64,000 nt of DNA. Origin: Candidatus Zixiibacteriota bacterium (lineage in GTDB: Bacteria; Zixibacteria; MSB-5A5; GN15; FEB-12). The notes beneath the pieces are model-generated. The model had not been told where the DNA came from. It ran no database searches and saw nothing but the letters and a program-made list of their open reading frames with translations. Location: the NCBI GenBank assembly GCA_029860345.1, contig JAOUBJ010000002.1:310001-374000 (forward strand), read 5' to 3'. How positions within the stretch are numbered: the stretch's first letter is position 1; each line of letters opens with the position of its first letter. Shown here piece after piece: positions 1-64,000 of this stretch. The translations under genes and the position numbers were made by a program.

Positions 1-49
1 TACGCGTCGTTTGCGCGTTGAGTACATCGGAGTGTGCTGCCGCATGGGA

Positions 50-1138
50 CTATCCGGCAGCCCTCACGGCTATCCTCCGGCGCCAAATGTACAGGGCCAC
101 CAGCAGCAATAGTATTCCCGCAAGAACCACAACCACCCATATTATTGTCCATTCCGGAGGAGGCGGGTCTTCCACCCCAATGAGCATCTGTCCTCTTAGG
201 AAGCCATCGGGTGTTTCTATCTCCAGGTAGGTTCTCTCCGCGACCAAGCTGTCGACATACTCCAGAGGAAAGCTGCCGTCAGATATCGAGAGACTCACAC
301 CGGTGGTATCAACAGCCTCAAACAACTCGGCGTCCACACTATAGATGACAGGGCCGGGTGCATCTGGCGAACCCACCCGCCAGTGAGCCGCAGAAATCTC
401 GCCGAGCGTAACATTCATTATTGACATTCCCATTACCAAGTCACCGGTTGATGGACGAACGCACCAAGATGCTGCGCCAAAGGCGCTGTCGACCGGTTCC
501 TCAGGATCGATCCCGCCGCCGCCCTTATAGGAATGCTTGCTATCTTTGGAGTGGTTGCCCGCGATGCTGATCACAAACCAGTGGATGTCTAAGTTGTTGT
601 TTGCCACCCATACGTTTCCATGCAAAACCCCTTCGTCGTAATGCTCCCCGCCAATATGTATTGCCGTTGAGATAACAGGTCCGATCGCGTTGAGTCCTTT
701 AGTATAGGAAGGACTCCCCGCGATTACGATCGGGATCCAAGCCAACGGGTTGAGATTCGGAGTTGCTTCCCCAGCATGTGGGCTAGTTTCATGGAGCGCA
801 ACGAACTCGAACCAAACAACGTCACCTCCAGCAGGATTCTTCTCTAGCTCCGTTATCTCACCATCCCACTTCCAGTGTCCTTTATCTTTGAAATTACACG
901 GTGCGTTGGCCGAGACAATATGACGTGTATTCCTCGTTACAGGTCCATGCTGCACGCTTGCGGTGAAGTCTTGCGGATTCATCTCCTTGTATTGCCCGGC
1001 TAACTTACCCGCACTGGCATCCGAACTCAGAACAACACAAACGGTGCCGAGTACAATGACAAACAGCAATCCGGATCGCAGCCGTACCAGAATCCTCCGG
1101 ACACAATGCACTAAAGTGTCAGTCAGGTCTCTTGACAT
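50..1138 (-). CDS. Exported CHRD-like domain protein with C-terminal membrane anchor
   Basis: A 362-residue exported protein of unknown substrate. An N-terminal hydrophobic segment (about residues 23-38) ends in an ASA-G signal-peptidase-like site near residue 43. The C-terminal third has a chordin-type (CHRD) pattern: AHWRVG early, then a stretch ending TYLEIETPDGFLRGQM, which resembles the usual VHT..NP.GEIRGQ ending. A PPPP linker, one long hydrophobic helix (about 334-355) and an RRR stop-transfer follow, so the body should lie outside the cytoplasm, held by the C-terminus. The start at 1138 has GAAAGGA nine bases upstream; the frame stays open to 1210, but those 24 residues precede a normal signal sequence. 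A promoter lies about 150 bases upstream. The CHRD call rests on a short match, so it is moderate; the membrane anchor is clear. Confidence 0.7.
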   Translation of the reverse strand: MSRDLTDTLVHCVRRILVRLRSGLLFVIVLGTVCVVLSSDASAGKLAGQYKEMNPQDFTASVQHGPVTRNTRHIVSANAPCNFKDKGHWKWDGEITELEKNPAGGDVVWFEFVALHETSPHAGEATPNLNPLAWIPIVIAGSPSYTKGLNAIGPVISTAIHIGGEHYDEGVLHGNVWVANNNLDIHWFVISIAGNHSKDSKHSYKGGGGIDPEEPVDSAFGAASWCVRPSTGDLVMGMSIMNVTLGEISAAHWRVGSPDAPGPVIYSVDAELFEAVDTTGVSLSISDGSFPLEYVDSLVAERTYLEIETPDGFLRGQMLIGVEDPPPPEWTIIWVVVVLAGILLLLVALYIWRRRIAVRAAG

Positions 1139-1283
1139 TTCAGGGTATCCTTTCTCCTTACTTGTGATAGACAAAGCTAGTTCTGTCCAAGACGAGTCTT
1201 CCCACACCAAGATGTCAAAACACGGTCGCTCTTTGCCTGCTGAACGAATATGTGAAAATCTAACTCAGTCGGTCAAGATTATT

Positions 1284-1313
1284 ATTGTAGACATGTGCCT
1301 GCATATTAGTCAA
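1284..1313 (-). promoter_or_regulatory. Promoter for the CHRD-domain gene
   Basis: Reading the minus strand, TTGACT is followed after 18 bases by TACAAT. It lies 146 bases upstream of the chosen start of the CHRD-domain gene and points at it. The rest of 1139-1445 is AT-rich intergenic sequence between divergent genes; no convincing plus-strand promoter was found. Confidence 0.6.
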
Positions 1314-1445
1314 ACTTTTACGGTTATTGGATTCGTTCCGTGAACTTTGTTTTTGGCCTGCGGTTGTAATTGGTGAACGATGTCTTAGGCTGAACAGACT
1401 TATGCCTGGCCGATAGATTCGGCTCAAAGCCTTCAGGAGTGACGC

Positions 1446-2726
1446 TTGACCAAATCTAATCCAACTCGTTACGTCATCATCGGCAACGGCGTGGCCGGAA
1501 TCAACGCTGCGGGCGCGATCAGGCGCCGTGACGACAGCGCTGACATCATCGTAATCTCAAGTGAGTCCGATTACTTCTTCGCGCGTACCGCTCTGATGTA
1601 TGTTCATTGCGGCCAGATGAGCGAAGCGGATGTTCGTCCCTTCGGGCCGGATCACTATACCCGGATGCGATTCCATCGGGTCAGAGCGCGAGTAACTTCG
1701 CTCCTTGTCGATGAAAGAAAGCTGGTCCTGGACGACGGTCGCCTGTTTTCCTACGATCGGCTATTGATCGCCGCCGGTTCGGTACCACGTATGTTGGACT
1801 GGCCGGGTGCAGACCTGGACGGTGTCGGCAATTTTGTGACGTGGCAGAATCTCGAGTGGATGCGCGAGAAAGCTGCCACCTCCAGACGGGCTGTGATTGT
1901 CGGCGGCGGGTTGATCGGTGTCGAGGTGGCCGAGGTTTTGTTGCAGGCCGGGCTTGATGTCACGATGGTTATCCGCGAAAACTGGTATTGGCCGATAGCT
2001 TTGGATCAGAGCGAGGGGGAGATGGTCCAGCAGCATTTGGAAAGCCACGGATGCAAGTTACGTCTAAAGACCGAGTGCGAGGAGATCATTGGGAGGAACG
2101 GACGGGTGGTCGGGCTGAAAACGAACAAGGGAGATATCATCGATTGTGATATGGTCGTCTTCACCATTGGAGTTATGCCGCAAACCAACTGGCTGAAAGA
2201 TTCCGGTGTGGTGCTCGACGACTCCGGCGGGATCGTGGTCGACGATCAACTCACTACCAGCGCACCCGACGTCTGGGCGGCCGGGGATTGTGCGTCGGTG
2301 GTTTGGTTCAACGGCGTTCGTCGCCCCGAGCAACTTTGGTACACTTCGCGCGACCAGGGTCTGATCGCCGGGGCCAACATGTGTGGATCACGGAAAGTCT
2401 ACAAGCGTGGCACCCTGTACAATTCCGCTAAGTTTTTCGATCTTGAATACACAACGGCCGGATTGGTGAATTTCGATCTGGACGGCGAACAGAACTGGTA
2501 TCACCGCGAGCCGGGTACATGCTTCTCGATGCGTGTCACCTATCGACCGGACAACTGTGTGGCCGGTTTCAACATGATCGGTCGACGTTGGGATCATCGT
2601 GTTTTGGTTGGCTGGATCCAGGAGAAACGCTCGCTGGATTGGGTCCTTGGTCGATTGGAAGAAGCGCTTTTTGACGAAGAGTTCATGCCGAACTTTGAGC
2701 CACCGGCGATTGGGCAGGGGGCCTGA
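1446..2726 (+). CDS. FAD/NAD(P)-dependent pyridine nucleotide-disulfide-type oxidoreductase
   Basis: A 426-residue flavoprotein that should pass electrons from NAD(P)H through FAD to an unknown acceptor. The first Rossmann motif is at residues 10-20 (IIGNGVAGINA), the NAD-binding fold at about 150-163 (VGGGLIGVEVAE), and the second FAD motif near 277 (VWAAGDCA). There is no CxxxxC redox disulfide after the first motif, so it resembles nitrite/rubredoxin-reductase-like or NADH-oxidase-like members rather than lipoamide dehydrogenase. Translation starts at TTG, with CAGGAG six bases ahead. The stop overlaps the ATG of the next gene, a NapH-type ferredoxin, by one base, so the two are probably coupled and may form one electron-transfer chain. 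Confidence 0.88.
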   Translation: MTKSNPTRYVIIGNGVAGINAAGAIRRRDDSADIIVISSESDYFFARTALMYVHCGQMSEADVRPFGPDHYTRMRFHRVRARVTSLLVDERKLVLDDGRLFSYDRLLIAAGSVPRMLDWPGADLDGVGNFVTWQNLEWMREKAATSRRAVIVGGGLIGVEVAEVLLQAGLDVTMVIRENWYWPIALDQSEGEMVQQHLESHGCKLRLKTECEEIIGRNGRVVGLKTNKGDIIDCDMVVFTIGVMPQTNWLKDSGVVLDDSGGIVVDDQLTTSAPDVWAAGDCASVVWFNGVRRPEQLWYTSRDQGLIAGANMCGSRKVYKRGTLYNSAKFFDLEYTTAGLVNFDLDGEQNWYHREPGTCFSMRVTYRPDNCVAGFNMIGRRWDHRVLVGWIQEKRSLDWVLGRLEEALFDEEFMPNFEPPAIGQGA

Positions 2727-3823
2727 TGCAAGCCGGATTGCTTTCCACCTACAAAAAATCCGTTTCCTCACGCGGCACAGCGGCCTGGGTGGCATCGCTG
2801 ATCCTGTTTGCGTTCTATGTCGTAATGTATTTCACCAGCTTGTTCGATCCGTTGGCTACAGCGCTCGGCCTGGGCAGCCGTTGGACTATTTACGGCATTC
2901 TTTACACGCTGGCTGTGACGGTCGGCGGGCTGTTCTTCCTCAAGCGATATGGCAATAGTAGGTATCAGCGCAGGCGAACGATCAGTGTCATGTTTTTTCA
3001 GGTAGTATTCGCCTTCTCAATCCCGATGCTCATGGAACTGTTCGGACAACGCGGCTTTATTCTGAATCTCTTCTGGCCGCTCAAAATAGACTACTTCTAT
3101 CCATCGTACATTTTGGAGTATCCTCTGCCTTTGGTGTTGTACGCTTTTCTCGGTTTCGTGCTTCTGGTGCCGCTTTTGACTTATATGTATGGCAAGCGTT
3201 GGTACTGTAGCTGGGTGTGTGGGTGCGGCGGACTGGCCGAGACTGCCGGCGATCCCTTCAGGCATCTGTCGAGCAAATCACCACGCGCATGGACATTCGA
3301 GCAACTATCGATCCACGGAATCATGCTGTTCGCCTTTGTCACCACCGCTTTGGTGATTGTCAACTGGAGCCTGGGGCACGTGGATGCGTCGGGCGAGATG
3401 GCGCCGCGTTTCGCGACATTTTCGGCAGTCGTCTTCAAGATACAAGGCATCTACGGCTTTGTGGTCGTGGCCCTTCTGTCCGGAGTGTTGGGCGTCGGGT
3501 TGTATCCGCTGTTGGGCAGCCGCGTCTGGTGTCGTTTTTTCTGTCCGTTGGCGGCCTTCATGGGGTTGATTCAGAAGTTCGGACGTTTTCGCATCACGGT
3601 CAAGGACGACATGTGCATCTCATGCGGCAATTGCAGCACCTACTGTGAAATGGGCATCGACGTTCGTATGTACGCACAGAACAATCAAAGTTTCAAACGA
3701 GCCGCCTGTGTCGGTTGCGGGATATGTGCCCATGTATGCCCGCGGGGGGTTCTGAAACTGGAGAACAAATGGGATGTCAGCCCGCTTAGCCGACAAAGCA
3801 ATCAGAACGTGACCGATCTGTGA
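2726..3823 (+). CDS. NapH/NosR-type membrane 4Fe-4S ferredoxin
   Basis: A 365-residue polytopic membrane protein expected to carry electrons across or along the cytoplasmic membrane. Several hydrophobic helices (from about residue 22 to 280) are interrupted by two cysteine motifs typical of the family: YCSWVCGCGG around residue 158 and WCRFFCPL around 268. The C-terminal domain holds two clusters of the CxxCxxCxxxC kind (CISCGNCSTYC near 298 and CVGCGICAHVCP near 332), that is, two [4Fe-4S] centres. The first motif reads CGCGG where relatives have CPYG or CPxG. Overlap with the flavoprotein suggests that protein is its electron donor. The final acceptor is not identified here. Confidence 0.88.
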   Translation: MQAGLLSTYKKSVSSRGTAAWVASLILFAFYVVMYFTSLFDPLATALGLGSRWTIYGILYTLAVTVGGLFFLKRYGNSRYQRRRTISVMFFQVVFAFSIPMLMELFGQRGFILNLFWPLKIDYFYPSYILEYPLPLVLYAFLGFVLLVPLLTYMYGKRWYCSWVCGCGGLAETAGDPFRHLSSKSPRAWTFEQLSIHGIMLFAFVTTALVIVNWSLGHVDASGEMAPRFATFSAVVFKIQGIYGFVVVALLSGVLGVGLYPLLGSRVWCRFFCPLAAFMGLIQKFGRFRITVKDDMCISCGNCSTYCEMGIDVRMYAQNNQSFKRAACVGCGICAHVCPRGVLKLENKWDVSPLSRQSNQNVTDL

Positions 3824-3848
3824 TCCGGTTACCGCGAAGGAGATACGG

Positions 3849-4646
3849 ATGAAAAAACTGGTTCCAATCCTGCCGCTGTTGATACTGGCTGCCTGTGGTG
3901 GTCAGGAAGCGCGCACCGATGTCGAACTCAAGCCCTACGACTTCACTTACCGATCCTACGCCAAACTTCTTTCCGAGTTCGTGATCGACGAACGGATAGC
4001 TTACGCTTCGCTAAAGGAAGAACGGGCGGGCCTGGACACGCTGGTTGAGACCCTTGCCTCGGCCGACTTGAGTCAGGCAACCGCTACGCAGAAACTGGCT
4101 TTCTACATTAACGCCTACAACATTCTTACGCTGCGCTCTGTCATAGACGCCTATCCGGTAGAGTCCATCAAAGATATCGACGGCGTCTGGGATAAAACGC
4201 ATTGGACAGTGGCTTCAGATAAACTGACGCTGAACGATATCGAGCACGAGATACTGCGCAAGAAGTTCGACGAACCCCGGATTCACGTCGCCGTCAACTG
4301 CGCCTCGATTGGTTGTCCGCCGTTGCTGAATGCGCCGTACTATCCAGATTCTGTCGATGCCCAGTTGGAATTTTCATCACGACGGTTTGCGTCGTCGTCA
4401 TTGCACAACTCATTTGATTTTAAGGAGAGTAGGGCGCAAGTGTCGGCCATCTTTGATTGGTTCGGTGATGATTTTGCAGAACGGTATTACGATGCGGACA
4501 GGTTCCCCGGCACCTCAAAGAAGGAAAACGCTTCGCTCAATTTCTTGTTGATGCATCTTGAATTACCACCGGGCGGCGAGGACAGCCGGGTGACGTTCGA
4601 CATTACGTACAATGACTACGATTGGTCGCTGAACGATCTGGAGTAG
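3849..4646 (+). CDS. DUF547 lipoprotein
   Basis: A 265-residue protein of the DUF547 family, whose biochemical role is not known. The N-terminus MKKLVPILPLLILAAC is a lipoprotein signal with a LAAC lipobox (Cys16), so the mature protein should be tethered to a membrane facing the periplasm. Family features include FYINAYNILTLRSV near residue 88, WTVASDKLTLNDIEHEILR near 120 and HVAVNCASIGCPPL near 150, with two conserved cysteines. AAGGAG precedes the ATG. DUF547 genes often travel with glycosyltransferase and radical SAM genes, as here. It sits 7 bases before a family 2 glycosyltransferase in the same operon. Confidence 0.9.
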   Translation: MKKLVPILPLLILAACGGQEARTDVELKPYDFTYRSYAKLLSEFVIDERIAYASLKEERAGLDTLVETLASADLSQATATQKLAFYINAYNILTLRSVIDAYPVESIKDIDGVWDKTHWTVASDKLTLNDIEHEILRKKFDEPRIHVAVNCASIGCPPLLNAPYYPDSVDAQLEFSSRRFASSSLHNSFDFKESRAQVSAIFDWFGDDFAERYYDADRFPGTSKKENASLNFLLMHLELPPGGEDSRVTFDITYNDYDWSLNDLE

Positions 4647-4653
4647 CTGCACA

Positions 4654-5346
4654 ATGCGGGAGGGTCTCAAGGTAGTCGCGATCATTCCTGCTTTGAACGA
4701 AGAAGCATCCATCGGCAAGGTCATTGCGGATTTGCCGGACATGGTCGGCTGTATAATTGTGTGCGACAATGGTTGCACCGATAGAACCGCGCAAATTGCT
4801 CAAGATGCCGGGGCGAAGGTGGTGACGGAACCGGAACGTGGCTATGGAGCGGCTTGTCTCAAGGCGGTGGCGGCCGTGCCCGGGGATACCGATATTCTGT
4901 TGTTCATCGACGGCGATTACAGTGACTACCCGCAGGAAGCCATCGACATCATCAATCCAATTGTCGAAGGTGAGGCCGACATGGTGATCGGATCGCGGAT
5001 GATGACCTTGAAAGACCATCGTTCACTACCGCCGGTAGCCGCATTCGGGAACTGGTTGACGTCGTGGCTGATCCGCATCAGGTGGGGGATTCGATTCACC
5101 GACATAGGTCCCTTCCGGGCAATTCGGTTTGAGGCCTATCAGAGACTGGGGATGCGTGATCGTAATTTCGGCTGGACCACCGAAATGCAGGTGAAGGCGG
5201 TCAAACAGAAACTCAGCTGCCTTGAGGTACCGGTGTCGTACCGTCCACGCATTGGTGTCTCCAAAATCTCGGGTACAGTTTCCGGTTCCATTCGGGCCGG
5301 GGTGAAGTTCCTGTGGATTTTCCTGCGCGAGGCTGTCACCAGATGA
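4654..5346 (+). CDS. Family 2 glycosyltransferase, dolichyl-phosphate-mannose-synthase-like
   Basis: A 230-residue soluble GT-A enzyme that should transfer a sugar from a nucleotide donor to an undecaprenyl-phosphate-like lipid or another acceptor. The N-terminal motif VVAIIPALNEEASI, the nucleotide-binding CDNGCTDRT near residue 35, and FIDGDYSDYP (DxD-like metal site, near 90) are characteristic. Family length is normal and there is no C-terminal membrane domain, unlike GtrB. The stop codon overlaps the next ATG as ATGA, indicating translational coupling with a polytopic GT-C-like transferase. That pairing suggests this enzyme makes the lipid-linked sugar that its neighbour uses. Confidence 0.88.
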   Translation: MREGLKVVAIIPALNEEASIGKVIADLPDMVGCIIVCDNGCTDRTAQIAQDAGAKVVTEPERGYGAACLKAVAAVPGDTDILLFIDGDYSDYPQEAIDIINPIVEGEADMVIGSRMMTLKDHRSLPPVAAFGNWLTSWLIRIRWGIRFTDIGPFRAIRFEAYQRLGMRDRNFGWTTEMQVKAVKQKLSCLEVPVSYRPRIGVSKISGTVSGSIRAGVKFLWIFLREAVTR

Positions 5347-6650
5347 ACCGCAATCTGCTTTTGATAGTTTGCATGGTGCTCCTGATCGTGGCCGCCGCCC
5401 TGATGTTCTATCCCGACAATGAGTCGCCACGAGTTCTCAAGTTTGTGATCATTGCGCAGGTGATGTTCGCTTTGTCGATAGCGTTATTCGCGATTGGACG
5501 CAAGTTTGACTTCGACAAGCGGGATCGGCCGTTGTTCTACATCGTTCTCGTGTTCGCCGTGGTTATCAGAGCGGTCATGTTCTTCGGACCGGGGGATAGT
5601 TTTTGGTTTTCAGACGATGTTTATCGCTACGTGTGGGACGGTAAGGTCGCGTCGCACGGCGTCAATCCTTACCTGTACTCCCCGCGTGCCGGTGAGGTTG
5701 CGCATCTTGTCGACACGGTAATCCATCCCAAAATCAACCATGCCTGGCTGCCAACCATCTATCCTCCGTTGGCCCAGTATGTCTTCATCGCCGCCTACCA
5801 GCTATCGGGCGACTCTGCCTGGGGCTTCAAGCTCATCAGTGCTTTCTTTGAACTGTTGACATTGCTGGTTTTGCTGGTATGGTTTCGGCAACATGGGATC
5901 AGCCGCTCTCACATTCTGCTTTGGCTGTTCGCACCGCTGGTACTGATCGAATTCTACATGTCGGCGCACATAGATATTCTGGCCATGCCGTTTCTGGTGA
6001 CAACGCTCATCGCTGCTCACGATAAACGTGCGGGCACTACCGCCATCATGTTGGCCCTGGCGACTCTGGTGAAGTTCTACGGGTTGCTGTTTGTGCCTTA
6101 CATACTCATGGAGTTCAGAGGGCGCCAACGCATACGGTTTATCGCGGTCTATCTCGCCTTCATAGTGGCATCGTATCTGCCGTTTGCAATCGACGGCCGG
6201 TGGGCGTTTCTGGGTTCGCTGTTCGAGTATCTGAGCAGCTGGCAATTCAACGCCTCATTATTCTTTGTTTTCAAGTACGTGTTGGGTCTTTCATGGGCGC
6301 GCCACCTGGCCGCCGGATTGCTTGTACTCTGGTTGGTCTATTTGTTCATTCGACGGCTTGACCTCCTGCAACGTATGTTTGGCGCCATGGCCGGTTATAT
6401 TGTATTGACCACAACGCTGTTTCCGTGGTACTTTGTATGGATGTATCCGTTCCTGTTGCGAAATCTCTCGCCCGCTTTTGTGTTCTTGTCGGGCAGCGTC
6501 CTGTTATCATACCATGTTCACATTGGTTTTTACGCTACCGGTGAGTGGACGCCGATCATCTGGACCGGGTTGGTCGAGTACATACCTTTTTATGCCTTGC
6601 TGATTCTCTTCGCCGTGCGCAAGCGCAGAAGGAGCATGCTCGATGCGTGA
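5343..6650 (+). CDS. GT-C-type polytopic glycosyltransferase (GT87/mannosyltransferase-like)
   Basis: A 435-residue membrane protein with about 10-12 hydrophobic helices. The first extracytoplasmic loop after helix 2-3 carries WFSDDVYRYVWDGKVASHGVNPY, the acidic-rich loop expected for lipid-phosphosugar-dependent GT-C enzymes (broken here by normal spacing, around residues 88-110). A second conserved block, PTIYPPLAQYVF, follows near 140. It should take a sugar from a polyprenyl-phosphate donor on the outer face of the inner membrane. The start at 5343 is preferred over 5313 because its ATGA overlap matches the stop of the preceding gene. Substrate specificity cannot be read from sequence. 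Confidence 0.82.
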   Translation: MNRNLLLIVCMVLLIVAAALMFYPDNESPRVLKFVIIAQVMFALSIALFAIGRKFDFDKRDRPLFYIVLVFAVVIRAVMFFGPGDSFWFSDDVYRYVWDGKVASHGVNPYLYSPRAGEVAHLVDTVIHPKINHAWLPTIYPPLAQYVFIAAYQLSGDSAWGFKLISAFFELLTLLVLLVWFRQHGISRSHILLWLFAPLVLIEFYMSAHIDILAMPFLVTTLIAAHDKRAGTTAIMLALATLVKFYGLLFVPYILMEFRGRQRIRFIAVYLAFIVASYLPFAIDGRWAFLGSLFEYLSSWQFNASLFFVFKYVLGLSWARHLAAGLLVLWLVYLFIRRLDLLQRMFGAMAGYIVLTTTLFPWYFVWMYPFLLRNLSPAFVFLSGSVLLSYHVHIGFYATGEWTPIIWTGLVEYIPFYALLILFAVRKRRRSMLDA

Positions 6651-8091
6651 GATGTTTGTGGGCTTCTACTTCTTTCTGCTGTTCTACATCGCTTTCTACG
6701 GCATCCAGATTTACTGGCTTGTCTTTCTGTACATGCGCAAGCGTGACAATCCACATAGGCGACCCGAGGAGACCCAGATTCGTCCGATGGTAACCGTCCA
6801 ACTACCGGTATACAATGAAAAGGCGGTGGTGGTCCGCTTGATGCAGGCGGTGGCACGATTCGATTGGCCGACCGACAAACTCGAAATCCAGGTGCTGGAT
6901 GACTCCGATGATGTTACTTCCTCGCTGATTAAGCAAGAAGCGGCCAGGCTCGTCAAAAAGGGAATCAGGATCAAGCAAATCAAACGCACCAATCGCCACG
7001 GCTTCAAGGCAGGAGCTTTGCAACAAGGACTGGCTTCAGCCAAGGGCGAATTCATAGCCGTGTTCGACGCCGACAATGTGCCGCATCCGGACTTTCTTAG
7101 GCGGCTGATGCCGTACCTGAAAGATCCGTCGGTAGGCTTGGTGCAAGCGCGCTGGGGTTTTCTCAATCGTAACCAATCGCTGCTGTGTCGGGCGCAGGCT
7201 TTGTTTCTCGATGCCCATTTCTATGTGGAGCAAGCAGCACGTTCCCGTGGCGACCTGCCCATGAACTTCAACGGCACGGCCGGAATCTGGCGGCGGGAGG
7301 CCATCGACCAGGCCGGTGGGTGGCAATTCGATACCCTCACCGAAGACCTCGATCTTTCCTACCGCGCCCAGCTGGCCGGCTATCGGTTCTTGTTTGTCGA
7401 TGATGTCGAAGTGCCTACAGAGTTGCCCAGCTCCATCCGCGCCTTCAAAACACAACAGCATCGATGGGCGAGAGGCGCCATGGAGACCGGTCTGAAACTG
7501 CTGCCGGCTATTTGGCGTTCTCAGCTGCCGATGCGATCAAAGATAGCATCCTCGTTTCATCTCACCCAAAAATCGGTAGCCGTTGCTTTGATGCTGTTGT
7601 CGATCATGTTGGTGCCGGCTTTGTACTTTCGCATTGAAGGAGGTGCCTGGAAGCTGTTGATGATAGACCTGCCCATATTCTTGGCCGGCGCCGGGTCGAT
7701 GTCGATCTTCTATGGGCTGGCCTACAGGCGCGGCAGCCCGGCCGGAAACGGTTGGTCCAAACTCATTCTGCCGCTACTTACATCGCTGGGCATCGGCCTT
7801 TCGGTAAACAATTCACTGGCCATCATGGGGGCAGTGTTCGGACGCCGTCGACACTTCGTCCGCACGCCCAAAAGTGGATGCCGAGAACAAGACCGGACCA
7901 AACTACCGGCTGAGTACAAAGTACCGTTCGATCACACGGTGTGGGTAGAGACTATGCTGGCCATGTACGCGGTGTGCGCGGTGGGTTGTGCCGTAGATGC
8001 CGGTCTGGCGGCATCGGTGCCGTTCTTGTTGACTTTTGCATTCGGCTACAGCTATTACAGCGTGGTATCAATCAGGGAACTCCATGGCTAA
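6643..8091 (+). CDS. Processive family 2 glycosyltransferase, CesA/CslA-like
   Basis: A 482-residue membrane GT2 enzyme of the cellulose/glucomannan synthase type. An N-terminal helix (about 5-28) is followed by the catalytic domain, with VTVQLPVYNE, DDSDD near residue 88, a FDADN metal motif near 145, TEDLDLSYR (TED, catalytic base) near 235 and QQHRWARG (QxxRW, acceptor site) near 275. Four to five C-terminal helices follow. The QxxRW motif marks processive beta-glycan synthases, although ceramide and other single-addition transferases of this fold also carry it. It overlaps the genes on either side by 8 bases, so all three belong to one transcript. No PilZ domain is present. Confidence 0.87.
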   Translation: MREMFVGFYFFLLFYIAFYGIQIYWLVFLYMRKRDNPHRRPEETQIRPMVTVQLPVYNEKAVVVRLMQAVARFDWPTDKLEIQVLDDSDDVTSSLIKQEAARLVKKGIRIKQIKRTNRHGFKAGALQQGLASAKGEFIAVFDADNVPHPDFLRRLMPYLKDPSVGLVQARWGFLNRNQSLLCRAQALFLDAHFYVEQAARSRGDLPMNFNGTAGIWRREAIDQAGGWQFDTLTEDLDLSYRAQLAGYRFLFVDDVEVPTELPSSIRAFKTQQHRWARGAMETGLKLLPAIWRSQLPMRSKIASSFHLTQKSVAVALMLLSIMLVPALYFRIEGGAWKLLMIDLPIFLAGAGSMSIFYGLAYRRGSPAGNGWSKLILPLLTSLGIGLSVNNSLAIMGAVFGRRRHFVRTPKSGCREQDRTKLPAEYKVPFDHTVWVETMLAMYAVCAVGCAVDAGLAASVPFLLTFAFGYSYYSVVSIRELHG

Positions 8092-8722
8092 GTGTGCAGT
8101 CGGCTTGATGGCTAAGTACCCCCAACGTGGTCAGGTAAAGACCCGTCTGGCGGCCGACATCGGCGCCGATGAAGCCCTGCGTGTCTATAACGATCTGCTC
8201 AGCCGGGCAATTGCCGTAGTGAGTGACCTGAAAGAGGCCCATTTCGGGCGTGCCGTCTTTGTTACACCGTCCAACCTGCGAGATCAGTTCAAGAACGATC
8301 ACCCGGAGCTTGATGCTTACTGGTCTCAGTCGGAAGGTGATCTCGGCGTGCGAATGAATCAAGCCCTGGCACTCTTGCTCAGCCTGCCCAACATCAATAA
8401 AGCCATTCTGATCGGTACCGACATCCCCGAAATCGATGGTGACATAATCCAACAGGCATCAGATGCGCTCGATGATCACGACTGTGTGATCGGCCCCACT
8501 GTTGACGGCGGCTACTATTTGATCGGTATGCGAGAGGTTAAGGCTGGACTTTTTCAGGCGGTCGCGTGGGGGACTCCATCGGTTCTGAGTGAAACACTGA
8601 CCATCTGTGGACAACTCGGGCTGGCGGTACGCCTGCTGCCCGAATTGCGCGATCTGGACGATCTTGATGACCTCAAACAATTCGCGGCGACGGGAGTAAT
8701 TAGTGTGAACCGCATGCCGTGA
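8084..8722 (+). CDS. DUF2064 / TIGR04282-type transferase
   Basis: A 212-residue member of the family annotated as rSAM/selenodomain-associated transferase 1 (DUF2064), a GT-A-like nucleotidyl- or glycosyltransferase fold. Signature segments are AKYPQRGQVKTRLA at residues 10-23 (the KTRL donor-site motif), LIGTDIPEI near 110, and GPTVDGGYYLIGM near 140. The start at 8084 follows GGGAACTCC and overlaps the previous stop; an upstream in-frame ATG at 8036 lies inside the previous gene. Relatives frequently neighbour radical SAM enzymes, DUF547 proteins and a GT2 enzyme, the set present here. The true substrate is not established. Confidence 0.85.
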   Translation: MAKCAVGLMAKYPQRGQVKTRLAADIGADEALRVYNDLLSRAIAVVSDLKEAHFGRAVFVTPSNLRDQFKNDHPELDAYWSQSEGDLGVRMNQALALLLSLPNINKAILIGTDIPEIDGDIIQQASDALDDHDCVIGPTVDGGYYLIGMREVKAGLFQAVAWGTPSVLSETLTICGQLGLAVRLLPELRDLDDLDDLKQFAATGVISVNRMP

Positions 8723-9681
8723 TGCGGTTTGCTTTGAGTAACACCACGGCCGGACAGGAGACGACATTGAACCGACAACCTGGAGCAACAGACCTGGATG
8801 CCAAGCCGACCACGGATTCTGTCGGGTACATTCTGCCGCACACGCTGGAAGAACTGTGGTTTCACACCGGGACGGTGTGCAATCTCGGTTGTTCTTTTTG
8901 TCTGGAAGGTTCGGGACCGGATGTTCATCGAATCCAGACCATTGCTACCGCCGACATTGCCCCGCTGATCGATGAAGCCCTTGATCTCGGCGTCCGGAGG
9001 TTCTCGTTCACCGGTGGGGAACCGTTCATGAACCGTGACATGATCCCCATTCTTCGTATGACTTTACAACATCGCCCCACTTTGGTGCTCACCAACGGTA
9101 CGCGGCCGATCAGGAATCGTCTGGATGATCTGCGCTCTCTAAGTCAATGGCCGAACCCTCTGAAATTCCGCGTCAGTCTCGATCACCCCGATCCTGATCG
9201 ACACGATTCCGAAAGAGGGAAAGGTAGCTTTGACCTGGCTTTACAGACTCTGTCTCAACTGCACGAAATCGGTTTCGCCGTCTCGATAGCCAGGCACGCT
9301 GATGAAAACGAAGATGCGGCTGACGTCGACGGCGCATTTCGCAAGTATTTCAAGTCGGTCAACCTTCCCGATGATATCAACATCGTTACCTTCCCCGAAC
9401 TACACCCGCCCAAGGCCCACGTGGATGTTCCCGGTATTACCGAGAACTGTATGACTACCCACAAAACCGCCGAGGAGCGCACAGGTTTCATGTGTGCCTT
9501 CAGCAAAATGGTTCTTAAAATCGACGGCCGCATGTCCGTTTACGCCTGCACCTTGGTGGACGACGATGCTCGCTTTGATCTGGGTCCAACGCTACGCGAG
9601 AGTATGGACCGGAGGATACTACTGAACCATCATCGCTGTTTTTCCTGTTTTTCTCAAGGCACCTCCTGCGCAGAACGATGA
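8722..9681 (+). CDS. Radical SAM enzyme of unknown substrate
   Basis: A 319-residue radical SAM protein. CNLGCSFC (CxxxCxxC) near residue 52 binds the SAM-cleaving [4Fe-4S] cluster, and FSFTGGEPFMNRD (GGE, methionine contact) follows near 94. The C-terminus holds further cysteines (CAFSKM, YACTL, HRCFSCFSQGTSC), a possible auxiliary-cluster region resembling a shortened SPASM-like tail. Two starts are credible. ATG 8722 overlaps the previous stop (TGATG). TTG 8767 has a better ribosome site (AGGAG, six bases away) and would remove 15 residues. It closes the 1446-9681 operon, so it may modify a product of the glycosyltransferases. No peptide precursor gene is visible beside it. Confidence 0.85.
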   Translation: MRFALSNTTAGQETTLNRQPGATDLDAKPTTDSVGYILPHTLEELWFHTGTVCNLGCSFCLEGSGPDVHRIQTIATADIAPLIDEALDLGVRRFSFTGGEPFMNRDMIPILRMTLQHRPTLVLTNGTRPIRNRLDDLRSLSQWPNPLKFRVSLDHPDPDRHDSERGKGSFDLALQTLSQLHEIGFAVSIARHADENEDAADVDGAFRKYFKSVNLPDDINIVTFPELHPPKAHVDVPGITENCMTTHKTAEERTGFMCAFSKMVLKIDGRMSVYACTLVDDDARFDLGPTLRESMDRRILLNHHRCFSCFSQGTSCAER

Positions 9682-10038
9682 CGCCTGCCGAATAATCGCA
9701 ACCTGAACTTCCCGGGCTGAGTCTTCCCGACACGGAGAGGCCCACCCAAAGGGGCTTGTCAATAAGCCCTTTGAGTCGCCGGCTGACGTGCTACACGGTG
9801 ACGGTGCTGTCGGGCGGGGTTGCCCAACACCTCCCGCGCCCCAGACCTTTTTCAACCCGCCCAGAGTCGGTGTGGACGACCCTCTGTGAGAACATCCAGA
9901 GTAACGTGCAGGCGCTGGGGTCAACGTATCTCTGGTTTTGTCGATACTATAATGAAGCATCACAGTGTGAGATATCTTGGTTAAGGCTCCACCTGTCAAC
10001 CATGGTGCGATGAGCCGGCGCCGATCCAATCGGCCTGT
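9682..10038 (+). other. Intergenic region with a hairpin repeat
   Basis: No gene is credible here; open frames on both strands lack ribosome sites and known motifs. An inverted-repeat element lies at 9803-9831. TATAAT at 9948-9953 could be a minus-10 box for the kinase downstream, but no acceptable minus-35 box is spaced from it. Confidence 0.5.
9803..9831 (+). repeat. REP-like hairpin element, copy 1
   Basis: A GC-rich imperfect palindrome containing TGTCGGGCGGGGTTGCCCA. The same sequence with one or two changes occurs in inverted orientation at 43853-43878. It is probably a dispersed extragenic palindrome. Confidence 0.6.
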
Positions 10039-13000
10039 GTGGGAGCAATAGAGGTTGTTAAGCCCATGTTAATCAGCGGAAGAATGCGGTTGTTACTGCT
10101 GGCGGCCATCATGACAGTGGCTGCGTTTGTCGTGGTGGGCACGACAATGTACGTGCTCTACCAGACAGCTTTTGAGCAACAGCGGGAACGCTTGGTGGAA
10201 ACGGTTCAATGTCAGGCCCGGCTTATGGAAGCGATCGCCCGTTATGACCTAAAGGACCACCAGACACACCATCGCCTTGATCCGGCAAGTCAGCACATAC
10301 CAGCCGAAGCCGAATTGGCCGATTCCGCTCTTGAGGCAACACTCAGCCAGTTGGAGGATGCCCACGGGCGTTTTCGTGGCATTGGCGAAACGGGTGAGTT
10401 AATGCTGGCCCGACTACAGGGTGATCAAATCGTTTTTCTGCTCAGGCACCGACACGATGATTTGGAGGAACCTCGTCTCCCGGTTCCGTTTTCTTCACCA
10501 AACGCAGAGCCTATGCGGCGCGCGGTTTCGGGTAACTCCGGAATCGTTGTTGGACTGGACCATCGGGGTGAGCAGGTGCTGGCAGCCTATGAACCGGTTG
10601 CCGTCTACAACCTGGGCGTGGTGGCTCAGATCGACCTGGCCGAAATCCGCGATCCATTCATCCGAACAGGCGGCCTTGCCATGGCCCTGGCTGTAGCCCT
10701 GATATGTTTAGGCTCGCTAATCTTCTTCCGGATCGGCAACCCCATGGTCAAAAAGGCGGTTGAGAGCGAGGAGAAGCTGCGAAGTGTTCTTGCGTCATCT
10801 CCGGACGCCATCACTGTTTGCGATCTGAATGGTATGATTCTCGACTGCAACGTACAGACGGCAATTATCCACGGCTATTCATCCCGGGCCGAGATGCTGG
10901 GAGTGAAGGCGAGGAATCTGTTTCACTCGGATGCGATCGACACGGCCAAGAGAAGCCTCAAACAGGTTCTGGAGCATGGCCCGGTTCGGGATGTGGAATT
11001 CAGGATGTTGCGCAAAGACGGCAGCAGTTTCCCGGGGGAAATGTCTTTAAGCGCCATATTGGATACTTCAGGCAATCCGATCTCAGTGGTCGGTATTACC
11101 AAAGATATTTCCAGGCGGAAGGAGTTGGAAGCGAAGTCAGAAGATCGGCGCGAGCAGCTGGACTCGCTGCTGGCGAACGTCGATGCCATAATCCTCGAAG
11201 GCGACCCTTTCGACATCTACTACGTGGGCGGTCGGGTTCAGGAACTACTGGGTTACCCGGTCGAAGACTGGTTCAACCATCCCGAGGGTCCGGTCGGTTT
11301 CTGGTCCGGTCTGCTGCATCCGGACGACATGGACAAAATCCAGATCTGCGCAGAGGCCATTTCACGAGGCGAGAATCACTCTCTCGAATATCGAATGACT
11401 GCCGCCGATGGAAAAACCGTCTGGTTCTTTGACTCGGTGACTGTACAAACGGAGAACGGAGTCCCGATCAAAGCACTGTCGGTAATGACAGACATTACCC
11501 AGCGCAAACAGGGCGAGAGCGACCTGATAGAATCTGAACGCAGACTGATGTCACACCTGCAGAACACTCCCGTCGCGGCCATTGAATGGAATCTGGATTT
11601 TGAAGTTACGGAATGGAATCACGCCGCAGAGCAAGTCTTCGGCTACACCAAGTGTGAAGCTATGGGCAGGCATGCCGCCGGTCTGATAGTGCCTGAGTCA
11701 GCGCGAGACCATGTCAACACCGTCTGGACGAACCTTTTGCAAAACAAAGGTGGCTACCACAGTGAAAACGAAAACTCCACCAAGAACGGCCGGATTATCG
11801 TTTGTGACTGGAACAATACGCCGCTTTTGGACAGAGACGGCAAGGTTTGTGGCGTGGCCTCCCTGGTGCTGGATATCACGCAGCGTGTCCGCGCCGAAGA
11901 AGCGTTGCGCAAAAGTGAAGAGCGTTTCAGCGATATTGCCAACAGCATGCCCGGAGCGGTTTATCAGTTCATGATGGATAAAGAGGGGCAGTTCTCATTC
12001 CCGTTTATGAGCGATGTCCTGGAATCGATGGCGGGCGTACCGGCCCGGCTCCTGATGGATGACGCGAACCGGATGTTCGACCTCATTCATCCCGATGACC
12101 ATCAGGCGCTGCTTGAGTCTATTGCCGAGTCTGCAAGAACCATGACGACTTGGGAATTCGAATTCCGAGTCGTCAGGCCGGATAAGAGGATTGCCTGGCT
12201 TAAAGGAAGTTCCAACCCGAGCTCACTGGGTGAGCAAGGCATCCTCTGGAATGGTGTACTGGCTGATATCACTGAACGCAGGCGAGCCGAAGAAGAGTTC
12301 CAGCGGATCACAAACCAGTTGCAGTTGAGCGTGAGCCAAATGCCCATCGCCTACATCCTGTGGGACTACGACAAGAAAGTGATTGAATGGAACAGAGCGG
12401 CCGAACAGATATTCGGCTACTCAAGTGACGAGGCCATGGGTAAGCCGTTTTTTGATCTCGTGGTACCTGACGCGGCACGGCCACTGGTTGATGGTGTCGC
12501 TCAGGAACTGATTGCCGGGAAGCCGTCATCCTATTCCACCAAAGACAATAATGTTCGCAAAGGCGGAGAACTCATTTCGTGCTTGTGGCACAATACGCCG
12601 GTGCGTGACGCCGATGGACGAGTTACGGCAGTCTTGTCGATGGCGCAGGATGTGACTGATCGCATGGCTGCCGAAGAAGCCTTGCGCGAAAGTGAGGAGA
12701 AATTCCGCCGCATCACCGAACGGCTCTTTGATGTCGTCATAACCGCAGAACTCGATTCGACGATCAAATACGTGTCGCCTTCTATTCAAAGAGTATTTGG
12801 GTACAGCCCCGACCAGGTTATCGATAAACCGATATCAGATTTTATTCCTGAGTCCGGGTTGGTGTCTCTTCGCGAGACCTTCCGAATGACGGCCGCAGGC
12901 GAGATGGTCGAGGGCACCCAGTGTCCGTTCATCAGGCAGGATGGCACGATGGCCTATGTCGAAGTGAACGCGGTTCCGATACGCAAAGACGGTCAAATCA

Positions 13001-14211
13001 TCGGAGCGCAAGCGGTGATTCGTGATGTCACCGATCGCAAGAGGATGGAGGCGGAACTTGCCAACAACGAAAAACTCGACTCGATTGGCGTTCTGGCCGG
13101 GGGAATAGCTCACGATTTCAATAACGTCCTGACCGGTGTGGCCGGAAACCTCCAACTGGCTTTGAGCGATGTCGATCCCGACAGCGAAACCGGACTCTGT
13201 CTCAGCGATGCCGATCAGGCTGTGGCCCGGGCAACCGATCTGACCCACCAGCTACTTACTTTCGCAAAAGGTGGAGCACCGGTCAAAAGGACCGCCTCAA
13301 TCAAGGAGGTCATCGAACAGTCATCGCGCTTTGCTCTGCATGGGTCCAATGTTCGTTGTGAACTGTCGATGCAGGATGACCTGCTTAACGCCGAAGTCGA
13401 TATCGGCCAGGTCAACCAGGTGATCAACAACCTGATCATTAACGCCGATCAGGCTATGCCGACCGGAGGAACCATTTTCCTAAATGCTTCAAACCACTCG
13501 GTCGATGCAGATTCCTCGTTGCCCCTCTCGCCGTGTGAATACATCTGCATCTCCGTCCGAGACCAGGGAGTGGGTATTGAGGAGGCGGTCCAGCGACGAA
13601 TTTTCGATCCTTTCTTCACCACCAAGCCGCGTGGCAGCGGTCTGGGATTGGCCACCACCTATTCGATTGTCAGAAACCATGGGGGACACATCGAGGTTCA
13701 ATCAAGCCCGGGTTGTGGGGCGGAGTTCCTTGTCTATCTGCCCGCCACCAGCGCCATGGCCGAAAAAGAGCCAAAAGACCCCCCTCCAGCTCGAAACGCC
13801 GGCGGGAGAATTCTGGTCATGGACGATGAAGCCTGTGTACGCGAAGTGGCTTTGAGGTCTCTCCAGCGCAAGGGTTTTGAGGTCGATACAGCCGTCGATG
13901 GCGAGCAAGCTATCGATCTGTTTGTCAATGCTCGTGCCGAAGGTCGACCGTTTACCATCGTGATTCTGGATCTAACCGTACCGGGTGGTCTGGGCGGTAT
14001 TGAAACCGTCGACCGATTAAGGCGGATCGATCCAAACATCCCGGCCATTGTCTGTAGCGGCTACTCGAACGATCCTATTTTGGCAAGCTATCGAGACTAT
14101 GGGTTCCAGGCTATCATTGGCAAACCATTCCGACCCCGGGACCTGATCCACACCGTAAACCGGCTTCGCCCCGGAACCAAAACCACCTCCACAGACCCTT
14201 TGAATATCTGA
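10039..14211 (+). CDS. Six-PAS hybrid sensor histidine kinase with receiver domain
   Basis: A 1390-residue membrane signalling protein. Two helices (about 17-40 and 213-233) flank an extracytoplasmic sensor region. Six PAS/PAC units follow (roughly 243-358, 365-490, 492-618, 620-752, 753-880, 882-1008); units 3 and 5 share AEQVFGY/AEQIFGY-type segments and are near relatives. The phosphoacceptor is His1025 in GGIAHDFNNVL (HisKA). The ATPase domain has NLIINADQAM, DQGVGI and GSGLGLATTYSIV. A C-terminal receiver carries Asp1311 in ILDLTVPGG and Lys in IGKPF. No output DNA-binding domain is present, so phosphate probably goes to a separate protein. The start is uncertain: GTG 10039, ATG 10066 and ATG 10084 all precede the first helix. 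Confidence 0.92.
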   Translation: MGAIEVVKPMLISGRMRLLLLAAIMTVAAFVVVGTTMYVLYQTAFEQQRERLVETVQCQARLMEAIARYDLKDHQTHHRLDPASQHIPAEAELADSALEATLSQLEDAHGRFRGIGETGELMLARLQGDQIVFLLRHRHDDLEEPRLPVPFSSPNAEPMRRAVSGNSGIVVGLDHRGEQVLAAYEPVAVYNLGVVAQIDLAEIRDPFIRTGGLAMALAVALICLGSLIFFRIGNPMVKKAVESEEKLRSVLASSPDAITVCDLNGMILDCNVQTAIIHGYSSRAEMLGVKARNLFHSDAIDTAKRSLKQVLEHGPVRDVEFRMLRKDGSSFPGEMSLSAILDTSGNPISVVGITKDISRRKELEAKSEDRREQLDSLLANVDAIILEGDPFDIYYVGGRVQELLGYPVEDWFNHPEGPVGFWSGLLHPDDMDKIQICAEAISRGENHSLEYRMTAADGKTVWFFDSVTVQTENGVPIKALSVMTDITQRKQGESDLIESERRLMSHLQNTPVAAIEWNLDFEVTEWNHAAEQVFGYTKCEAMGRHAAGLIVPESARDHVNTVWTNLLQNKGGYHSENENSTKNGRIIVCDWNNTPLLDRDGKVCGVASLVLDITQRVRAEEALRKSEERFSDIANSMPGAVYQFMMDKEGQFSFPFMSDVLESMAGVPARLLMDDANRMFDLIHPDDHQALLESIAESARTMTTWEFEFRVVRPDKRIAWLKGSSNPSSLGEQGILWNGVLADITERRRAEEEFQRITNQLQLSVSQMPIAYILWDYDKKVIEWNRAAEQIFGYSSDEAMGKPFFDLVVPDAARPLVDGVAQELIAGKPSSYSTKDNNVRKGGELISCLWHNTPVRDADGRVTAVLSMAQDVTDRMAAEEALRESEEKFRRITERLFDVVITAELDSTIKYVSPSIQRVFGYSPDQVIDKPISDFIPESGLVSLRETFRMTAAGEMVEGTQCPFIRQDGTMAYVEVNAVPIRKDGQIIGAQAVIRDVTDRKRMEAELANNEKLDSIGVLAGGIAHDFNNVLTGVAGNLQLALSDVDPDSETGLCLSDADQAVARATDLTHQLLTFAKGGAPVKRTASIKEVIEQSSRFALHGSNVRCELSMQDDLLNAEVDIGQVNQVINNLIINADQAMPTGGTIFLNASNHSVDADSSLPLSPCEYICISVRDQGVGIEEAVQRRIFDPFFTTKPRGSGLGLATTYSIVRNHGGHIEVQSSPGCGAEFLVYLPATSAMAEKEPKDPPPARNAGGRILVMDDEACVREVALRSLQRKGFEVDTAVDGEQAIDLFVNARAEGRPFTIVILDLTVPGGLGGIETVDRLRRIDPNIPAIVCSGYSNDPILASYRDYGFQAIIGKPFRPRDLIHTVNRLRPGTKTTSTDPLNI

Positions 14212-14332
14212 ACCAGTCGACTGGTTTCCATGCGATAGGTCACGCTGAGCCCTCAGCCGGTCGCACCGTCCCCAGATATCGGGATTCGGAGTCAAATTCG
14301 GGGAGTAGAGAGGGCTACGTGGACCTATTTTG

Positions 14333-14361
14333 TTGACAATTAAACAACTTCCTGTTATCTT
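14333..14361 (+). promoter_or_regulatory. Promoter of the S74 surface-protein operon
   Basis: TTGACA, 17 bases, TATCTT, about 180 bases before the first gene of the surface operon. It lies in an AT-rich stretch that contrasts with the GC-rich flanks. The leader of about 175 bases may hold regulation that could not be recognised. Confidence 0.75.
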
Positions 14362-14544
14362 TTCTTCGAGAACGCACAATAATCCTATTTTTCTTTGTCA
14401 AACCGCTCCGCCGCAGGAGTTTTTGCCGAACCATTGGCCTTAAACAGAGACTAAATCGGTGGATGAACTCAATGTATGAGAAAATGGAGTAGTTCCAATC
14501 AACGCGTTCAAACCGCAAGACCCCCACTTGCAGGAGTAGTTATC

Positions 14545-17172
14545 ATGAGAATGGTCTTTTTGACGATCGTGGTTCTGTGCTCTGCCCTGGCAGCACAAGC
14601 CGTTTTGCCGCCGATGTTATCGGTGGCGCCACACTTCCGGACCTTGGATGGGCTGAGCTATCAGTTCCAGGGGACCGGCAACAATGGTCAGCCAATCCCG
14701 GATGGTCCTCATTTGTTCGGGTTTTCAATCTGGAATGACACCGGCAGCAGCGGTGCCATGCTTTGGAGCGAATCGCAAACGGTAGAAACCGAAGGTGGAT
14801 TGGGCAGCGTCATGCTCGGCGCATCGGTGCCGATCCCGCTCGACGTTTTCGGTGTCGGCGGCGGGGACACAACCAAAGCTCTCTACCTTGACATCACACT
14901 CGATAGCGAATCTATCTCCCCGCGCACACGACTGTTGCCTGCACCATTTGCGCGCGTGGCCGAACGTTTGTTGGGTGATGTGGTGACCGGTCCGGCCAGT
15001 CTTGAAATCATGGACCCTGGCGGGCTCGGAGATACCGTCGCGTTTTTTGGCGTGTCCAACACCAAGGCTGAGACCGTTCATCTTTATCTCAAGTCCAACG
15101 GCTTTGCCGATGTCTCGACATCCGGAATGGTCCTCACGGACCCCAACGATGACACTACCGCTTCGTATGGCAAGGAAGACATAGTCCTGAACAACATCGG
15201 CTCTTCCGGTGATGACGGCGTCTCAGTCGAACTCGGGACTGATCGGACGGGCGCCCCCGGTTCGTATGATGCCAGAGGGCGTTTGACGGTATCGAATATC
15301 GGTTCCAGCGGCTTGGATGGTGTCTCGGTTGATCTCAGCACCATCAGCACGGAATCAGGCACGGAGCTGAACCGCAACGGCCAATTGGTCATTTCCAATA
15401 TTGGCTCCTCGGGCGACGACGGCGTTTCGGTGGAACTGAGTGCCAGCAGCAGTGATCAGGGAGGAAGCGCCAACCGCAACGGTCAACTCGTGATTTCCAA
15501 CATCGGCTCGTCAGGCGAAGACGGCGTTTCGGTGGAATTGAAGGCAGGCCGAGACTCGTCCGGTGATTTGGAAACACGAATGACCTATTACGGCTTAATC
15601 GATGACGGCGGTCGTCCTCGCACCAGCAAACCCAAGGAAATCGTCGTGGTGGGCAGCAAGGTCAAAGAGGTGGTGCGATTCTATGAAAACGCCAACGAAG
15701 ATGAAGTTGCTGATCGCAACTACGTCAGGGGCCGCGCTACCGGTGTGCGAGTGCACTCTCCTTTCAGGGTCGTGGGTGCCGCTCTTCCGGACACAACGCC
15801 CGGTTACGAAAGGCTGGTCGATAGTTCGGGTACGTCTATGTCCTTTGCCAAGAACAACACCGATGGTACTTCCACCTGGTTGGAAGCCCGTTCCGACACC
15901 GGCGGAAGTTCATCGGCCGTAGTCTACTCCGACCCCGGCTTTGGGATTACGAAAGCAGGGATCATATCGGCCGATGCCTCCGGTTCTCATCTGACCGTTT
16001 CCAATATCGGTTCCTCCGGCGAAGATGGTGTGTCCATCGACGTCGGCGCCGACAGCACGACGTTGCGCATGAACAAGCATGATCTTGTGGAAGTCCTGGC
16101 TGCGACAAGCTCCGCCCACGGCCATCTGACCGTCTCGAACATCGGGTCATCCGGTCTCGACGGCGTCCGGGCGGAACTCGGTGTCGGTGGTGGCGGGGGA
16201 GACACGGCATCCGGCGGTGGACTCGTCGTTTCCAACATCGGTTCCTCAGGTGAGGACGGTGTGTCTGTTGATCTCGGCACTGTTCGCACCGTTGATCCGG
16301 TGGGTCAGCTTGATGCGCGTGGGCACCTGACCATATCCAACATCGGCTCGTCAGGTTTGGATGGTGTATCAATCGATATCGGCACCGGTACTACCGGCGG
16401 CGGCGGGCAGCCTTTGAACCGTAACGGTCAGTTGGTGGTTTCAAACATCGGATCATCAGGGCTGGACGGAGTCCGCTTCCTGGTCGATCCTGATGGCGCC
16501 TGCATGGCCCTGACTGATTCGGTCGGCGACTCAGCGGTGGTTATCACCACCAAACAACTACCCGGTGGTCCAACCCGGGGCAGTAAACTGTTTGTCGGTG
16601 ATCTCAGTTGGGACGGTGACTACGACCTGACCTTAGACGGCAGCGTCGGCATCGGCGTTTCCAATCCGGCCAACATACTGGAAGTGGCCCGCAACTCGGC
16701 TACCGATCCGGTCGCCGACGCCTGGGGAACCTACAGTTCACGACGCTGGAAGAAAAACATATCGCCGATCAACAACGCACTCGTCACGGTGGGCAAGCTT
16801 CGCGGTGTCGAGTACGATTGGAAAGCCGACGGTAAGCATGACATCGGCCTTATTGCAGAAGAAGTGGGCGAAGTCATACCAGAAGTGGTAGCCTACGAAG
16901 AAAACGGCTCCGATGCGCGTTCGGTCGACTACGCCCGGCTGGTAGCTCTGCTGATTGAGGCGGTCAAAGAACTCAAGGCCGAGAACGTCCAGTTAAAATC
17001 TGATCTCGCCCAATCCGAGACGAGTTCAAACGATCGCTTGAATACACTACAGGATCAGGTAACTCAATTGTCCAGCCTGATTGAACAACTCGTAACATCA
17101 AATGAGAACGGCACACCGTCCGGCGGAGAGTCGGTAGCGAGTGCCCAACAAGGAAGTGCATCGAGGAATTAA
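14545..17172 (+). CDS. Secreted repeat protein with C-terminal S74 self-cleaving chaperone
   Basis: An 875-residue secreted protein. A signal peptide (MRMVFLTIVVLCSALAAQA) is followed by an N-terminal beta domain (about 25-190). At least nine copies then follow of a motif close to SNIGSSGxDGVSVxLG, between about residues 210 and 655. They are separated by variable 20-90 residue spacers and unlike any repeat I can name. The C-terminus has SSRRWKKNI and DIGLIAEEVGEVIPEVV, the intramolecular chaperone of endosialidase type (peptidase S74), with the Ser-x4-Lys cleavage dyad intact. A coiled coil follows, consistent with trimer formation. AGGAG sits eight bases before ATG 14545; the frame opens earlier at 14476. 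The next gene begins 2 bases after the stop. Confidence 0.85.
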   Translation: MRMVFLTIVVLCSALAAQAVLPPMLSVAPHFRTLDGLSYQFQGTGNNGQPIPDGPHLFGFSIWNDTGSSGAMLWSESQTVETEGGLGSVMLGASVPIPLDVFGVGGGDTTKALYLDITLDSESISPRTRLLPAPFARVAERLLGDVVTGPASLEIMDPGGLGDTVAFFGVSNTKAETVHLYLKSNGFADVSTSGMVLTDPNDDTTASYGKEDIVLNNIGSSGDDGVSVELGTDRTGAPGSYDARGRLTVSNIGSSGLDGVSVDLSTISTESGTELNRNGQLVISNIGSSGDDGVSVELSASSSDQGGSANRNGQLVISNIGSSGEDGVSVELKAGRDSSGDLETRMTYYGLIDDGGRPRTSKPKEIVVVGSKVKEVVRFYENANEDEVADRNYVRGRATGVRVHSPFRVVGAALPDTTPGYERLVDSSGTSMSFAKNNTDGTSTWLEARSDTGGSSSAVVYSDPGFGITKAGIISADASGSHLTVSNIGSSGEDGVSIDVGADSTTLRMNKHDLVEVLAATSSAHGHLTVSNIGSSGLDGVRAELGVGGGGGDTASGGGLVVSNIGSSGEDGVSVDLGTVRTVDPVGQLDARGHLTISNIGSSGLDGVSIDIGTGTTGGGGQPLNRNGQLVVSNIGSSGLDGVRFLVDPDGACMALTDSVGDSAVVITTKQLPGGPTRGSKLFVGDLSWDGDYDLTLDGSVGIGVSNPANILEVARNSATDPVADAWGTYSSRRWKKNISPINNALVTVGKLRGVEYDWKADGKHDIGLIAEEVGEVIPEVVAYEENGSDARSVDYARLVALLIEAVKELKAENVQLKSDLAQSETSSNDRLNTLQDQVTQLSSLIEQLVTSNENGTPSGGESVASAQQGSASRN

Positions 17173-17174
17173 CT

Positions 17175-19694
17175 ATGAAGCAGTTTTTGAATCTAATGGT
17201 CTTAGTCGTCGCCATCACCGCGATCTCTGCAACCGTAGTAGCCGACGTACCTCAGGTGATAAACTACCAGGGTCGTCTGACCAACCCGTCAGGTGATCCG
17301 GTGGACACTACCGTGCAGGTCGTGTTCAGTATTTGTGCCGATTCACTGGGGTCCGCTTGCTCATGGACCGAGGTGCATCCAAATGTCGTTGTTACCGATG
17401 GACTCTTTGATGTCCTGCTGGGCTCGATAACACCGTTCACCGGCGTCGATTTTGCCAATGACCAACGCTGGTTGGGCGTCAACGTCGGCGGCGAATCTCT
17501 TCCCTACACTCGTGTAGTCTCGGTGCCGTGGGCGCTAACCGCGGCCGGGGTGGAGGGGTTCTCACCCGGCCCCAACAATGTCGATGAAGGTCTTTACAGT
17601 TTACTGGCTGGCGATAGTAACACGGTTTTGTCGGACTATTCATCGATCACCGGGGGCCTTGGCAACCTGGCCGACGCCCAAGTCGATGCCGACACAATAC
17701 CGGATACATCAGATATCTTCAATCCACCGGGCGGCGGGCCCTCACCGCCGGATGCTTCGACCACCGGATGGGGTGCGTTTATTGGCGGTGGATGGGGGAA
17801 CCACGCTCACGGCGTCCTAACAGTGGTTGGGGGCGGCTTCGGGAACACTTCGTGGTGCGCCTATTCAGCAACTGTCGGTGGTTTTAGAAATCTCTCGGCC
17901 GGTCACTTTTCTTTCCTTGGCGGTGGCTTTCGAAACTCCATCTCCAGTGACACCAACTGCTGGTGCGGCTACGCATCGGTCCTCGCTGGTGGCTTCTTGA
18001 ACACAAATGACGGGCTCTACTCCACTATCAGTGGTGGCTTCGGTAACAGGATTCAGAGTTGTATATCCGGAGCGACAATCTCAGGCGGCCTTCGCAACAC
18101 TGTTCTTCAGCAAACGGGTACAATCGGTGGTGGCTTGGGTAATCTGTCCAATGGAGACGGATCAACGGTCGGAGGAGGTCAATACAATAACGCAGTAGCT
18201 CAAATGGCGACAATATCGGGCGGCGGAAGATCGGACCCCACGAACCCAATCACCAACAACGAAGTGTGGGACGATTACGGTACTATTGGCGGCGGCGGCA
18301 GTAACAAGGCCGGCTCCAACGACGGTATTGAGATCAATGCCATTTACACGACTATTTCGGGCGGCAGGAGCAACGCAGCAGCGGCCGATTTTGCTACTAT
18401 CGGCGGTGGCGACACCAACATAGTTTGGACGCAATACGCCACCATTGGCGGCGGCATTGGCAACGAAGCCGGTGGAACCTACTCGACAATCGGCGGCGGT
18501 GAGGGCAACATCACGCAATTCAACAATCACCAGACCATCGGTGGCGGACAAAACAACTATGTGCCCGACCCGTATGGCACGATTGCCGGCGGTCTGAATA
18601 ACGAAGCCTTCACCTGGGCAACGGTCGGCGGCGGCTCGGACAACCAGGCCATCAATGAGTTCACCTTTGTCGGCGGCGGCAACCACAACGTGGCCGATGG
18701 TCATGCCTCGGTAGTGGCGGGCGGACTCGAGAACCATGCCAACAATTGGACGGCGGCCATCGGTGGCGGCCAGCTAAACTCCGCCTTCGGCGCCGTGGCG
18801 ACAATCGCTGGAGGACACAACAACCAGTCCCAGGGGGACACCACCTTCATCGGTGGAGGAGCAGGCAATATTGCCACTGGTCCGGCGGCAACAATCGGAG
18901 GCGGCGCAGGTAATACCGTCACCGGCAACTTCTCGGCCGTTCTCGGCGGCGCCGGCAACATTGCCGGGGCTGAGGGCGATGCCGTGGGTGGTGGAACAAG
19001 CAACGTGACCGGACCTGGGATCAACTCCACCGTTCCGGGCGGTTTTGAAAACGAAGCCTCAGCCGACTTCTGCTTCGCGGCCGGGATCAAGGCAAAATCG
19101 GTTGATTCATGCTCGTTCGTCTGGGCTGATTGTTGCATAGAGCCAGGCCAGATCAACTCCACTCCTTACTATTCAAGCGGCGCTCGGACCTTCAACGCCA
19201 GAGCCACCGGCGGCTTCTACTTCCTTACCTCTTGTGATTCGCTCTTCGATCCGGCCACCGGTGTTGGCACGGGAGTCTATCTTCCGGCCGGCGGGTCGCA
19301 ATGGCTGGCCGGTTCCGACCGCAACAAAAAGCGTATTGTCCAGGCGGTTGAAGGCAGGGAAATGCTCGAACGTATTTCGCAGTTGCCGATTTATCGCTGG
19401 AGCTACAAGGAGCAGGATGCGTCCATTCAGCACATCGGACCGATGGCCCAGGATTTCTACTCCATCTTCAAGATAGGTGACAACGACGAAACAATCGCAA
19501 CACTCGATCCTTCGGGTGTCGCCCTGGCTGCAATAAAAGAGCTTTACCGAGCGAACCAAAAGTTGGAAACCAAGACTAATGAAATAGAAGACCTGAAGGC
19601 GGAGATGGCCCAGATGAAAGTTTTGCTGAAAGACATTTTGGCACAACAGCGTTCCACAACCGGCAAGTCCACCGAACTGGCTGCCAAACCGTAA
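17175..19694 (+). CDS. Secreted YadA-head-like GGG-repeat protein with S74 chaperone
   Basis: An 839-residue secreted protein. A signal peptide ends at VVA-D (about residue 24). Residues 25-125 form a beta-rich domain (QVINYQGRLTNPSGDPV) seen at the front of many S74 proteins. About 25 short repeats of the form TIGGGxxNxAxG then span residues 155-640, as in the left-handed beta-roll heads of YadA-like trimeric adhesins. The C-terminal S74 domain begins at GSDRNKKRI near residue 712 with the Ser-x4-Lys dyad and continues through HIGPMAQDF; a coiled coil ends the protein. No outer-membrane beta-barrel anchor is present, so surface attachment must differ from YadA. Its ribosome site (GAGGAA) lies inside the end of the upstream gene. 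Confidence 0.87.
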   Translation: MKQFLNLMVLVVAITAISATVVADVPQVINYQGRLTNPSGDPVDTTVQVVFSICADSLGSACSWTEVHPNVVVTDGLFDVLLGSITPFTGVDFANDQRWLGVNVGGESLPYTRVVSVPWALTAAGVEGFSPGPNNVDEGLYSLLAGDSNTVLSDYSSITGGLGNLADAQVDADTIPDTSDIFNPPGGGPSPPDASTTGWGAFIGGGWGNHAHGVLTVVGGGFGNTSWCAYSATVGGFRNLSAGHFSFLGGGFRNSISSDTNCWCGYASVLAGGFLNTNDGLYSTISGGFGNRIQSCISGATISGGLRNTVLQQTGTIGGGLGNLSNGDGSTVGGGQYNNAVAQMATISGGGRSDPTNPITNNEVWDDYGTIGGGGSNKAGSNDGIEINAIYTTISGGRSNAAAADFATIGGGDTNIVWTQYATIGGGIGNEAGGTYSTIGGGEGNITQFNNHQTIGGGQNNYVPDPYGTIAGGLNNEAFTWATVGGGSDNQAINEFTFVGGGNHNVADGHASVVAGGLENHANNWTAAIGGGQLNSAFGAVATIAGGHNNQSQGDTTFIGGGAGNIATGPAATIGGGAGNTVTGNFSAVLGGAGNIAGAEGDAVGGGTSNVTGPGINSTVPGGFENEASADFCFAAGIKAKSVDSCSFVWADCCIEPGQINSTPYYSSGARTFNARATGGFYFLTSCDSLFDPATGVGTGVYLPAGGSQWLAGSDRNKKRIVQAVEGREMLERISQLPIYRWSYKEQDASIQHIGPMAQDFYSIFKIGDNDETIATLDPSGVALAAIKELYRANQKLETKTNEIEDLKAEMAQMKVLLKDILAQQRSTTGKSTELAAKP

Positions 19695-19714
19695 CATCGA
19701 AGGAGAATTGAACA

Positions 19715-20281
19715 ATGTCGAAATCAAGATTCATTCTCGGATCCTTGGCCATACTTCTGGTCTTCGCATCGCATTCTCTGGCCGAAAAGTCCGGTTCCAA
19801 AAGGCCCCTCAAGACAAATGACGCTCAGATAGCCGAAGTTGATCAAATGCTTGAGACTGCCCGCGCCGCAATCACGGCGCGAGCCAACGAGCAGATAAAC
19901 TGGCAGGTAATTGCCTCAGGTGGTACCGACGGCAGTTCCACCAACTACGCCCTGAAAGGCACCGCCGGACAGCTGACGGTAGGGAGTGGAAGCTCTCCCA
20001 ACTATGGACTCAATCATGGTTACTGGCAAAACTTCACCACCGGCAGTGGCGGCTGTTGCGTTGGCATCGCCGGCAATGTAGATGATGATCCCGGGGATGT
20101 GATCGACATCTCCGACCTGGTCTATTTGGTCGATTTCATGTTTAGTGGTGGTCCCGAACCTCCCTGTTTCGAGGAAGGTGATGTTGACGGCAGCGGATCA
20201 CCACCGATCGATATATCCGATCTAGTGTACTTGGTAGATTACATGTTCACGGGTGGACCACCGCCGCCACCTTGTGCGTGA
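19715..20281 (+). CDS. Small secreted protein with C-terminal dockerin-like module
   Basis: A 188-residue exported protein. A signal peptide (MSKSRFILGSLAILLVFASHSLA) is followed by a linker rich in Ala/Arg/Glu, then a segment INWQVIASGGTDGSSTNYALKGTAGQ that recurs in secreted proteins of related bacteria and probably forms a small beta domain. The C-terminal 70 residues are a duplicated calcium-loop pair (VDDDPGDVIDISDLVYLVDF and VDGSGSPPIDISDLVYLVDY), resembling a dockerin type I repeat. The gene follows the S74 genes after 20 bases, with AAGGAG before ATG, and precedes a subtilisin bearing the same module. Its role is unknown; it may be a partner or scaffold piece of the surface spikes. 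Confidence 0.8.
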   Translation: MSKSRFILGSLAILLVFASHSLAEKSGSKRPLKTNDAQIAEVDQMLETARAAITARANEQINWQVIASGGTDGSSTNYALKGTAGQLTVGSGSSPNYGLNHGYWQNFTTGSGGCCVGIAGNVDDDPGDVIDISDLVYLVDFMFSGGPEPPCFEEGDVDGSGSPPIDISDLVYLVDYMFTGGPPPPPCA

Positions 20282-20298
20282 AAAAGGAGACCTTCAAA

Positions 20299-22050
20299 AT
20301 GAAGAAGCTGACTCAGTTGACTACGGTAGCATTGTCCTGCTGTCTGTTGATTGTCGGGACGGCGGATGCGTTCAAGGAACGAACGATTCCGACCAAGCCG
20401 GACAAAGCGAGCATTGGCTCAGGCTATGATCGCGGTCATGTCGAGGTGAAATTCATCGATGAGATGGACATCGGTCTATCGGCGGACAACACGCCGATTG
20501 ACAGGGGCAACCGGGCGCTCAAATCGGCGCCGGCTCAGAGCGCTATCAAAACCATCGCTGATGCCGGGGGAAGTTGGAAACGGATGGTCTCGCTTCCGGA
20601 GGAAGAGATGGACGACTTGGTCAACAACGCCGAGAAAAACCTGGACCGTGACATTGCCGACCTGAATAACTACTTCATCCTCACCGTTCCGGATGGCATC
20701 CGAACCGAAGAATGGCTGGACCAGCTCAACTCACTCGCGGAAGTGGAAATTGCTGTGGCGATGCCTTTGCCCGCGCCGTTGCCTGTTCTCCCGCCCAACT
20801 ATCAGAGCAACCAGGGATATCTCAATAACGCTACCACCGGCATAGGTGCCTCCACGGCCTGGGCCACTACCGGCGGAACCGGGTGGCCGCCCGCGGCAGG
20901 ACCGATAAGGATCGTCGACTTCGAGTACTCCTGGAATCTCAACCACCTTGATCTCCCCTCTGTTTGGTACACCTATAATCCCTCATACACACCCTCAGAT
21001 CCGTTTAGCGATGACAATCATGGTACCGCGGTACTGGGCGAAATGGCCAGTATGAACAACGGTCTGGGTACTGTCGGCGCGGTCTATGCGTCCTCCATGG
21101 CCGTATCGCCAACCTACCTGAACGGCGCGTGGCAACTTGGCGTTGCTATGACCTGGATGTTGAGTGCGACCAGCGCGGGTGACGTCTGGTTGATCGAGCA
21201 ACAGATGCAAGGGCCGAATTACACCGGAAGCCCGCCCGGTACCCAGGACGGTTTGATTCCGGTCGAGTGGTGGTTGTCGTGGTACAACATCATAGTCACG
21301 GCTGTTGGCAACGGGATTCATGTCGTGGAAGCAGCCGGCAACGGACGCGAAGACCTCGACAACCCGGTTTACTCGACACTGAACGGCGGTCACTGGCCGT
21401 TCTTGCCTGCCAACAACTCCGGGGCCATTATTGTCGGAGCGGGAGCCGCACCGGGTGCATTTGGCGGCTCTGACGTTGACCGGTCACGATTGTGGTTCTC
21501 CAACTGGGGTTCGCGCGTTAACCTCCAGGGCTGGGGCGAACGGGTCTACACGACCGGTTATGGCAACCTGTATTCAGCCGATGGCAAGAACTACTGGTAC
21601 ACGCACGACTTCAGCGGTACCTCAAGCGCTTCGCCGATTGTTGCTTCGGCAGTTGCGATCATTGAGGGCGTCAACCAGCAGGCATCGGCCGGAGTCCCGA
21701 TCAGTCCGGCCACGATGCGGAGCCTGTTGGTCTCGACCGGTTCGCCACAGCAGGCGGGAACCTATCCTGTTTCACAGAACATCGGACCCCGGCCTGATGT
21801 AAACGCCGCACTGGCCAACATGACATGTTGTGCCAATCGTGGCGACGTCGACAACTCAGGCGGCGGCACGCCTGTCGATATTGGCGATCTGGTATACCTG
21901 GTCGACTTCATGTTCAGCGGAGGACCGGCACCGCCATGTTTTGATGAAGGTGACGTGGATGGCAGCGGTACACCGCCCATCGACATTGCCGATCTGGTCT
22001 ATTTGGTTGATTACATGTTCAACAGCGGACCGGCGCCACCCTCCTGTTAG
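20299..22050 (+). CDS. Secreted subtilisin-family (S8) protease with dockerin-like tail
   Basis: A 583-residue exported serine protease. The signal peptide ends near ADA-F. A pro-region runs to about residue 160, then the S8 catalytic domain has Asp207 (RIVDFEYSW), His241 (DNHGTAVLGE) and Ser442 (GTSSASPIVAS), so the triad is complete. AAGNG near residue 350 fits the oxyanion-hole region. The C-terminal 70 residues repeat the dockerin-like module of the preceding gene. The start at 20299 has AAGGAG nine bases ahead; an earlier in-frame TTG at 20272 lies inside the previous gene. As last gene of the S74 operon, before a strong terminator, it could process or shed the surface proteins; that is inference. 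Confidence 0.92.
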   Translation: MKKLTQLTTVALSCCLLIVGTADAFKERTIPTKPDKASIGSGYDRGHVEVKFIDEMDIGLSADNTPIDRGNRALKSAPAQSAIKTIADAGGSWKRMVSLPEEEMDDLVNNAEKNLDRDIADLNNYFILTVPDGIRTEEWLDQLNSLAEVEIAVAMPLPAPLPVLPPNYQSNQGYLNNATTGIGASTAWATTGGTGWPPAAGPIRIVDFEYSWNLNHLDLPSVWYTYNPSYTPSDPFSDDNHGTAVLGEMASMNNGLGTVGAVYASSMAVSPTYLNGAWQLGVAMTWMLSATSAGDVWLIEQQMQGPNYTGSPPGTQDGLIPVEWWLSWYNIIVTAVGNGIHVVEAAGNGREDLDNPVYSTLNGGHWPFLPANNSGAIIVGAGAAPGAFGGSDVDRSRLWFSNWGSRVNLQGWGERVYTTGYGNLYSADGKNYWYTHDFSGTSSASPIVASAVAIIEGVNQQASAGVPISPATMRSLLVSTGSPQQAGTYPVSQNIGPRPDVNAALANMTCCANRGDVDNSGGGTPVDIGDLVYLVDFMFSGGPAPPCFDEGDVDGSGTPPIDIADLVYLVDYMFNSGPAPPSC

Positions 22051-22072
22051 AGCAACAGCGAATCTATCTGTG

Positions 22073-22115
22073 AAGCCGGGATACACACTATCGAGTGTGG
22101 TCCCGGCTTTCTTTT
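22073..22115 (+). terminator. Rho-independent terminator of the surface-protein operon
   Basis: AAGCCGGGA pairs with TCCCGGCTT, with an inner ACACACT/AGTGTG stem, and is followed by TCTTTT. It lies 23 bases after the subtilisin stop codon. Confidence 0.85.
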
Positions 22116-22169
22116 GGGCAGGCGCTAGTGGCTTGCCATTTGCGTGGTGCACACCGCAACATACGAGTC

Positions 22170-22250
22170 CGTCATGCCGAGGTGAGTCCAGGCATGAGAT
22201 TGCCGCGCTTCTCCGCTCCGCCTGCGGCGGGGATCGTGCGCAATGACGAG
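22170..22250 (+). repeat. Dispersed repeat, copy 1
   Basis: A GTCATGCCGAGG...GCAATGACG segment with an internal CTCCGC/GGCGGGG palindrome. A related sequence is found inverted at 43558-43606. The rest of 22116-22489 holds a promoter and no gene. Confidence 0.6.
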
Positions 22251-22334
22251 AATCTGGACTCATTCACCACTCCCCAGTGGTGCCTTTCGTCACACAATGA
22301 AAGGCCAATCAGGGGCAACTTTGTAGGAATTTTG

Positions 22335-22363
22335 TTGACATGGCCGAAGACCGGCCAGATATT
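22335..22363 (+). promoter_or_regulatory. Promoter of the TonB-dependent receptor
   Basis: TTGACA, 17 bases, GATATT, with a GGCCG/CGGCC palindrome in the spacer that could be an operator. It lies about 125 bases before the receptor start. Confidence 0.6.
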
Positions 22364-22489
22364 TGATGTTCCACATCAAAAGAGCTGACCCTCGATCTAA
22401 ACTTCGGGGTCGGCAAGCAGGTTTTTTCACCGCGGTGCCTGACGGAGACCCGAGTTCTTCACAGGCTCGGCAACAAAGGAGAACCCGAA

Positions 22490-25294
22490 ATGTTAGATCG
22501 TCAAATGCTCTGGCCCGTAAGCAAGCTGGTTCTAGGTCTGACACTGATCGTGTTGTGCGCGGCCGCAACCATAAGCGGTGGAACCATAAGCGGCAACGTC
22601 TCGGATGTCACAAGTGGTGATGGTTTATTGGGAGCGACTGTTACCGCGATACCTACTGATGAGACGGTCGATTGGGTCCAACAAGCCACCTCTGAAAGCG
22701 GTGCTTTCGAACTCAAGAACTTACCTGCCGGTGAGTACACGGTCAAAGTAACTTTCATGGGCTTCGTCACCACGTCGTACACGGTGAATCTTGATTCCGA
22801 GTCTGCGTCTGAAACGTTGGACGCTGCCTTGAAGCCTGCTCTGTTGAATTTTGGTGTGGTTTCGGTGACGGCCTCTCGTACTCCGGAGAAAACTGTGGAC
22901 GCGCCTGCTTCGGTGAGTGTGGTCAAGTCAGAAGAAATCCAGGAGCGGACCACCCTGACACCGACCGAACATATTAAGGGTCTGCCGGCGGTCGATGTTG
23001 CCTCCACCGGTCTCAACCAGTCGAACGCGGTCGTGCGCGGTTTCAACAATATTTTCTCCGGTGCTCTTCTGGTGCTGGTCGATGATCGCCTGGCCAGAGT
23101 GCCCTCCCTGAGGTTTAACGCCTATAACTTTATTTCAACGCCCAACGAGGACATTGAGCGTATTGAAATAGTCTCCGGTCCGGGTTCTGCTCTGTATGGA
23201 CCTAACACATCCAACGGCGTGATGCACATGGTGACCAAGTCGCCCTTTGAGTCGCAGGGAACCACTGTTAGTCTCGGCCGCGGTGAACGCAGTTTGGGCA
23301 TCGGCTCTTTTCGCCACGCCGGTAGTTACCAAAACCGCATCGGTTACAAGATTTCCGGTCAGTACTATCAGGGTAACGACTGGGAATCGTTTGAGCCGTC
23401 AGAGCCCGAGAAAATCCAGTTGGTTCGGCTGACTACCTCCGGCGAGGAAACAATCGGCGATTCAATTGTCAACAGCCGCGATTTTGATATCGAAAGAATC
23501 GCCGCCGACGCCCGCGTTGACTTCCTCGTCAATGAAGACCTCTCGCTCAGACTCAACTCAGGCTTCAATCGGGCCAGCAGTATCGAACTTACAGGTCTCG
23601 GTGCCGGACAGGCCATTGACTGGACCTACAACTATTACCAGGCTCGCATGAAATACAAAGACCTGTTTGTTCAGGGATTCGTAAACATGAGCGATGCCGG
23701 GGATACCTATCTTTTGACCAGCGGTCGCCTGATCGTCGATAAGTCTCGGCTTTGGGTGGCTCAGTTGCAGCATCGCTACTCGCCGTCCGAACGAGTCAAC
23801 CTCACTTACGGTTTGGATGCCATCTATACACGCCCCAACACCGAGGCGACTATCAATGGTCGTCATGAGGACGATGACAGCATCGATGAATTGGGCGCCT
23901 ATCTGCAATCCGACATGAAATTGAACGACCAGTTCAAGCTGATCGCCGCTGCTCGTGTCGATGACAACAACAGACTTAAGGATATGGTTTTTTCACCGCG
24001 TGCGGCCCTGGTCTACCAGCCGAAACCCGGTCAGAACTTCCGCGCGACCTACAATCGTGCTTACAGTACGCCGGACAACAACAACCTCTTTTTGGACATC
24101 CTACAAAAGCCGGACGTGTTTGGCATCGGCGCGAGTTTCTCAGGAGTGTTGGGCTATGAGCCGAATATCGACTTGCGGGTGCAGGGTGTGCCCGAGACAG
24201 GTTTCACCTGGCGGATGACCGATGCCGGTCCTTCGTTCCGTTCGCCCTTTGCGCCGCTGGCCGGTCTTACATCGTCCGACTACATAGCATTCAACGATCC
24301 GGCGTTCACCAATGTCATGTGGACAGTCGGCCGTGGAGCCGTGCTGGCCGCAGTCCCGGCCGGATTGCAGACCGCGGTTGCCTCTGTGACACCGCCCGTG
24401 GTGACCGGCGTGAACAACACTCTGATGACGCTGGACCCGGACATCGGGACCTTCGTGCCGTCGACGGTCGACGATATTGCCGACATTGAGCGGCTGGAAC
24501 CGACCATTACGCAGACATTCGAGCTGGGCTACAAGGGTAACGTCGGTAACCGGTTCAGTTTCTCAGTCGATGCCTACCGCACCAACAAAGACAATTTCAT
24601 CGGCCCTTTAACTGTTGAAACACCGAACATCTTCATGGACCCGGCCACCCTGGCTGCTTATCTGGGACCAGAGTTCGCGGCCAACTATGCCGCAGCCGAC
24701 CCAGCCACCCAGGCGGCGCTGGATAATCTTGACGCCAACGGCAACGGCCCGGTCGATGAACTGACCGCCATGTTCGTCGGTGGCGCAGCCGGGATTCCAT
24801 TTGGTACGGCCAGTCCGGAGCAGGCTTATGTGCCGGATGCGGTGATGGTAACCTATCGCAACTTTGGCGACGTTTCGTTTTACGGCGCGGATTTCGCCTT
24901 TGCCTGTCATCTTCACCGGAACTGGGACCTTGGCGGTGTTTACTCTTATGTCTCCAAGAACTTCTTTGAGAAGAATGAGGACCAGGTACACGACATCAAC
25001 CTGAACGCTCCCAGGCATAAGGTTGGTTTGTCGCTTCGATGGGCGCATCCGGAGCATGGTCTGAATGCTCAGACGCGCTTCCGGTGGGTGGATGAATTCG
25101 ACATGGACAGTCCCTTCTTCGGGTCGACCGTCGAGTCGTACTACTTGTTCGATCTGAATGTGGGCGTGAAGCTCTTTGAGGCTACTAATCTTTCGCTTAC
25201 CATTCAGAATGTCCTGGATGAAAAGCATATCGAGTTTGTCGGCGGACCGGAACTTGGACGTTTGGCCATCGCCCGTGTCACCCAGACTTTCTGA
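22490..25294 (+). CDS. TonB-dependent outer-membrane receptor
   Basis: A 934-residue outer-membrane transporter. After a signal peptide, residues 25-115 form a carboxypeptidase-regulatory-like beta-sandwich (ISGNVSDVTSGDGLLGATV), typical of Bacteroidetes-style receptors. The plug domain (about 118-245) begins VVSVTASRTPEKTVDAPASVSVV, which resembles a TonB box region, and includes NAVVRGFNN and RIEIVSGPGSALYGPN. The 22-strand barrel fills the rest and ends ...RLAIARVTQTF with a terminal Phe. The barrel has long insertions around residues 540-680 and 700-780. No SusD, siderophore or B12 gene is adjacent, so the ligand is unknown. AAAGGAG lies nine bases before ATG, and a terminator follows. 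Confidence 0.93.
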   Translation: MLDRQMLWPVSKLVLGLTLIVLCAAATISGGTISGNVSDVTSGDGLLGATVTAIPTDETVDWVQQATSESGAFELKNLPAGEYTVKVTFMGFVTTSYTVNLDSESASETLDAALKPALLNFGVVSVTASRTPEKTVDAPASVSVVKSEEIQERTTLTPTEHIKGLPAVDVASTGLNQSNAVVRGFNNIFSGALLVLVDDRLARVPSLRFNAYNFISTPNEDIERIEIVSGPGSALYGPNTSNGVMHMVTKSPFESQGTTVSLGRGERSLGIGSFRHAGSYQNRIGYKISGQYYQGNDWESFEPSEPEKIQLVRLTTSGEETIGDSIVNSRDFDIERIAADARVDFLVNEDLSLRLNSGFNRASSIELTGLGAGQAIDWTYNYYQARMKYKDLFVQGFVNMSDAGDTYLLTSGRLIVDKSRLWVAQLQHRYSPSERVNLTYGLDAIYTRPNTEATINGRHEDDDSIDELGAYLQSDMKLNDQFKLIAAARVDDNNRLKDMVFSPRAALVYQPKPGQNFRATYNRAYSTPDNNNLFLDILQKPDVFGIGASFSGVLGYEPNIDLRVQGVPETGFTWRMTDAGPSFRSPFAPLAGLTSSDYIAFNDPAFTNVMWTVGRGAVLAAVPAGLQTAVASVTPPVVTGVNNTLMTLDPDIGTFVPSTVDDIADIERLEPTITQTFELGYKGNVGNRFSFSVDAYRTNKDNFIGPLTVETPNIFMDPATLAAYLGPEFAANYAAADPATQAALDNLDANGNGPVDELTAMFVGGAAGIPFGTASPEQAYVPDAVMVTYRNFGDVSFYGADFAFACHLHRNWDLGGVYSYVSKNFFEKNEDQVHDINLNAPRHKVGLSLRWAHPEHGLNAQTRFRWVDEFDMDSPFFGSTVESYYLFDLNVGVKLFEATNLSLTIQNVLDEKHIEFVGGPELGRLAIARVTQTF

Positions 25295-25316
25295 TCTTAC
25301 CACACAGCTTTTCTAC

Positions 25317-25350
25317 GCCCGGCGGTGCACCAGCATCGCCGGGCTTCTTT
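25317..25350 (+). terminator. Rho-independent terminator of the receptor gene
   Basis: GCCCGGCG pairs with CGCCGGGC around a 12-base loop and is followed by TTCTTT, 22 bases after the receptor stop. Confidence 0.85.
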
Positions 25351-25540
25351 GTGTATACCACTCCTTGTCAATCAACGGCCGGTCACACGGATTCGCTGAC
25401 GTCCTCCGCGGCGGACAAGACCCACCGCAACAGACTGGAGGCCTTTTTCAACACTCCCCTTACAGCGGGTATCCGTTCTGATCATGTCTGATCTGTGTAC
25501 ATTCGCGATATCATTGGTTCTTGCCCCCCACCAGTTTTTC

Positions 25541-25569
25541 TTGACAGCCGCCGGTAAATCCGCTAGTGT
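25541..25569 (+). promoter_or_regulatory. Promoter of the porin-kinase gene set
   Basis: TTGACA, 17 bases, TAGTGT, about 35 bases before the porin start. The minus-35 box is perfect and the minus-10 box is weak, which would suit an activated promoter. Confidence 0.55.
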
Positions 25570-25603
25570 GCAGCAAAGTCTGTCCAAACGAAGAAAGTGA
25601 AAA

Positions 25604-26782
25604 ATGTCCAAACCAAGACAGTGTCTTCTCGGTTTCGTCGTAGCAATTGCGCTCCTCCTGCCGATCAGCGCATCAGCGGACGAACAACCTATCAAGATAT
25701 TCGGCTACTTTCAAACTAAACTCGGTCACATCAATATTCCCCCCGGACACAATGAGAACTCGTTTCTCGTGCAACAACTCAATCTGATACTTAGTAAGGA
25801 TATCGGAGATCGATGGCGAACGCATGTCAATTTCGAGTTCCTCAATACGTATTCATCGGCGCGTAACTGGGGAGATATGAATCTCGAAGAAGCCTGGCTG
25901 AGATACAAACCAAACGACCGTCTCAGCTTTCGATTCGGATTGCAGATTCCGATATTCAACAACTTGAATGCTATCAAGACGAAGATGCCGCTTCTGCCAT
26001 ATATCCTCCGTCCCTTTCCGTACGAATCTTCATTTAGCGAGATCATAAACATCGAGGCGATGGCGCCGCAACGAGCTTTCGTGCAGGTGGACGGCTATCT
26101 TCCTCTGGGGCCGGATAAACTCGAGTTCGCGGCCTACCTGGGTAACAGTCCCGACATCGACAGCGCCGGCGGGCGCGAACATTTTGTGCGCGGCGCTGAT
26201 ACCACCAACAGCTTTTTGGTAGGCGGGAGGGTTGGTCTTAATGTCCGCGAAGACGTAAAGATCGGTGTATCGATCACGCGCGATCAAACCAATATGCTGG
26301 CGCCGCTGGCCGATCCTCTTGGCGAGGATGTGTCGCGTTTCGAAAGTGCTCTCAGGCTCAGGCTTGGCGGCGACCTCTCGTTTCAGTGGCGTGACATATA
26401 CTGGGAGAGCGAGGCGATCTATGTGACCGTTGAGGAGGACAAGGAAGATTTTGATCTGGACATGACCTATCTTTATGGTACCCTGGGCTATCACTTCAGC
26501 GAGCAACTGTTTGTTTACGGAAACCTGCAATACACGGACGGCAATGAAGGGAACGCACGACGGGAGATCGACGACTCGGTCAGCCCGGCCGATACGACGA
26601 TAGTGACATTCAGAACCAACGCCGAATCCACTTTTCTGGTCGCCGGGGCCACATATTCCATCAACGACAGAATCGTACTCAAACTCCAATACGGCAAATA
26701 CGACGGAACGGTAACACCGAAGTACGTGAGTGAATTGGATGAGCTTAGGTTTTTTGCAGCAGCCGTGTCGGTGATGTTCTAG
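25604..26782 (+). CDS. Outer-membrane porin, OprP/OprO-like
   Basis: A 392-residue beta-barrel protein. The signal peptide (FVVAIALLLPISASA) is cleaved near residue 25. The mature protein has alternating aromatic/hydrophobic strands throughout (KIFGYFQTKLG, HVNFEFLNTYS, RLSFRFGLQIPIF, LYGTLGYHFSEQLFVYGNLQY) and ends with a strand finishing FFAAAVSVMF, whose terminal Phe is the usual BAM signal. It resembles phosphate-selective porins in layout, but identity cannot be set by reading alone. A small periplasmic phosphate-binding-like protein starts 2 bases after its stop, which supports an anion-related role. Confidence 0.8.
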   Translation: MSKPRQCLLGFVVAIALLLPISASADEQPIKIFGYFQTKLGHINIPPGHNENSFLVQQLNLILSKDIGDRWRTHVNFEFLNTYSSARNWGDMNLEEAWLRYKPNDRLSFRFGLQIPIFNNLNAIKTKMPLLPYILRPFPYESSFSEIINIEAMAPQRAFVQVDGYLPLGPDKLEFAAYLGNSPDIDSAGGREHFVRGADTTNSFLVGGRVGLNVREDVKIGVSITRDQTNMLAPLADPLGEDVSRFESALRLRLGGDLSFQWRDIYWESEAIYVTVEEDKEDFDLDMTYLYGTLGYHFSEQLFVYGNLQYTDGNEGNARREIDDSVSPADTTIVTFRTNAESTFLVAGATYSINDRIVLKLQYGKYDGTVTPKYVSELDELRFFAAAVSVMF

Positions 26783-26784
26783 CC

Positions 26785-27225
26785 ATGAAGACCTACTGGT
26801 ATAAGTATCGTAGTGTAGTCGCCTTCTTCTGTGTTCTTGCGACGTTCGCCGTTGGCAAGGCACAGATAGCCGTGATTGCCAATACATCGGTTCCGATTGA
26901 GAGTCTCGACAAGGAGATGCTCTTCGATGTGTACAGGTGTGATGTGCAGACATGGGACGACGACACCAAGATCATGGTGTGGGATCTGGGTGAGCGCGGC
27001 GCGACCCGAAAGGCGTTCTACGAGTTCATCGGAAAGAGGCCTTCTCGCATGAAATCTCTGTGGATGAAAAAGCTCCTAACCGGCGACGGCGACCCTCCCG
27101 AGGTGGCTGAGTCCGAGGAGGAGATGCTCGAGAAGATTATCGGCACACCTGGGGCGATTGGATACGTAAACCAGGAGTTGGTGGACGACCGCGTTAAGCT
27201 CCTGCTGGTCATTGAAGAAGAGTAG
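26785..27225 (+). CDS. Small PstS-like periplasmic binding protein
   Basis: A 146-residue exported protein related to the short phosphate ABC-transporter substrate-binding-like family. A signal peptide (about 1-27) is followed by QIAVIANTSVPIESLDKEMLFDVYR, W(D)DDTKIMVWDLGERGATRKAFYEFIG, a MKSLWMKKLLTGDG segment and TPGAIGYVNQEL. The last is the loop near the C-terminus of PstS-type proteins (GAIGYV). At this length it covers about half of a full binding protein, which is normal for this subfamily found beside porins and kinases. No ABC permease or ATPase is nearby, so it may sense a ligand for the kinase that follows rather than feed a transporter. Confidence 0.8.
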   Translation: MKTYWYKYRSVVAFFCVLATFAVGKAQIAVIANTSVPIESLDKEMLFDVYRCDVQTWDDDTKIMVWDLGERGATRKAFYEFIGKRPSRMKSLWMKKLLTGDGDPPEVAESEEEMLEKIIGTPGAIGYVNQELVDDRVKLLLVIEEE

Positions 27226-27329
27226 AATGGGATCGATTGGGTGTCAACAGTGGGCCGACGACTCAGTGCGATGAGTAGGACAAGGCCTATCCGCCCTGTC
27301 GTGTCCACTCCGTTCTCGTCAGTGAGAAT

Positions 27330-28991
27330 ATGCGTTTCAGGGACCTAAGTCTCAAGTCCAAGCAGCTAGTTGCATTCGCGCTGGTTCTGGCCGTGGTAAC
27401 GACGGCCGCCGGATTCATCTTTCACCGCATGACCCTTCTGACGGAGTCGTTCGACGAAGTGGCGATCAACTGGTTGCCGCGATCTGTGGCCATTGCCGAG
27501 CTGAGTCGGGGTATCAGTAACTACCGCACGCTTGCCCTCCAGCACACCCTCACAACCGATGCGTCGGCAAAATCGTCGCTCGAAAGGCTAATCAGTTTGC
27601 AGATCGATCAGATCGGCGACTACCTGGATAGATACGAATCACTCCGAGGCCGATCGCGCGAGAGTGGACTGGTGTCGGCCACCGAAGATTCTCTCTATGA
27701 GATGTTCGATTCGGATTGGGATGAGTACCAATCTGTCTTTCAGGAATGGATACAACTCTCACGACAAGATGACAATGAAGCTGCCAGAGCACTCATCGCC
27801 GGAACCGGGGCCATGCTCCACGAAAACATTCGAGAGCATCTGGAGGAACTGGTCGACCATATCACCGAGGCGTCTTCCAACGCGGTCAGCCGGGCCGAGG
27901 AACGTCATCATTCCACCCGAAAGGTCTTTGGATTCCTACTGCTCGTATCGATGGCCCTTTCAGCCCTGATTGCGGTGAGCATGACCCGCTTGATCGCCCG
28001 CCCACTTCAGCAACTCGCCACAGCTACCGAGCATGTCTCCGAAGGCAATCTCGACGTTCATCTCGATGTCTCCGGGAATGACGAAATCGGCAGTCTCGGT
28101 CAGTCGTTCAATCACATGGCGCTGTCGATACGCCAGGCAAGGGCCAAGACCGAGCAACAAGCTAAACGTCTGAGAGAACAAAACGCAGCCCTTGAGGCGG
28201 CCTTGGTGCGCCTCAAAGAAGCTCAAGAAGAGCTGCTTATGAAAGAGAAGATGGCCAGCCTGGGAAAACTGGTGGCAGGTCTGGCGCACGAGATAAACAA
28301 CCCGATTGGAACTGTTATCGGGTCCATGGACACTTCCAAACGAGCTCTGAAGAAACTGAAAGACAAACTTGCCGGTGGAACCTCGCATTCAGACCTGCAA
28401 GTCGATCCGGAGTTCGAATTGTGTATAAACACGCTTAATAAAAGCACCGAGATTACGATGACAGCCAGTCAGCGTATTGCGAGCATAATTCAAAGTTTGA
28501 AAAACTTCTCCAGACTTGACGAGGCCGAATACCAGGTTGTCGACATTCATGAAGGTATTGAGAGCAGTTTGACTCTCCTGGGACACAAGGAACTCGGGCA
28601 TGCCAATGTGGTCAAACGGTTTGGCGACCTGCCGCTGATAGGGTGCTATCCCGGACTTCTGAACCAGGTATTTATCAATCTCATCAGCAATGCCGCACAG
28701 GCAATTGTCGAGTCCGGCTCAATCACCGTCAGGACCCATCAAGCAGGGGACCGGGTAGTAATCGACATTACGGACACGGGCGTTGGGATTCCACCGGAAC
28801 GATTGGAGAAGTTGTTCGATATCAGTTTCTCGACCGACACATCACGGGTAAAGATGGGCGCTGGTCTGGTGACCGCGCACAGTATGGTTCAGAAGCACGG
28901 CGGGCAAATCGAGGTTGCGAGTGTAGTCGGCGAAGGCTCAACTTTCACGGTCACGCTCCCTCTGATTGCCAGGCAGGATAGTCCGGACTAG
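27330..28991 (+). CDS. HAMP-domain sensor histidine kinase
   Basis: A 553-residue membrane kinase. Helix 1 (about 12-31) and helix 2 (about 197-217) flank a periplasmic four-helix-bundle sensor with a 4HB-MCP-like pattern. A HAMP domain (about 218-270) and a coiled coil (KTEQQAKRLREQNAALEAAL) lead to HisKA with His320 in GLAHEINNP. The ATPase domain shows NLISNAAQAI, DTGVGIPPERLEKLFD and MGAGLVTAHSMVQKHGG. No receiver domain or partner regulator is encoded nearby. Co-orientation with the porin and PstS-like gene suggests that the small periplasmic protein may present a ligand to its sensor domain. Confidence 0.92.
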   Translation: MRFRDLSLKSKQLVAFALVLAVVTTAAGFIFHRMTLLTESFDEVAINWLPRSVAIAELSRGISNYRTLALQHTLTTDASAKSSLERLISLQIDQIGDYLDRYESLRGRSRESGLVSATEDSLYEMFDSDWDEYQSVFQEWIQLSRQDDNEAARALIAGTGAMLHENIREHLEELVDHITEASSNAVSRAEERHHSTRKVFGFLLLVSMALSALIAVSMTRLIARPLQQLATATEHVSEGNLDVHLDVSGNDEIGSLGQSFNHMALSIRQARAKTEQQAKRLREQNAALEAALVRLKEAQEELLMKEKMASLGKLVAGLAHEINNPIGTVIGSMDTSKRALKKLKDKLAGGTSHSDLQVDPEFELCINTLNKSTEITMTASQRIASIIQSLKNFSRLDEAEYQVVDIHEGIESSLTLLGHKELGHANVVKRFGDLPLIGCYPGLLNQVFINLISNAAQAIVESGSITVRTHQAGDRVVIDITDTGVGIPPERLEKLFDISFSTDTSRVKMGAGLVTAHSMVQKHGGQIEVASVVGEGSTFTVTLPLIARQDSPD

Positions 28992-29085
28992 TTGGCGGGT
29001 TGGGAGGCATTTGTGGTGGCTGCACAACAGCCCATGCCAGAGCCCCTGCAGAGTGATCGAACTGGCTTCCATCCGGATCGTTACG

Positions 29086-29730
29086 TTAGCTTGCCTCTTT
29101 GGGGTCCTGAAAAAGGATTGTCGCTACGTCATTCTTGATCGGGTCGCGACGGACGACGTACCAGCGCTTGTCGTCGTTCTGGCCGGTCTCAACGAACTGC
29201 GTGAACCGTTTCAGTTCTGGCAGCCGCGGCTGGTCATGAATATGGGTCTTGTCGTAGCTGAATAGCGCTTCATAAACGAGTGTTCCGATTTCGGCAACCG
29301 GGCCGTTCCCAATAAGGTGCTTGCAAAGACCTTCCCAGGCCTCCTTGTCCTGATCGTCCCTGACATCGACGAATAGCTTGCTCTTCATGTACTTCGGAAT
29401 CGACTCCTCGTACTCACCTTTTCGCAGGAGCGCAATGAACTTCTCCTCCGCCCCGGCATAAATCTCCGAGTTGATAAGCGCTGTCTCCATGCCGACTCCG
29501 CGCTCTCTATTATTGGCTTTCTGAGCATAGGTTGGCGTGCAGATCAGCAGGACGAAGCGTGAAGATTCGACGGCCGCTTCGGCAAACCTGTGAATGTCGT
29601 AACCGGGCTTCAGGTCGGTCTGGTCAAGAACAACTTCCAAACCGCGACTTGCCAGATCCTGAGCGGCACCCAGGACCCAGGCCTTGTGCTCTGCGTCATC
29701 ATGTGAATAGCTGAAGAAAACTCGGGTCAT
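29086..29730 (-). CDS. SEFIR/TIR-fold protein
   Basis: A 214-residue cytoplasmic protein. The N-terminal MTRVFFSYSHDDAEHKAWV and GLEVVLDQTDLKPGYD match the first two boxes of SEFIR domains (a TIR relative). SSRFVLLICTPTYAQKANN supplies the third, and a conserved GVGMETALI segment with an acidic residue follows, a candidate NADase glutamate. The C-terminal 70 residues (SKLFVDVRDDQDKEAWEGLCKHL) complete the usual bacterial SEFIR layout. Start 29730 is taken because the domain begins there; the frame extends 11 residues upstream. The gene stands alone beside a tRNA-Leu fragment. Such domains act in protein interaction or NAD-consuming immune responses, but no effector or sensor partner is visible. 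Confidence 0.88.
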   Translation of the reverse strand: MTRVFFSYSHDDAEHKAWVLGAAQDLASRGLEVVLDQTDLKPGYDIHRFAEAAVESSRFVLLICTPTYAQKANNRERGVGMETALINSEIYAGAEEKFIALLRKGEYEESIPKYMKSKLFVDVRDDQDKEAWEGLCKHLIGNGPVAEIGTLVYEALFSYDKTHIHDQPRLPELKRFTQFVETGQNDDKRWYVVRRDPIKNDVATILFQDPKEAS

Positions 29731-30169
29731 TTCGCTCACTTTCGTGTAACCAGATAGCGCCACACCGAATTGCCGGCAGTAGTGTAATTCAGAAAAGCCG
29801 TCCGTATCGGCGTCTTGTCATCTGGCCGTGTTTTGGAACTGCCTGAACTCCTAAGGATAGACAGTTTCTCCCACAATGCCTACACCATGGTCTAGGTCCG
29901 GCATCTTTGCAACATACGTTCGTGTCCTCGGTTTCGCAAACTAAACGCGCTTTCACCGCGATGGTCTGGAGTGATATCGGCGGGACCTACCGGTATCGAT
30001 TATTGTCTAAGTGTGAGTACATTTTGAGATATCTGCACTTCATTCTCCGGGCGCTTGGTTGCCTTGATTTGGCCAAATGTGAGGCTCGTAGACAATCAGG
30101 CTCGGTGTGGCCGCCTGGGCCATATTCGATCTTGCGCGACCACGGTTGACCCCCTATCCTACAAGCACT
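29731..30169. other. Intergenic, no gene seen
   Basis: No supported gene or RNA. Near 30058 the sequence GGTTGCCTTGATTTGGCC resembles part of the element ends described at 30199-30349 and 38572-38712, so this stretch may contain further decayed copies. Confidence 0.4.
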
Positions 30170-30208
30170 GCCGGAGTGGTGGAATTGGTAGACACCAGGG
30201 ACTTAAAA
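30170..30208 (+). pseudogene. 5-prime half of tRNA-Leu(UAA)
   Basis: These 39 bases are identical to positions 1-39 of the intact tRNA-Leu at 38766, through the anticodon loop, after which identity stops. It has no 3-prime half, so it cannot make a tRNA. This is the form left when something integrates in or recombines at the anticodon loop. Confidence 0.85.
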
Positions 30209-30349
30209 AGGGAAATCGCAAAAAACGCAAGTGATTGTACTGCAACGAAACATGATGTACACCAGGGGAATACAACGTTTACTTACACGCATGTATTAAC
30301 TCCTAATTGCCTCGATTTGGCCCTACTATGGACACTGTATGGACACCGG
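30199..30349 (+). repeat. Element-end repeat, copy A, next to the tRNA fragment
   Basis: It begins with GGACTTAAAA (tRNA anticodon loop) and ends with two direct TATGGACAC boxes. It is about 80% identical over its length to 38572-38712. It is probably an attachment-site or terminal region of a lost integrating element. Confidence 0.65.
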
Positions 30350-30524
30350 TGCATCGGCGCATGCGAGTTAGCTGCTGTCAGGCAAATAGAGTCATTCTTG
30401 ATCACTCAATGGGTTGCCGGAGACTTAATGCGGATAGCGGAGAGGGGGTATGATAGCAAGGTGATAAGTCTCTAGATCCAACACCACCGGCCACAGTACC
30501 GGCATTGGGTGGTGAGCAATAGAA

Positions 30525-32015
30525 TCAGTACGGACAAGCAACGGGTTCGGGGCCTCCCGTGAACATGTAGTCCACAACATAAACCAAGTCGGCAATGTCC
30601 AATAGTCCCATACTGCCGTCTACATCGGCTTCATCGTAGCAATCCGGTTCGGGGCCACCTGAGAACATGAAGTCGACCAGGTAGACCAGGTCAGCTATAT
30701 CCATTTGATCGGCTGGATCGTCGTCTATGTTCCCTGCTATGCCGGTGCAGCAGTAGTCCTGAAGGTACTTCAAAGTTATGAAGTCACTCGTATAAGAGGC
30801 GCTGGGGTAAACTGATAAGCCGGTTACGTAAACAGCCCCGGTATTGTCTACGACAATGGCCTCCGAAAGGTCAGTATCACTCTCCGGTCCGTCGTATCGT
30901 TGGGTCCACCGTTCATTGCCGTCTCTATCATATTTGATAGTGAGAAAATCGCCGTAGTTTTGTTCCCCGTCATAACCAGTGATATAGATGCCTCCGTCGC
31001 TGTCCAGAGCCATGTCTCGAAGAATGTCCATAGAGTGTTCCGGGCTCTTATAATAGCGAATCCACAACGTGTCGCCACTCCCGGATATTTTGACCGTTCT
31101 AAAGTCGTGATCGGGCTCTTCCGGTGCGCCTCCAGCGATGATTAGATTGTCTTCGCTGTCGACACCTATATTGGGTATAGCGGTTCCTAAGGATGGGTTT
31201 ACCCACGCCGTGTCCCCATTTGGATAGAGCTTTGCAATACCGGTCCCACAGACTATAACAGACTGCGCGTTGTCCAGCACGATGCACGAGCCCCCCGGAG
31301 TTCTCGACCACAGCAAGGTGCCGTCGGCATCGTACTTAATGGTGATCTGTTCTCCGACGACGTAGACCGCCCCCGAGGCGTCAACGGCTATCGCTTCTCG
31401 TCCATTCAATCCACCGGGACTGTAAATCCTCGCCCAGGCAGTGTCTCCGTTAGGAAGATACTTGGCTGTCAGGAATCCATCGTTCTGGCCTATGTGCCCG
31501 GTGACATATGCATTGCCGAGTGCATCGACAGCCAGGTCGCTGGCATGATTCTGGTAATTGGTGGGGAGGTTCAAAAGCCTCGTCCAGACAGTATCGCCGT
31601 CAGGAGAGTACTTGATTGTGGCATAATCGGCGCTGTGTTCGACTCCGGAAACAGTGCACAGTATGAACACGTTTCCAGATGGACCCACCTCAATATCTAC
31701 CACATCGTCGTCGTCGCCACCCGGCCCGTCGTAATCCGCGATCCAGAACCGGTGTCCCGTGGGCGAATACTTCACTGTGGCCAGATCATCACTTGATGCG
31801 CCGGCCACCACGCCTGTCACGTACAGGTTGCCGTCTGCGTCCAGGGCCAGAGCACGGGCCCAATCCAAGGCACCGTTGTAAACGGGATACTGACGTGTCC
31901 AGTCCAGCTCCACGTTCTGAGCACTTGCGGCTACCCCTAACTGTAGTGTAAAAATAATACCCAATGCACGCCATACGCTCTTTGGCATTCTCATGTTAAA
32001 CATCCTCTTAGTCAT
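30525..32015 (-). CDS. Secreted SBBP-repeat beta-propeller protein with dockerin-like tail
   Basis: A 496-residue exported protein. A signal peptide (VWRALGIIFTLQLGVAASA) precedes about seven SBBP-type repeats of 45-55 residues, each with a (Y/F)-x-TIKYSPDGDTLW-like strand and an A-x-D-x-x-G-N-x-Y-V-T-G turn, forming a propeller. The C-terminal 70 residues are a dockerin-like duplicated calcium loop (DISDLVYLVDFMFSGGPEP type, here DIADLVYLVDF and DIADLVYVVDY). The start at 32015 has AGGGG before ATG; the frame continues to 32051. A near-consensus promoter lies about 95 bases upstream. A piece of a very similar gene lies just beyond at 32228-32377. Confidence 0.85.
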   Translation of the reverse strand: MTKRMFNMRMPKSVWRALGIIFTLQLGVAASAQNVELDWTRQYPVYNGALDWARALALDADGNLYVTGVVAGASSDDLATVKYSPTGHRFWIADYDGPGGDDDDVVDIEVGPSGNVFILCTVSGVEHSADYATIKYSPDGDTVWTRLLNLPTNYQNHASDLAVDALGNAYVTGHIGQNDGFLTAKYLPNGDTAWARIYSPGGLNGREAIAVDASGAVYVVGEQITIKYDADGTLLWSRTPGGSCIVLDNAQSVIVCGTGIAKLYPNGDTAWVNPSLGTAIPNIGVDSEDNLIIAGGAPEEPDHDFRTVKISGSGDTLWIRYYKSPEHSMDILRDMALDSDGGIYITGYDGEQNYGDFLTIKYDRDGNERWTQRYDGPESDTDLSEAIVVDNTGAVYVTGLSVYPSASYTSDFITLKYLQDYCCTGIAGNIDDDPADQMDIADLVYLVDFMFSGGPEPDCYDEADVDGSMGLLDIADLVYVVDYMFTGGPEPVACPY

Positions 32016-32108
32016 AACGGTCCCCTCATGTGATTCACCAGCTCCGAACACAAAAGTCTACCCGACATCATCCCTGCTTAGTTGTATCATCCTGAGTCTT
32101 GCAGGAGC

Positions 32109-32136
32109 ATTATAAACCATGTTGAAAAGTTGTCAA
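32109..32136 (-). promoter_or_regulatory. Promoter of the SBBP-repeat gene
   Basis: On the minus strand, TTGACA, 16 bases, TATAAT: both boxes are perfect. It is divergent from the plus-strand promoter at 32168-32196, with only 31 bases between the two minus-35 boxes. Confidence 0.8.
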
Positions 32137-32174
32137 GCAAAAAAAATGGACAAATGAGATTTGTGACTTGACAC
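32132..32174 (+). repeat. 43-bp promoter-bearing direct repeat, copy 1
   Basis: It contains eight A residues, then ATGGACAAATGAGATTTGTG and CTTGACAC. It matches 32828-32870 with one difference. It supplies the minus-35 box of the promoter at 32168. Confidence 0.8.
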
Positions 32175-32196
32175 ACTGTGGCAGATGGTGTATTAT
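32168..32196 (+). promoter_or_regulatory. Plus-strand promoter with no intact gene
   Basis: TTGACA, 17 bases, TATTAT. No plus-strand gene follows for 850 bases. The sequence next to it is an antisense-oriented fragment of an SBBP-repeat gene, so this may be an orphan left by rearrangement. Confidence 0.6.
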
Positions 32197-32227
32197 ATTA
32201 TGATATCAGACATCTTTTCAAGTAGAC

Positions 32228-32377
32228 TATGTGCCCGGTCACATAGGTATTGCCGAACTCATCAACAACCAGATCGCTGGCATGCTGGTAACCGGTGGGG
32301 AAGTTCAGAACACTCTCCCACAGCGTGACGCAATCAGGTGAGTACTTGATTGTGGTGTAGTTCACATTCGGCCCTGT
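32228..32377 (-). pseudogene. Fragment of an SBBP-repeat gene
   Basis: About 50 codons (TIKYSPDCVTLW ... ASDLVVDEFGNTYVTGHI) closely match one propeller repeat of the 30525-32015 protein, at DNA level as well (compare about 31490-31634). No signal peptide, further repeats or start adjoin it. It is a remnant of a duplicated or recombined secreted-protein gene. Confidence 0.75.
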
Positions 32378-32511
32378 CCAGAGAGGACTCCGCTTGGAAT
32401 GTATCCGGATAATCCGGATGGGCTGCGGCAGTCTCAGCTTGAGCTTAAACCTGATCCGGTGTTTACGGTGGTCGTGCAACGCCGCAGATGAAACCACGGT
32501 TTCTGCCGAAC

Positions 32512-32541
32512 AAAAAGCCCTGCCAACGCGTGGCAGGGCTT
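32512..32541 (-). terminator. Rho-independent terminator after the 55-residue gene
   Basis: On the minus strand, AAGCCCTGCCA pairs with TGGCAGGGCTT, followed by TTTTG. It lies about 30 bases past the stop of the small minus-strand gene at 32573. Confidence 0.8.
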
Positions 32542-32572
32542 CAGCCGGGAGAGTTAACTGTGTCTATGGCGG

Positions 32573-32740
32573 CTACGATAACCACATCCGGTAAATCGTG
32601 TAAACTGCAGCGATACCGGCGCCGATTAGCTTCCAGTACTTTTTGCGCGGTTGCCACCGTTCCCAACGGAAGTAAAACCACCCTCCTCGCTTTTCGGCTT
32701 TGCCGGTGAGGTTGCTGCTACTGCTCGTGTTCATTCGCAT
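32573..32740 (-). CDS. Small cationic membrane protein, 55 residues
   Basis: An open frame too short for routine calling but with a full set of signals: GGAG five bases before ATG and a strong terminator about 30 bases after the stop. The product starts MRMNTSSSSNLTGKAEKRGG and continues with an aromatic/basic stretch (WFYFRWERWQPRKKYW) and one hydrophobic helix (LIGAGIAAVYTIYRMW). It looks like a single-pass membrane protein with a positively charged cytoplasmic side. I recognise no family. It lies between the two 43-bp repeats. Function unknown; existence supported by signals only. Confidence 0.6.
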   Translation of the reverse strand: MRMNTSSSSNLTGKAEKRGGWFYFRWERWQPRKKYWKLIGAGIAAVYTIYRMWLS

Positions 32741-32827
32741 AATTACTCCGCGATGATAAAAGGTTGGTGGATAGGTTTATTGAGTGAATTTATTGCCACA
32801 GCTAGAATAAGCATCTTGGAAGCAAAA

Positions 32828-32870
32828 GTCAGGCAAAAAAAATGGACAAATGAGATTTGTGACTTGACAC
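32828..32870 (+). repeat. 43-bp promoter-bearing direct repeat, copy 2
   Basis: One mismatch from copy 1 at 32132. The 696-base spacing places the SBBP fragment and the 55-residue gene between the copies. Confidence 0.8.
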
Positions 32871-32892
32871 GGACTGGCTGATGGCATATGTT
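32864..32892 (+). promoter_or_regulatory. Promoter of the large S8-like secreted protein
   Basis: TTGACA, 17 bases, TATGTT, about 157 bases before the chosen start. Its minus-35 half lies in the second 43-bp repeat. Confidence 0.65.
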
Positions 32893-33048
32893 GAAATACT
32901 AACCATATTCTCAACCAGGGCCCCGGCTGTTGCCAAAAAGGTCCACTGTAGACCCCTTTGGGCGGTAGAGCAGGGTGGGAAGATGTGCAATTTGATCGGT
33001 AATGTTGCAAGGTATCCGTCGAACCGCATTTTTCGGAGGAGGAATCGA

Positions 33049-36000
33049 ATGCAGATCAGAAGAGGTTTAGCCATTGTGTGGATGATAGCCATCGCTCTGT
33101 TGGCTGTCATAAGTGCAAGTGTTCTTGGGGAGGAAACACGGGTCAACGACCGGTTTTTTATCAAATTCGCTTCCATACCGCCATTTGATACCGACACCGG
33201 CGACGTATTGGAGCACGACTCACTTGATTCTGATGTTTATGATCTACTGAATGACTACAACTGTGATTCTCTCAAAAAATGGTATTCAGTTCTCCAGAAT
33301 TGCAATATGGCCCAATGGTATACTGCTTTCCACTCCGGGCGACCGGAACTGGGGAATCTCGAAGACACTATGCTGGCGCTGGGAGCAATTGAAACAGTAG
33401 ATTATTACGACACCGGATGTGTGTGCGAGGAAACCAGCTGGCCACCCGATGATCCAGATTATAAAGACAACCAGGAGTTCCTCTTTCGTTTCCTCAACCT
33501 CGACTCAGCTCACATGATCGAAACAGGTGACACTTCGATTATCATCGCAATCTATGCCGGCGATCCCTATCAATGGTCACACGAGGACCTCAAACCGAAT
33601 CTCTGGGTTCATCCAGGTGAGGATCTTAACAGCAACGGGACATTGGAGCCGTGGTGGGACACATTGGACTCAAACGGTGTCTACGGCGATTTCGACGGCC
33701 TGGACAACGACAGCGATGGCTTCATAGACAATCTGATAGGTGGATACTATAGTTTAGACGACATCAAAGAGGCGGAAACCGTTGGGCATTTCCATGAGAC
33801 TCCCTCGGCGGGAGTCGCCGCTGCTGTGGACAATTTTAAGGGGGGACGCGGAGCTTGCCCCGATTGTCGATTGGCTGGCTGGTCGAGGCATCAGGATGCT
33901 GACAGCGTGCCCGAGATGCTGATTCGCGAAGGCGTGCGTATCCTAAACAAGAGCCGGGTATGTAGAGAAAGAAGCGAAGACAAACTATTTAATGACTTTC
34001 TCGAGGAATTGGCTGATTCGAACGGTACTTACTGCAAATCTGGCGGCAACTATGTGGGCTTGGCATGTTGCAGTGGTGCGCCGACCTGTGTGGCCGGCTT
34101 CGGCTTTGCTGACACGGTACCTGATTCCAACTCTCTGCTTGTCGCAAGTTACTCGACTGGTCACGATGTTGCCTTCGCACTACCGGCCAGCGACGTCTAT
34201 TGGACCACCAGGATGCAATCTGGGTACGGCGGTTTTGGAGGTTCTTCCGCCGCCAGTCCAATGATGGCCGGAATCTATGGCCTAATGATGTCCTATGACC
34301 TGCACAACGATACTATTGACTGGACCATCGATTCAATAACTAACCGCTTAGCAGCATCGTGTACACCCATTGAGCCACTTTTGGTCAATGCTCCCCCGGA
34401 GGTGATCGGTGGATTTGGATATGGATACCCCAATGTCTATCAGGCCATGACCGTAAGGGGCACTTACAACGCTTACCGGCTGAGTCATCAGCGCTTGACG
34501 CTGTTGGATACTCTCGAGGCCGTTAAACGTCCCTATTGGGCGGGCGATTCGTTGACATTGGTGTTTGGTTGGAAGTGTGACGTCAAAGACCTTGATAGTG
34601 TGAGAGTCACGCTCATTTCTCCAGACCTCACCTTGGATTTCATTGATGCCACCACCCTGTTCGAAGACGTGGCCAGAAGCTCTGTGTATGAGGATACACT
34701 AAGTTTTGTAGTGCCGCTGAGTGCGGAGGCCAACGAACCATACCAACTGATGCTGGTCATGTCTGGTTCCGATGGCTACGTTGACACGATTTCAGTTCCG
34801 GGTATTGTACTGTGTCCAAGGCCGGAATACTCGGTAACCGACCTAACGACATCACCAACACAAATTCCTCCACCATTTTACGCGTATCCAACAGCGGCCA
34901 ATGTTGATGCCGATGCGAGTCTGGAAGTTCTCTTTTACAAGACTGATTCGCTCTACTGCCTTGACCTGGGCACGGGAGTCGCGGAAACAGGCTTTCCCAA
35001 ATACTGTGACATCGTCCCATCTCAAACAAACGGTATCGTCTCACCGGCCCTGGGCGATTTAGATGGAGACGGAGCAATGGACATTCTTTACAGCCCCTCA
35101 GAGTACTCAATTACTGTCGTTGACGGCGACGGTAGCGCCTTGACAGGCTGGTCCACCAAGACGTTCTCAGCTCGGCACTTGTGTTCCCCTGTTATCTCGG
35201 ACCTGGACATGGACGGTTCATTGGATGTTATCCTGGTCACCGGCGATTCGTTGCATTGTTTCGATAACCAGGGCAATGCTGTATCCGGTTTTCCGAAGGC
35301 TACGGCCGGTTACGCGCCGAAAACATCGCCAAGCGTGGGTGATCTTGACGGAGATGGGTTTCCAGAGCTGGCCTTCGTTAGTGACGGCGGTCTGGAGATT
35401 TTCGACGCTCTGTGCGATACATCTCGTTATATCAACACGGATTTTTCTGGAAACCGCAACACGAAAATGGGTGATATTAACATCGATGGCAGGTTGGAGC
35501 TACTGGTTCCCGATGTCTTTCCAGATAGCACGCTTGGACACTTGGTAGTTGTTGCATATGACGCAGACTCCGGTTTCACGACGAAGGATACACTTTTATA
35601 CGGCAGCCCAACTAGGCCGTTTTTGCCCCGCAACAATGATACTTGTGGCTTTGATGGCTACTCACTCGCCGATGTCACCGGCAATGGGTTTCCCAACGCA
35701 ACAGCTATCAACAATCTTGAGGTGGAGTATGCATCATATGCAGATTGTTGGATGTATTTTGACTCTGCAGGCGGGCAACAAACACTGTTGGATAATCAAG
35801 AATTCCTGAAATCATTCAACCATTTTCAACAAAATGACCTGACAGAACATAGCATGAGTCATGTTACATACTGCAATCTCGATGGAGACAGTGACATGGA
35901 TATGCTGTATAGCTGCGTCGGAGGTCATTATCTATACGGACACAATATCGACGGAGATCCGTTGTTCGGCAATAGTCTCAGGGTAGTCTTCGATTTCCGT

Positions 36001-37647
36001 TCGCAGCAGGCTCCGTTTATGAGCGGAGGCCAATACCTCCACACACCAGTTATGGGGACGGCAGTGGTTCCGGATGGGAACAAGACCTGGATTATCACGT
36101 CCGACGAATGCAGGTGGACAGTCGGGACCGACATGCACAGGTCCGCTAGTGTGCGATGCCTGCAATTGGATTATGCCAACCCCAAGCAAGAATGGCCGCT
36201 GTACCGTCATGACACATACATGACCGGCTGCTACCGCCAGCCCTGGATGGGTGTAATCGATACCAACATTACCTGGCGCGATACTGTCTACTTGTACGGG
36301 GATCTTACTATCTCAGGAGGCGATACCCTCACCGTTAAGGCAGGCACGGTAGTACTTTCACATGATGACGACTTTGGGCGCGCAGGTGGTGATACTACGA
36401 AAGTAGAGTTGACGGTACAAGGTCACCTGAGTATAGAAGGCACCAGTTCCAATCACATTGTCTTTAGTTCACTCGACGGTACCGCTGGAGATTGGTATGG
36501 TATAGTTGTTGATAGCGGCAGTATCTCAATGAACTATGTCGACATCAAGTATGCCTATGCCGGTGTCTACGACAAAGGAAGCAGTACCGATACGATTCTA
36601 AACTGTGTCATCTCTAACAGTGACGTCTACGGTATTCGGACAGAGAACTCCGATCTTCTGATCAAGAACACAACTGTGAAAGACATGACGACCGGTTACG
36701 GGATATATGTGGACTCCTGCCAACCGAGTCTGGTTGACGACTCGGTGATCGCGTGTGAGGAAGGTATATACCTTAAGCGGAGCAAAATGACTCTTGAGGA
36801 TTGTGTCATTGTTGGACCGGGCGCAACCGGTGTACATGTCTGGGCCACTTCGGACAGTGCTGCACATCTGACCGACCTGGAGATCACCGGTAGTTTCACC
36901 CGACACATATACCTGGATGCAACCAGCGCTGAAATCAACAATTGTGTCATTGCATCACCCACCGATTCCACCAGATCAGACTATGGAATCCTGGCCTCAC
37001 TCACTTACGACGTGAAATTGCGAGAGACCGCTATCCACAATTACGATGCAGCCGGGATTTACGCGGGGTTTTGCATCTTTCAAGGCGAGAGTGACGAGTG
37101 GAACTTGGGTGATTATGACACGACGCAGGGGACACACGGTAACAACTCGATCCACACTGATGACGAACCGTCGTATGCCGTCGATGGGCCAACAAGTGGG
37201 CCCAATCTTCTGGCACATGGCAACTACTGGGTTACGTGTCCACATGAAGATACAACCCTGTACCGTCTGGCCGGTACTTACATAGTGTCGGACAGCGCTT
37301 GTCTGGAGACTGACCCCCATGCACCGGCGGGTAAAGCTCAGGTGACCGGCGAACTGGCAAACTTACCGATGCGATTTGAATTATATCCAAACTACCCTAA
37401 CCCTTTCAACCCCTCTACGACTATTCGGTTCGATCTGCCAAAGACAACCGACGTACACTTGGTTGTCTACAATCTTTTGGGACAGAAAGTGATTACACTT
37501 AAGGATGGTGTCATGCCTGCAGGCTGGCATTCAGTAGTTTGGAACGGTCGAAGTGGTGGCGGCAAGCCGGTGGCTTCAGGCGTGTACTTCTACCGCATTG
37601 AAACCGACTTCGACGTAAGCAGCAAGAAGATGATGCTCATAAAGTAG
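33049..37647 (+). CDS. Large secreted S8-like / FG-GAP / beta-helix protein with Por-type sorting tail
   Basis: A 1532-residue exported protein. The signal peptide is at 1-27, and GGAGGAGG precedes the ATG; the frame opens earlier, inside the promoter. Residues about 150-470 resemble a subtilisin: HFHETPSAGVAAA (His) and GGSSAASPMMAG (Ser) are recognisable. Where VIDTG would carry the catalytic Asp, the sequence reads IYAGD, so activity is uncertain. Four or more FG-GAP/VCBS repeats follow (LGDLDGDGAMDIL, ISDLDMDGSLDVI, VGDLDGDGFPELA), then a right-handed parallel beta-helix (about 1075-1420). The final 90 residues (YPNYPNPFNPSTTIRFDLP ... GVYFYRIETD) form a FlgD/Por-secretion sorting domain. 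It is the main gene of the tRNA-flanked segment. Confidence 0.82.
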   Translation: MQIRRGLAIVWMIAIALLAVISASVLGEETRVNDRFFIKFASIPPFDTDTGDVLEHDSLDSDVYDLLNDYNCDSLKKWYSVLQNCNMAQWYTAFHSGRPELGNLEDTMLALGAIETVDYYDTGCVCEETSWPPDDPDYKDNQEFLFRFLNLDSAHMIETGDTSIIIAIYAGDPYQWSHEDLKPNLWVHPGEDLNSNGTLEPWWDTLDSNGVYGDFDGLDNDSDGFIDNLIGGYYSLDDIKEAETVGHFHETPSAGVAAAVDNFKGGRGACPDCRLAGWSRHQDADSVPEMLIREGVRILNKSRVCRERSEDKLFNDFLEELADSNGTYCKSGGNYVGLACCSGAPTCVAGFGFADTVPDSNSLLVASYSTGHDVAFALPASDVYWTTRMQSGYGGFGGSSAASPMMAGIYGLMMSYDLHNDTIDWTIDSITNRLAASCTPIEPLLVNAPPEVIGGFGYGYPNVYQAMTVRGTYNAYRLSHQRLTLLDTLEAVKRPYWAGDSLTLVFGWKCDVKDLDSVRVTLISPDLTLDFIDATTLFEDVARSSVYEDTLSFVVPLSAEANEPYQLMLVMSGSDGYVDTISVPGIVLCPRPEYSVTDLTTSPTQIPPPFYAYPTAANVDADASLEVLFYKTDSLYCLDLGTGVAETGFPKYCDIVPSQTNGIVSPALGDLDGDGAMDILYSPSEYSITVVDGDGSALTGWSTKTFSARHLCSPVISDLDMDGSLDVILVTGDSLHCFDNQGNAVSGFPKATAGYAPKTSPSVGDLDGDGFPELAFVSDGGLEIFDALCDTSRYINTDFSGNRNTKMGDINIDGRLELLVPDVFPDSTLGHLVVVAYDADSGFTTKDTLLYGSPTRPFLPRNNDTCGFDGYSLADVTGNGFPNATAINNLEVEYASYADCWMYFDSAGGQQTLLDNQEFLKSFNHFQQNDLTEHSMSHVTYCNLDGDSDMDMLYSCVGGHYLYGHNIDGDPLFGNSLRVVFDFRSQQAPFMSGGQYLHTPVMGTAVVPDGNKTWIITSDECRWTVGTDMHRSASVRCLQLDYANPKQEWPLYRHDTYMTGCYRQPWMGVIDTNITWRDTVYLYGDLTISGGDTLTVKAGTVVLSHDDDFGRAGGDTTKVELTVQGHLSIEGTSSNHIVFSSLDGTAGDWYGIVVDSGSISMNYVDIKYAYAGVYDKGSSTDTILNCVISNSDVYGIRTENSDLLIKNTTVKDMTTGYGIYVDSCQPSLVDDSVIACEEGIYLKRSKMTLEDCVIVGPGATGVHVWATSDSAAHLTDLEITGSFTRHIYLDATSAEINNCVIASPTDSTRSDYGILASLTYDVKLRETAIHNYDAAGIYAGFCIFQGESDEWNLGDYDTTQGTHGNNSIHTDDEPSYAVDGPTSGPNLLAHGNYWVTCPHEDTTLYRLAGTYIVSDSACLETDPHAPAGKAQVTGELANLPMRFELYPNYPNPFNPSTTIRFDLPKTTDVHLVVYNLLGQKVITLKDGVMPAGWHSVVWNGRSGGGKPVASGVYFYRIETDFDVSSKKMMLIK

Positions 37648-37665
37648 TGAGAGAGGATGATTGTC

Positions 37666-38214
37666 ATGAGAATCAGATTATTCTGTATACTAATGGTAGC
37701 GACGCTAATGACTGGCGGTAGTGCTGAGGCGTCGTACAAAGGAAATCTTGAGGTTACTAAGGCCGCATTTATCACGAACACTGACAGCACCGATACGCGC
37801 AGTTTGGTAAAGTTTGAGCTGGACAGTACGGTTTTGGGAATGGATATCAACTATGCCGTTATCGAAGTGCAGTTTGCCACTCCCACTGACAGTGCTGAGC
37901 ATTTCGTAGTAACTCTGTTTCCCATGAAGGAGGCCTGGTCTGAGAATGTCAAGTGGTCATCGGGGTTGACCAAAGCCGGCGGCGACTTCCACGATGATGT
38001 TGGTATTGCTATTCCTGTTTCTGCGAAGAAAGGATATAAGGCACGCGTCAATATCTCTGAGATCCTGCAGTTGTGGGCGGACAGCAAGATAACCAACAAT
38101 GGGTTTATCTTGGTGAGTGCTCAGAAAACGAGGGGAACAGGTAAGCTGCAACTCAGTGATGGTAAGCCCGACAACGCTGTATCTGGCGTTGAGGTCCGCT
38201 TCGGACCGAAGTGA
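37666..38214 (+). CDS. Exported DNRLRE-like beta-sandwich protein
   Basis: A 182-residue exported protein. The signal peptide (RIRLFCILMVATLMTGGSAEA) is followed by one beta domain whose order of motifs (RSLVKFELDSTVLG, AVIEVQF, LFPMKEAWSENVKWSSG, ARVNISEILQLWADSK, NNGFILVSA) resembles DNRLRE domains found in surface-assembly proteins. ATG 37666 is preferred because GAGAGG touches the earlier ATG at 37657 too closely. It follows the large S8-like protein after 18 bases and is probably co-transcribed with it. It may be an accessory of that protein; no enzymatic motif is visible. Confidence 0.7.
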   Translation: MRIRLFCILMVATLMTGGSAEASYKGNLEVTKAAFITNTDSTDTRSLVKFELDSTVLGMDINYAVIEVQFATPTDSAEHFVVTLFPMKEAWSENVKWSSGLTKAGGDFHDDVGIAIPVSAKKGYKARVNISEILQLWADSKITNNGFILVSAQKTRGTGKLQLSDGKPDNAVSGVEVRFGPK

Positions 38215-38457
38215 AGTGGCTGAGTTCCTTGCTGTCCCGCGGATCGCCTCGCGTGATCGGCGGGTACAGATGCGTCGCTTTCGTACTTGATTTGGTAGGA
38301 ATGATGCTGCGAGTCTTCGCATGCATTCAACCGTGCAGTCCGTAGAATCTCCGCGGACTGTTAGGGGTTTGGGCTAAGCTCCTGAGGCATCTTCGCTCAA
38401 CCGACAACAGTTTCAAGGTTGCGGGCTCTCAGTTAAGCGCGTATCGTATGCACGTTT

Positions 38458-38500
38458 GACGGAGTGGTGGAAATGGAAGACACCAGGGACTTCACGTCCC
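38458..38500 (+). pseudogene. Degenerate tRNA-Leu 5-prime half
   Basis: It matches the first 36 bases of the intact tRNA-Leu with several changes, then departs (CTTCACG in the anticodon loop) and has no T arm. The 25 bases upstream also match those upstream of the intact gene, so this is a decayed tandem duplicate. It is not a functional tRNA. Confidence 0.7.
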
Positions 38501-38571
38501 GGGGAGCGTCGAAGATCGTTTGCCTTGGCTTGGACCGATTTGGGCTGACTTGGATCACTTTGGACTTAAAA

Positions 38572-38712
38572 TGGAAAATCGCAAAAATCGCAAGTGACTG
38601 CGCCACAACGAAACTTGATGTACGTCAGGGGAATACAGCGATTACTTATACATATGTATTAACCCCTGTTTGCCTTGATTTGGCTCAACTATGGACACTC
38701 TATGGACACCGG
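38572..38712 (+). repeat. Element-end repeat, copy B
   Basis: It begins GGACTTAAAA and ends with paired TATGGACAC boxes. It is similar throughout to 30199-30349 and ends 54 bases before the intact tRNA-Leu. Confidence 0.65.
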
Positions 38713-38765
38713 GCCTAAAAAGCAGGTTGCGGAATCCTGGTTAAGTGCTTATCGTACGAAGGTTT

Positions 38766-38851
38766 GCCGGAGTGGTGGAATTGGTAGACACCAGGGACTT
38801 AAAATCCCTTGGTTCGTTAGAACCGTGCCGGTTCAAGTCCGGCCTCCGGCA
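38766..38851 (+). tRNA. tRNA-Leu(UAA)
   Basis: A complete 86-base class II tRNA. The acceptor stem GCCGGAG/CTCCGGC, the D arm, the anticodon stem AGGGA/TCCCT with loop CTTAAAA (anticodon UAA), the long variable arm and the T arm GCCGG-TTCAAGT-CCGGC all fold. The discriminator base is A, as leucine tRNAs require. CCA is not encoded. Two 5-prime-half copies lie upstream (30170, 38458), and pieces of its 3-prime end are repeated downstream. Confidence 0.95.
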
Positions 38852-39140
38852 CTGATAAATCAGGTCTTTTGAAATTCGGAAGAGTCGGTGCGGTTTCGAG
38901 GAGTATTGTAGGCAAAGAAAGTGGCCTGCCACTCCGGCCTCCGGCACTGACTGATAAATCAGTTTTTTGGAAGCACGAGAACTCGGTGTGGTCTCAAGAG
39001 GTAGAACAACCAAAGAAAAGGGTTCGCCACTCCGGCCTCCGGCACTGACTGATAAATCAGTTTTTTGGAAGCAGGAGAACTCGGTGTGGTTTTGAGAAGT
39101 ATTGTAGCTAAGGAAAGTGGCCTGCCACTCCGACCTCGGC
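38838..39140 (+). repeat. Tandem 95-98-bp repeats carrying the tRNA 3-prime end
   Basis: The tRNA tail TCCGGCCTCCGGCA starts at 38838, 38933 and 39031, with a degenerate fourth at 39129. Each of the first three is followed by a small CTGATAAATCAG hairpin (with TTTTTT in two copies) and a GTGGCCTGCCAC-like palindrome. It is probably a tRNA terminator unit multiplied by slippage. No gene lies in 38215-39239. Confidence 0.8.
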
Positions 39141-39239
39141 TGTTGATATGCAAACCAGCCTCTCGTGGGCTGAGATAGCAAGACAGGCGCAAGTAAGTAC
39201 CATCACAGAAAAAAGTGGCTTGCCACACAGGAGTCCAAA

Positions 39240-41354
39240 ATGCCAAGAGGCTTAGTTCTTTCGTTCATTGCAGCCGCCAGCCTACTGCCGGGCAGTGCTC
39301 TGGTACACGCAGTCAGTGCGTCGCTGGTCCAGTTTGAAAGCCACCACATTCAGATCAAGCTCGATGTCCCCGCACATAGCGCGACAATCGCCGACAATGG
39401 CGTGATGAAGGTAACCCAAGGAACAAACCTGTTCTACCTGCGCAACTCAGCAGAGATCGAATCGTTCGCGCTCGATGGAACACCGGTGACCAGTTTCTTT
39501 GCCTCCAGTGTGGCCGATGCGCCTTTAACCGATAAATTGGCTGAAGAGATACGCGAGCGAGAGATGGATGAGAAAGTGCACGTGGTTCGATTCGAGCGTG
39601 ACAAAGATGCCTCGGTCGAATTCTCACTGCGTTACACTTCGGAATTCAACGAAGACCCAAGTAACATGCGCTTCTCCCGTGAACGAGTCGGGGGAGAGGT
39701 AACGGGAACAATTCTCGACAAAGGTGCCTATCTCAGCGGCGGATCGTATTTCTATCCGACGGGTGATGAAGACCTTGTCAGTTTCAAACTCACCGCCGAT
39801 ATCCCCGACACCTGGGAATCGATCAGCGATGGCAACCAGGTTACATCGGAGTCTCGTGACGGTCGCAAGATTCAGACCTGGGAGAATCCGTTCAAGTCCG
39901 ACGGATGCATGTTCATGGCCGCGCCGTATGTGCTTAAGTCCGTCATGGTCGACAGCGTGGAAGTCTGGTGCTACTTCTTTGAGGCCGACACCGGACTGTT
40001 CGAAGAGTATCTCCCGGCTACGGCAGATTATATTGAAATGTACACCGAGTTGATCGGTCCATACCCGTACCAGCGGTTCACCGTCGCCGAGAATTTCTTC
40101 CCGACCGGTTACGGCATGCCGGCCTGGACACTGCTCGGTCAGCGCGTGTTACAGATGCCGTTCATTGTCAAGACGTCGTTGGGACACGAGGTACTTCACA
40201 ACTGGTGGGGGAATTCGGTCTATGTCGATTACGACCGCGGCAACTGGTGCGAAGGGTTGACCGTGTACGGAGCAGATTATCGCTACAAGCTGATGCAATC
40301 GGAAGATGCGGCCAAGAGTTATCGCAAAGATATCCTCAAGCAGTTCGTCAGCTACGTTAATAGTGAGAACGATTTTCCTCTGCGCGAGTTCACCTCGCGT
40401 TCGAGTCCCGACACGCGCAGTATCGGCTACGGCAAGGCGATGATGGTTTTCCACATGATTGAAGAAGAGATCGGCACAGAGCCGTTTTTCGAGGCGTGGA
40501 AGCTTGTCTACAGGCGTCACATCGAACAGAAGATCGGCTGGGAAGAGTGGATCGCCGCCTTTGAAGAAACAAGCGGAGCGGACCTCTCTCACATCATCCC
40601 GCAGTGGATCGACCGGGCGGGGGCGCCTACGATCGCGCTGGGCGGGGCAAGGAAAAGTGACGACAATGTATCCGCCGTGGTATCGCAGTCAGCGGAGCAA
40701 ATTTACAGGATCAAAATACCAGTCCGCTTGTCCGGACCCGACGTTGCAATGGATACGTCCTTCGCATTGACAGGTGCCTCGACCGACTTTAGCGCGGTCA
40801 TTCAGGGCAGTTCTTCGGCCCTCGAAATTGATCCCGACTTCCATCTTTTCCGAAAACTCTACCCGGAAGAAGTCGAACCCATTGTCTCATCGGTTATGGG
40901 GAAAGATGATCGTCAATACTTCACACCGGATAGCCGCATAGACGTGGTCGTATTGTTCGCAGAATTTGGCACGAACATCGAAGATGACAGTGTTGCCGTT
41001 CAGACGATGAGCGCCTTTGCGAACGCCGACCAAACCTGCGCTCAGATTGTACTCAACCCGGCTGAACTGCCCGAGTATCTGAAGAACAAGGTTGTCCTCA
41101 CCAGTCAGACCGCGACTATCCAGGGAACCGAGTACCCGCGCAAAGGACACACGTTGGTGCTGACTGGTCAGAACTGGGAGGGGCACGACCGGTGTATGGT
41201 GATCATCACAACCGACTTCGCATCGCTACCGAGACTTGGACAGTTGATTCCGCATTACGGTAAGTACTCGTTGCTCGTGTTCAAAGGAACACGCAACATC
41301 GGTAAGGGACAGTGGGAGGTCGACTCCTCGCCCTTGAAAGTCTCGTTGCAATGA
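39240..41354 (+). CDS. Secreted M1-like (gluzincin) metallopeptidase
   Basis: A 704-residue exported protein. A signal peptide (about 1-25) precedes an N-terminal beta domain (to about 270). The catalytic region reads GHEVLHNWWGN near residue 320: HExxH, with the downstream glutamate in NWCEGL, 17 residues after the second His where M1 enzymes usually have 18. A helical stretch with SIGYGKAMMVFHMIEEE follows, as in aminopeptidase N relatives. The last 230 residues form a separate C-terminal domain of unclear function. AGGAG lies six bases before ATG. It may degrade peptides in the periplasm or outside. No GxMEN exopeptidase motif is evident, though PTGYGMPAW occupies its place. Confidence 0.85.
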   Translation: MPRGLVLSFIAAASLLPGSALVHAVSASLVQFESHHIQIKLDVPAHSATIADNGVMKVTQGTNLFYLRNSAEIESFALDGTPVTSFFASSVADAPLTDKLAEEIREREMDEKVHVVRFERDKDASVEFSLRYTSEFNEDPSNMRFSRERVGGEVTGTILDKGAYLSGGSYFYPTGDEDLVSFKLTADIPDTWESISDGNQVTSESRDGRKIQTWENPFKSDGCMFMAAPYVLKSVMVDSVEVWCYFFEADTGLFEEYLPATADYIEMYTELIGPYPYQRFTVAENFFPTGYGMPAWTLLGQRVLQMPFIVKTSLGHEVLHNWWGNSVYVDYDRGNWCEGLTVYGADYRYKLMQSEDAAKSYRKDILKQFVSYVNSENDFPLREFTSRSSPDTRSIGYGKAMMVFHMIEEEIGTEPFFEAWKLVYRRHIEQKIGWEEWIAAFEETSGADLSHIIPQWIDRAGAPTIALGGARKSDDNVSAVVSQSAEQIYRIKIPVRLSGPDVAMDTSFALTGASTDFSAVIQGSSSALEIDPDFHLFRKLYPEEVEPIVSSVMGKDDRQYFTPDSRIDVVVLFAEFGTNIEDDSVAVQTMSAFANADQTCAQIVLNPAELPEYLKNKVVLTSQTATIQGTEYPRKGHTLVLTGQNWEGHDRCMVIITTDFASLPRLGQLIPHYGKYSLLVFKGTRNIGKGQWEVDSSPLKVSLQ

Positions 41355-41420
41355 CACTCGGACAGTATGGTGCCCGCGCACCATTCTTGACCGCCAAGCC
41401 CACAAACCCTACCTTAAGGT

Positions 41421-42917
41421 ATGTGGAAGAAGCTGATCTTCTCGGTTGTGTCGTTTGTCCTGTTGCTGGCGCTGGCCGAACTGGCGGCTCGGCAGGTTGA
41501 AGAGAATGTCAGTGAACAGGCTGATCGTGCAGATATCCCAAGCGGTTGGCAGCAAGGCTTCTTCGCCAATGTCTTCGATTGGCATGAGCCCGACCCGGAA
41601 CTGTTGTGGCGGCTGAAGCCCGATCTGAACAACCAGTACATTCGCACCAACTCAAGCCACACCATTGGACCAGAAGTAGCTATTCCCAAGCCAGCCAATA
41701 CATGGCGTATACTCATATTGGGCGATTCATCCCCTTTGGGATTGGGTCTTAAGTCCTATGATCACAGTTTCGGGGTCCAGCTGCAGCGGCTTCTTCAGGA
41801 CTCATTAGGGTCAGATCGAAGGATCGAACTTGTCAACGCCTCAGTGGCCGGTTACTCCAGCGAACAACTCAGGCGCTACCTGGCAATGCATGGCGAGATA
41901 CTGGAACCGGATGTGGTCATTCTATATTGTGGAAACAACGACGCCTCGATTTCCGGTTTTTGTACCGATCAAGAACTGTTGGAAACGCAGCGCTTAAAAT
42001 GGCTGCGACAACAGCTATCGTGCCTGGCTCTCTTTCGAATGGTGCGCGCTATTGTCGGTGGGGACAGACAGGCCACTTCATACGATGGACGGGAGTTTAA
42101 GGTCAGGGTGTCACCGCGGCGATTTGGCGAGAACCTGACACAGATAGCGAAGCAATGCCGACGCCTGGGTTGTATGCTCATCGTGGTCAAACCACCGGTG
42201 CCACTCATGTGGCCGGCCGGACTTCAGTTCAAAATGTTCACCACGGTAAAAGACTCAGTGGGACACCTTATAGTAGCGCCGACATTGGCCGCCAGTTTGA
42301 ACCGACCGATTCGATACTGCCTGGAACGCAACCGAATGCCCGCCTGGTATGGTGAGCCCAACAGGATAACACGATTGATCTATGCCTCGGCCTACAGGGA
42401 CAAGCTGGCCCCCGACTCGGCTGTTGCCTACTACCGAAAGAAACTAAAGGCCGATCCAAACTCCGCAATCTCGCTCAACAACCTTGGTGTTGCTCACTGG
42501 GAGCGTGGTGAATACGATAGTGCCGATCATTGCTTGCGAGTGGCCAGACAGGCATACGTTCAAGAATCGGTTGCTCCGTCAACCGAAGTATCACAGGCGT
42601 TGGGATCGGTTTTTCTGTTCAACATCGGTATCAACCTACTTGCCGCCGGACTGTCCTCGGCACCAGACACAGCTGAGGCGATGGCTCATCTCGATTCCGC
42701 CTTACAAGCAGATTATCTGTCGCTAAGGGTGAAGCGCACCTATCTAAACCAGATCGACAGCCTTGGCCGACAGAATCCAGGCGTTGAGGTGATCGATATG
42801 CCGACGATCTTTACCGATAACGGCGGCGAGTCACTGTTTATCGATCATTGTCACCCCACCAGGGAGGGCCATCGGTTGATCGCGCGCGAGTTGTATGAGA
42901 CCTTAGTCGGTCGTTAG
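41421..42917 (+). CDS. SGNH-hydrolase-fold membrane protein with TPR segment
   Basis: A 498-residue protein with one N-terminal helix (about 5-20) that is either a signal anchor or an uncleaved signal. SGNH blocks are in order: ILILGDSSPLGLG (Ser nucleophile, near residue 97), VNASVAGYSS (Gly), YCGNNDASISG (Asn) and DHCHPTREGH (Asp/His dyad, near 478). Between blocks III and V sits a TPR-like helical pair (SAISLNNLGVAHWERGEYDSADHCL). Such proteins remove or add acyl groups on surface polysaccharides or lipids. The gene is 66 bases after the metallopeptidase gene, with no clear link of function. Confidence 0.85.
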   Translation: MWKKLIFSVVSFVLLLALAELAARQVEENVSEQADRADIPSGWQQGFFANVFDWHEPDPELLWRLKPDLNNQYIRTNSSHTIGPEVAIPKPANTWRILILGDSSPLGLGLKSYDHSFGVQLQRLLQDSLGSDRRIELVNASVAGYSSEQLRRYLAMHGEILEPDVVILYCGNNDASISGFCTDQELLETQRLKWLRQQLSCLALFRMVRAIVGGDRQATSYDGREFKVRVSPRRFGENLTQIAKQCRRLGCMLIVVKPPVPLMWPAGLQFKMFTTVKDSVGHLIVAPTLAASLNRPIRYCLERNRMPAWYGEPNRITRLIYASAYRDKLAPDSAVAYYRKKLKADPNSAISLNNLGVAHWERGEYDSADHCLRVARQAYVQESVAPSTEVSQALGSVFLFNIGINLLAAGLSSAPDTAEAMAHLDSALQADYLSLRVKRTYLNQIDSLGRQNPGVEVIDMPTIFTDNGGESLFIDHCHPTREGHRLIARELYETLVGR

Positions 42918-42931
42918 TATGTCCCTCCGGC

Positions 42932-42960
42932 TTGACACATGATGTCGATGATCTTATCTT
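42932..42960 (+). promoter_or_regulatory. Promoter of the small exported protein
   Basis: TTGACA, 17 bases, TATCTT, 25 bases before the start at 42986. It is one of the best-matching promoters in the window. Confidence 0.75.
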
Positions 42961-42985
42961 CGTTACGAAGACAAGGAGTAATGAG

Positions 42986-43492
42986 ATGTTGAAGACTGTT
43001 AATCCCAAGATTGCTTTGATCATTGCGATAGTATTGTCCGCGGCTGGATGGTCGTGTGAAAAAGCGACGACTCCCGAAGGTGATCCACCGGTCAATCTGA
43101 CTCAATTCCAAGGTACCTGGCAGGGCTCGATCCGGATCGTTCGCGCCGGCGACTGCCAACTCAACAACAAAGACACGCTCCTTATCAACGACACTCGCCT
43201 TTACTGGACTGTCGACGCCGACGGATATGTCTCAGCCAACGAGGACCATTTCTTTACAAGTTGGAGCGGTAAGATCTGGCCGAGCCTGGGTGTGGAGTTG
43301 GTCAAAATCAACAACTGGTCTCAGGGAGGTACCACCGGTTGTGATTGCGTTGACTCCGACACTACAGAGTACTTGACCACCATCGTTCGGAACGCAGGTG
43401 GCGCCTACGAAATAAACATGACCTCAACCGAGACCTGGTGCCCGCCAAACGAAGGTCGCTTTGTGGTCAAGTATAGTCTCACCAAGCAATAG
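42986..43492 (+). CDS. Small exported protein, possible lipoprotein
   Basis: A 168-residue protein with its own promoter and AAGGAG seven bases before ATG. The N-terminal hydrophobic segment ends AGWSCEKATTPEGDPP. The cysteine is placed as in a lipoprotein, although the lipobox is not canonical. The mature part looks like one small beta barrel (FQGTWQGSIRIV ... LYWTVDADGYVS ... WSGKIWPSLGVELVKI) with four further cysteines, including a CDCVD pair and WCPP near the end. That layout recalls lipocalin-like or META-like folds, but no family can be named. Confidence 0.7.
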   Translation: MLKTVNPKIALIIAIVLSAAGWSCEKATTPEGDPPVNLTQFQGTWQGSIRIVRAGDCQLNNKDTLLINDTRLYWTVDADGYVSANEDHFFTSWSGKIWPSLGVELVKINNWSQGGTTGCDCVDSDTTEYLTTIVRNAGGAYEINMTSTETWCPPNEGRFVVKYSLTKQ

Positions 43493-43557
43493 AGAGCAGG
43501 CCGGGGAGTCTTCACGATGTGGCTGAGTCTTCAGGGGAGCGGTCAAGACGTCCGTGC

Positions 43558-43606
43558 CCTCGTCATTACGAACCATCCGCCACTGGCGGAGAAGCGCGGC
43601 AATCTG
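43558..43606 (-). repeat. Dispersed repeat, copy 2
   Basis: CTCGTCATTACG ... GGCGGAGAAGCGCGGCAATCT is the reverse complement, with changes, of part of 22170-22250. Confidence 0.6.
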
Positions 43607-43728
43607 ATTCTACCAGCATCTGTCATTCCAGCGAAAACAGGAATCCAGTCTCTGGACCTGTAGGACAAAGTCCTTTTTGCGGTTCTGCCACACATCGGAT
43701 AAGGACGGATTCACCCTTCGACTCCGCT

Positions 43729-43791
43729 CAGGGTGAGGTTGTGAAGCCTCAGGGTGAGGTTGTGAAGCCTCAGGGTGAGGTTGTAATGCCT
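43729..43791 (+). repeat. Three 21-bp tandem repeats
   Basis: CAGGGTGAGGTTGTGAAGCC is repeated at 43729, 43750 and 43771 with a period of 21; the third copy has two changes. Confidence 0.8.
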
Positions 43792-43852
43792 TATTGTGAG
43801 GCCATGGGTCGCGCAACCCATAGAAGCCATTCATGGCTGATTTGTTGTGGGT

Positions 43853-43878
43853 GGTGTTGGGCGACCCCGCCCGACACC
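43853..43878 (-). repeat. REP-like hairpin element, copy 2
   Basis: An 11-bp stem (GGTGTTGGGCG / CGCCCGACACC) with loop ACCC. It is the inverted counterpart of 9803-9831. Confidence 0.65.
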
Positions 43879-44009
43879 TGCCAGCCAACCCGCTTGCCGT
43901 CAGGCGAGTCGCCTGACAGCACCTGCAATGCAACACACTCGACTGATTTCTTCAAAAAACCTCACGTCGGGACCACGCAATGGGTCGAATGAGGTATCCC
44001 GGCAAGCAC

Positions 44010-45422
44010 CTAGATATCGTAGTACAACTGAAATTCGTATGGTGTGGGGCGCACACGGATCTCACCGACCTCGGCACGCTTGATCTTGGTCCAGTTGGCC
44101 AGCAGGTCCTCGGTAAAAACGCCGCCAGGCATAAGATAATCATAGTCGGACTCAAGGGCATTGAGTGCTTTGTTCAACGAGGTCGGCAATTGAGGTATCT
44201 GTGACAATTCATCGGGTGGAAGCTCATCCAGGTTTTTGTCAAGCGGCAGTCCGGGATCAATTTTGTTTTTGATGCCGTCGATACCGGCCATTAGCATCGC
44301 TGCAAATCCAAGATAGGGATTCATGGTGCCATCTCCGGGCCGGAACTCAAACCGCATGGTTTTGGGATTCCGTTGATAACCGGGTATGCGAATGCAAGCT
44401 GTCCGGTTGCCGACCGAGTACGTCCCGGCCACAGGCGCCTCGAATCCCGGCACAAGCCGTTTGAACGAATTCGTCGAGGGATTTGAAAAAGCAAGGATCG
44501 AGTCGACATGCTTCAGTACGCCACCTATATAATGGAGACCGATTTTCGAAAAATTGGCCGGTCCTTTCTTGTCGAAAAACACCGACCCGTTCTTGTCGGC
44601 CAGATACTGGTGCACGTGCAAACCCGATCCCGGTTCATTGAAAAGCGGCTTGGGCATAAAAGTAGCCGACTTGCCCTCCCGGAAGCATTGGTTTTTGACG
44701 AAGTACTTCACCAACATCGACTGGTCGGCCATCTTCATCATCGGCACAAACGTCGTCTCGATCTCATGCTGCCCGCCGCCGCCGACTTCATGATGGTGGT
44801 ACTTGATGTCAACCCCGACCTCGGTGAGCATAGCGCAAATCTGGGATCGCAGGTTAAACGTTCGATCCATCGGCGGTGCGACGTGGTAGCCCTTCTTGTA
44901 GGGAATCTTGTATCCGAGATTTTCGTCATCCTGTTCGGACGTCCACTCGGCTTCTTTGGAGTCCAGAAAGTAGAAAGCGCGCTCCGGACCCTGGAAGAAA
45001 TTGACTTTGTCAAAAACGTAGAACTCAAACTCCGGCCCAACAATGGAACGCAGCCCGGGTTTTATCTTGGATAGGTATTTCTCGGCGTCACGTGCAACCC
45101 TTCGGGGGTTACGGCTGTAGGGCATGATCTTTTCTCCAACGTCCTTGATATCGCAGATCATCGAGAGCGTCGGGCGCTCAAAGAACGGGTCCATAAATGC
45201 GGTAGTAGCTTCAGGCAGGGCGATCATGTCACCTCGCTCGATCGCCGAGAACCCCGGCAGAGAGGAGCCGTCAACGCCGACGCCCGATGAGAACAGATTC
45301 CGGTTCAGCGATGAAACCGGAACTGTGATGTGGTGCCACAGCCCGGGAAGGTCGGATATCTTCAGGTCAACGAACTCGACTGAGCGTTTCTTGGCCAATT
45401 GTTGCAGCTTGACAAGACTCAT
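44010..45422 (-). CDS. glnA: Type I glutamine synthetase lacking the adenylylation tyrosine
   Basis: A 470-residue enzyme that makes glutamine from glutamate, ammonia and ATP in the cytoplasm. Family segments are all present: VDGSSLPGF near residue 50, PEFEFYVFD near 130, GGGGQHEIETTF near 215, MPKPLFNEPGSGLHVH near 260, NPSTNSFKRLVPGFEAPV near 320 and RNPKTMRFEFRP near 350. Around residue 399 the loop reads DKNLDELPPDE; enterobacterial enzymes have the adenylylated Tyr397 in NLYDLPPEE, so here Tyr is replaced by Asp. Regulation by GlnE-type adenylylation is therefore not expected. The start is one of two adjacent ATGs (45425 or 45422), with AGGATGG upstream. Confidence 0.95.
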   Translation of the reverse strand: MSLVKLQQLAKKRSVEFVDLKISDLPGLWHHITVPVSSLNRNLFSSGVGVDGSSLPGFSAIERGDMIALPEATTAFMDPFFERPTLSMICDIKDVGEKIMPYSRNPRRVARDAEKYLSKIKPGLRSIVGPEFEFYVFDKVNFFQGPERAFYFLDSKEAEWTSEQDDENLGYKIPYKKGYHVAPPMDRTFNLRSQICAMLTEVGVDIKYHHHEVGGGGQHEIETTFVPMMKMADQSMLVKYFVKNQCFREGKSATFMPKPLFNEPGSGLHVHQYLADKNGSVFFDKKGPANFSKIGLHYIGGVLKHVDSILAFSNPSTNSFKRLVPGFEAPVAGTYSVGNRTACIRIPGYQRNPKTMRFEFRPGDGTMNPYLGFAAMLMAGIDGIKNKIDPGLPLDKNLDELPPDELSQIPQLPTSLNKALNALESDYDYLMPGGVFTEDLLANWTKIKRAEVGEIRVRPTPYEFQLYYDI

Positions 45423-45552
45423 CATCCATCCTATCGTCAAGGTTCGAACACTAATGAACGCCGGAAGGTAAGAAATTGTCGGGAATTTGCAAGTTACCCA
45501 CCATGAGTGATCGTTTTGGTCTACAATCGGGACACAGAGGCAGGACTACATC

Positions 45553-46524
45553 GTGTTGGTATTAAGCCACGAGGACGTGAAAGCGGCTCTAACGATGCCG
45601 GATGTGTTGGCTGTAATCGAGCAGGCGTTCGTCGAGCTGTCGAGCGGGCAAGCCATCATGCCCCAGCGGATGACGATCACGACGCCCGGCGGCACTTCGT
45701 TCTACATGCCCGGCTATCTTGCGGCTGCGGGCGCGCTGGCCTGCAAAGTTGTCAGTGTGTTCAAGAACAACCCTGAGCGGGGACTAACGTCGACGACCGG
45801 TGCGCTGCTATTGCAGGACCCGGAAACCGGCGAGGTGATTGCGTTAATGGACGGCGCCTATCTTACGGCGATCCGCACCGGCGCGGCCAGCGGGCTGGCC
45901 ACCAAATACCTGGCCCGCGATGAAGATGGTATGATCGCATCCGTGATCGGAGCGGGCGTTCAGGGTAAGATGCAACTGCGCGCAATTGCGGCGGTGAGAC
46001 ACCTGTCACGAGCTCTGGTGCATGACCTCAGTGACCAGGCTGCCGCAGGATTCCGCACAGAACTTGAGGCGGAGCTGAGAATACCAATTACCTGTGTCGA
46101 TTCTGCGGAGCAGGCGCTGGAGGCCGACATCGTATCTGCCGCGACGACATCTTCGACGCCGTTGTTCGATGGTAGAGGTATTCATCAGGGAACGCATATC
46201 AACGCTGTCGGTGCGCACGGTCCGGAAGCGCGCGAACTGGACACAGCGGCGATTGTCAATTCGAAGTTCGTGGTCGATTCCAGAACAGCGGCCATGAAGG
46301 AATCAGGCGAGTTGCTGATCCCGTTGGAACAGGGGAGGCTCCTGCCTGAGCATGTCTACGCCGAACTGGGCGAGATCATCACTGATCAAAGGATTGGCAG
46401 GGAAAACAACGCCGAGATTACACTATTCAAGTCTAATGGATTGGCCGTGCAGGATACTGCCACCGCCAAGCTCGCCTACGATCGTGCCGTCCGGAATGGG
46501 CTTGGCACGGTTATTGAAATTTGA
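45553..46524 (+). CDS. Ornithine cyclodeaminase / mu-crystallin family dehydrogenase
   Basis: A 323-residue NAD(P)-dependent enzyme. The N-terminal substrate domain has MTITTPGGTSFYMPGYL and CKVVSVFKNNPERGL (a Lys contact of the family). The Rossmann half starts VIGAGVQGKMQLRAI near residue 133 and continues with VSAATTSSTPLFDG and INAVGAHGPEARELD. Members include ornithine cyclodeaminase, alanine dehydrogenase, ketimine reductase and others; reading alone does not separate them. GTG start with AGGA seven bases before it. It is divergent from glnA, and a role in nitrogen metabolism is possible but unproven. Confidence 0.88.
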   Translation: MLVLSHEDVKAALTMPDVLAVIEQAFVELSSGQAIMPQRMTITTPGGTSFYMPGYLAAAGALACKVVSVFKNNPERGLTSTTGALLLQDPETGEVIALMDGAYLTAIRTGAASGLATKYLARDEDGMIASVIGAGVQGKMQLRAIAAVRHLSRALVHDLSDQAAAGFRTELEAELRIPITCVDSAEQALEADIVSAATTSSTPLFDGRGIHQGTHINAVGAHGPEARELDTAAIVNSKFVVDSRTAAMKESGELLIPLEQGRLLPEHVYAELGEIITDQRIGRENNAEITLFKSNGLAVQDTATAKLAYDRAVRNGLGTVIEI

Positions 46525-46549
46525 CTCAGCAATCCCCTCGGTGCCGGCA

Positions 46550-47935
46550 TCAAGGACAGGGGACAGGCGGTGGACCGCCGCTAAACATGTAGTCGACCAG
46601 GTAGACCAGGTCGGCGATATCCAGAACAGTACTGCCGTCGACGTCGGCCTCTTCCATCACCGGCGGCGGCGGTCCGCCATTGAACATGTAATCGACCAAA
46701 TAGACCAGATCGGCAATGTCTACGATGTCGCCCATGTCTCCATTGATGTTTCCACGATCACCGGTGCAAACGTCAATTGTTTCGCAGGCATCACCCTGGC
46801 CGTCGGTGTCGGCATCTTCCTGCCCGGGATTGAAAACATAAGGGCAGTTGTCATCATACCCGCAGATACCATCTTCATCATCGTCATTAATAGTATCGCC
46901 GGGACAGGGATCGCAGACATCACCCACGCCGTCCAGATCACCGTCGGCTTGCGACACGTTGAAATCTAACGGACAGTTATCGCAGAGATCACCGATACCA
47001 TCGCCATCGGCGTCATCCTGAGCCGGGTTTGGATCGTCAGGGCAATTATCACAGACGTCGCCGACATCGTCACCGTCACCGTCGGCTTGATCGTTGTTGG
47101 CATCATTGGGACAGTTGTCGCACAAGTCGCCATAATCGTCGCTGTCGGTGTCGGCCTGAGTCGGGTTGGCCACCGAAGGGCAGTTGTCGTCTTCGTCACA
47201 GTAGCCGTCATCATCGGTATCGTCACAACAACTGGTTGAAACGGTTTCACCATGCAACCAGATGAACGGATAGCCGGGAACCATCACCCAGTAGGCATAC
47301 CAACTCTGCCAAATACCTGAAAGCGGGTGGAAGTAAAAGACGTCACACGTATCTACAGTTGAGCTGACATCGTACATGATCGATGGATATGGGCCGGGTC
47401 CGATTCCGGGATACTCAACACCCACGTAAACCTGCGAAGTGATACAGTATGGTTCCGGCAGCGTCACCGTGCCCGTATTGGGAAAGTTGAATCCGGCCGA
47501 ATCTACAACCACCTGATGCCGATACAACTCGGGACCCGGACCGATGCAGGTCGGGTCGTTGGAGAATCCCTGATACACAACGATGTCCACTGTTAGCGGC
47601 CATTGGTACGGGCGGGCATCGACGAAGTTGGGTGGATCGAGAAAGCCCAACGAGACGGCACTGATGGCGAATGGATAGGTGGGGGAGCCACATTCGGCAG
47701 GATCGAAATACGACACGGTGCGATGGGCGCTATCGTAGCCGTGGCTATATCCGAGGATGGTGTCGTTGATCCAGTGATGCCAGATGGAGCAGGTGTCCTG
47801 TGCATTAGATAGCGAGGGTGTAATAACCATTCTATCGGGGCGAAGAGTCTGTATCTGGTTGTCTTGATCTAATCCGATTGCGCTAACTGCCAGGACCAAA
47901 ACGACCGCTCCCAGAACGAAAAAAGCTCTATTCAT
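46550..47935 (-). CDS. Secreted thrombospondin-type-3 repeat protein with dockerin-like tail
   Basis: A 461-residue exported protein. After a signal peptide (FFVLGAVVLVLAVSAIG), residues 25-230 form a domain of unknown fold. Six or seven calcium-binding TSP3 repeats of about 20-25 residues follow (DNCPNDANNDQADGDGDDVG and similar), forming an extended Ca-loaded stalk. The C-terminus is a dockerin-like pair (DIVDIADLVYLVDYMFNGG, DIADLVYLVDYMFSGG). The start at 47935 is favoured by the signal peptide; 47980 is the longest option. It is probably displayed on the surface or secreted. It shares its architecture with the next gene upstream. Confidence 0.87.
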   Translation of the reverse strand: MNRAFFVLGAVVLVLAVSAIGLDQDNQIQTLRPDRMVITPSLSNAQDTCSIWHHWINDTILGYSHGYDSAHRTVSYFDPAECGSPTYPFAISAVSLGFLDPPNFVDARPYQWPLTVDIVVYQGFSNDPTCIGPGPELYRHQVVVDSAGFNFPNTGTVTLPEPYCITSQVYVGVEYPGIGPGPYPSIMYDVSSTVDTCDVFYFHPLSGIWQSWYAYWVMVPGYPFIWLHGETVSTSCCDDTDDDGYCDEDDNCPSVANPTQADTDSDDYGDLCDNCPNDANNDQADGDGDDVGDVCDNCPDDPNPAQDDADGDGIGDLCDNCPLDFNVSQADGDLDGVGDVCDPCPGDTINDDDEDGICGYDDNCPYVFNPGQEDADTDGQGDACETIDVCTGDRGNINGDMGDIVDIADLVYLVDYMFNGGPPPPVMEEADVDGSTVLDIADLVYLVDYMFSGGPPPVPCP

Positions 47936-48021
47936 GACAACACCAACCCTTCCTGCTATTTGCGCCGTGTGCTGCGGCATCCTCGGTGGCGTAAACGACG
48001 TATATGAAGACCTACGTTGGC

Positions 48022-48050
48022 AAACTACCTGCTATTGGCCTTTTTGTCAA
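48022..48050 (-). promoter_or_regulatory. Promoter of the TSP3/dockerin-like gene
   Basis: On the minus strand, TTGACA, 17 bases, TAGTTT, about 90 bases before the start at 47935. Confidence 0.65.
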
Positions 48051-48128
48051 GCTGTTTGATCATCGATAGGGTCCCTCTACTTTCACCACAGCCTTGCGCA
48101 TGCCGTGAGGCGCACTTCGCGCAGGCCC

Positions 48129-49784
48129 TCACTGACACGCCGGCGGGGGCGGGCCGCCGTCAAACATGAAAGAAACCATGAAAACCAAATCAGCGATGTC
48201 GATGATTTCATCAACGCCGTTTATGTTCATTTCCTGCCTACATACAGCCGGCGGGCCACCATCGAACATGTAGCTGACCAGGGCAATAAGGTCTGAAATA
48301 TCTACCGGCCCGCCATCATGGGTGAAGTCACCTCTTTGCACGCAACAATCCACGTACAGCGATATCGTTTTCTGATACACACCATCGTCTCTGGTCAGCA
48401 GGTGCGCCTGATCTTCCCAGGAATGAGTGAAGATTCCCTCTGGATTAAGGTCAGGATTGCACGATGGGCATCCGGCGGCATCATCGGGTAACGAAACATC
48501 CTCTGAGAGGGTGAGGTTCTCACCAAATGTGAAAGAGCCGTGGACCACGCAAAAACAGGTAGACACGACATAACTGGTGTCCAACCACATGTGGTAATCG
48601 GCACCATCAAAAAGCCATCTGATTCTCTGAGAGTATTCGTTGCCGGAGTCATACTCCAAGACTGTGTACTCACCCAGAAATCCGCCCGCAAAAGTGCATG
48701 CGTCGCCTACGCCATCTGAATTATTATCAGTCTGAGCGGGGTTGTGCACGTGCGGACAGTTATCCTCCGGGCAGGTGTTGCCTGAATATTCTGGGTTGCC
48801 GAAACCATCGCCATCGGTATCGATGCAGGCGTCACACAAATCTCCGAGGCCGTCGCTGTCAGTGTCCAGCTGATTGGGGTTGTGAACTTCAGGACAATTG
48901 TCATCAGGACAAGTGTTCGCCGGGTGGCCGGGATCGCCGAAACCATCGCCGTCGGTGTCCGTGCATTCATCGCACGCATCACCAACGCCATCCGAGTCGG
49001 TATCGTCTTGATCCGGGTTATGGACGGCCGGGCAATTGTCATCGGGGCAAGTATTAACAAAACCGGGATCACCAAAGCCATCTCCGTCGACATCGGTGCA
49101 ATCGTCGCAAATGTCACCGAGTTCGTCGTCGTCCGAATCGATTTGATCAGGATTGAAGAGATCGACGCAGTTATCTGTCGCATCCGGTATACCATCCTCA
49201 TCGGAGTCCATGGTATCGACCACTACAAAACAGTGGGGACCATCCCAGGTGGGAAACCTTGTTCCCACTCCACCCCCGGCAGCCCATTGCCAAGTGCCGC
49301 TTGGGGGAAAGTAGGAGGAGTCGATGCATATATGTTGTGCTGGTCCGCTTGCAACTATGGGGCCGATTGAAATCGAGTAGGTGGTGTCATCGAAATGCGC
49401 GGGCATCCCGATGGAAGGCGGAACTCCCAAGGCAGCCCCACCGAATCCTACGGTGTCGGCATCAATACCATCAGCGTCGACAGGGTTGGCCACGAATACC
49501 ATAAAGTTGGAGTCCCAGTCGATGCTTGCAAGTAGAGTCGCCGAGGTTCCGGTCCAGGTCAAATCGTCGGGTGAGTATATTCTGAAACCATTGGTGATTC
49601 CAATGAAATCATGCTCTTCGAGATTGGCAGTACGAATATAAAATGTCAACCCCCCGCCGTTAACCACAGCGCTGTCGGTGATCAGTCCCACCACGGTGTC
49701 AAGTGTGATCAGTTGATCCTGACCATAGCCAACACCGCACAACAGCGACGTTGACACGAACAAAACGAGCAGATAACGCTTCAC
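48129..49784 (-). CDS. Secreted TSP3-repeat protein with dockerin-like tail
   Basis: A 551-residue exported protein. The signal peptide ([21 protein letters not shown]) begins at GTG 49784, which has GGAGGGA just upstream; a GTG at 49796 is the outer limit. Residues 22-190 form a beta domain of unknown type (possibly cohesin-like: [32 protein letters not shown]). TSP3 repeats then alternate with [13 protein letters not shown] units (about 190-350). A further domain with CVVHGSF and CPSC follows, then the dockerin-like pair. It starts 20 bases after the stop of the FG-GAP gene at 49804-52473, so the two form an operon. A cohesin-like front with a dockerin-like tail would be notable. Confidence 0.83.
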
Positions 49785-49803
49785 AACTCCCTCCACAATT
49801 CAC

Positions 49804-52473
49804 TTACGGACAATCAGGCGGCGGCGGTCCGCCCGTGAACATGAAATCCACCAAGTATACCAAATCTGAAATCGACAGTGCTTCATCACCGAACGGCGGC
49901 TGCAACTCCGCCTCCTCCCAGCACGGCGGGGGCGGACCGGCGTTGAACATGAAGTCGACCATGTAGACCAAATCAGAAATGTCGATCACATCGCCTAAGT
50001 CGCCATCGATATTGCCAATATAACCCAGACAGCATCCGGCGTCATACATCGAGTTGAATGCGTACACGACGCCGGACGAGCCGAAAGTGACACAGGCCAT
50101 ATTCCCGGCGCCGTCGCCATTGATATCACCGACACCGACATGCATCACATCTCCGGCGCAACTGCGTTCGTAATAGGCATCACCGGTAGCGCCGTCTATG
50201 GCCCGAACATTCCCGTCATCGGAGCCGATCAGTGCATCGTCCTGGCCGTCGCCGTTGAGGTCGTAGCCGATTACGCAGTTGATCTCATCACCGGCCGTGA
50301 ACGACCACAGCTCGGCGCCGTTGGTGCCGTCGAATGCGTAAACCTTGCGGTCATTGTAGTTGGTGCCGATCAAGACATCACCGGCTTTGTCCCAGTTGAC
50401 CAGTCCGGACGACATGGCGTAGTCGGATGACGGTTCCAGCGGTCCGCTGGACCACATTTCGTCGTGCGTGACACCGCTGACCATGATTACTTTACCCATC
50501 GTGGCGCCCATTTTCTTGATACCGATAGCGACATCAAGCACGCCGTTGTCGTCGGCATCCAGGACTTCGCAGTGGGCGGCATACTGGGTGCCGATAGCGT
50601 ATTCCCAAAGAGTGTTACCGGTGGAATCCTCCAGGACAACCATCTTGCCGCCTACAATCGCCACCACGTCGGGTAGCCCGTTGCCGTTCATTTCGGCAAT
50701 CTCGATTTCTTCCGGATCGCCGCCGGTGAATGATCGTGACCACAACAAATCGAGTCGAGTCGTACCGGCGATTGCGTAGATCGTGCCGTCGTCGCTACCC
50801 GCGATCACGTCGACGTCGCCGTCTCCATTAAGGTCGGCGGCTTGCAGGTTCTTGCGATAAATCTGATCGGCCGGATCGGTGAACTGCCACATGACACTGC
50901 CGTCGTTGCCGTAAAGAGCGGTTACCATGTCGTCGTTACCGGCAACAGCTACGTCGATCTGTCCGTTGTTGTCAAAATCTCCCGTTGTCACGGCGTATAG
51001 GTTCTGGGTGCCGGTCCAGTGCCACAAGGTGTCACCGGTACAGCCATCGATGGCCCACACCCAATCGTCAAGCGAGGCCACTACCAGTACGTCCTCGCAG
51101 TCATCGTTGTTCAGATCAGCGATGGCCAGGGCATTGCCGTACTCACCGAAGGCGTACTCCCACAGCATGGGGGACTCAGCCGACCGGAGCGCCCAGATGG
51201 ACTTACCGGGATTCGGTGGTGTACCGACAAACTCGGCGCCACCACCGGCGGCGACGTCGACAATGGCATCACCGTCGAACTCGGCCACAGCCACCGAATA
51301 CATTGTCCCCGAAACTGCATAGTACCAGACCAACGAACTATCTACGGCCGAAACCACCGACACCCGGTCCCACGTTGCGGCAACGATGTTCAAGTCGCCG
51401 TCGCCGGTAACATCGGCAAAGGCCAGGTCACGCGGAAAGCTCTCAAGACTATCCGATTCGAACATCAGTGATGGTTCCGTGCCGTCCAGCGCTATGACCC
51501 GGCGCCAGCCGAGAAAGTTTCCGATTACCAGATCGAGATCGGTGTCGTTGTCGATGTCGTAAGTGTACAAATCAATCTGACCGTTGGTGTGGTCAATGGC
51601 GCCGAAGTCGTAGCTCCATTCGAGAATTCCGTCGGCGGCATTGCGAACGTACAGGTGCCCCTGGTCGGCGCCGTCGATTCCGGTGAAAATAGCCTCCGGC
51701 GTACCATCATCATCGATGTCCTCAATCATGGCGTCCAAAACCACGTAAGCAACCGTGGAATCCCAGATGAAGGCGCCGGTGGCGCCGTTGATCACGCCAC
51801 AGTAGTTGTCGTAGCCGGTCAAGTATTCATTGGCAAATGCAACGTCGTCGATGTTGTCACCGGTTACGTCGCCGGTGGCCACGGCGTTGATCCAAAGGCC
51901 ATCGACATACCTGGCCCAAAGCCTGGCCCCGGTCTCGCCGTCGATGGCGTACACGGAATCATCGAACGAAGCCGCGACGACATCGAGGTAGACATCCCCG
52001 TCCAAATCGGCGGTGGTTACGTCCTGGATAGTGGCGTCGATAGGAAAGACCCACAGGGCGGTGCCGGTAGCACCGTTGATGGCGTGGACATCACCGTCCG
52101 GCGTGTTGCCGGAGTTGTACGAAGCGCCGGCGATTACATCCATCACGTTGTCGTTGTTGACGTCGCCGATAGTCATCGAGCGCACGCCGTCCTGCAACCA
52201 ATATATCCAAAGGGTGTCGTTGGTCTTGCCGTCGATAGCCACCACTTGATGCGGGTAGCCATAATAGTCGCTGGAGTACTCACCGCCGATAACATCGAAA
52301 GTGCCGTCGCCGTTGAGATCGGCCGTCTCGACATGTTTGGTCGCCCACTCGCCGTCAAAGGTCCAGATCGGTTCGCCGGAGATTCCCTGGCCTATCGCCA
52401 GCGGGGGCAAGCTCAGGGCTATGATGACAGCCAATAACACAAACCCTATACCAACAGTTGATTTCGGAATCAT
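49804..52473 (-). CDS. Secreted FG-GAP / PQQ-like beta-propeller protein with dockerin-like tail
   Basis: An 889-residue exported protein. The signal peptide at 1-29 ends AIG-Q. About 15 repeats of 45-55 residues combine an FG-GAP/VCBS calcium loop (DLNGDGTFDVI, DVNNDNVMDVI, DFDNNGQIDVA) with a PQQ-propeller-like strand (VYAIDGETGARLW), giving one or two propellers. The C-terminal dockerin-like pair is ISDLVYMVDFMFNAGPPPP and ISDLVYLVDFMFTGGPPPP. AGGAG lies ten bases before the start at 52473. No catalytic residues are visible; it is probably a binding or scaffold protein. It heads the operon with the TSP3-repeat gene. Confidence 0.88.
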   Translation of the reverse strand: MIPKSTVGIGFVLLAVIIALSLPPLAIGQGISGEPIWTFDGEWATKHVETADLNGDGTFDVIGGEYSSDYYGYPHQVVAIDGKTNDTLWIYWLQDGVRSMTIGDVNNDNVMDVIAGASYNSGNTPDGDVHAINGATGTALWVFPIDATIQDVTTADLDGDVYLDVVAASFDDSVYAIDGETGARLWARYVDGLWINAVATGDVTGDNIDDVAFANEYLTGYDNYCGVINGATGAFIWDSTVAYVVLDAMIEDIDDDGTPEAIFTGIDGADQGHLYVRNAADGILEWSYDFGAIDHTNGQIDLYTYDIDNDTDLDLVIGNFLGWRRVIALDGTEPSLMFESDSLESFPRDLAFADVTGDGDLNIVAATWDRVSVVSAVDSSLVWYYAVSGTMYSVAVAEFDGDAIVDVAAGGGAEFVGTPPNPGKSIWALRSAESPMLWEYAFGEYGNALAIADLNNDDCEDVLVVASLDDWVWAIDGCTGDTLWHWTGTQNLYAVTTGDFDNNGQIDVAVAGNDDMVTALYGNDGSVMWQFTDPADQIYRKNLQAADLNGDGDVDVIAGSDDGTIYAIAGTTRLDLLWSRSFTGGDPEEIEIAEMNGNGLPDVVAIVGGKMVVLEDSTGNTLWEYAIGTQYAAHCEVLDADDNGVLDVAIGIKKMGATMGKVIMVSGVTHDEMWSSGPLEPSSDYAMSSGLVNWDKAGDVLIGTNYNDRKVYAFDGTNGAELWSFTAGDEINCVIGYDLNGDGQDDALIGSDDGNVRAIDGATGDAYYERSCAGDVMHVGVGDINGDGAGNMACVTFGSSGVVYAFNSMYDAGCCLGYIGNIDGDLGDVIDISDLVYMVDFMFNAGPPPPCWEEAELQPPFGDEALSISDLVYLVDFMFTGGPPPPDCP

Positions 52474-52585
52474 TATACTCTCTCCTGTTGTCGTTGCCTG
52501 TAGTACCTATATCACCCAAATATAGGGCGTTATCTCCATTTCACCAAACTGTTTCCATACCCATTGACCTGTGCGACAAAACAGC

Positions 52586-52614
52586 TTGTCATGTCGGCTG
52601 CGAAAGACTATAGT
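52586..52614 (+). promoter_or_regulatory. Promoter of the S9 peptidase
   Basis: TTGTCA, 17 bases, TATAGT, 40 bases before the chosen start. The longest open frame begins upstream of this promoter, which rules out its first ATG. Confidence 0.7.
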
Positions 52615-52654
52615 AACGCCCGAAAGAAAAACCTCAAGCGTTTCGGAGGTCCCG

Positions 52655-55144
52655 ATGTTTGCTAAAGCAAGTCACACCCGCAACTTAGTATCGTTAATCT
52701 TTATGCTTTCCCTGCTGGTCGGCGCGTCGCCCGGTTTTTCGGTCGAAAGCGAAACTTACCAGATGCCGCCCAAGAGCATCGCCGACCTGGCCGAAGCAGC
52801 GCGTACACCCTCGGTTTCGATCAGCCCGACCAATGAGTGGATGCTGCAACTGAAATACCCGCCGCTGGTCTCTATAGAAGAAGTATCGCAGCCGGAATTG
52901 CGCATCGGCGGTCTGCGAATCAACCCGCGCACCAACGGCCCCAGTCGAGGCTATTATTTCTATGAATTGTCGTTCAGGAAGATATCCGATGGTTCCGTGC
53001 TCCCGGTCTCCGGATTACCGGCTGGAGCCAAGGTCACCAACTCTCGCTGGTCGCCCGATGGTAATAAGATCGCGTTTGTCAACGGTAGCGCTGAAGGGCT
53101 GGAACTCTGGATAGCTGATGTGGTCACCGGCCAGGCGCGCCGCCTGCCGGTTGCGCCGTTGAATGCTGCCTACGGCAGCCCGATCCGGTGGTTATCCGAC
53201 AACAAGACCCTGATAGCAAGAACGATTACGCCTGGTCGTGGCAGCGCGCCGCAGGAGCCACTGACGCCGAGCGGACCAATCGTGCAGGAAAACCTGGGAC
53301 GCAAGGCTCCCGCCCGAACCTACCAGGACCTCCTCAAGAACGAGTTCGATGCCCAACTGTTCGAGCACTACCTCAGTTCCCAGTTGGTCAAAGTCGATCT
53401 CGAAGGCAACCAAACCCAGATAGGTCCATCCGGTATCATCAAGAGCTTCGGACCCTCGCCCGACGGCAAACTGATCCTGGTCTCGACGATCCATCGACCT
53501 TTCTCGTATACGGTTCCGGCCTACCGCTTCCCGGTCAGAACCGAAGTGTGGGACTCAGATGGTAACGTGGTTTACCAGGTTGCGGATGCTCCATTGGCCG
53601 ACAATATTCCGATGGCCTTCGGCTCGACACGCACCGGCCGACGCGAAGTTGTCTGGCGTGCTGATGCCGACGCCACACTCTGCTGGGCTGAGGCTCTCGA
53701 CGGCGGCGATGCCGGCGCCGAAGCTGACGAACGCGACCAGGTGTTCATGCTCGCGGCACCGTTCGACGCCGATCCAACCTCGTTGATTACGATGCCGCTG
53801 CGTTACGATAATGTTGAATGGGCCAGCGACGAATTGGCCTTGGTCTCCGGGTGGTGGTGGCAGACCCGTAATATCAAAACCTGGTTGGTTGAACCGGGAG
53901 ACCCATCGAAGAAGCCGAGGTTGCTCGAAGATAGATCCTGGGAAGATCGTTACAACGACCCCGGTTCACCGATGCATCGCAGGACCGAACGGGGCACTTC
54001 GGTATTGCTGACCGCCGACAAGGGGCGGACTCTCTTTCTGACTTCAAGCGGCGCCTCACCTGAGGGAGATCGCCCGTTTCTCGATGAGTGGGACCTTAAG
54101 ACCGATGAGCACAAACGGCTCTTTCGTTCAGAGGAACCGAATTATGAAAGCCCGGTTCGTCTGATCGATGTCAAGAAACGCCAATTGTTGACCCGGCGCG
54201 AATCGATCACCGAGCCACCCAACTATTACCTTCGGAACCTGAAAAAAGGCTCGCTTGAACCGGTAACGGATTTTCCGCATCCCACGCCGCAGTTAGTCGG
54301 CGTACAGAAGGAGTTGATTCGATATCAACGTGAGGATGGCGTAAACCTCACCGGTACGCTCTACCTGCCGCCCGACTACAAACCCGAGGATGGTCCCCTG
54401 CCGATGCTGATGTGGGCCTACCCGCAGGAGTACAAGAGCGCCGACGCGGCCGGACAGGTGACCGACTCACCGTATCGGTTTGTGCGAGTCGGTTGGTATT
54501 CGCCCCTTATGTGGCTGGTGCATGGATATGCCGTGCTCGATGATCCGGCTATGCCGATAGTCGGGCAAGGTGACGAAGAACCGAACGATACGTTCGTGGA
54601 ACAACTGGTATCAAGCGCCCAGGCGGCTGTCGATGAAGTCGTGCGTCGCGGCGTTGCCGATCCCGATCGCATCGCCATAGGTGGACACTCCTACGGCGCC
54701 TTCATGACGGCTAACCTACTGGCCCACTCCGATATTTATCGCGCCGGCATCGCTCGCAGCGGCGCCTACAATCGAACCCTGACGCCGTTCGGATTCCAGG
54801 CTGAAGAACGCAGCCTTTGGGAATCACCGGAAATATATTTCGCCATGTCACCGTTCATGCACGCCGAAAAAGTGAACGAACCCATACTGCTGATTCACGG
54901 CGAGGCCGACAACAACTCTGGGACCTACCCGCTTCAGAGCCGGCGCTACTACTCCGCTCTCAAGGGCCACGGCGCCACGGCGCGGTTGGTGATGCTGCCG
55001 CACGAGAGTCACGGCTATCGAGGTCGTGAATCGGTCATGCACATGTTGTGGGAAATGACCGACTGGATGGACACGTATGTCCGCGATGCTGAACCCAGGG
55101 AGTTACTCAAAACCAAACAGGAAGCCGGTTCCGAATCGCAATAG
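52655..55144 (+). CDS. S9 (prolyl oligopeptidase-family) serine peptidase, glutamyl-endopeptidase-like
   Basis: An 829-residue exported peptidase. A signal peptide (about 1-35) precedes a beta-propeller gate (to about 560) and a C-terminal alpha/beta hydrolase. The nucleophile is Ser679 in GGHSYGAFMTANLLAH, the Asp is in LIHGEADNNSGT and the His in LPHESHGY. The block GAYNRTLTPFGFQAEERSLWE after the nucleophile is what I associate with the S9D glutamyl endopeptidases known from plant chloroplasts, so cleavage after Glu is likely but inferred. GGAGG sits five bases before ATG 52655. Confidence 0.9.
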   Translation: MFAKASHTRNLVSLIFMLSLLVGASPGFSVESETYQMPPKSIADLAEAARTPSVSISPTNEWMLQLKYPPLVSIEEVSQPELRIGGLRINPRTNGPSRGYYFYELSFRKISDGSVLPVSGLPAGAKVTNSRWSPDGNKIAFVNGSAEGLELWIADVVTGQARRLPVAPLNAAYGSPIRWLSDNKTLIARTITPGRGSAPQEPLTPSGPIVQENLGRKAPARTYQDLLKNEFDAQLFEHYLSSQLVKVDLEGNQTQIGPSGIIKSFGPSPDGKLILVSTIHRPFSYTVPAYRFPVRTEVWDSDGNVVYQVADAPLADNIPMAFGSTRTGRREVVWRADADATLCWAEALDGGDAGAEADERDQVFMLAAPFDADPTSLITMPLRYDNVEWASDELALVSGWWWQTRNIKTWLVEPGDPSKKPRLLEDRSWEDRYNDPGSPMHRRTERGTSVLLTADKGRTLFLTSSGASPEGDRPFLDEWDLKTDEHKRLFRSEEPNYESPVRLIDVKKRQLLTRRESITEPPNYYLRNLKKGSLEPVTDFPHPTPQLVGVQKELIRYQREDGVNLTGTLYLPPDYKPEDGPLPMLMWAYPQEYKSADAAGQVTDSPYRFVRVGWYSPLMWLVHGYAVLDDPAMPIVGQGDEEPNDTFVEQLVSSAQAAVDEVVRRGVADPDRIAIGGHSYGAFMTANLLAHSDIYRAGIARSGAYNRTLTPFGFQAEERSLWESPEIYFAMSPFMHAEKVNEPILLIHGEADNNSGTYPLQSRRYYSALKGHGATARLVMLPHESHGYRGRESVMHMLWEMTDWMDTYVRDAEPRELLKTKQEAGSESQ

Positions 55145-55201
55145 TGGCCGGCGTCTGACATTTTTGTAGAGAGTCGAAGATCAGAGACGGAGGGTAGCCG
55201 A

Positions 55202-55366
55202 ATGTCGAAAAAACGCAGAGCAGTTTCTTGTGCTGCGGCGCTGGAGCTATTGTCTGGCGACACCCAGGCTGTTGCAGAAAATCTCGCCTCGTTTTCGCAA
55301 GATCGGTATGACCGGGCAAAGGCGGTCTTGGAACAGGTTGTGCAAGCCTCAGATCATGGCAATTGA
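55202..55366 (+). CDS. Small hypothetical protein, 54 residues
   Basis: A short frame with GGAGG eight bases before ATG, starting 57 bases after the peptidase gene. The product begins MSKKRRAVSCAAALELLSGD and ends in a helical stretch (DRYDRAKAVLEQVVQASDHGN). It is soluble, probably all-helical and without recognisable motifs. The ribosome site and reading-frame composition favour a real gene, but nothing else confirms it. It converges with the dockerin-like gene on the opposite strand. Confidence 0.45.
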   Translation: MSKKRRAVSCAAALELLSGDTQAVAENLASFSQDRYDRAKAVLEQVVQASDHGN

Positions 55367-55386
55367 ACTCGAGGCCGACGGCTTGA

Positions 55387-56715
55387 CTACTCCAACACAA
55401 TCGTCTGCCGGTCGACGAGTAGTAGAGGATCATCGGGCTCATTCCGTGCATACACTTCGGCCACATAGCTACCGGGCGCTATGTTGTACACGCGACCCGT
55501 AACATCGAAAGAACAGTCGCAAGCCATATATTCTTCCGAGATGTTGATCTCGTAAAACCGAAGAGTGTCCCCGACAGCGTTGAAACCGACTTCAATAACG
55601 GCGCCGCAATTGAAAGTAGCGTCGAAGTGTTGCAGGTTCAGGGTGTCACCATTGTACTCATAGTTCACAACAGAACGACCGCCGCCTCGACTTAAACAGC
55701 CGCTGTCGCCGAACTCAGACATGCTCGAATCTCCGGCCGGAAGGTGGATATTTCGCCGGTCCAACAGCAGACTTTCCTCCCAGGGATAGTCCTGGTTGTA
55801 GACCTCGGCCACATACGATCCGGGGGGCAGGCCCTCCACGATTGAAGTCAGTTCATAATAGCACATGCACGGCACCGGGAAATCCCCGTTCACATTCCGC
55901 TCGTGAAAGCGCAGGGTGTCGCCGACAATCTCCAAATCCAGCATCAAATCAGCGGCGCAGTTGAACCAGGCGTTTTCGTGAACCATGGTCAAGACGCCGG
56001 ATTGCCAAAGATAGTAGATGATCGGATCACCCCATTCCGGTGGACCTTTGGGATCAGGAACGCATTCGCCAACGTCGAAGTAGATAGCTCCCGTAGCAAC
56101 CACCGCCGTGTCGACACCCTCCAGATTCCCGTCTATGTCGATCAGCGTCACTATATACTCGCCCGGCGAGAGATTGTGAATGGTCGATTCCAGATCGAAA
56201 GGACAGTAACAATCACAGAGTTCGTTGGTGTCGGCCTCGTATCCGATGAAATGATTGCCGTACCGATAGTACTGAACATTATAGCCGAGACAGCATTGGT
56301 AGTACGCCTCCGGATGATAAACATGAATCTCGTTGCCGACCGCCACTATATACATACCACGATCCCGGGCCGGACCGCTGTCGGCCCCCATGCTGTCCAG
56401 GCATTGACCGCTGTTTTCAGAGTGGTCGTTGAACTCCACAAAACTACACTGCGGAGTACAGATGCCCTCAAACACGAACCAGCATTCGACCCAGCAGATC
56501 AGCGTGGAGATGTCAATGTCCCCTCCGGCGCCGTCACAGTCGGCCGTGCCAGGGAAGGGCAACGGTGGTCCACCGGAAAACATGAAGTCGACCAGGTAGA
56601 CAATGTCGGAAATGTCAATAACCCCGCTGAGGTCAAAATCACCGCACGCCGGTTCGGCCTGGACAGAACCAGCCAACATTAGCGGCAGCACAAATAGGAA
56701 CATCCACTTTTTCAT
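55387..56715 (-). CDS. Secreted protein with N-terminal dockerin-like module and three Cys-rich repeats
   Basis: A 442-residue exported protein. Its order is reversed relative to its relatives: the signal peptide (1-20) is followed at once by a dockerin-like pair (GVIDISDIVYLVDFMFSGG, then a divergent DIDISTLICWVECWF). Three repeats of about 90-110 residues then follow, with the pattern aromatic-NC ... GDTLRFxE ... CxC ... PGSYVAEVY, clearest in the last two. Each repeat has three cysteines. I know no family for this repeat. A strong promoter lies upstream, and AAAGG is eight bases before ATG. Confidence 0.8.
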   Translation of the reverse strand: MKKWMFLFVLPLMLAGSVQAEPACGDFDLSGVIDISDIVYLVDFMFSGGPPLPFPGTADCDGAGGDIDISTLICWVECWFVFEGICTPQCSFVEFNDHSENSGQCLDSMGADSGPARDRGMYIVAVGNEIHVYHPEAYYQCCLGYNVQYYRYGNHFIGYEADTNELCDCYCPFDLESTIHNLSPGEYIVTLIDIDGNLEGVDTAVVATGAIYFDVGECVPDPKGPPEWGDPIIYYLWQSGVLTMVHENAWFNCAADLMLDLEIVGDTLRFHERNVNGDFPVPCMCYYELTSIVEGLPPGSYVAEVYNQDYPWEESLLLDRRNIHLPAGDSSMSEFGDSGCLSRGGGRSVVNYEYNGDTLNLQHFDATFNCGAVIEVGFNAVGDTLRFYEINISEEYMACDCSFDVTGRVYNIAPGSYVAEVYARNEPDDPLLLVDRQTIVLE

Positions 56716-56767
56716 AGCTGATGCCTTTGCTTGATTTCTATATGGTCTCGATCCGTAGATTCATTAA

Positions 56768-56796
56768 AGTATACATACACCACCATGTTTAGTCAA
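56768..56796 (-). promoter_or_regulatory. Promoter of the N-terminal dockerin-like gene
   Basis: On the minus strand, TTGACT, 17 bases, TATACT, about 52 bases before the start. Nothing else is evident in 56797-56968. Confidence 0.75.
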
Positions 56797-56968
56797 GGGA
56801 GAATTCCCGCTCCCGGTCTTGTGCGGGGGCATGGGCTGAAGGCAGTGGTGCTCTCTGGGATACCGGTGCCGGTCGGTCCGGAATAGGAATCACTTGTCAG
56901 GAAACCCGTTTTCAGTTACCTTCAGCGCCGATGTTTGACGCCTGAAGCAAGCGAATTAGAGTCCGGAT

Positions 56969-58933
56969 TTGAGCACAAACTACGAAGAGACAAAACAGCA
57001 TCTTGGTTACGTATCTCGCTCTGAAGCTACGGCCGAAACATACGCCGACCTTGGCTTCATGTGCGGGCTGGAAATCCACCAGCAGTTGTTGACGGATCGA
57101 AAGCTGTTCTGTCGTTGTCCCGCCGGTCTGTACAACGATAAGGCGGATTACGACGCCGAAGTAGTCAGGCACATGCGTCCGACCCTTTCGGAACTGGGTG
57201 AGTATGACGGAACAGCGCTGATGGAGTTCCGGACGAAGAAGAACATCGTCTACCATTTGAAGAACGCCACCGCCTGCACCTATGAAGTCGACGACACGCC
57301 GCCCTTTCGAATCGATCAGCAGGCTCTTGATATTGCCATACGCATCGCCCTAATGCTCAAGACCAACATCGTCGGTGAATTGCACATCACTCGCAAGCAG
57401 TATCTCGACGGAAGTATCCCCACCGGCTTTCAGCGCACCGGAATTATCGGGATCGAAGGAGAGATCCCCCTGACTAACAAGAAGGTGCGAATCATCCAAT
57501 TGAGCCTGGAGGAGGATTCCTGCCGCGAAGTATCCGATGTCGGACATTGGCGGGTCTATACCACCGACAGGTTGGGAATGCCGTTGATTGAGACGGTTAC
57601 CTATCCCGACATGCTCACACCCGACGAAGCCGCCGAAGCCGGACATTATCTGAGATTCCTCACGCGCAGCTCCGGGCTTGTGCGTTCGGGAATGGGCGCT
57701 GCGCGGCAGGATGTCAATGTCAGTATCACCGGTGGTACGCGCGTTGAGATCAAGGGCGTGGCGCACATCGCCTGGATACCTGAACTGACACACAACGAGG
57801 CCTTTCGTCAGAAAGCGCTGCTTGAAATCGCAGCCGGACTTACCGGTCGTGTCGACGCGAACGAATGGAAACTGGCGGTCACAGACGTCCCGCCGCGATT
57901 GTTGAGCGGCTTTTATGCATCCAAACCGGACCTGCCGCATGATCATCGGTTTGTCGCAGTCAATCTCGCGGGCTGGGCAGGCGCCCTGTCGTTCTTCACG
58001 CAACCGGGAAAAGTATTTGCCGATGAACTGAGCGACCGGCTGAAGGTGATTGCCTGTCTGGAAAAACCGAATCTCCTGGTCTCGGAGCATGTGCGCGACG
58101 AGTTAGTGATGTCGGGTACCGACCTGGACGCGGTGCGGCGGCTGTTGAAGGCCGAGGATGGTGATGCTCAACTGCTCGTGTGGGGAGCGCCCGAAGACAT
58201 TGAAACGGCCGTCGAAACAATCGACGAACGATGCCGCCTGGCCTTTGTCGGAGTACCGAACGAAACCAGAAAGGCCTTGCCTGACGGTACAACTCTCTTC
58301 GAGCGTGTCTTGCCGGGCGCTGATCGGATGTACCCCGATACGGACAGCGCACCGATACCGATCTCCGACGATGCCATTGAAAGACTCGGCATGGATCTCC
58401 CTTGCGAAATCTGTGACCGTATGAGGCAACTGAACGAATGGAATATCCCGGCGGATACCCATCATTACCTGCTCACTCGTAACCTGGTGCCGGTTATCGA
58501 GAGGATCGTCGGCGAGTGTGATCTGTCGGCTCGGTTTGTCGGCACCCTACTGGGACATGCACTCAAGGTGCTTGAAGGTCGTAAGCCGTGGACAGTGGGA
58601 TTCAGTAACAGCAAGGTCTACGGACTTGCCCGATTCGTAAAAGATCGCGGCTTGGACAAAGACATTCTTCCTGCTCTGTTACCGGTCGTCTATGAGCATC
58701 CCAACATGGTGTTTGAGTCGGTGCTCACAACAATCGGCTACCGACCCGTCCAAGTGCAGGAGGTGCTCGAGCATGTACCTGCTCTGAAAGAGAAGTTCAA
58801 GGATGTTTGCACCAGTTCTGCGCCCAACGCCTGCGCCGACTGGATCATGGGAAACCTTCGCAAACTTGCCCTCGGCAATATGCCTTTGGCCGAGCTTCGC
58901 CGGATTGTTGACAAGGAGGTGAGCGGTGGCTGA
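56969..58933 (+). CDS. gatE: Glutamyl-tRNA(Gln) amidotransferase subunit E, archaeal type
   Basis: A 654-residue protein that should bind misacylated Glu-tRNA(Gln), phosphorylate its glutamyl group and accept ammonia from GatD to form Gln-tRNA(Gln). The GatB-like catalytic cradle begins GLEIHQQLLTDRKLFCRCP near residue 33 and continues with QLSLEEDSCRE and a YPDMLTPDEA segment. After about residue 400 comes the GAD-type insert shared with AspRS (EDIETAVETIDERCRLAFVGVPNETR, GADRMYPDTDSAPIPI), which separates GatE from bacterial GatB. A tail domain of YqeY type ends the protein. The start is TTG; the ribosome site is weak. The last 8 bases overlap gatD. Confidence 0.93.
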   Translation: MSTNYEETKQHLGYVSRSEATAETYADLGFMCGLEIHQQLLTDRKLFCRCPAGLYNDKADYDAEVVRHMRPTLSELGEYDGTALMEFRTKKNIVYHLKNATACTYEVDDTPPFRIDQQALDIAIRIALMLKTNIVGELHITRKQYLDGSIPTGFQRTGIIGIEGEIPLTNKKVRIIQLSLEEDSCREVSDVGHWRVYTTDRLGMPLIETVTYPDMLTPDEAAEAGHYLRFLTRSSGLVRSGMGAARQDVNVSITGGTRVEIKGVAHIAWIPELTHNEAFRQKALLEIAAGLTGRVDANEWKLAVTDVPPRLLSGFYASKPDLPHDHRFVAVNLAGWAGALSFFTQPGKVFADELSDRLKVIACLEKPNLLVSEHVRDELVMSGTDLDAVRRLLKAEDGDAQLLVWGAPEDIETAVETIDERCRLAFVGVPNETRKALPDGTTLFERVLPGADRMYPDTDSAPIPISDDAIERLGMDLPCEICDRMRQLNEWNIPADTHHYLLTRNLVPVIERIVGECDLSARFVGTLLGHALKVLEGRKPWTVGFSNSKVYGLARFVKDRGLDKDILPALLPVVYEHPNMVFESVLTTIGYRPVQVQEVLEHVPALKEKFKDVCTSSAPNACADWIMGNLRKLALGNMPLAELRRIVDKEVSGG

Positions 58934-60308
58934 TCTGTTCAAAGGATACAAAGGGGCAGCATTGTCGTCACTCAAAGAGTTCGGCGTGAGGGTATGGAGC
59001 GAAGCCCATATCAAGACCAGTCGCGGCGATTTCAGTGGGATCATTCTGCCGCGCTCGGAAAACGATGATGACCGGCACATCGTGCTCAAACTGGCCACAG
59101 GATACAACGTCGGAATCAATGTCGACACCATCACCGACATGAGCGAACATGGCTACAAAGAGGCCCATTACAAGATACCTGAAAAAGAGTTCCCAACAGC
59201 ACCGGGTAAACCGCACGTCAAACTGTTCGGCACCGGTGGTACCATTGCCTCGCGGCTTGACTATCGTACCGGCGCTGTGATACCTGCCTTCTCACCGGGC
59301 GAACTCTACGGCGCCGTCCCCGAACTGGCCGATATCTGCAACCTGACCACCGAGAAACTATTCGCCGTGTTCTCAGAGAATATGGGTCCGCAGCAGTATA
59401 TAGAACTTGCCAACGCTATCGGCAAGGAGATTGCGAATGGCATCGACGGCATCGTCATTGGGCACGGCACCGACACTATGCACCACACGGCCGGGGCCCT
59501 GGCCTTCATGATTCAAAACTCGCCGGTTCCGATCGTGGTGGTGGGATCGCAAAGGTCTTCGGACCGGCCGTCATCGGATGCCGCCCTGAATCTTATCCAT
59601 GCCACCACGGCCGCCGCTACGTCTGATATCGCCGAAGTGATGGTCTGCATGTTCGGCCCCACGTCCGATGAGTACGGCCTCTTGCATCGCGGCACGCGAG
59701 TGCGTAAAATGCATTCGTCCTATCGTTCGACTTTCCGGACTATTGGAGCCACTCCGTTGGCTATGATCGACCGCGATAAGATCACACCGCTGACCGACAA
59801 CTACAACCGCCGTCGCACCGACCGCAAGGTCAAGATCACGGCGCTGTTTGAAGAGAAAGTCGCGATGGTCTACTACTATCCGAACATGATGCCGGACATT
59901 ATCGACTCGCTGGTGGAAAACGGCTACAAGGGAATCGTCATCGCGGGGACCGGGCTTGGGCATGTCAACAAACCGGTTTACCCGGCTATCGAACGGGCGA
60001 CCAAAGCCGGTGTCGCCATTTACATGACGGTGCAGACTTTGTGGGGATATGTGCACATGTTCGTCTATGACACCGGGCGTGATCTGATGGCCAAGGGGAT
60101 CATCCCGACCGAAAACATGTTGCCGGAAGTGGCCTACGTCAAACTTGGCTGGGCACTGGGACAAACCAGTGATCTGGACGAAGTCCGAAAGATCATGCTG
60201 GCGCCGATTGCTGCGGAAATTACTGAGCGGGAACCCTACAACGGCTACCTGATCTTTCAGGGTGGCGTCCCCGAGGTCGAGGCCTTCCTGAAAAACGTGC
60301 ACAAGTAG
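58926..60308 (+). CDS. gatD: Glutamyl-tRNA(Gln) amidotransferase subunit D, archaeal type
   Basis: A 460-residue asparaginase-like subunit that releases ammonia from glutamine or asparagine for GatE. The first 90 residues are the GatD-specific N-terminal domain (KTSRGDFSGIILPRSENDDD), absent from plain asparaginases. The catalytic threonines and partners are in place: TGGTIASR at 103-110, HGTDTMHH at 180-187 (Thr182, Asp183) and a later Lys in RVRKMHSS. The start GTG has AAGGAGG upstream, within the end of gatE, so expression is coupled. Both the N-terminal domain and the pairing with gatE exclude a simple asparaginase. Confidence 0.93.
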   Translation: MADLFKGYKGAALSSLKEFGVRVWSEAHIKTSRGDFSGIILPRSENDDDRHIVLKLATGYNVGINVDTITDMSEHGYKEAHYKIPEKEFPTAPGKPHVKLFGTGGTIASRLDYRTGAVIPAFSPGELYGAVPELADICNLTTEKLFAVFSENMGPQQYIELANAIGKEIANGIDGIVIGHGTDTMHHTAGALAFMIQNSPVPIVVVGSQRSSDRPSSDAALNLIHATTAAATSDIAEVMVCMFGPTSDEYGLLHRGTRVRKMHSSYRSTFRTIGATPLAMIDRDKITPLTDNYNRRRTDRKVKITALFEEKVAMVYYYPNMMPDIIDSLVENGYKGIVIAGTGLGHVNKPVYPAIERATKAGVAIYMTVQTLWGYVHMFVYDTGRDLMAKGIIPTENMLPEVAYVKLGWALGQTSDLDEVRKIMLAPIAAEITEREPYNGYLIFQGGVPEVEAFLKNVHK

Positions 60309-61164
60309 GAACGGGTGGCAGTCCATCTTTGTGTCTCAGGCGCGGTGGATCTCCGCAACTGTCCGTTCCCGGATCGCATCCAAGAGATTTAAGTGGCAGA
60401 CAGGGAGAACCCAACCGTCCTCCAATTGCGGCCCTGTGCCTCCGGACTAAGAACACCGACCAAAGAGCGGCTGAGCCCATCGCTCACTGACAAGCTGTGG
60501 CAGAATCGTCCCCTGGCCTACGGACCGTCCACCAGAACACGGCAGCGGAGTTCGGATTCCCTGATCCGAAAGGCGACCGGCACGGCTTGTCCATGTCTCA
60601 AACCTGGCGCACGAGGACGTACACCATGCACCAGACAAGTGTCACCCTGAGCCCATTCGAAGGGTGATAAATCACCCTATTGCCGCTTCGCGGCCTGCGA
60701 CATCCTCAAGAAGTGCCTTGGGTCGGGTGGCCCATCCCCTTGGGGCTTGTTGAAAAAGTCCCTCTTCCATGTTGCGGTGGGTCCTGTGCGCCGCGACGGA
60801 CGCCAGCGGATTCGTGTGACCCGCCGCCGCGGTCCGGTATGGAGTTAGGTGTCGGGTCACAATCACGCCTTCGGCAGGCTCAGGACCCTGCGAAACCGCA
60901 TTATGACACAGCCTGAATGTCTACGGCAGCCCGACGTCCATGAAGTCCATTTATGGGTGTGATTGCAGTGCAGACGGGTATTCACAGGCTCCGGCCAAAC
61001 GAAACCAGCCGACGCACGACCAGGGTTATAGTGTGCAGATAAAAAAAAGACAGATTTCTCACCCTTCACTGCCAAACTGTGGCAGAGCCGCTTTCTAAGC
61101 TCCTGACAATCACTGATATATTGGTTTTGTCATTGTGCCAATCGAGCGGAAGGAGGACATCAAG
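60309..61164. other. Intergenic region of dispersed repeats, no gene
   Basis: A run of degenerate repeat pieces, including GGGCTTGTTGAAAAAGTCCC at 60745 (similar pieces near 9740-9850 and 25452) and CACCCTGAGCCCATTCGAAGGGTG at 60644-60667 in two halves. Open frames on both strands are repeat-derived. The last 130 bases are AT-rich and probably hold the promoter for the thioredoxin-like gene, but no well-spaced pair was found. Confidence 0.5.
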
Positions 61165-61716
61165 ATGGGTGAAACCAAAGCGGGCAAATCCATTCTCAAG
61201 TGGGTGGGCATCTTTGTCATCATGACAGCCGGTGTCTTTACCGGTATGACTTTGTCGATCAAGTACACCGGAGCTGGAAGCAGGGGCGCCGAGGTGCTGC
61301 CGGCCAGTCTGCGAAACTCCACAAACCTGGAGATCGGTCAGACAATGCCGTCGATCACGGCTTATCACCAGGATGGAGAACCGATGGACTTGCAGTCGGT
61401 GCTAGTGGGACGAAAAACCGTGCTCGGCTTCGTGTCCCAGACTTGCGGACCCTGTAAGCAGTTTATCAAGTTCCTCGAAGGGAGTGAACTGCTGGCCTCA
61501 GAGGGCTACCAGATTCTGCTCTTATCCGTGAAGCCGGAGGATGACCTGGCCAACTATGTGCTGCCGGTCTTTCGTGTCTCAGAAGAATTGCAGAAAGAGT
61601 TAGCTATCGACATGGTGCCAACCATGATCGGCATCGGCGAGGACGCGACCATCCAGTTTGTTAGCTGCGGGTTTTCGGGGATTATCACGGATGAATACGT
61701 CGAAGAATACCTGTAA
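61165..61716 (+). CDS. Membrane-anchored thioredoxin-like (TlpA/redoxin) protein
   Basis: A 183-residue protein with one N-terminal helix (WVGIFVIMTAGVFTGMTLSI, about 13-32) and a periplasmic thioredoxin-fold domain. The active site is SQTCGPCKQF (Cys94, Cys97), and the cis-proline loop is MVPTM near residue 152. EIGQTMPSITAYHQDGEPMDL is the redoxin/TlpA-type lead-in. It should exchange disulfides outside the cytoplasmic membrane. GGAGG lies eight bases before ATG 61165. Forty bases after its stop begins the first of five small cysteine-rich peptide genes, the obvious candidate substrates. Whether it oxidises, isomerises or reduces them cannot be read from sequence. Confidence 0.88.
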   Translation: MGETKAGKSILKWVGIFVIMTAGVFTGMTLSIKYTGAGSRGAEVLPASLRNSTNLEIGQTMPSITAYHQDGEPMDLQSVLVGRKTVLGFVSQTCGPCKQFIKFLEGSELLASEGYQILLLSVKPEDDLANYVLPVFRVSEELQKELAIDMVPTMIGIGEDATIQFVSCGFSGIITDEYVEEYL

Positions 61717-61756
61717 CCCAGCGCATGAAAATGCACAGGAGAGAGGAGGTGAAAAT

Positions 61757-62062
61757 ATGAGACTAACATTGAAGGTACTCGGTATCTTTGTCGGCATGGC
61801 CGTATGCGGCTTCTTGCTGCCCCACATGACCGATGGTAACGCCTTGGCCGGGGAAGATTGCGGCATAGAGTGCGCCGGAGGAGGAGGCTCGTGTGATGAC
61901 TTGCCGCTTCCGCCCATGACCTTCCTGGCCTGCTGTGGAGGACATTGTTCGGGATATCAAGGCGATGATCCGGTGTTCGAGTGTTGGGGTCGCTGTAGCA
62001 TCAACGATAAGCTGTGCGACTGCAACCAAATCGGTTGTCATAGTCTGCCCATCTGTCCGTAG
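61757..62062 (+). CDS. Secreted 12-cysteine peptide, copy 1
   Basis: A 101-residue precursor. The leader MRLTLKVLGIFVGMAVCGFLL plus a short PHMTDGNALA segment looks like a Sec signal with cleavage after ALA. The mature part of about 70 residues has 12 cysteines with spacing C-x3-C-x6-C-x12-CC-x3-C-x11-C-x3-C-x6-C-x-C-x4-C-x5-C, so up to six disulfides. GYQGDDPVFE between the sixth and seventh Cys is conserved in the family. AGGAGG stands before ATG. It lies 40 bases after the thioredoxin-like gene and is probably co-transcribed. No known family could be assigned; NVEALA-type peptides of Bacteroidetes are the nearest analogue in layout. The segment after the leader is mildly acidic. Confidence 0.8.
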   Translation: MRLTLKVLGIFVGMAVCGFLLPHMTDGNALAGEDCGIECAGGGGSCDDLPLPPMTFLACCGGHCSGYQGDDPVFECWGRCSINDKLCDCNQIGCHSLPICP

Positions 62063-62107
62063 ATTAGGTCGAGTAAGAAAACCGTTTTAACAAACTTGCG
62101 CTGGGCA

Positions 62108-62133
62108 GCCGGCCGCTCGTGCGAGCGGTCGGC
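62108..62133 (+). promoter_or_regulatory. Intergenic hairpin between peptide genes 1 and 2
   Basis: GCCGGCCGCTC, loop GTGC, GAGCGGTCGGC: an 11-bp stem with one G-U pair. No T run follows, so it is more likely an RNA-stability or processing element than a simple terminator. The same stem recurs at 63116 and 63613 with a different loop. Confidence 0.7.
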
Positions 62134-62348
62134 TATTAGACTCGCAGGCAGACAGAGGCCATGTTCTCGGGCGGTCAGAGACCCGTTTTTGAGTTTTGCG
62201 TCAGATTCATACATCCTTGAGTTGACATCATTAGAGAAGGTGCTCGGCGGCCTATCGGGGTCACTTGTGGCGAGAAGTGGCGGTAATTTCATCGGCGACC
62301 ACTGTAACCCCGGCGCATTGATACTAACCGGAGAAAGGAAGTGAGGTC

Positions 62349-62654
62349 ATGAAACTATCCTTGAAGGTTCTGGGCCTCTTTTTGGGGATGGCCGTATGTG
62401 GCTTCTTGTTGCCGCACCTGCCCGGTGGGGACATCTATGCCGGTTGTGGCTGTGAAGAAGTAGAGTGCATTAGGGGAGGAGGAGGCACATGTGAACCGAT
62501 GCAGGAGCCTCTTGGCTACCTGTCTTGCTGCGCTGGAGGGTGCCAGGGATATGAAGGTGATTACATGGTGTTTGAATGTTGGGGACGTTGCAGTATCGGC
62601 AACAATGTTTGCGACTGCACGCAGATCGGGTGCCACAGCCTGCCCATCTGTTAG
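62349..62654 (+). CDS. Secreted 12-cysteine peptide, copy 2
   Basis: A 101-residue precursor with the family leader (MKLSLKVLGLFLGMAVCGFLL) and probable cleavage after IYA. The mature part has the 12 family cysteines plus an additional one near its start (CGCEEVEC). It is the only copy where GDDP is replaced by GDYM; FECWGRCSI and CDCTQIGCHSLPIC match copy 1 closely. GGAAG precedes ATG. The 286 bases before it are longer than other gaps in the array and contain a hairpin, and a CTGTAA sits 42 bases before the start as in the other copies. Confidence 0.8.
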   Translation: MKLSLKVLGLFLGMAVCGFLLPHLPGGDIYAGCGCEEVECIRGGGGTCEPMQEPLGYLSCCAGGCQGYEGDYMVFECWGRCSIGNNVCDCTQIGCHSLPIC

Positions 62655-62777
62655 TGGCTGGACTGTAATGACGGAAACAGCCGTACATCTGCTTGGTGCA
62701 GGACGGCATTTGACAAGGAAGTTGAACAATACCTGTAATGCGGCGCATGAATCCTAACAGGTGGAAGGAGGTGAAAC

Positions 62778-63071
62778 ATGAGACTCTCAACGAAAGTTCT
62801 CGGCATCTTTCTTGGCATGGCGGTTCTGGGTTTCTTGGTACCGCACATGCCGGGAGAATACTTAGCGGCTGCAGAGGATTGCGGTATCGGGTGCAGTTCT
62901 CCCGGTATATGCAACGACCTACTGGAGCCCTACTCCATTTTCGCATGCTGCGCTGGGTGGTGCGGTGGTTATCCGGGCGACGATCCGGTTTGGTATTGTA
63001 CCGGCTCGTGCTCCACCACCGGCCAACTTTGTGACTGTACGCAAACCGGATGTCACACCCGTTGTCCATAG
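62778..63071 (+). CDS. Secreted 12-cysteine peptide, copy 3
   Basis: A 97-residue precursor with leader MRLSTKVLGIFLGMAVLGFLV and probable cleavage after LAAA. All 12 cysteines are kept; the C2-C3 and C3-C4 loops are shorter by one residue and the last loop is x3 instead of x5. AAGGAGG precedes ATG. Just upstream, 62712-62738 translates as DKEVEQYL-stop, close to the DEYVEEYL-stop end of the thioredoxin-like protein, at the same distance from the start. This suggests that the copied unit included the end of that gene. Confidence 0.8.
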   Translation: MRLSTKVLGIFLGMAVLGFLVPHMPGEYLAAAEDCGIGCSSPGICNDLLEPYSIFACCAGWCGGYPGDDPVWYCTGSCSTTGQLCDCTQTGCHTRCP

Positions 63072-63105
63072 CATACGTTTGTTAGCCTTTATGCTGTTGT
63101 AAACA

Positions 63106-63270
63106 TGCGCCGGGAGGCCGGCCGCTCACCGGAGCGGTCGGCCCGTTGATCACCGGCGACAGAAGGACCCGATCTCCCGCTTGGAACGGAACGGTTATTG
63201 GAAATAGCATGTTAACGAGACCTGTACTACGGCGCAAGAATACCCACAGGAGAAAGGAGGTGAGAACATG
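63106..63270 (+). repeat. 165-bp intergenic direct repeat, copy 1
   Basis: It runs from just after peptide gene 3 through the ATG of peptide gene 4. It differs from 63603-63767 by only about five bases. It includes a 12-bp GC hairpin (63116-63143) and the ribosome site GAAAGGAGGTGA. Confidence 0.9.
63116..63143 (+). promoter_or_regulatory. Intergenic hairpin between peptide genes 3 and 4
   Basis: GGCCGGCCGCTC, loop ACCG, GAGCGGTCGGCC: a 12-bp stem with one G-U pair and no following T run. Confidence 0.7.
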
Positions 63271-63573
63271 AGAACAGTGGTGAAGGTGTTTGGGTTCTTT
63301 CTTGGCATGGTGGTATGCGGCTTCTTACTGCCGTATATGCCGGGAGGGAGCGTGATGGCCACTGACGATTGCGGTCTCGGATGCAGTGGGGGTGGCGGGA
63401 CTTGTGACTCGTTGCCCCCGCCCGGCCATAGATTTGTCTACACATGCTGCGGTGGATACTGCAGCAGTTATCCGGGGGATGATCCCGTGTGGATTTGTGC
63501 CGGCCAGTGCTCCGTGACGGGAGACTACTGTAACTGTACTCAGGTAGCATGCCATAATAACTGCGGTGGCTAG
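63268..63573 (+). CDS. Secreted 12-cysteine peptide, copy 4
   Basis: A 101-residue precursor. The leader MRTVVKVFGFFLGMVVCGFLL has the family pattern, with probable cleavage after VMA. The 12 cysteines and the YPGDDPVW segment are conserved. Variation is concentrated in the loop between C3 and C4 (DSLPPPGHRFVYT) and after C8. GAAAGGAGG lies ahead of ATG. The region upstream is nearly identical to that of copy 5, but the two mature peptides differ at many positions, so the flanks are more alike than the products. Confidence 0.8.
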   Translation: MRTVVKVFGFFLGMVVCGFLLPYMPGGSVMATDDCGLGCSGGGGTCDSLPPPGHRFVYTCCGGYCSSYPGDDPVWICAGQCSVTGDYCNCTQVACHNNCGG

Positions 63574-63602
63574 TTCGCTTTCGTAGAGTACACTCCTAAA
63601 CT

Positions 63603-63767
63603 TGCGCCGGGAGGCCGGCCGCTCACCGGAGCGGTCGGCCCGTTGATCCCCGGCGACAGAAGGACCCGATCTCCCGCTTGGAACAGAACGGTTATTGGAA
63701 ATAGCATGTTAACGAGACCTGTACTACGGCGCGAGAATACTCACAGGAGAAAGGAGGTGAGAATATG
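63603..63767 (+). repeat. 165-bp intergenic direct repeat, copy 2
   Basis: The partner of 63106-63270, offset by 497 bases, ending at the ATG of peptide gene 5. Confidence 0.9.
63613..63640 (+). promoter_or_regulatory. Intergenic hairpin between peptide genes 4 and 5
   Basis: Same stem and ACCG loop as 63116-63143. Confidence 0.7.
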
Positions 63768-64000
63768 AGATTGTCCATGAAGGTGCTTGGCATCTTTCTC
63801 GGCATGGCCGTGCTCGGCTTCGTAATGCCGCACATGTCGGGAGAGTACCTGTCGGCTGCCGAGGATTGCGGTCTTTGGTGTGGTCCCGGTGACGGTACTT
63901 GCGATCCGCTGCCCCCATTCCCGGGTCCCAGAGTTGTAGCTGCATGTTGCGGTGGACACTGCAACCAATATGAAGGCGAGGACCCACACTTTTTGTGTTA
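63765..64000 (+). CDS. Secreted 12-cysteine peptide, copy 5 (cut by the window end)
   Basis: The first 78 codons of a fifth family member. The leader MRLSMKVLGIFLGMAVLGFVM and EYLSAAEDCG are close to copy 3. The seven cysteines present follow family spacing (C-x3-C-x6-C, a CC pair, x3, then x11 with YEGEDPHF in place of YPGDDPVW). The reading frame is open at the edge, so the array continues beyond the window; the number of further copies is unknown. Confidence 0.8.
   Translation, partial: MRLSMKVLGIFLGMAVLGFVMPHMSGEYLSAAEDCGLWCGPGDGTCDPLPPFPGPRVVAACCGGHCNQYEGEDPHFLC

Follow-up and report, generated by a model that had tools for sequence, protein, structure and literature searches.

Cases are already known in which one bacterial peptide has an oxidoreductase dedicated to it. 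In the sublancin cluster of Bacillus subtilis, SunA is encoded with the oxidoreductases BdbA/BdbB, and the product, a bacteriocin that is glycosylated, has an ABC exporter of its own and an immunity protein. In methylamine dehydrogenase, the 12-cysteine small exported protein MauA has a membrane-anchored thioredoxin-like helper, MauD. Known ResA/TlpA-type thioredoxins are reductants, with metallochaperones and cytochrome c among their partners. Conotoxins are eukaryotic venom peptides in which a conserved signal precedes a hypervariable mature part built on a cysteine framework.

The loci studied here resembled each of these systems in part. As in the sublancin cluster, a thiol-disulfide oxidoreductase gene adjoined the gene of a small exported peptide, disulfide-bonded in sublancin and inferred to be so here; sublancin is a single peptide, whereas the present loci had Sec-type leaders and diversified arrays, and their surroundings revealed no gene for an exporter, a glycosyltransferase or immunity. 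The thioredoxin shared with ResA of Bacillus the N-terminal anchor, CxxC, cis-proline and thioredoxin-fold core, but its constant neighbours were cysteine-rich peptide genes rather than cytochrome genes. Unlike the MauA/MauD pair, the peptides showed no MauA match and came in many diverged copies, no large subunit was seen, and no mau genes were present among the neighbours examined. The arrays had in common with conotoxins a conserved leader with diverging cysteine-rich cargo, and the order C-C-CC-C-C occurred exactly in 12 peptides, yet there was neither sequence homology nor a propeptide.

The small NVEALA (PF14055) and DUF6520 (PF20130) peptides of Bacteroidota likewise begin as short precursors whose hydrophobic leader is conserved, but their mature parts are unrelated. 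PF14055 had no match in 372 genomes, the source genome included. The PF20130 matches in those genomes were confined to the leader, lay below the cut-off and proved unrelated on inspection: of the three in other genomes, one was a septum-type coiled-coil protein beside enolase, one a peptidyl-prolyl isomerase and one an exported protein of no relation. No paper on NVEALA or DUF6520 turned up in the literature collection searched.

Gene content of the window array

The window, that is, the whole 64,000-nucleotide stretch of DNA that was analysed, ends within the following set of features.

61165..61716, + strand: thioredoxin gene, ResA/TlpA-like and membrane-anchored, 183 aa; N-terminal transmembrane segment with a G-x3-G motif, CGPC, cis-proline (VPT)
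61757..62062, + strand: P1, 101-aa precursor with Sec-type leader, AxA-type site and 12-cysteine mature part
62349..62654, + strand: P2, 101-aa 12-cysteine precursor with one additional cysteine ahead of the framework
62778..63071, + strand: P3, 97-aa 12-cysteine precursor
63100..63273, + strand: spacer copy 1, 174 nt, with a GC-rich hairpin, through the ribosome-binding site to the P4 start
63268..63573, + strand: P4, 101-aa 12-cysteine precursor
63597..63770, + strand: spacer copy 2, 174 nt
63765..64000, + strand: P5, 101-aa 12-cysteine precursor, cut by the window end (whole gene L009:3766-4071)
G000:C2:374268-374567 (L009:4269-4568), beyond the window: P6, sixth 12-cysteine precursor gene

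P1 started 40 nt past the thioredoxin stop and had a strong ribosome-binding site, and the two 174-nt spacer copies were 97% identical. A preliminary description of this DNA had reported a membrane-anchored CGPC thioredoxin-fold gene ahead of five consecutive peptide genes with the same leader. The thioredoxin gene, the leader and the tandem array were all as described, but the array holds six genes, since P5 ends at G000:C2:374070, past the window end (64000), and P6 lies outside it. The cysteine framework proposed there was borne out in its 12 columns, which were invariant in all six peptides, with spacings slightly more variable than given (a first loop of 4 in P2, a third loop of up to 14 in P5). 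The GDDP motif, said to be kept, was found in P1, P3 and P4 only, and was replaced by GDYM in P2, GEDP in P5 and GDNP in P6. The suggestion of diversifying change in the loops could not be upheld: Nei-Gojobori dN/dS was below 1 wherever computable in the window array, and synonymous sites of the mature parts were saturated.

When a fixed mechanical rule for peptides was applied to 400 kb of DNA from the same genome as a chance control, two matches were obtained, one a true orphan member and one spurious, compared with five rule-passing open reading frames in the last 2.3 kb of the window, a density beyond chance. An Rfam search across the window array gave no match, and a sigma-70 promoter scan showed no excess. 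AlphaFold2 models were of too low confidence for use, both for the peptides (pLDDT 42) and for the thioredoxin (pLDDT 44).

Thioredoxin family and its pairing with peptide genes

Thioredoxin homologues were collected independently of the peptides, and the family was present in 34 of the 386 genomes searched, all 34 in the same phylum as the source. The set examined comprised 48 thioredoxin family genes at 46 loci in 521 kb. CxxC was retained in 47 of the 48, the exception being L111, which had no peptide; a transmembrane segment was detected automatically in 46, and the other two were start-choice artefacts. The profile matched solved chains of ResA and related thioredoxins (2yp6, 4hqz) with E values of 1e-7 to 1e-5. 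The window thioredoxin fell below the cut-offs of the curated ResA model PRK03147 (18.1 vs 170 bits) and of Pfam Redoxin (26.1 vs 26.6 bits). Judged by its sequence features, namely the anchor, CxxC, cis-proline and redoxin core, it is of ResA/TlpA type, with curated cut-offs not reached. A contig scan with a narrower thioredoxin alignment returned only L077, on a contig of the same genus.

Exported cysteine-rich peptide genes adjoined 42 of the 48 thioredoxin genes. Counted by the same fixed mechanical rule, 79 peptides were obtained, every one on the thioredoxin strand and no more than 4 kb away, with none elsewhere in the 521 kb. Six thioredoxin genes lacked a peptide, among them three at contig ends, one truncated gene and one without CxxC; L053 and L111 had room beside them and yet no peptide. 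An orphan peptide without an adjoining thioredoxin lay at L125:12446-12628. The source genome carried six thioredoxin-peptide loci (19 peptides) and one orphan peptide; there, all three redoxin-family matches belonging to the thioredoxin family had peptides, including the previously unknown L158, as against none of the 11 other redoxin/AhpC loci. The preliminary description had regarded the window genes as a production unit of exported disulfide-rich peptides and their enzyme, and had proposed looking for the same thioredoxin neighbour in other genomes. The pairing answers that check and supports the unit, with the biochemical role of the thioredoxin only inferred.

The flanking genes depended on the clade and included urocanase, MotAB, CdaA, MoxR, DUF1028, TPR-CHAT and GatDE. 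Because they differ between clades, the conserved unit is a two-part module of thioredoxin and peptides. No recurring exporter, protease or immunity gene was found at the loci in gene maps or in Pfam searches of ten neighbours. Thioredoxin identity correlated with the similarity of leaders (rho 0.36) and of mature parts (rho 0.26), although common descent confounds both.

Diversity of the peptides

The mature parts of the 79 peptides fell into about 29 clusters, with 4 to 12 cysteines and a length of 35-75 residues, and all 79 precursors had an AxA-type site. The cysteine count was even in 68 of the 79 peptides and 26 of the 29 clusters; such mainly even counts support disulfide pairing, indirectly and without chemistry. 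Mature parts were mostly acidic (median net charge -4; 64 of 79 negative), those of P1-P6 ranging from -5 to -8. The sequences were rich in glycine, proline and aromatic residues, and cysteine frameworks differed greatly between loci. Several arrays showed greater similarity among leaders and upstream regions than among mature parts, and L055 and L060, from one genome, had thioredoxins 73% identical and leaders alike, with little mature similarity.

The 12-cysteine peptides were confined to the source genome among the sequences searched: sequence searches of 60 relatives, of 132 genomes of the phylum, of contigs from 84,980 species and of viral contigs yielded no true relative. The two weak matches, L011 and L012, had E values near 0.01, and the open reading frames of L011 contained no such peptide. 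A PDB profile search stayed at chance level. Pfam and NCBIfam scans of the 79 peptides gave only isolated chance-level matches, one of them to DUF6520 (one peptide, E 0.0026), and no family covers the peptides, in agreement with the earlier statement that no named family was recognised. The literature collection searched contained no identified paper on a bacterial system of thioredoxin and cysteine-rich peptides.

Proposed role and alternative explanations

We favour, with a probability of about 0.72, a disulfide-handling thioredoxin dedicated to the adjoining array of exported, changing miniproteins, including a role in their folding. Beyond the observed genes, phylum-wide pairing, even cysteine counts and constant leader with variable cargo, we infer that the thioredoxin acts on the peptides, that it isomerises or reduces them and that the activity of the mature peptides lies beyond the inner membrane; no biochemical data link enzyme and peptide. 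A periplasm-facing, membrane-anchored ResA/TlpA-type thioredoxin would be dedicated to the neighbouring array. Each precursor would be cut at the AxA-type site behind its conserved Sec leader, and the mature part of 35-75 residues (12 cysteines in the window array) would be exported with its cysteines paired as disulfides. The thioredoxin may reduce or isomerise wrong pairings, the making of disulfides being less likely, and dense, changing cysteine sets could thereby reach the correct fold. The cargo would be duplicated, diverged and replaced, with leader, ribosome-binding region and thioredoxin conserved. The thioredoxin clade alone is no proof of peptide folding, because those ResA/TlpA proteins that have been characterised work in the biogenesis of cytochrome c or of oxidases.

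That same likeness could mean that the thioredoxin serves cytochrome biogenesis and lies beside the peptide genes by accident or merely as a result of local duplication. This is barely credible given the 42/48 pairing in changing surroundings, the 79/79 peptides on the thioredoxin strand and their absence from the eleven other redoxin loci of the source genome, and pure coincidence is refuted because the pairing recurs. The ResA/TlpA type, together with up to 12 cysteines in about 67 residues, also fits thiol-based metal or cofactor binders whose cysteines the thioredoxin keeps reduced for loading. We consider such binders unlikely, as even counts are expected of disulfides and not of metal clusters, no CxxCH haem signature recurs, frameworks vary greatly between loci, and the composition is not lysine-rich as in metallothioneins.

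The architecture of a 12-cysteine small exported protein with a membrane-anchored thioredoxin-like assembly protein recalls methylamine dehydrogenase, and one of 14 thioredoxin members weakly matched the MauD model TIGR02661 (E 3e-4), so the peptides might be small disulfide-rich periplasmic enzyme subunits and the thioredoxin a MauD-like assembly factor. Neither a catalytic large subunit nor a constant partner gene was seen near the loci, however, the peptides have no Pfam match, P1-P6 lack a conserved tryptophan pair, and a single subunit does not fit tandem diversified copies; we regard this as highly improbable. Membrane-active antimicrobials of a cationic type, comparable to defensins or bacteriocins, would account for the size of the peptides and their density of disulfides, for the arrays and their rapid change, for the C-C-CC-C-C order some peptides share with knottin-type toxins, and for a weak match of one peptide to an actinodefensin model (E 0.028). 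The classic cationic form is disfavoured because the mature parts are acidic, and no immunity gene or peptide exporter recurs, which leaves it little support.

As to what a dedicated thioredoxin and its array would be used for, our first choice, held with low confidence, is an acidic miniprotein that binds an extracellular target and thereby antagonises or inhibits neighbouring cells or the enzymes of such cells. A doubtful, more speculative idea is a phylum-specific, multi-locus generating system in which the leader stays constant while the disulfide-rich miniproteins behind it are hypervariable, with a cognate thioredoxin per array, a bacterial counterpart of venom-type diversification for cell-cell interactions.

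The recurring module of a thioredoxin and an array of acidic miniproteins with 4 to 12 cysteines has no matching family in the libraries searched, and a single genome can carry as many as six such loci with about 20 peptides. Its recurrence across the phylum with differing peptides suggests an unrecognised bacterial route to diverse disulfide-stapled miniproteins. If the pairing is functional, these thioredoxins form a natural collection of enzymes, each fitted to particular frameworks of cysteines, that could be used to produce disulfide-rich miniproteins. The module would then also point to a secreted arsenal, or a layer of signalling, that has escaped study in a phylum itself little studied.

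The thioredoxin gene and its peptide array

When the sequence was re-read, the array genes reported in the preliminary description proved to be real, but its count of five peptide genes fell short. There are six 12-Cys precursor genes (P1-P6), the fifth cut by the window end and the sixth lying outside. The window corresponds to G000:C2:310001-374000 (contig C2 of its own genome, G000), and the genome sequence past its end (locus L009) holds the remainder of P5 together with P6. As the next large ORF after P6 encodes an unrelated 785-aa protein on the opposite strand, the array ends at P6.

61165-61716, + strand: Trx, membrane-anchored thioredoxin of 183 aa, basic at its start, with a single transmembrane stretch (GIFVIMTAGVFTGMTL), redoxin core, CGPC and cis-Pro motif (VPT)
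L009:4269-4568: P6, sixth 12-Cys gene, past the window end
Window 62108-62134 and 63117-63144, plus the remaining spacers after P4-P6: spacer inverted repeats

The first precursor gene starts 40 nt after Trx, and the precursors are 97-101 aa long, each preceded by a strong ribosome-binding site. All twelve Cys columns of the proposed common framework were invariant in 6/6 peptides. An inverted repeat rich in GC, reading gccggccgctc...gagcggtcggc in its best copies, is present in the spacers after P1 and P3-P6; it had no match in Rfam and is possibly a terminator or processing site. Downstream of the array, a Y1 (IS200-like/REP-type) transposase gene (L009:8239-8742) has short direct repeats nearby. 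Exported proteins with dockerin-like 'VDYMFSGGPP' repeats are encoded at window 55387-56715 (-) and L009:8885-11029 (-); the repeats inside the window presumably resemble Zixibacteria proteins.

Consistent with the earlier failure to recognise a named family, P1-P6 had no match in Pfam, NCBIfam or the PDB, and across the searched collections the 12-Cys type was confined to this genome. Structure prediction gave no usable model owing to too little usable alignment depth. The window Trx scored slightly below the Redoxin and AhpC-TSA cut-offs and far below that of ResA; by family profile, the nearest solved relatives were ResA and related thioredoxins.

Pairing of thioredoxin and peptides across the phylum

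The decisive change was to query with the thioredoxin in place of the peptides. Full-length Trx homologues were present in 25/129 genomes of the phylum (E <= 1e-5), and the Trx profile at E <= 1e-15 detected the family in 34/386 genomes, all related to the window's genome at the level of genus, family, order or class. This threshold would miss distant relatives, one same-genus contig (L077) is JAUWIB010000122.1, 'bacterium isolate CSMAG_2283', many searched genomes were fragmented assemblies, and sequences outside the phylum were only sampled.

Most Trx homologues adjoin one to eight genes for precursors of 63-106 aa, in which a leader (for example MKKTALFSTLFLAVFGLTLGITFMT...A-x-A) is followed by a Cys-rich mature part. 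A fixed rule on length, Cys content, the presence of a ribosome-binding site and a start with basic and hydrophobic residues, applied to 46 loci (521 kb), returned 79 ORFs, every one on the Trx strand and <=4 kb from the Trx gene, with none elsewhere; two more loci had 4-Cys versions beyond these. The same thioredoxin neighbour was thus found in other genomes, with peptides beside 42/48 Trx genes. Three of the six exceptions were at contig ends; the others were L050 (Trx truncated), L053 (no peptide beside Trx) and L111 (no peptide, and a Trx that has lost CxxC). The peptide precedes Trx at L069, L070, L115 and L120, and at L066:6500-7789 a tandem pair of Trx-family genes precedes a single peptide gene.

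On 400 kb of other own-genome DNA, two ORFs passed the rule: a spurious one and a true member without adjoining Trx. This orphan, an exported peptide with six Cys in the order C-C-CC-C-C, belongs to the same set (L125:12446-12628, G000:C1:352446-352628). A search of this genome for redoxin and AhpC domains yielded 14 distinct loci; the three Trx-family members, one of them newly identified at C11:3258 (L158), all had peptides, and the other 11 had none beside them. Several modules are possible per genome: this one has six (6 peptides on C2, 7 on C3, 2 on C1, 2 on C13, 1 on C16, 1 on C11) plus the orphan. A redoxin-like gene (L162:1501-2000, G000:C4:95744-96127) has an in-frame TGA at the active-site position (AASW-TGA-PFC) and then a strong hairpin, making it a selenoprotein candidate.

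The neighbours of the module vary by clade (urocanase, MotA/MotB, CdaA, MoxR, DUF1028, TPR-CHAT, GatD/GatE), and therefore Trx plus peptides form the conserved unit. In the window, archaeal-type GatE and GatD (Glu-tRNA amidotransferase) are adjacent in a bacterial genome (56969-58933 and 58926-60308, +), GatD scoring well above its NCBIfam cut-off and GatE above TIGR00134.

Constant leader and variable mature part

An AxA-type site occurred in 79/79 precursors, signal cleavage being judged by motif alone. The mature parts fell into about 29 clusters (E < 1e-5), with frameworks from C-C-CC-C-C through the window's 12-Cys order. Cys number was even in 68/79 (binomial p 2e-11, relatedness not corrected for), and 26/29 clusters were mainly even (p 8e-6), which supports disulfides over metal clusters. 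Four-Cys peptides related to an eight-Cys family (L061:3541-3765, L063:7109-7333) also keep an even number. Mature net charge had a median of -4 and was negative in 64/79 (-5 to -8 in the window's six), which speaks against cationic membrane-active peptides. The window mature profile weakly matched L054 (E 6e-4) and L052, a second own-genome array (E 0.009), the latter with a common C-[DN]-C-x4-C-x3-C end. These E-values are soft owing to Cys bias; judged from sequence, the 12-Cys type probably branches distantly within the wider set.

In the better-alignable arrays, similarity tended to be higher in leaders and upstream regions than in mature parts, with exceptions among pairs. At L055 and L060 of one genome, Trx was 73% identical and the leaders were similar, with little mature similarity. 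Trx similarity correlated more with leader (Mantel rho 0.36) than with mature similarity (0.26; both p <= 0.001); these correlations are confounded by common descent, and mature starts here and in the cluster counts were set by motif. The P3-P4 and P4-P5 spacers were 97% identical across 174 nt, and the mature parts around them about 65%. In the window array, synonymous sites of the mature parts were saturated and dN/dS was < 1 where computable, so homogenisation of the spacers is recent, with a cargo that is either old or exchanged. Diversifying change in the loops, suggested earlier, was not demonstrated as positive selection.

Possible role of the module

Proteins of the ResA/TlpA type are thiol-disulfide oxidoreductases that face the periplasm or the surface, and most of them are reductants. 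The genes, their pairing, the leader, Cys parity and acidity were shown; by inference, Trx would proofread the disulfides of the adjoining peptides, reducing or isomerising wrong pairs, and their general oxidation would be supplied from elsewhere. As a first guess at their end use, the peptides may act outside the cell as target-binding antagonists or inhibitors.
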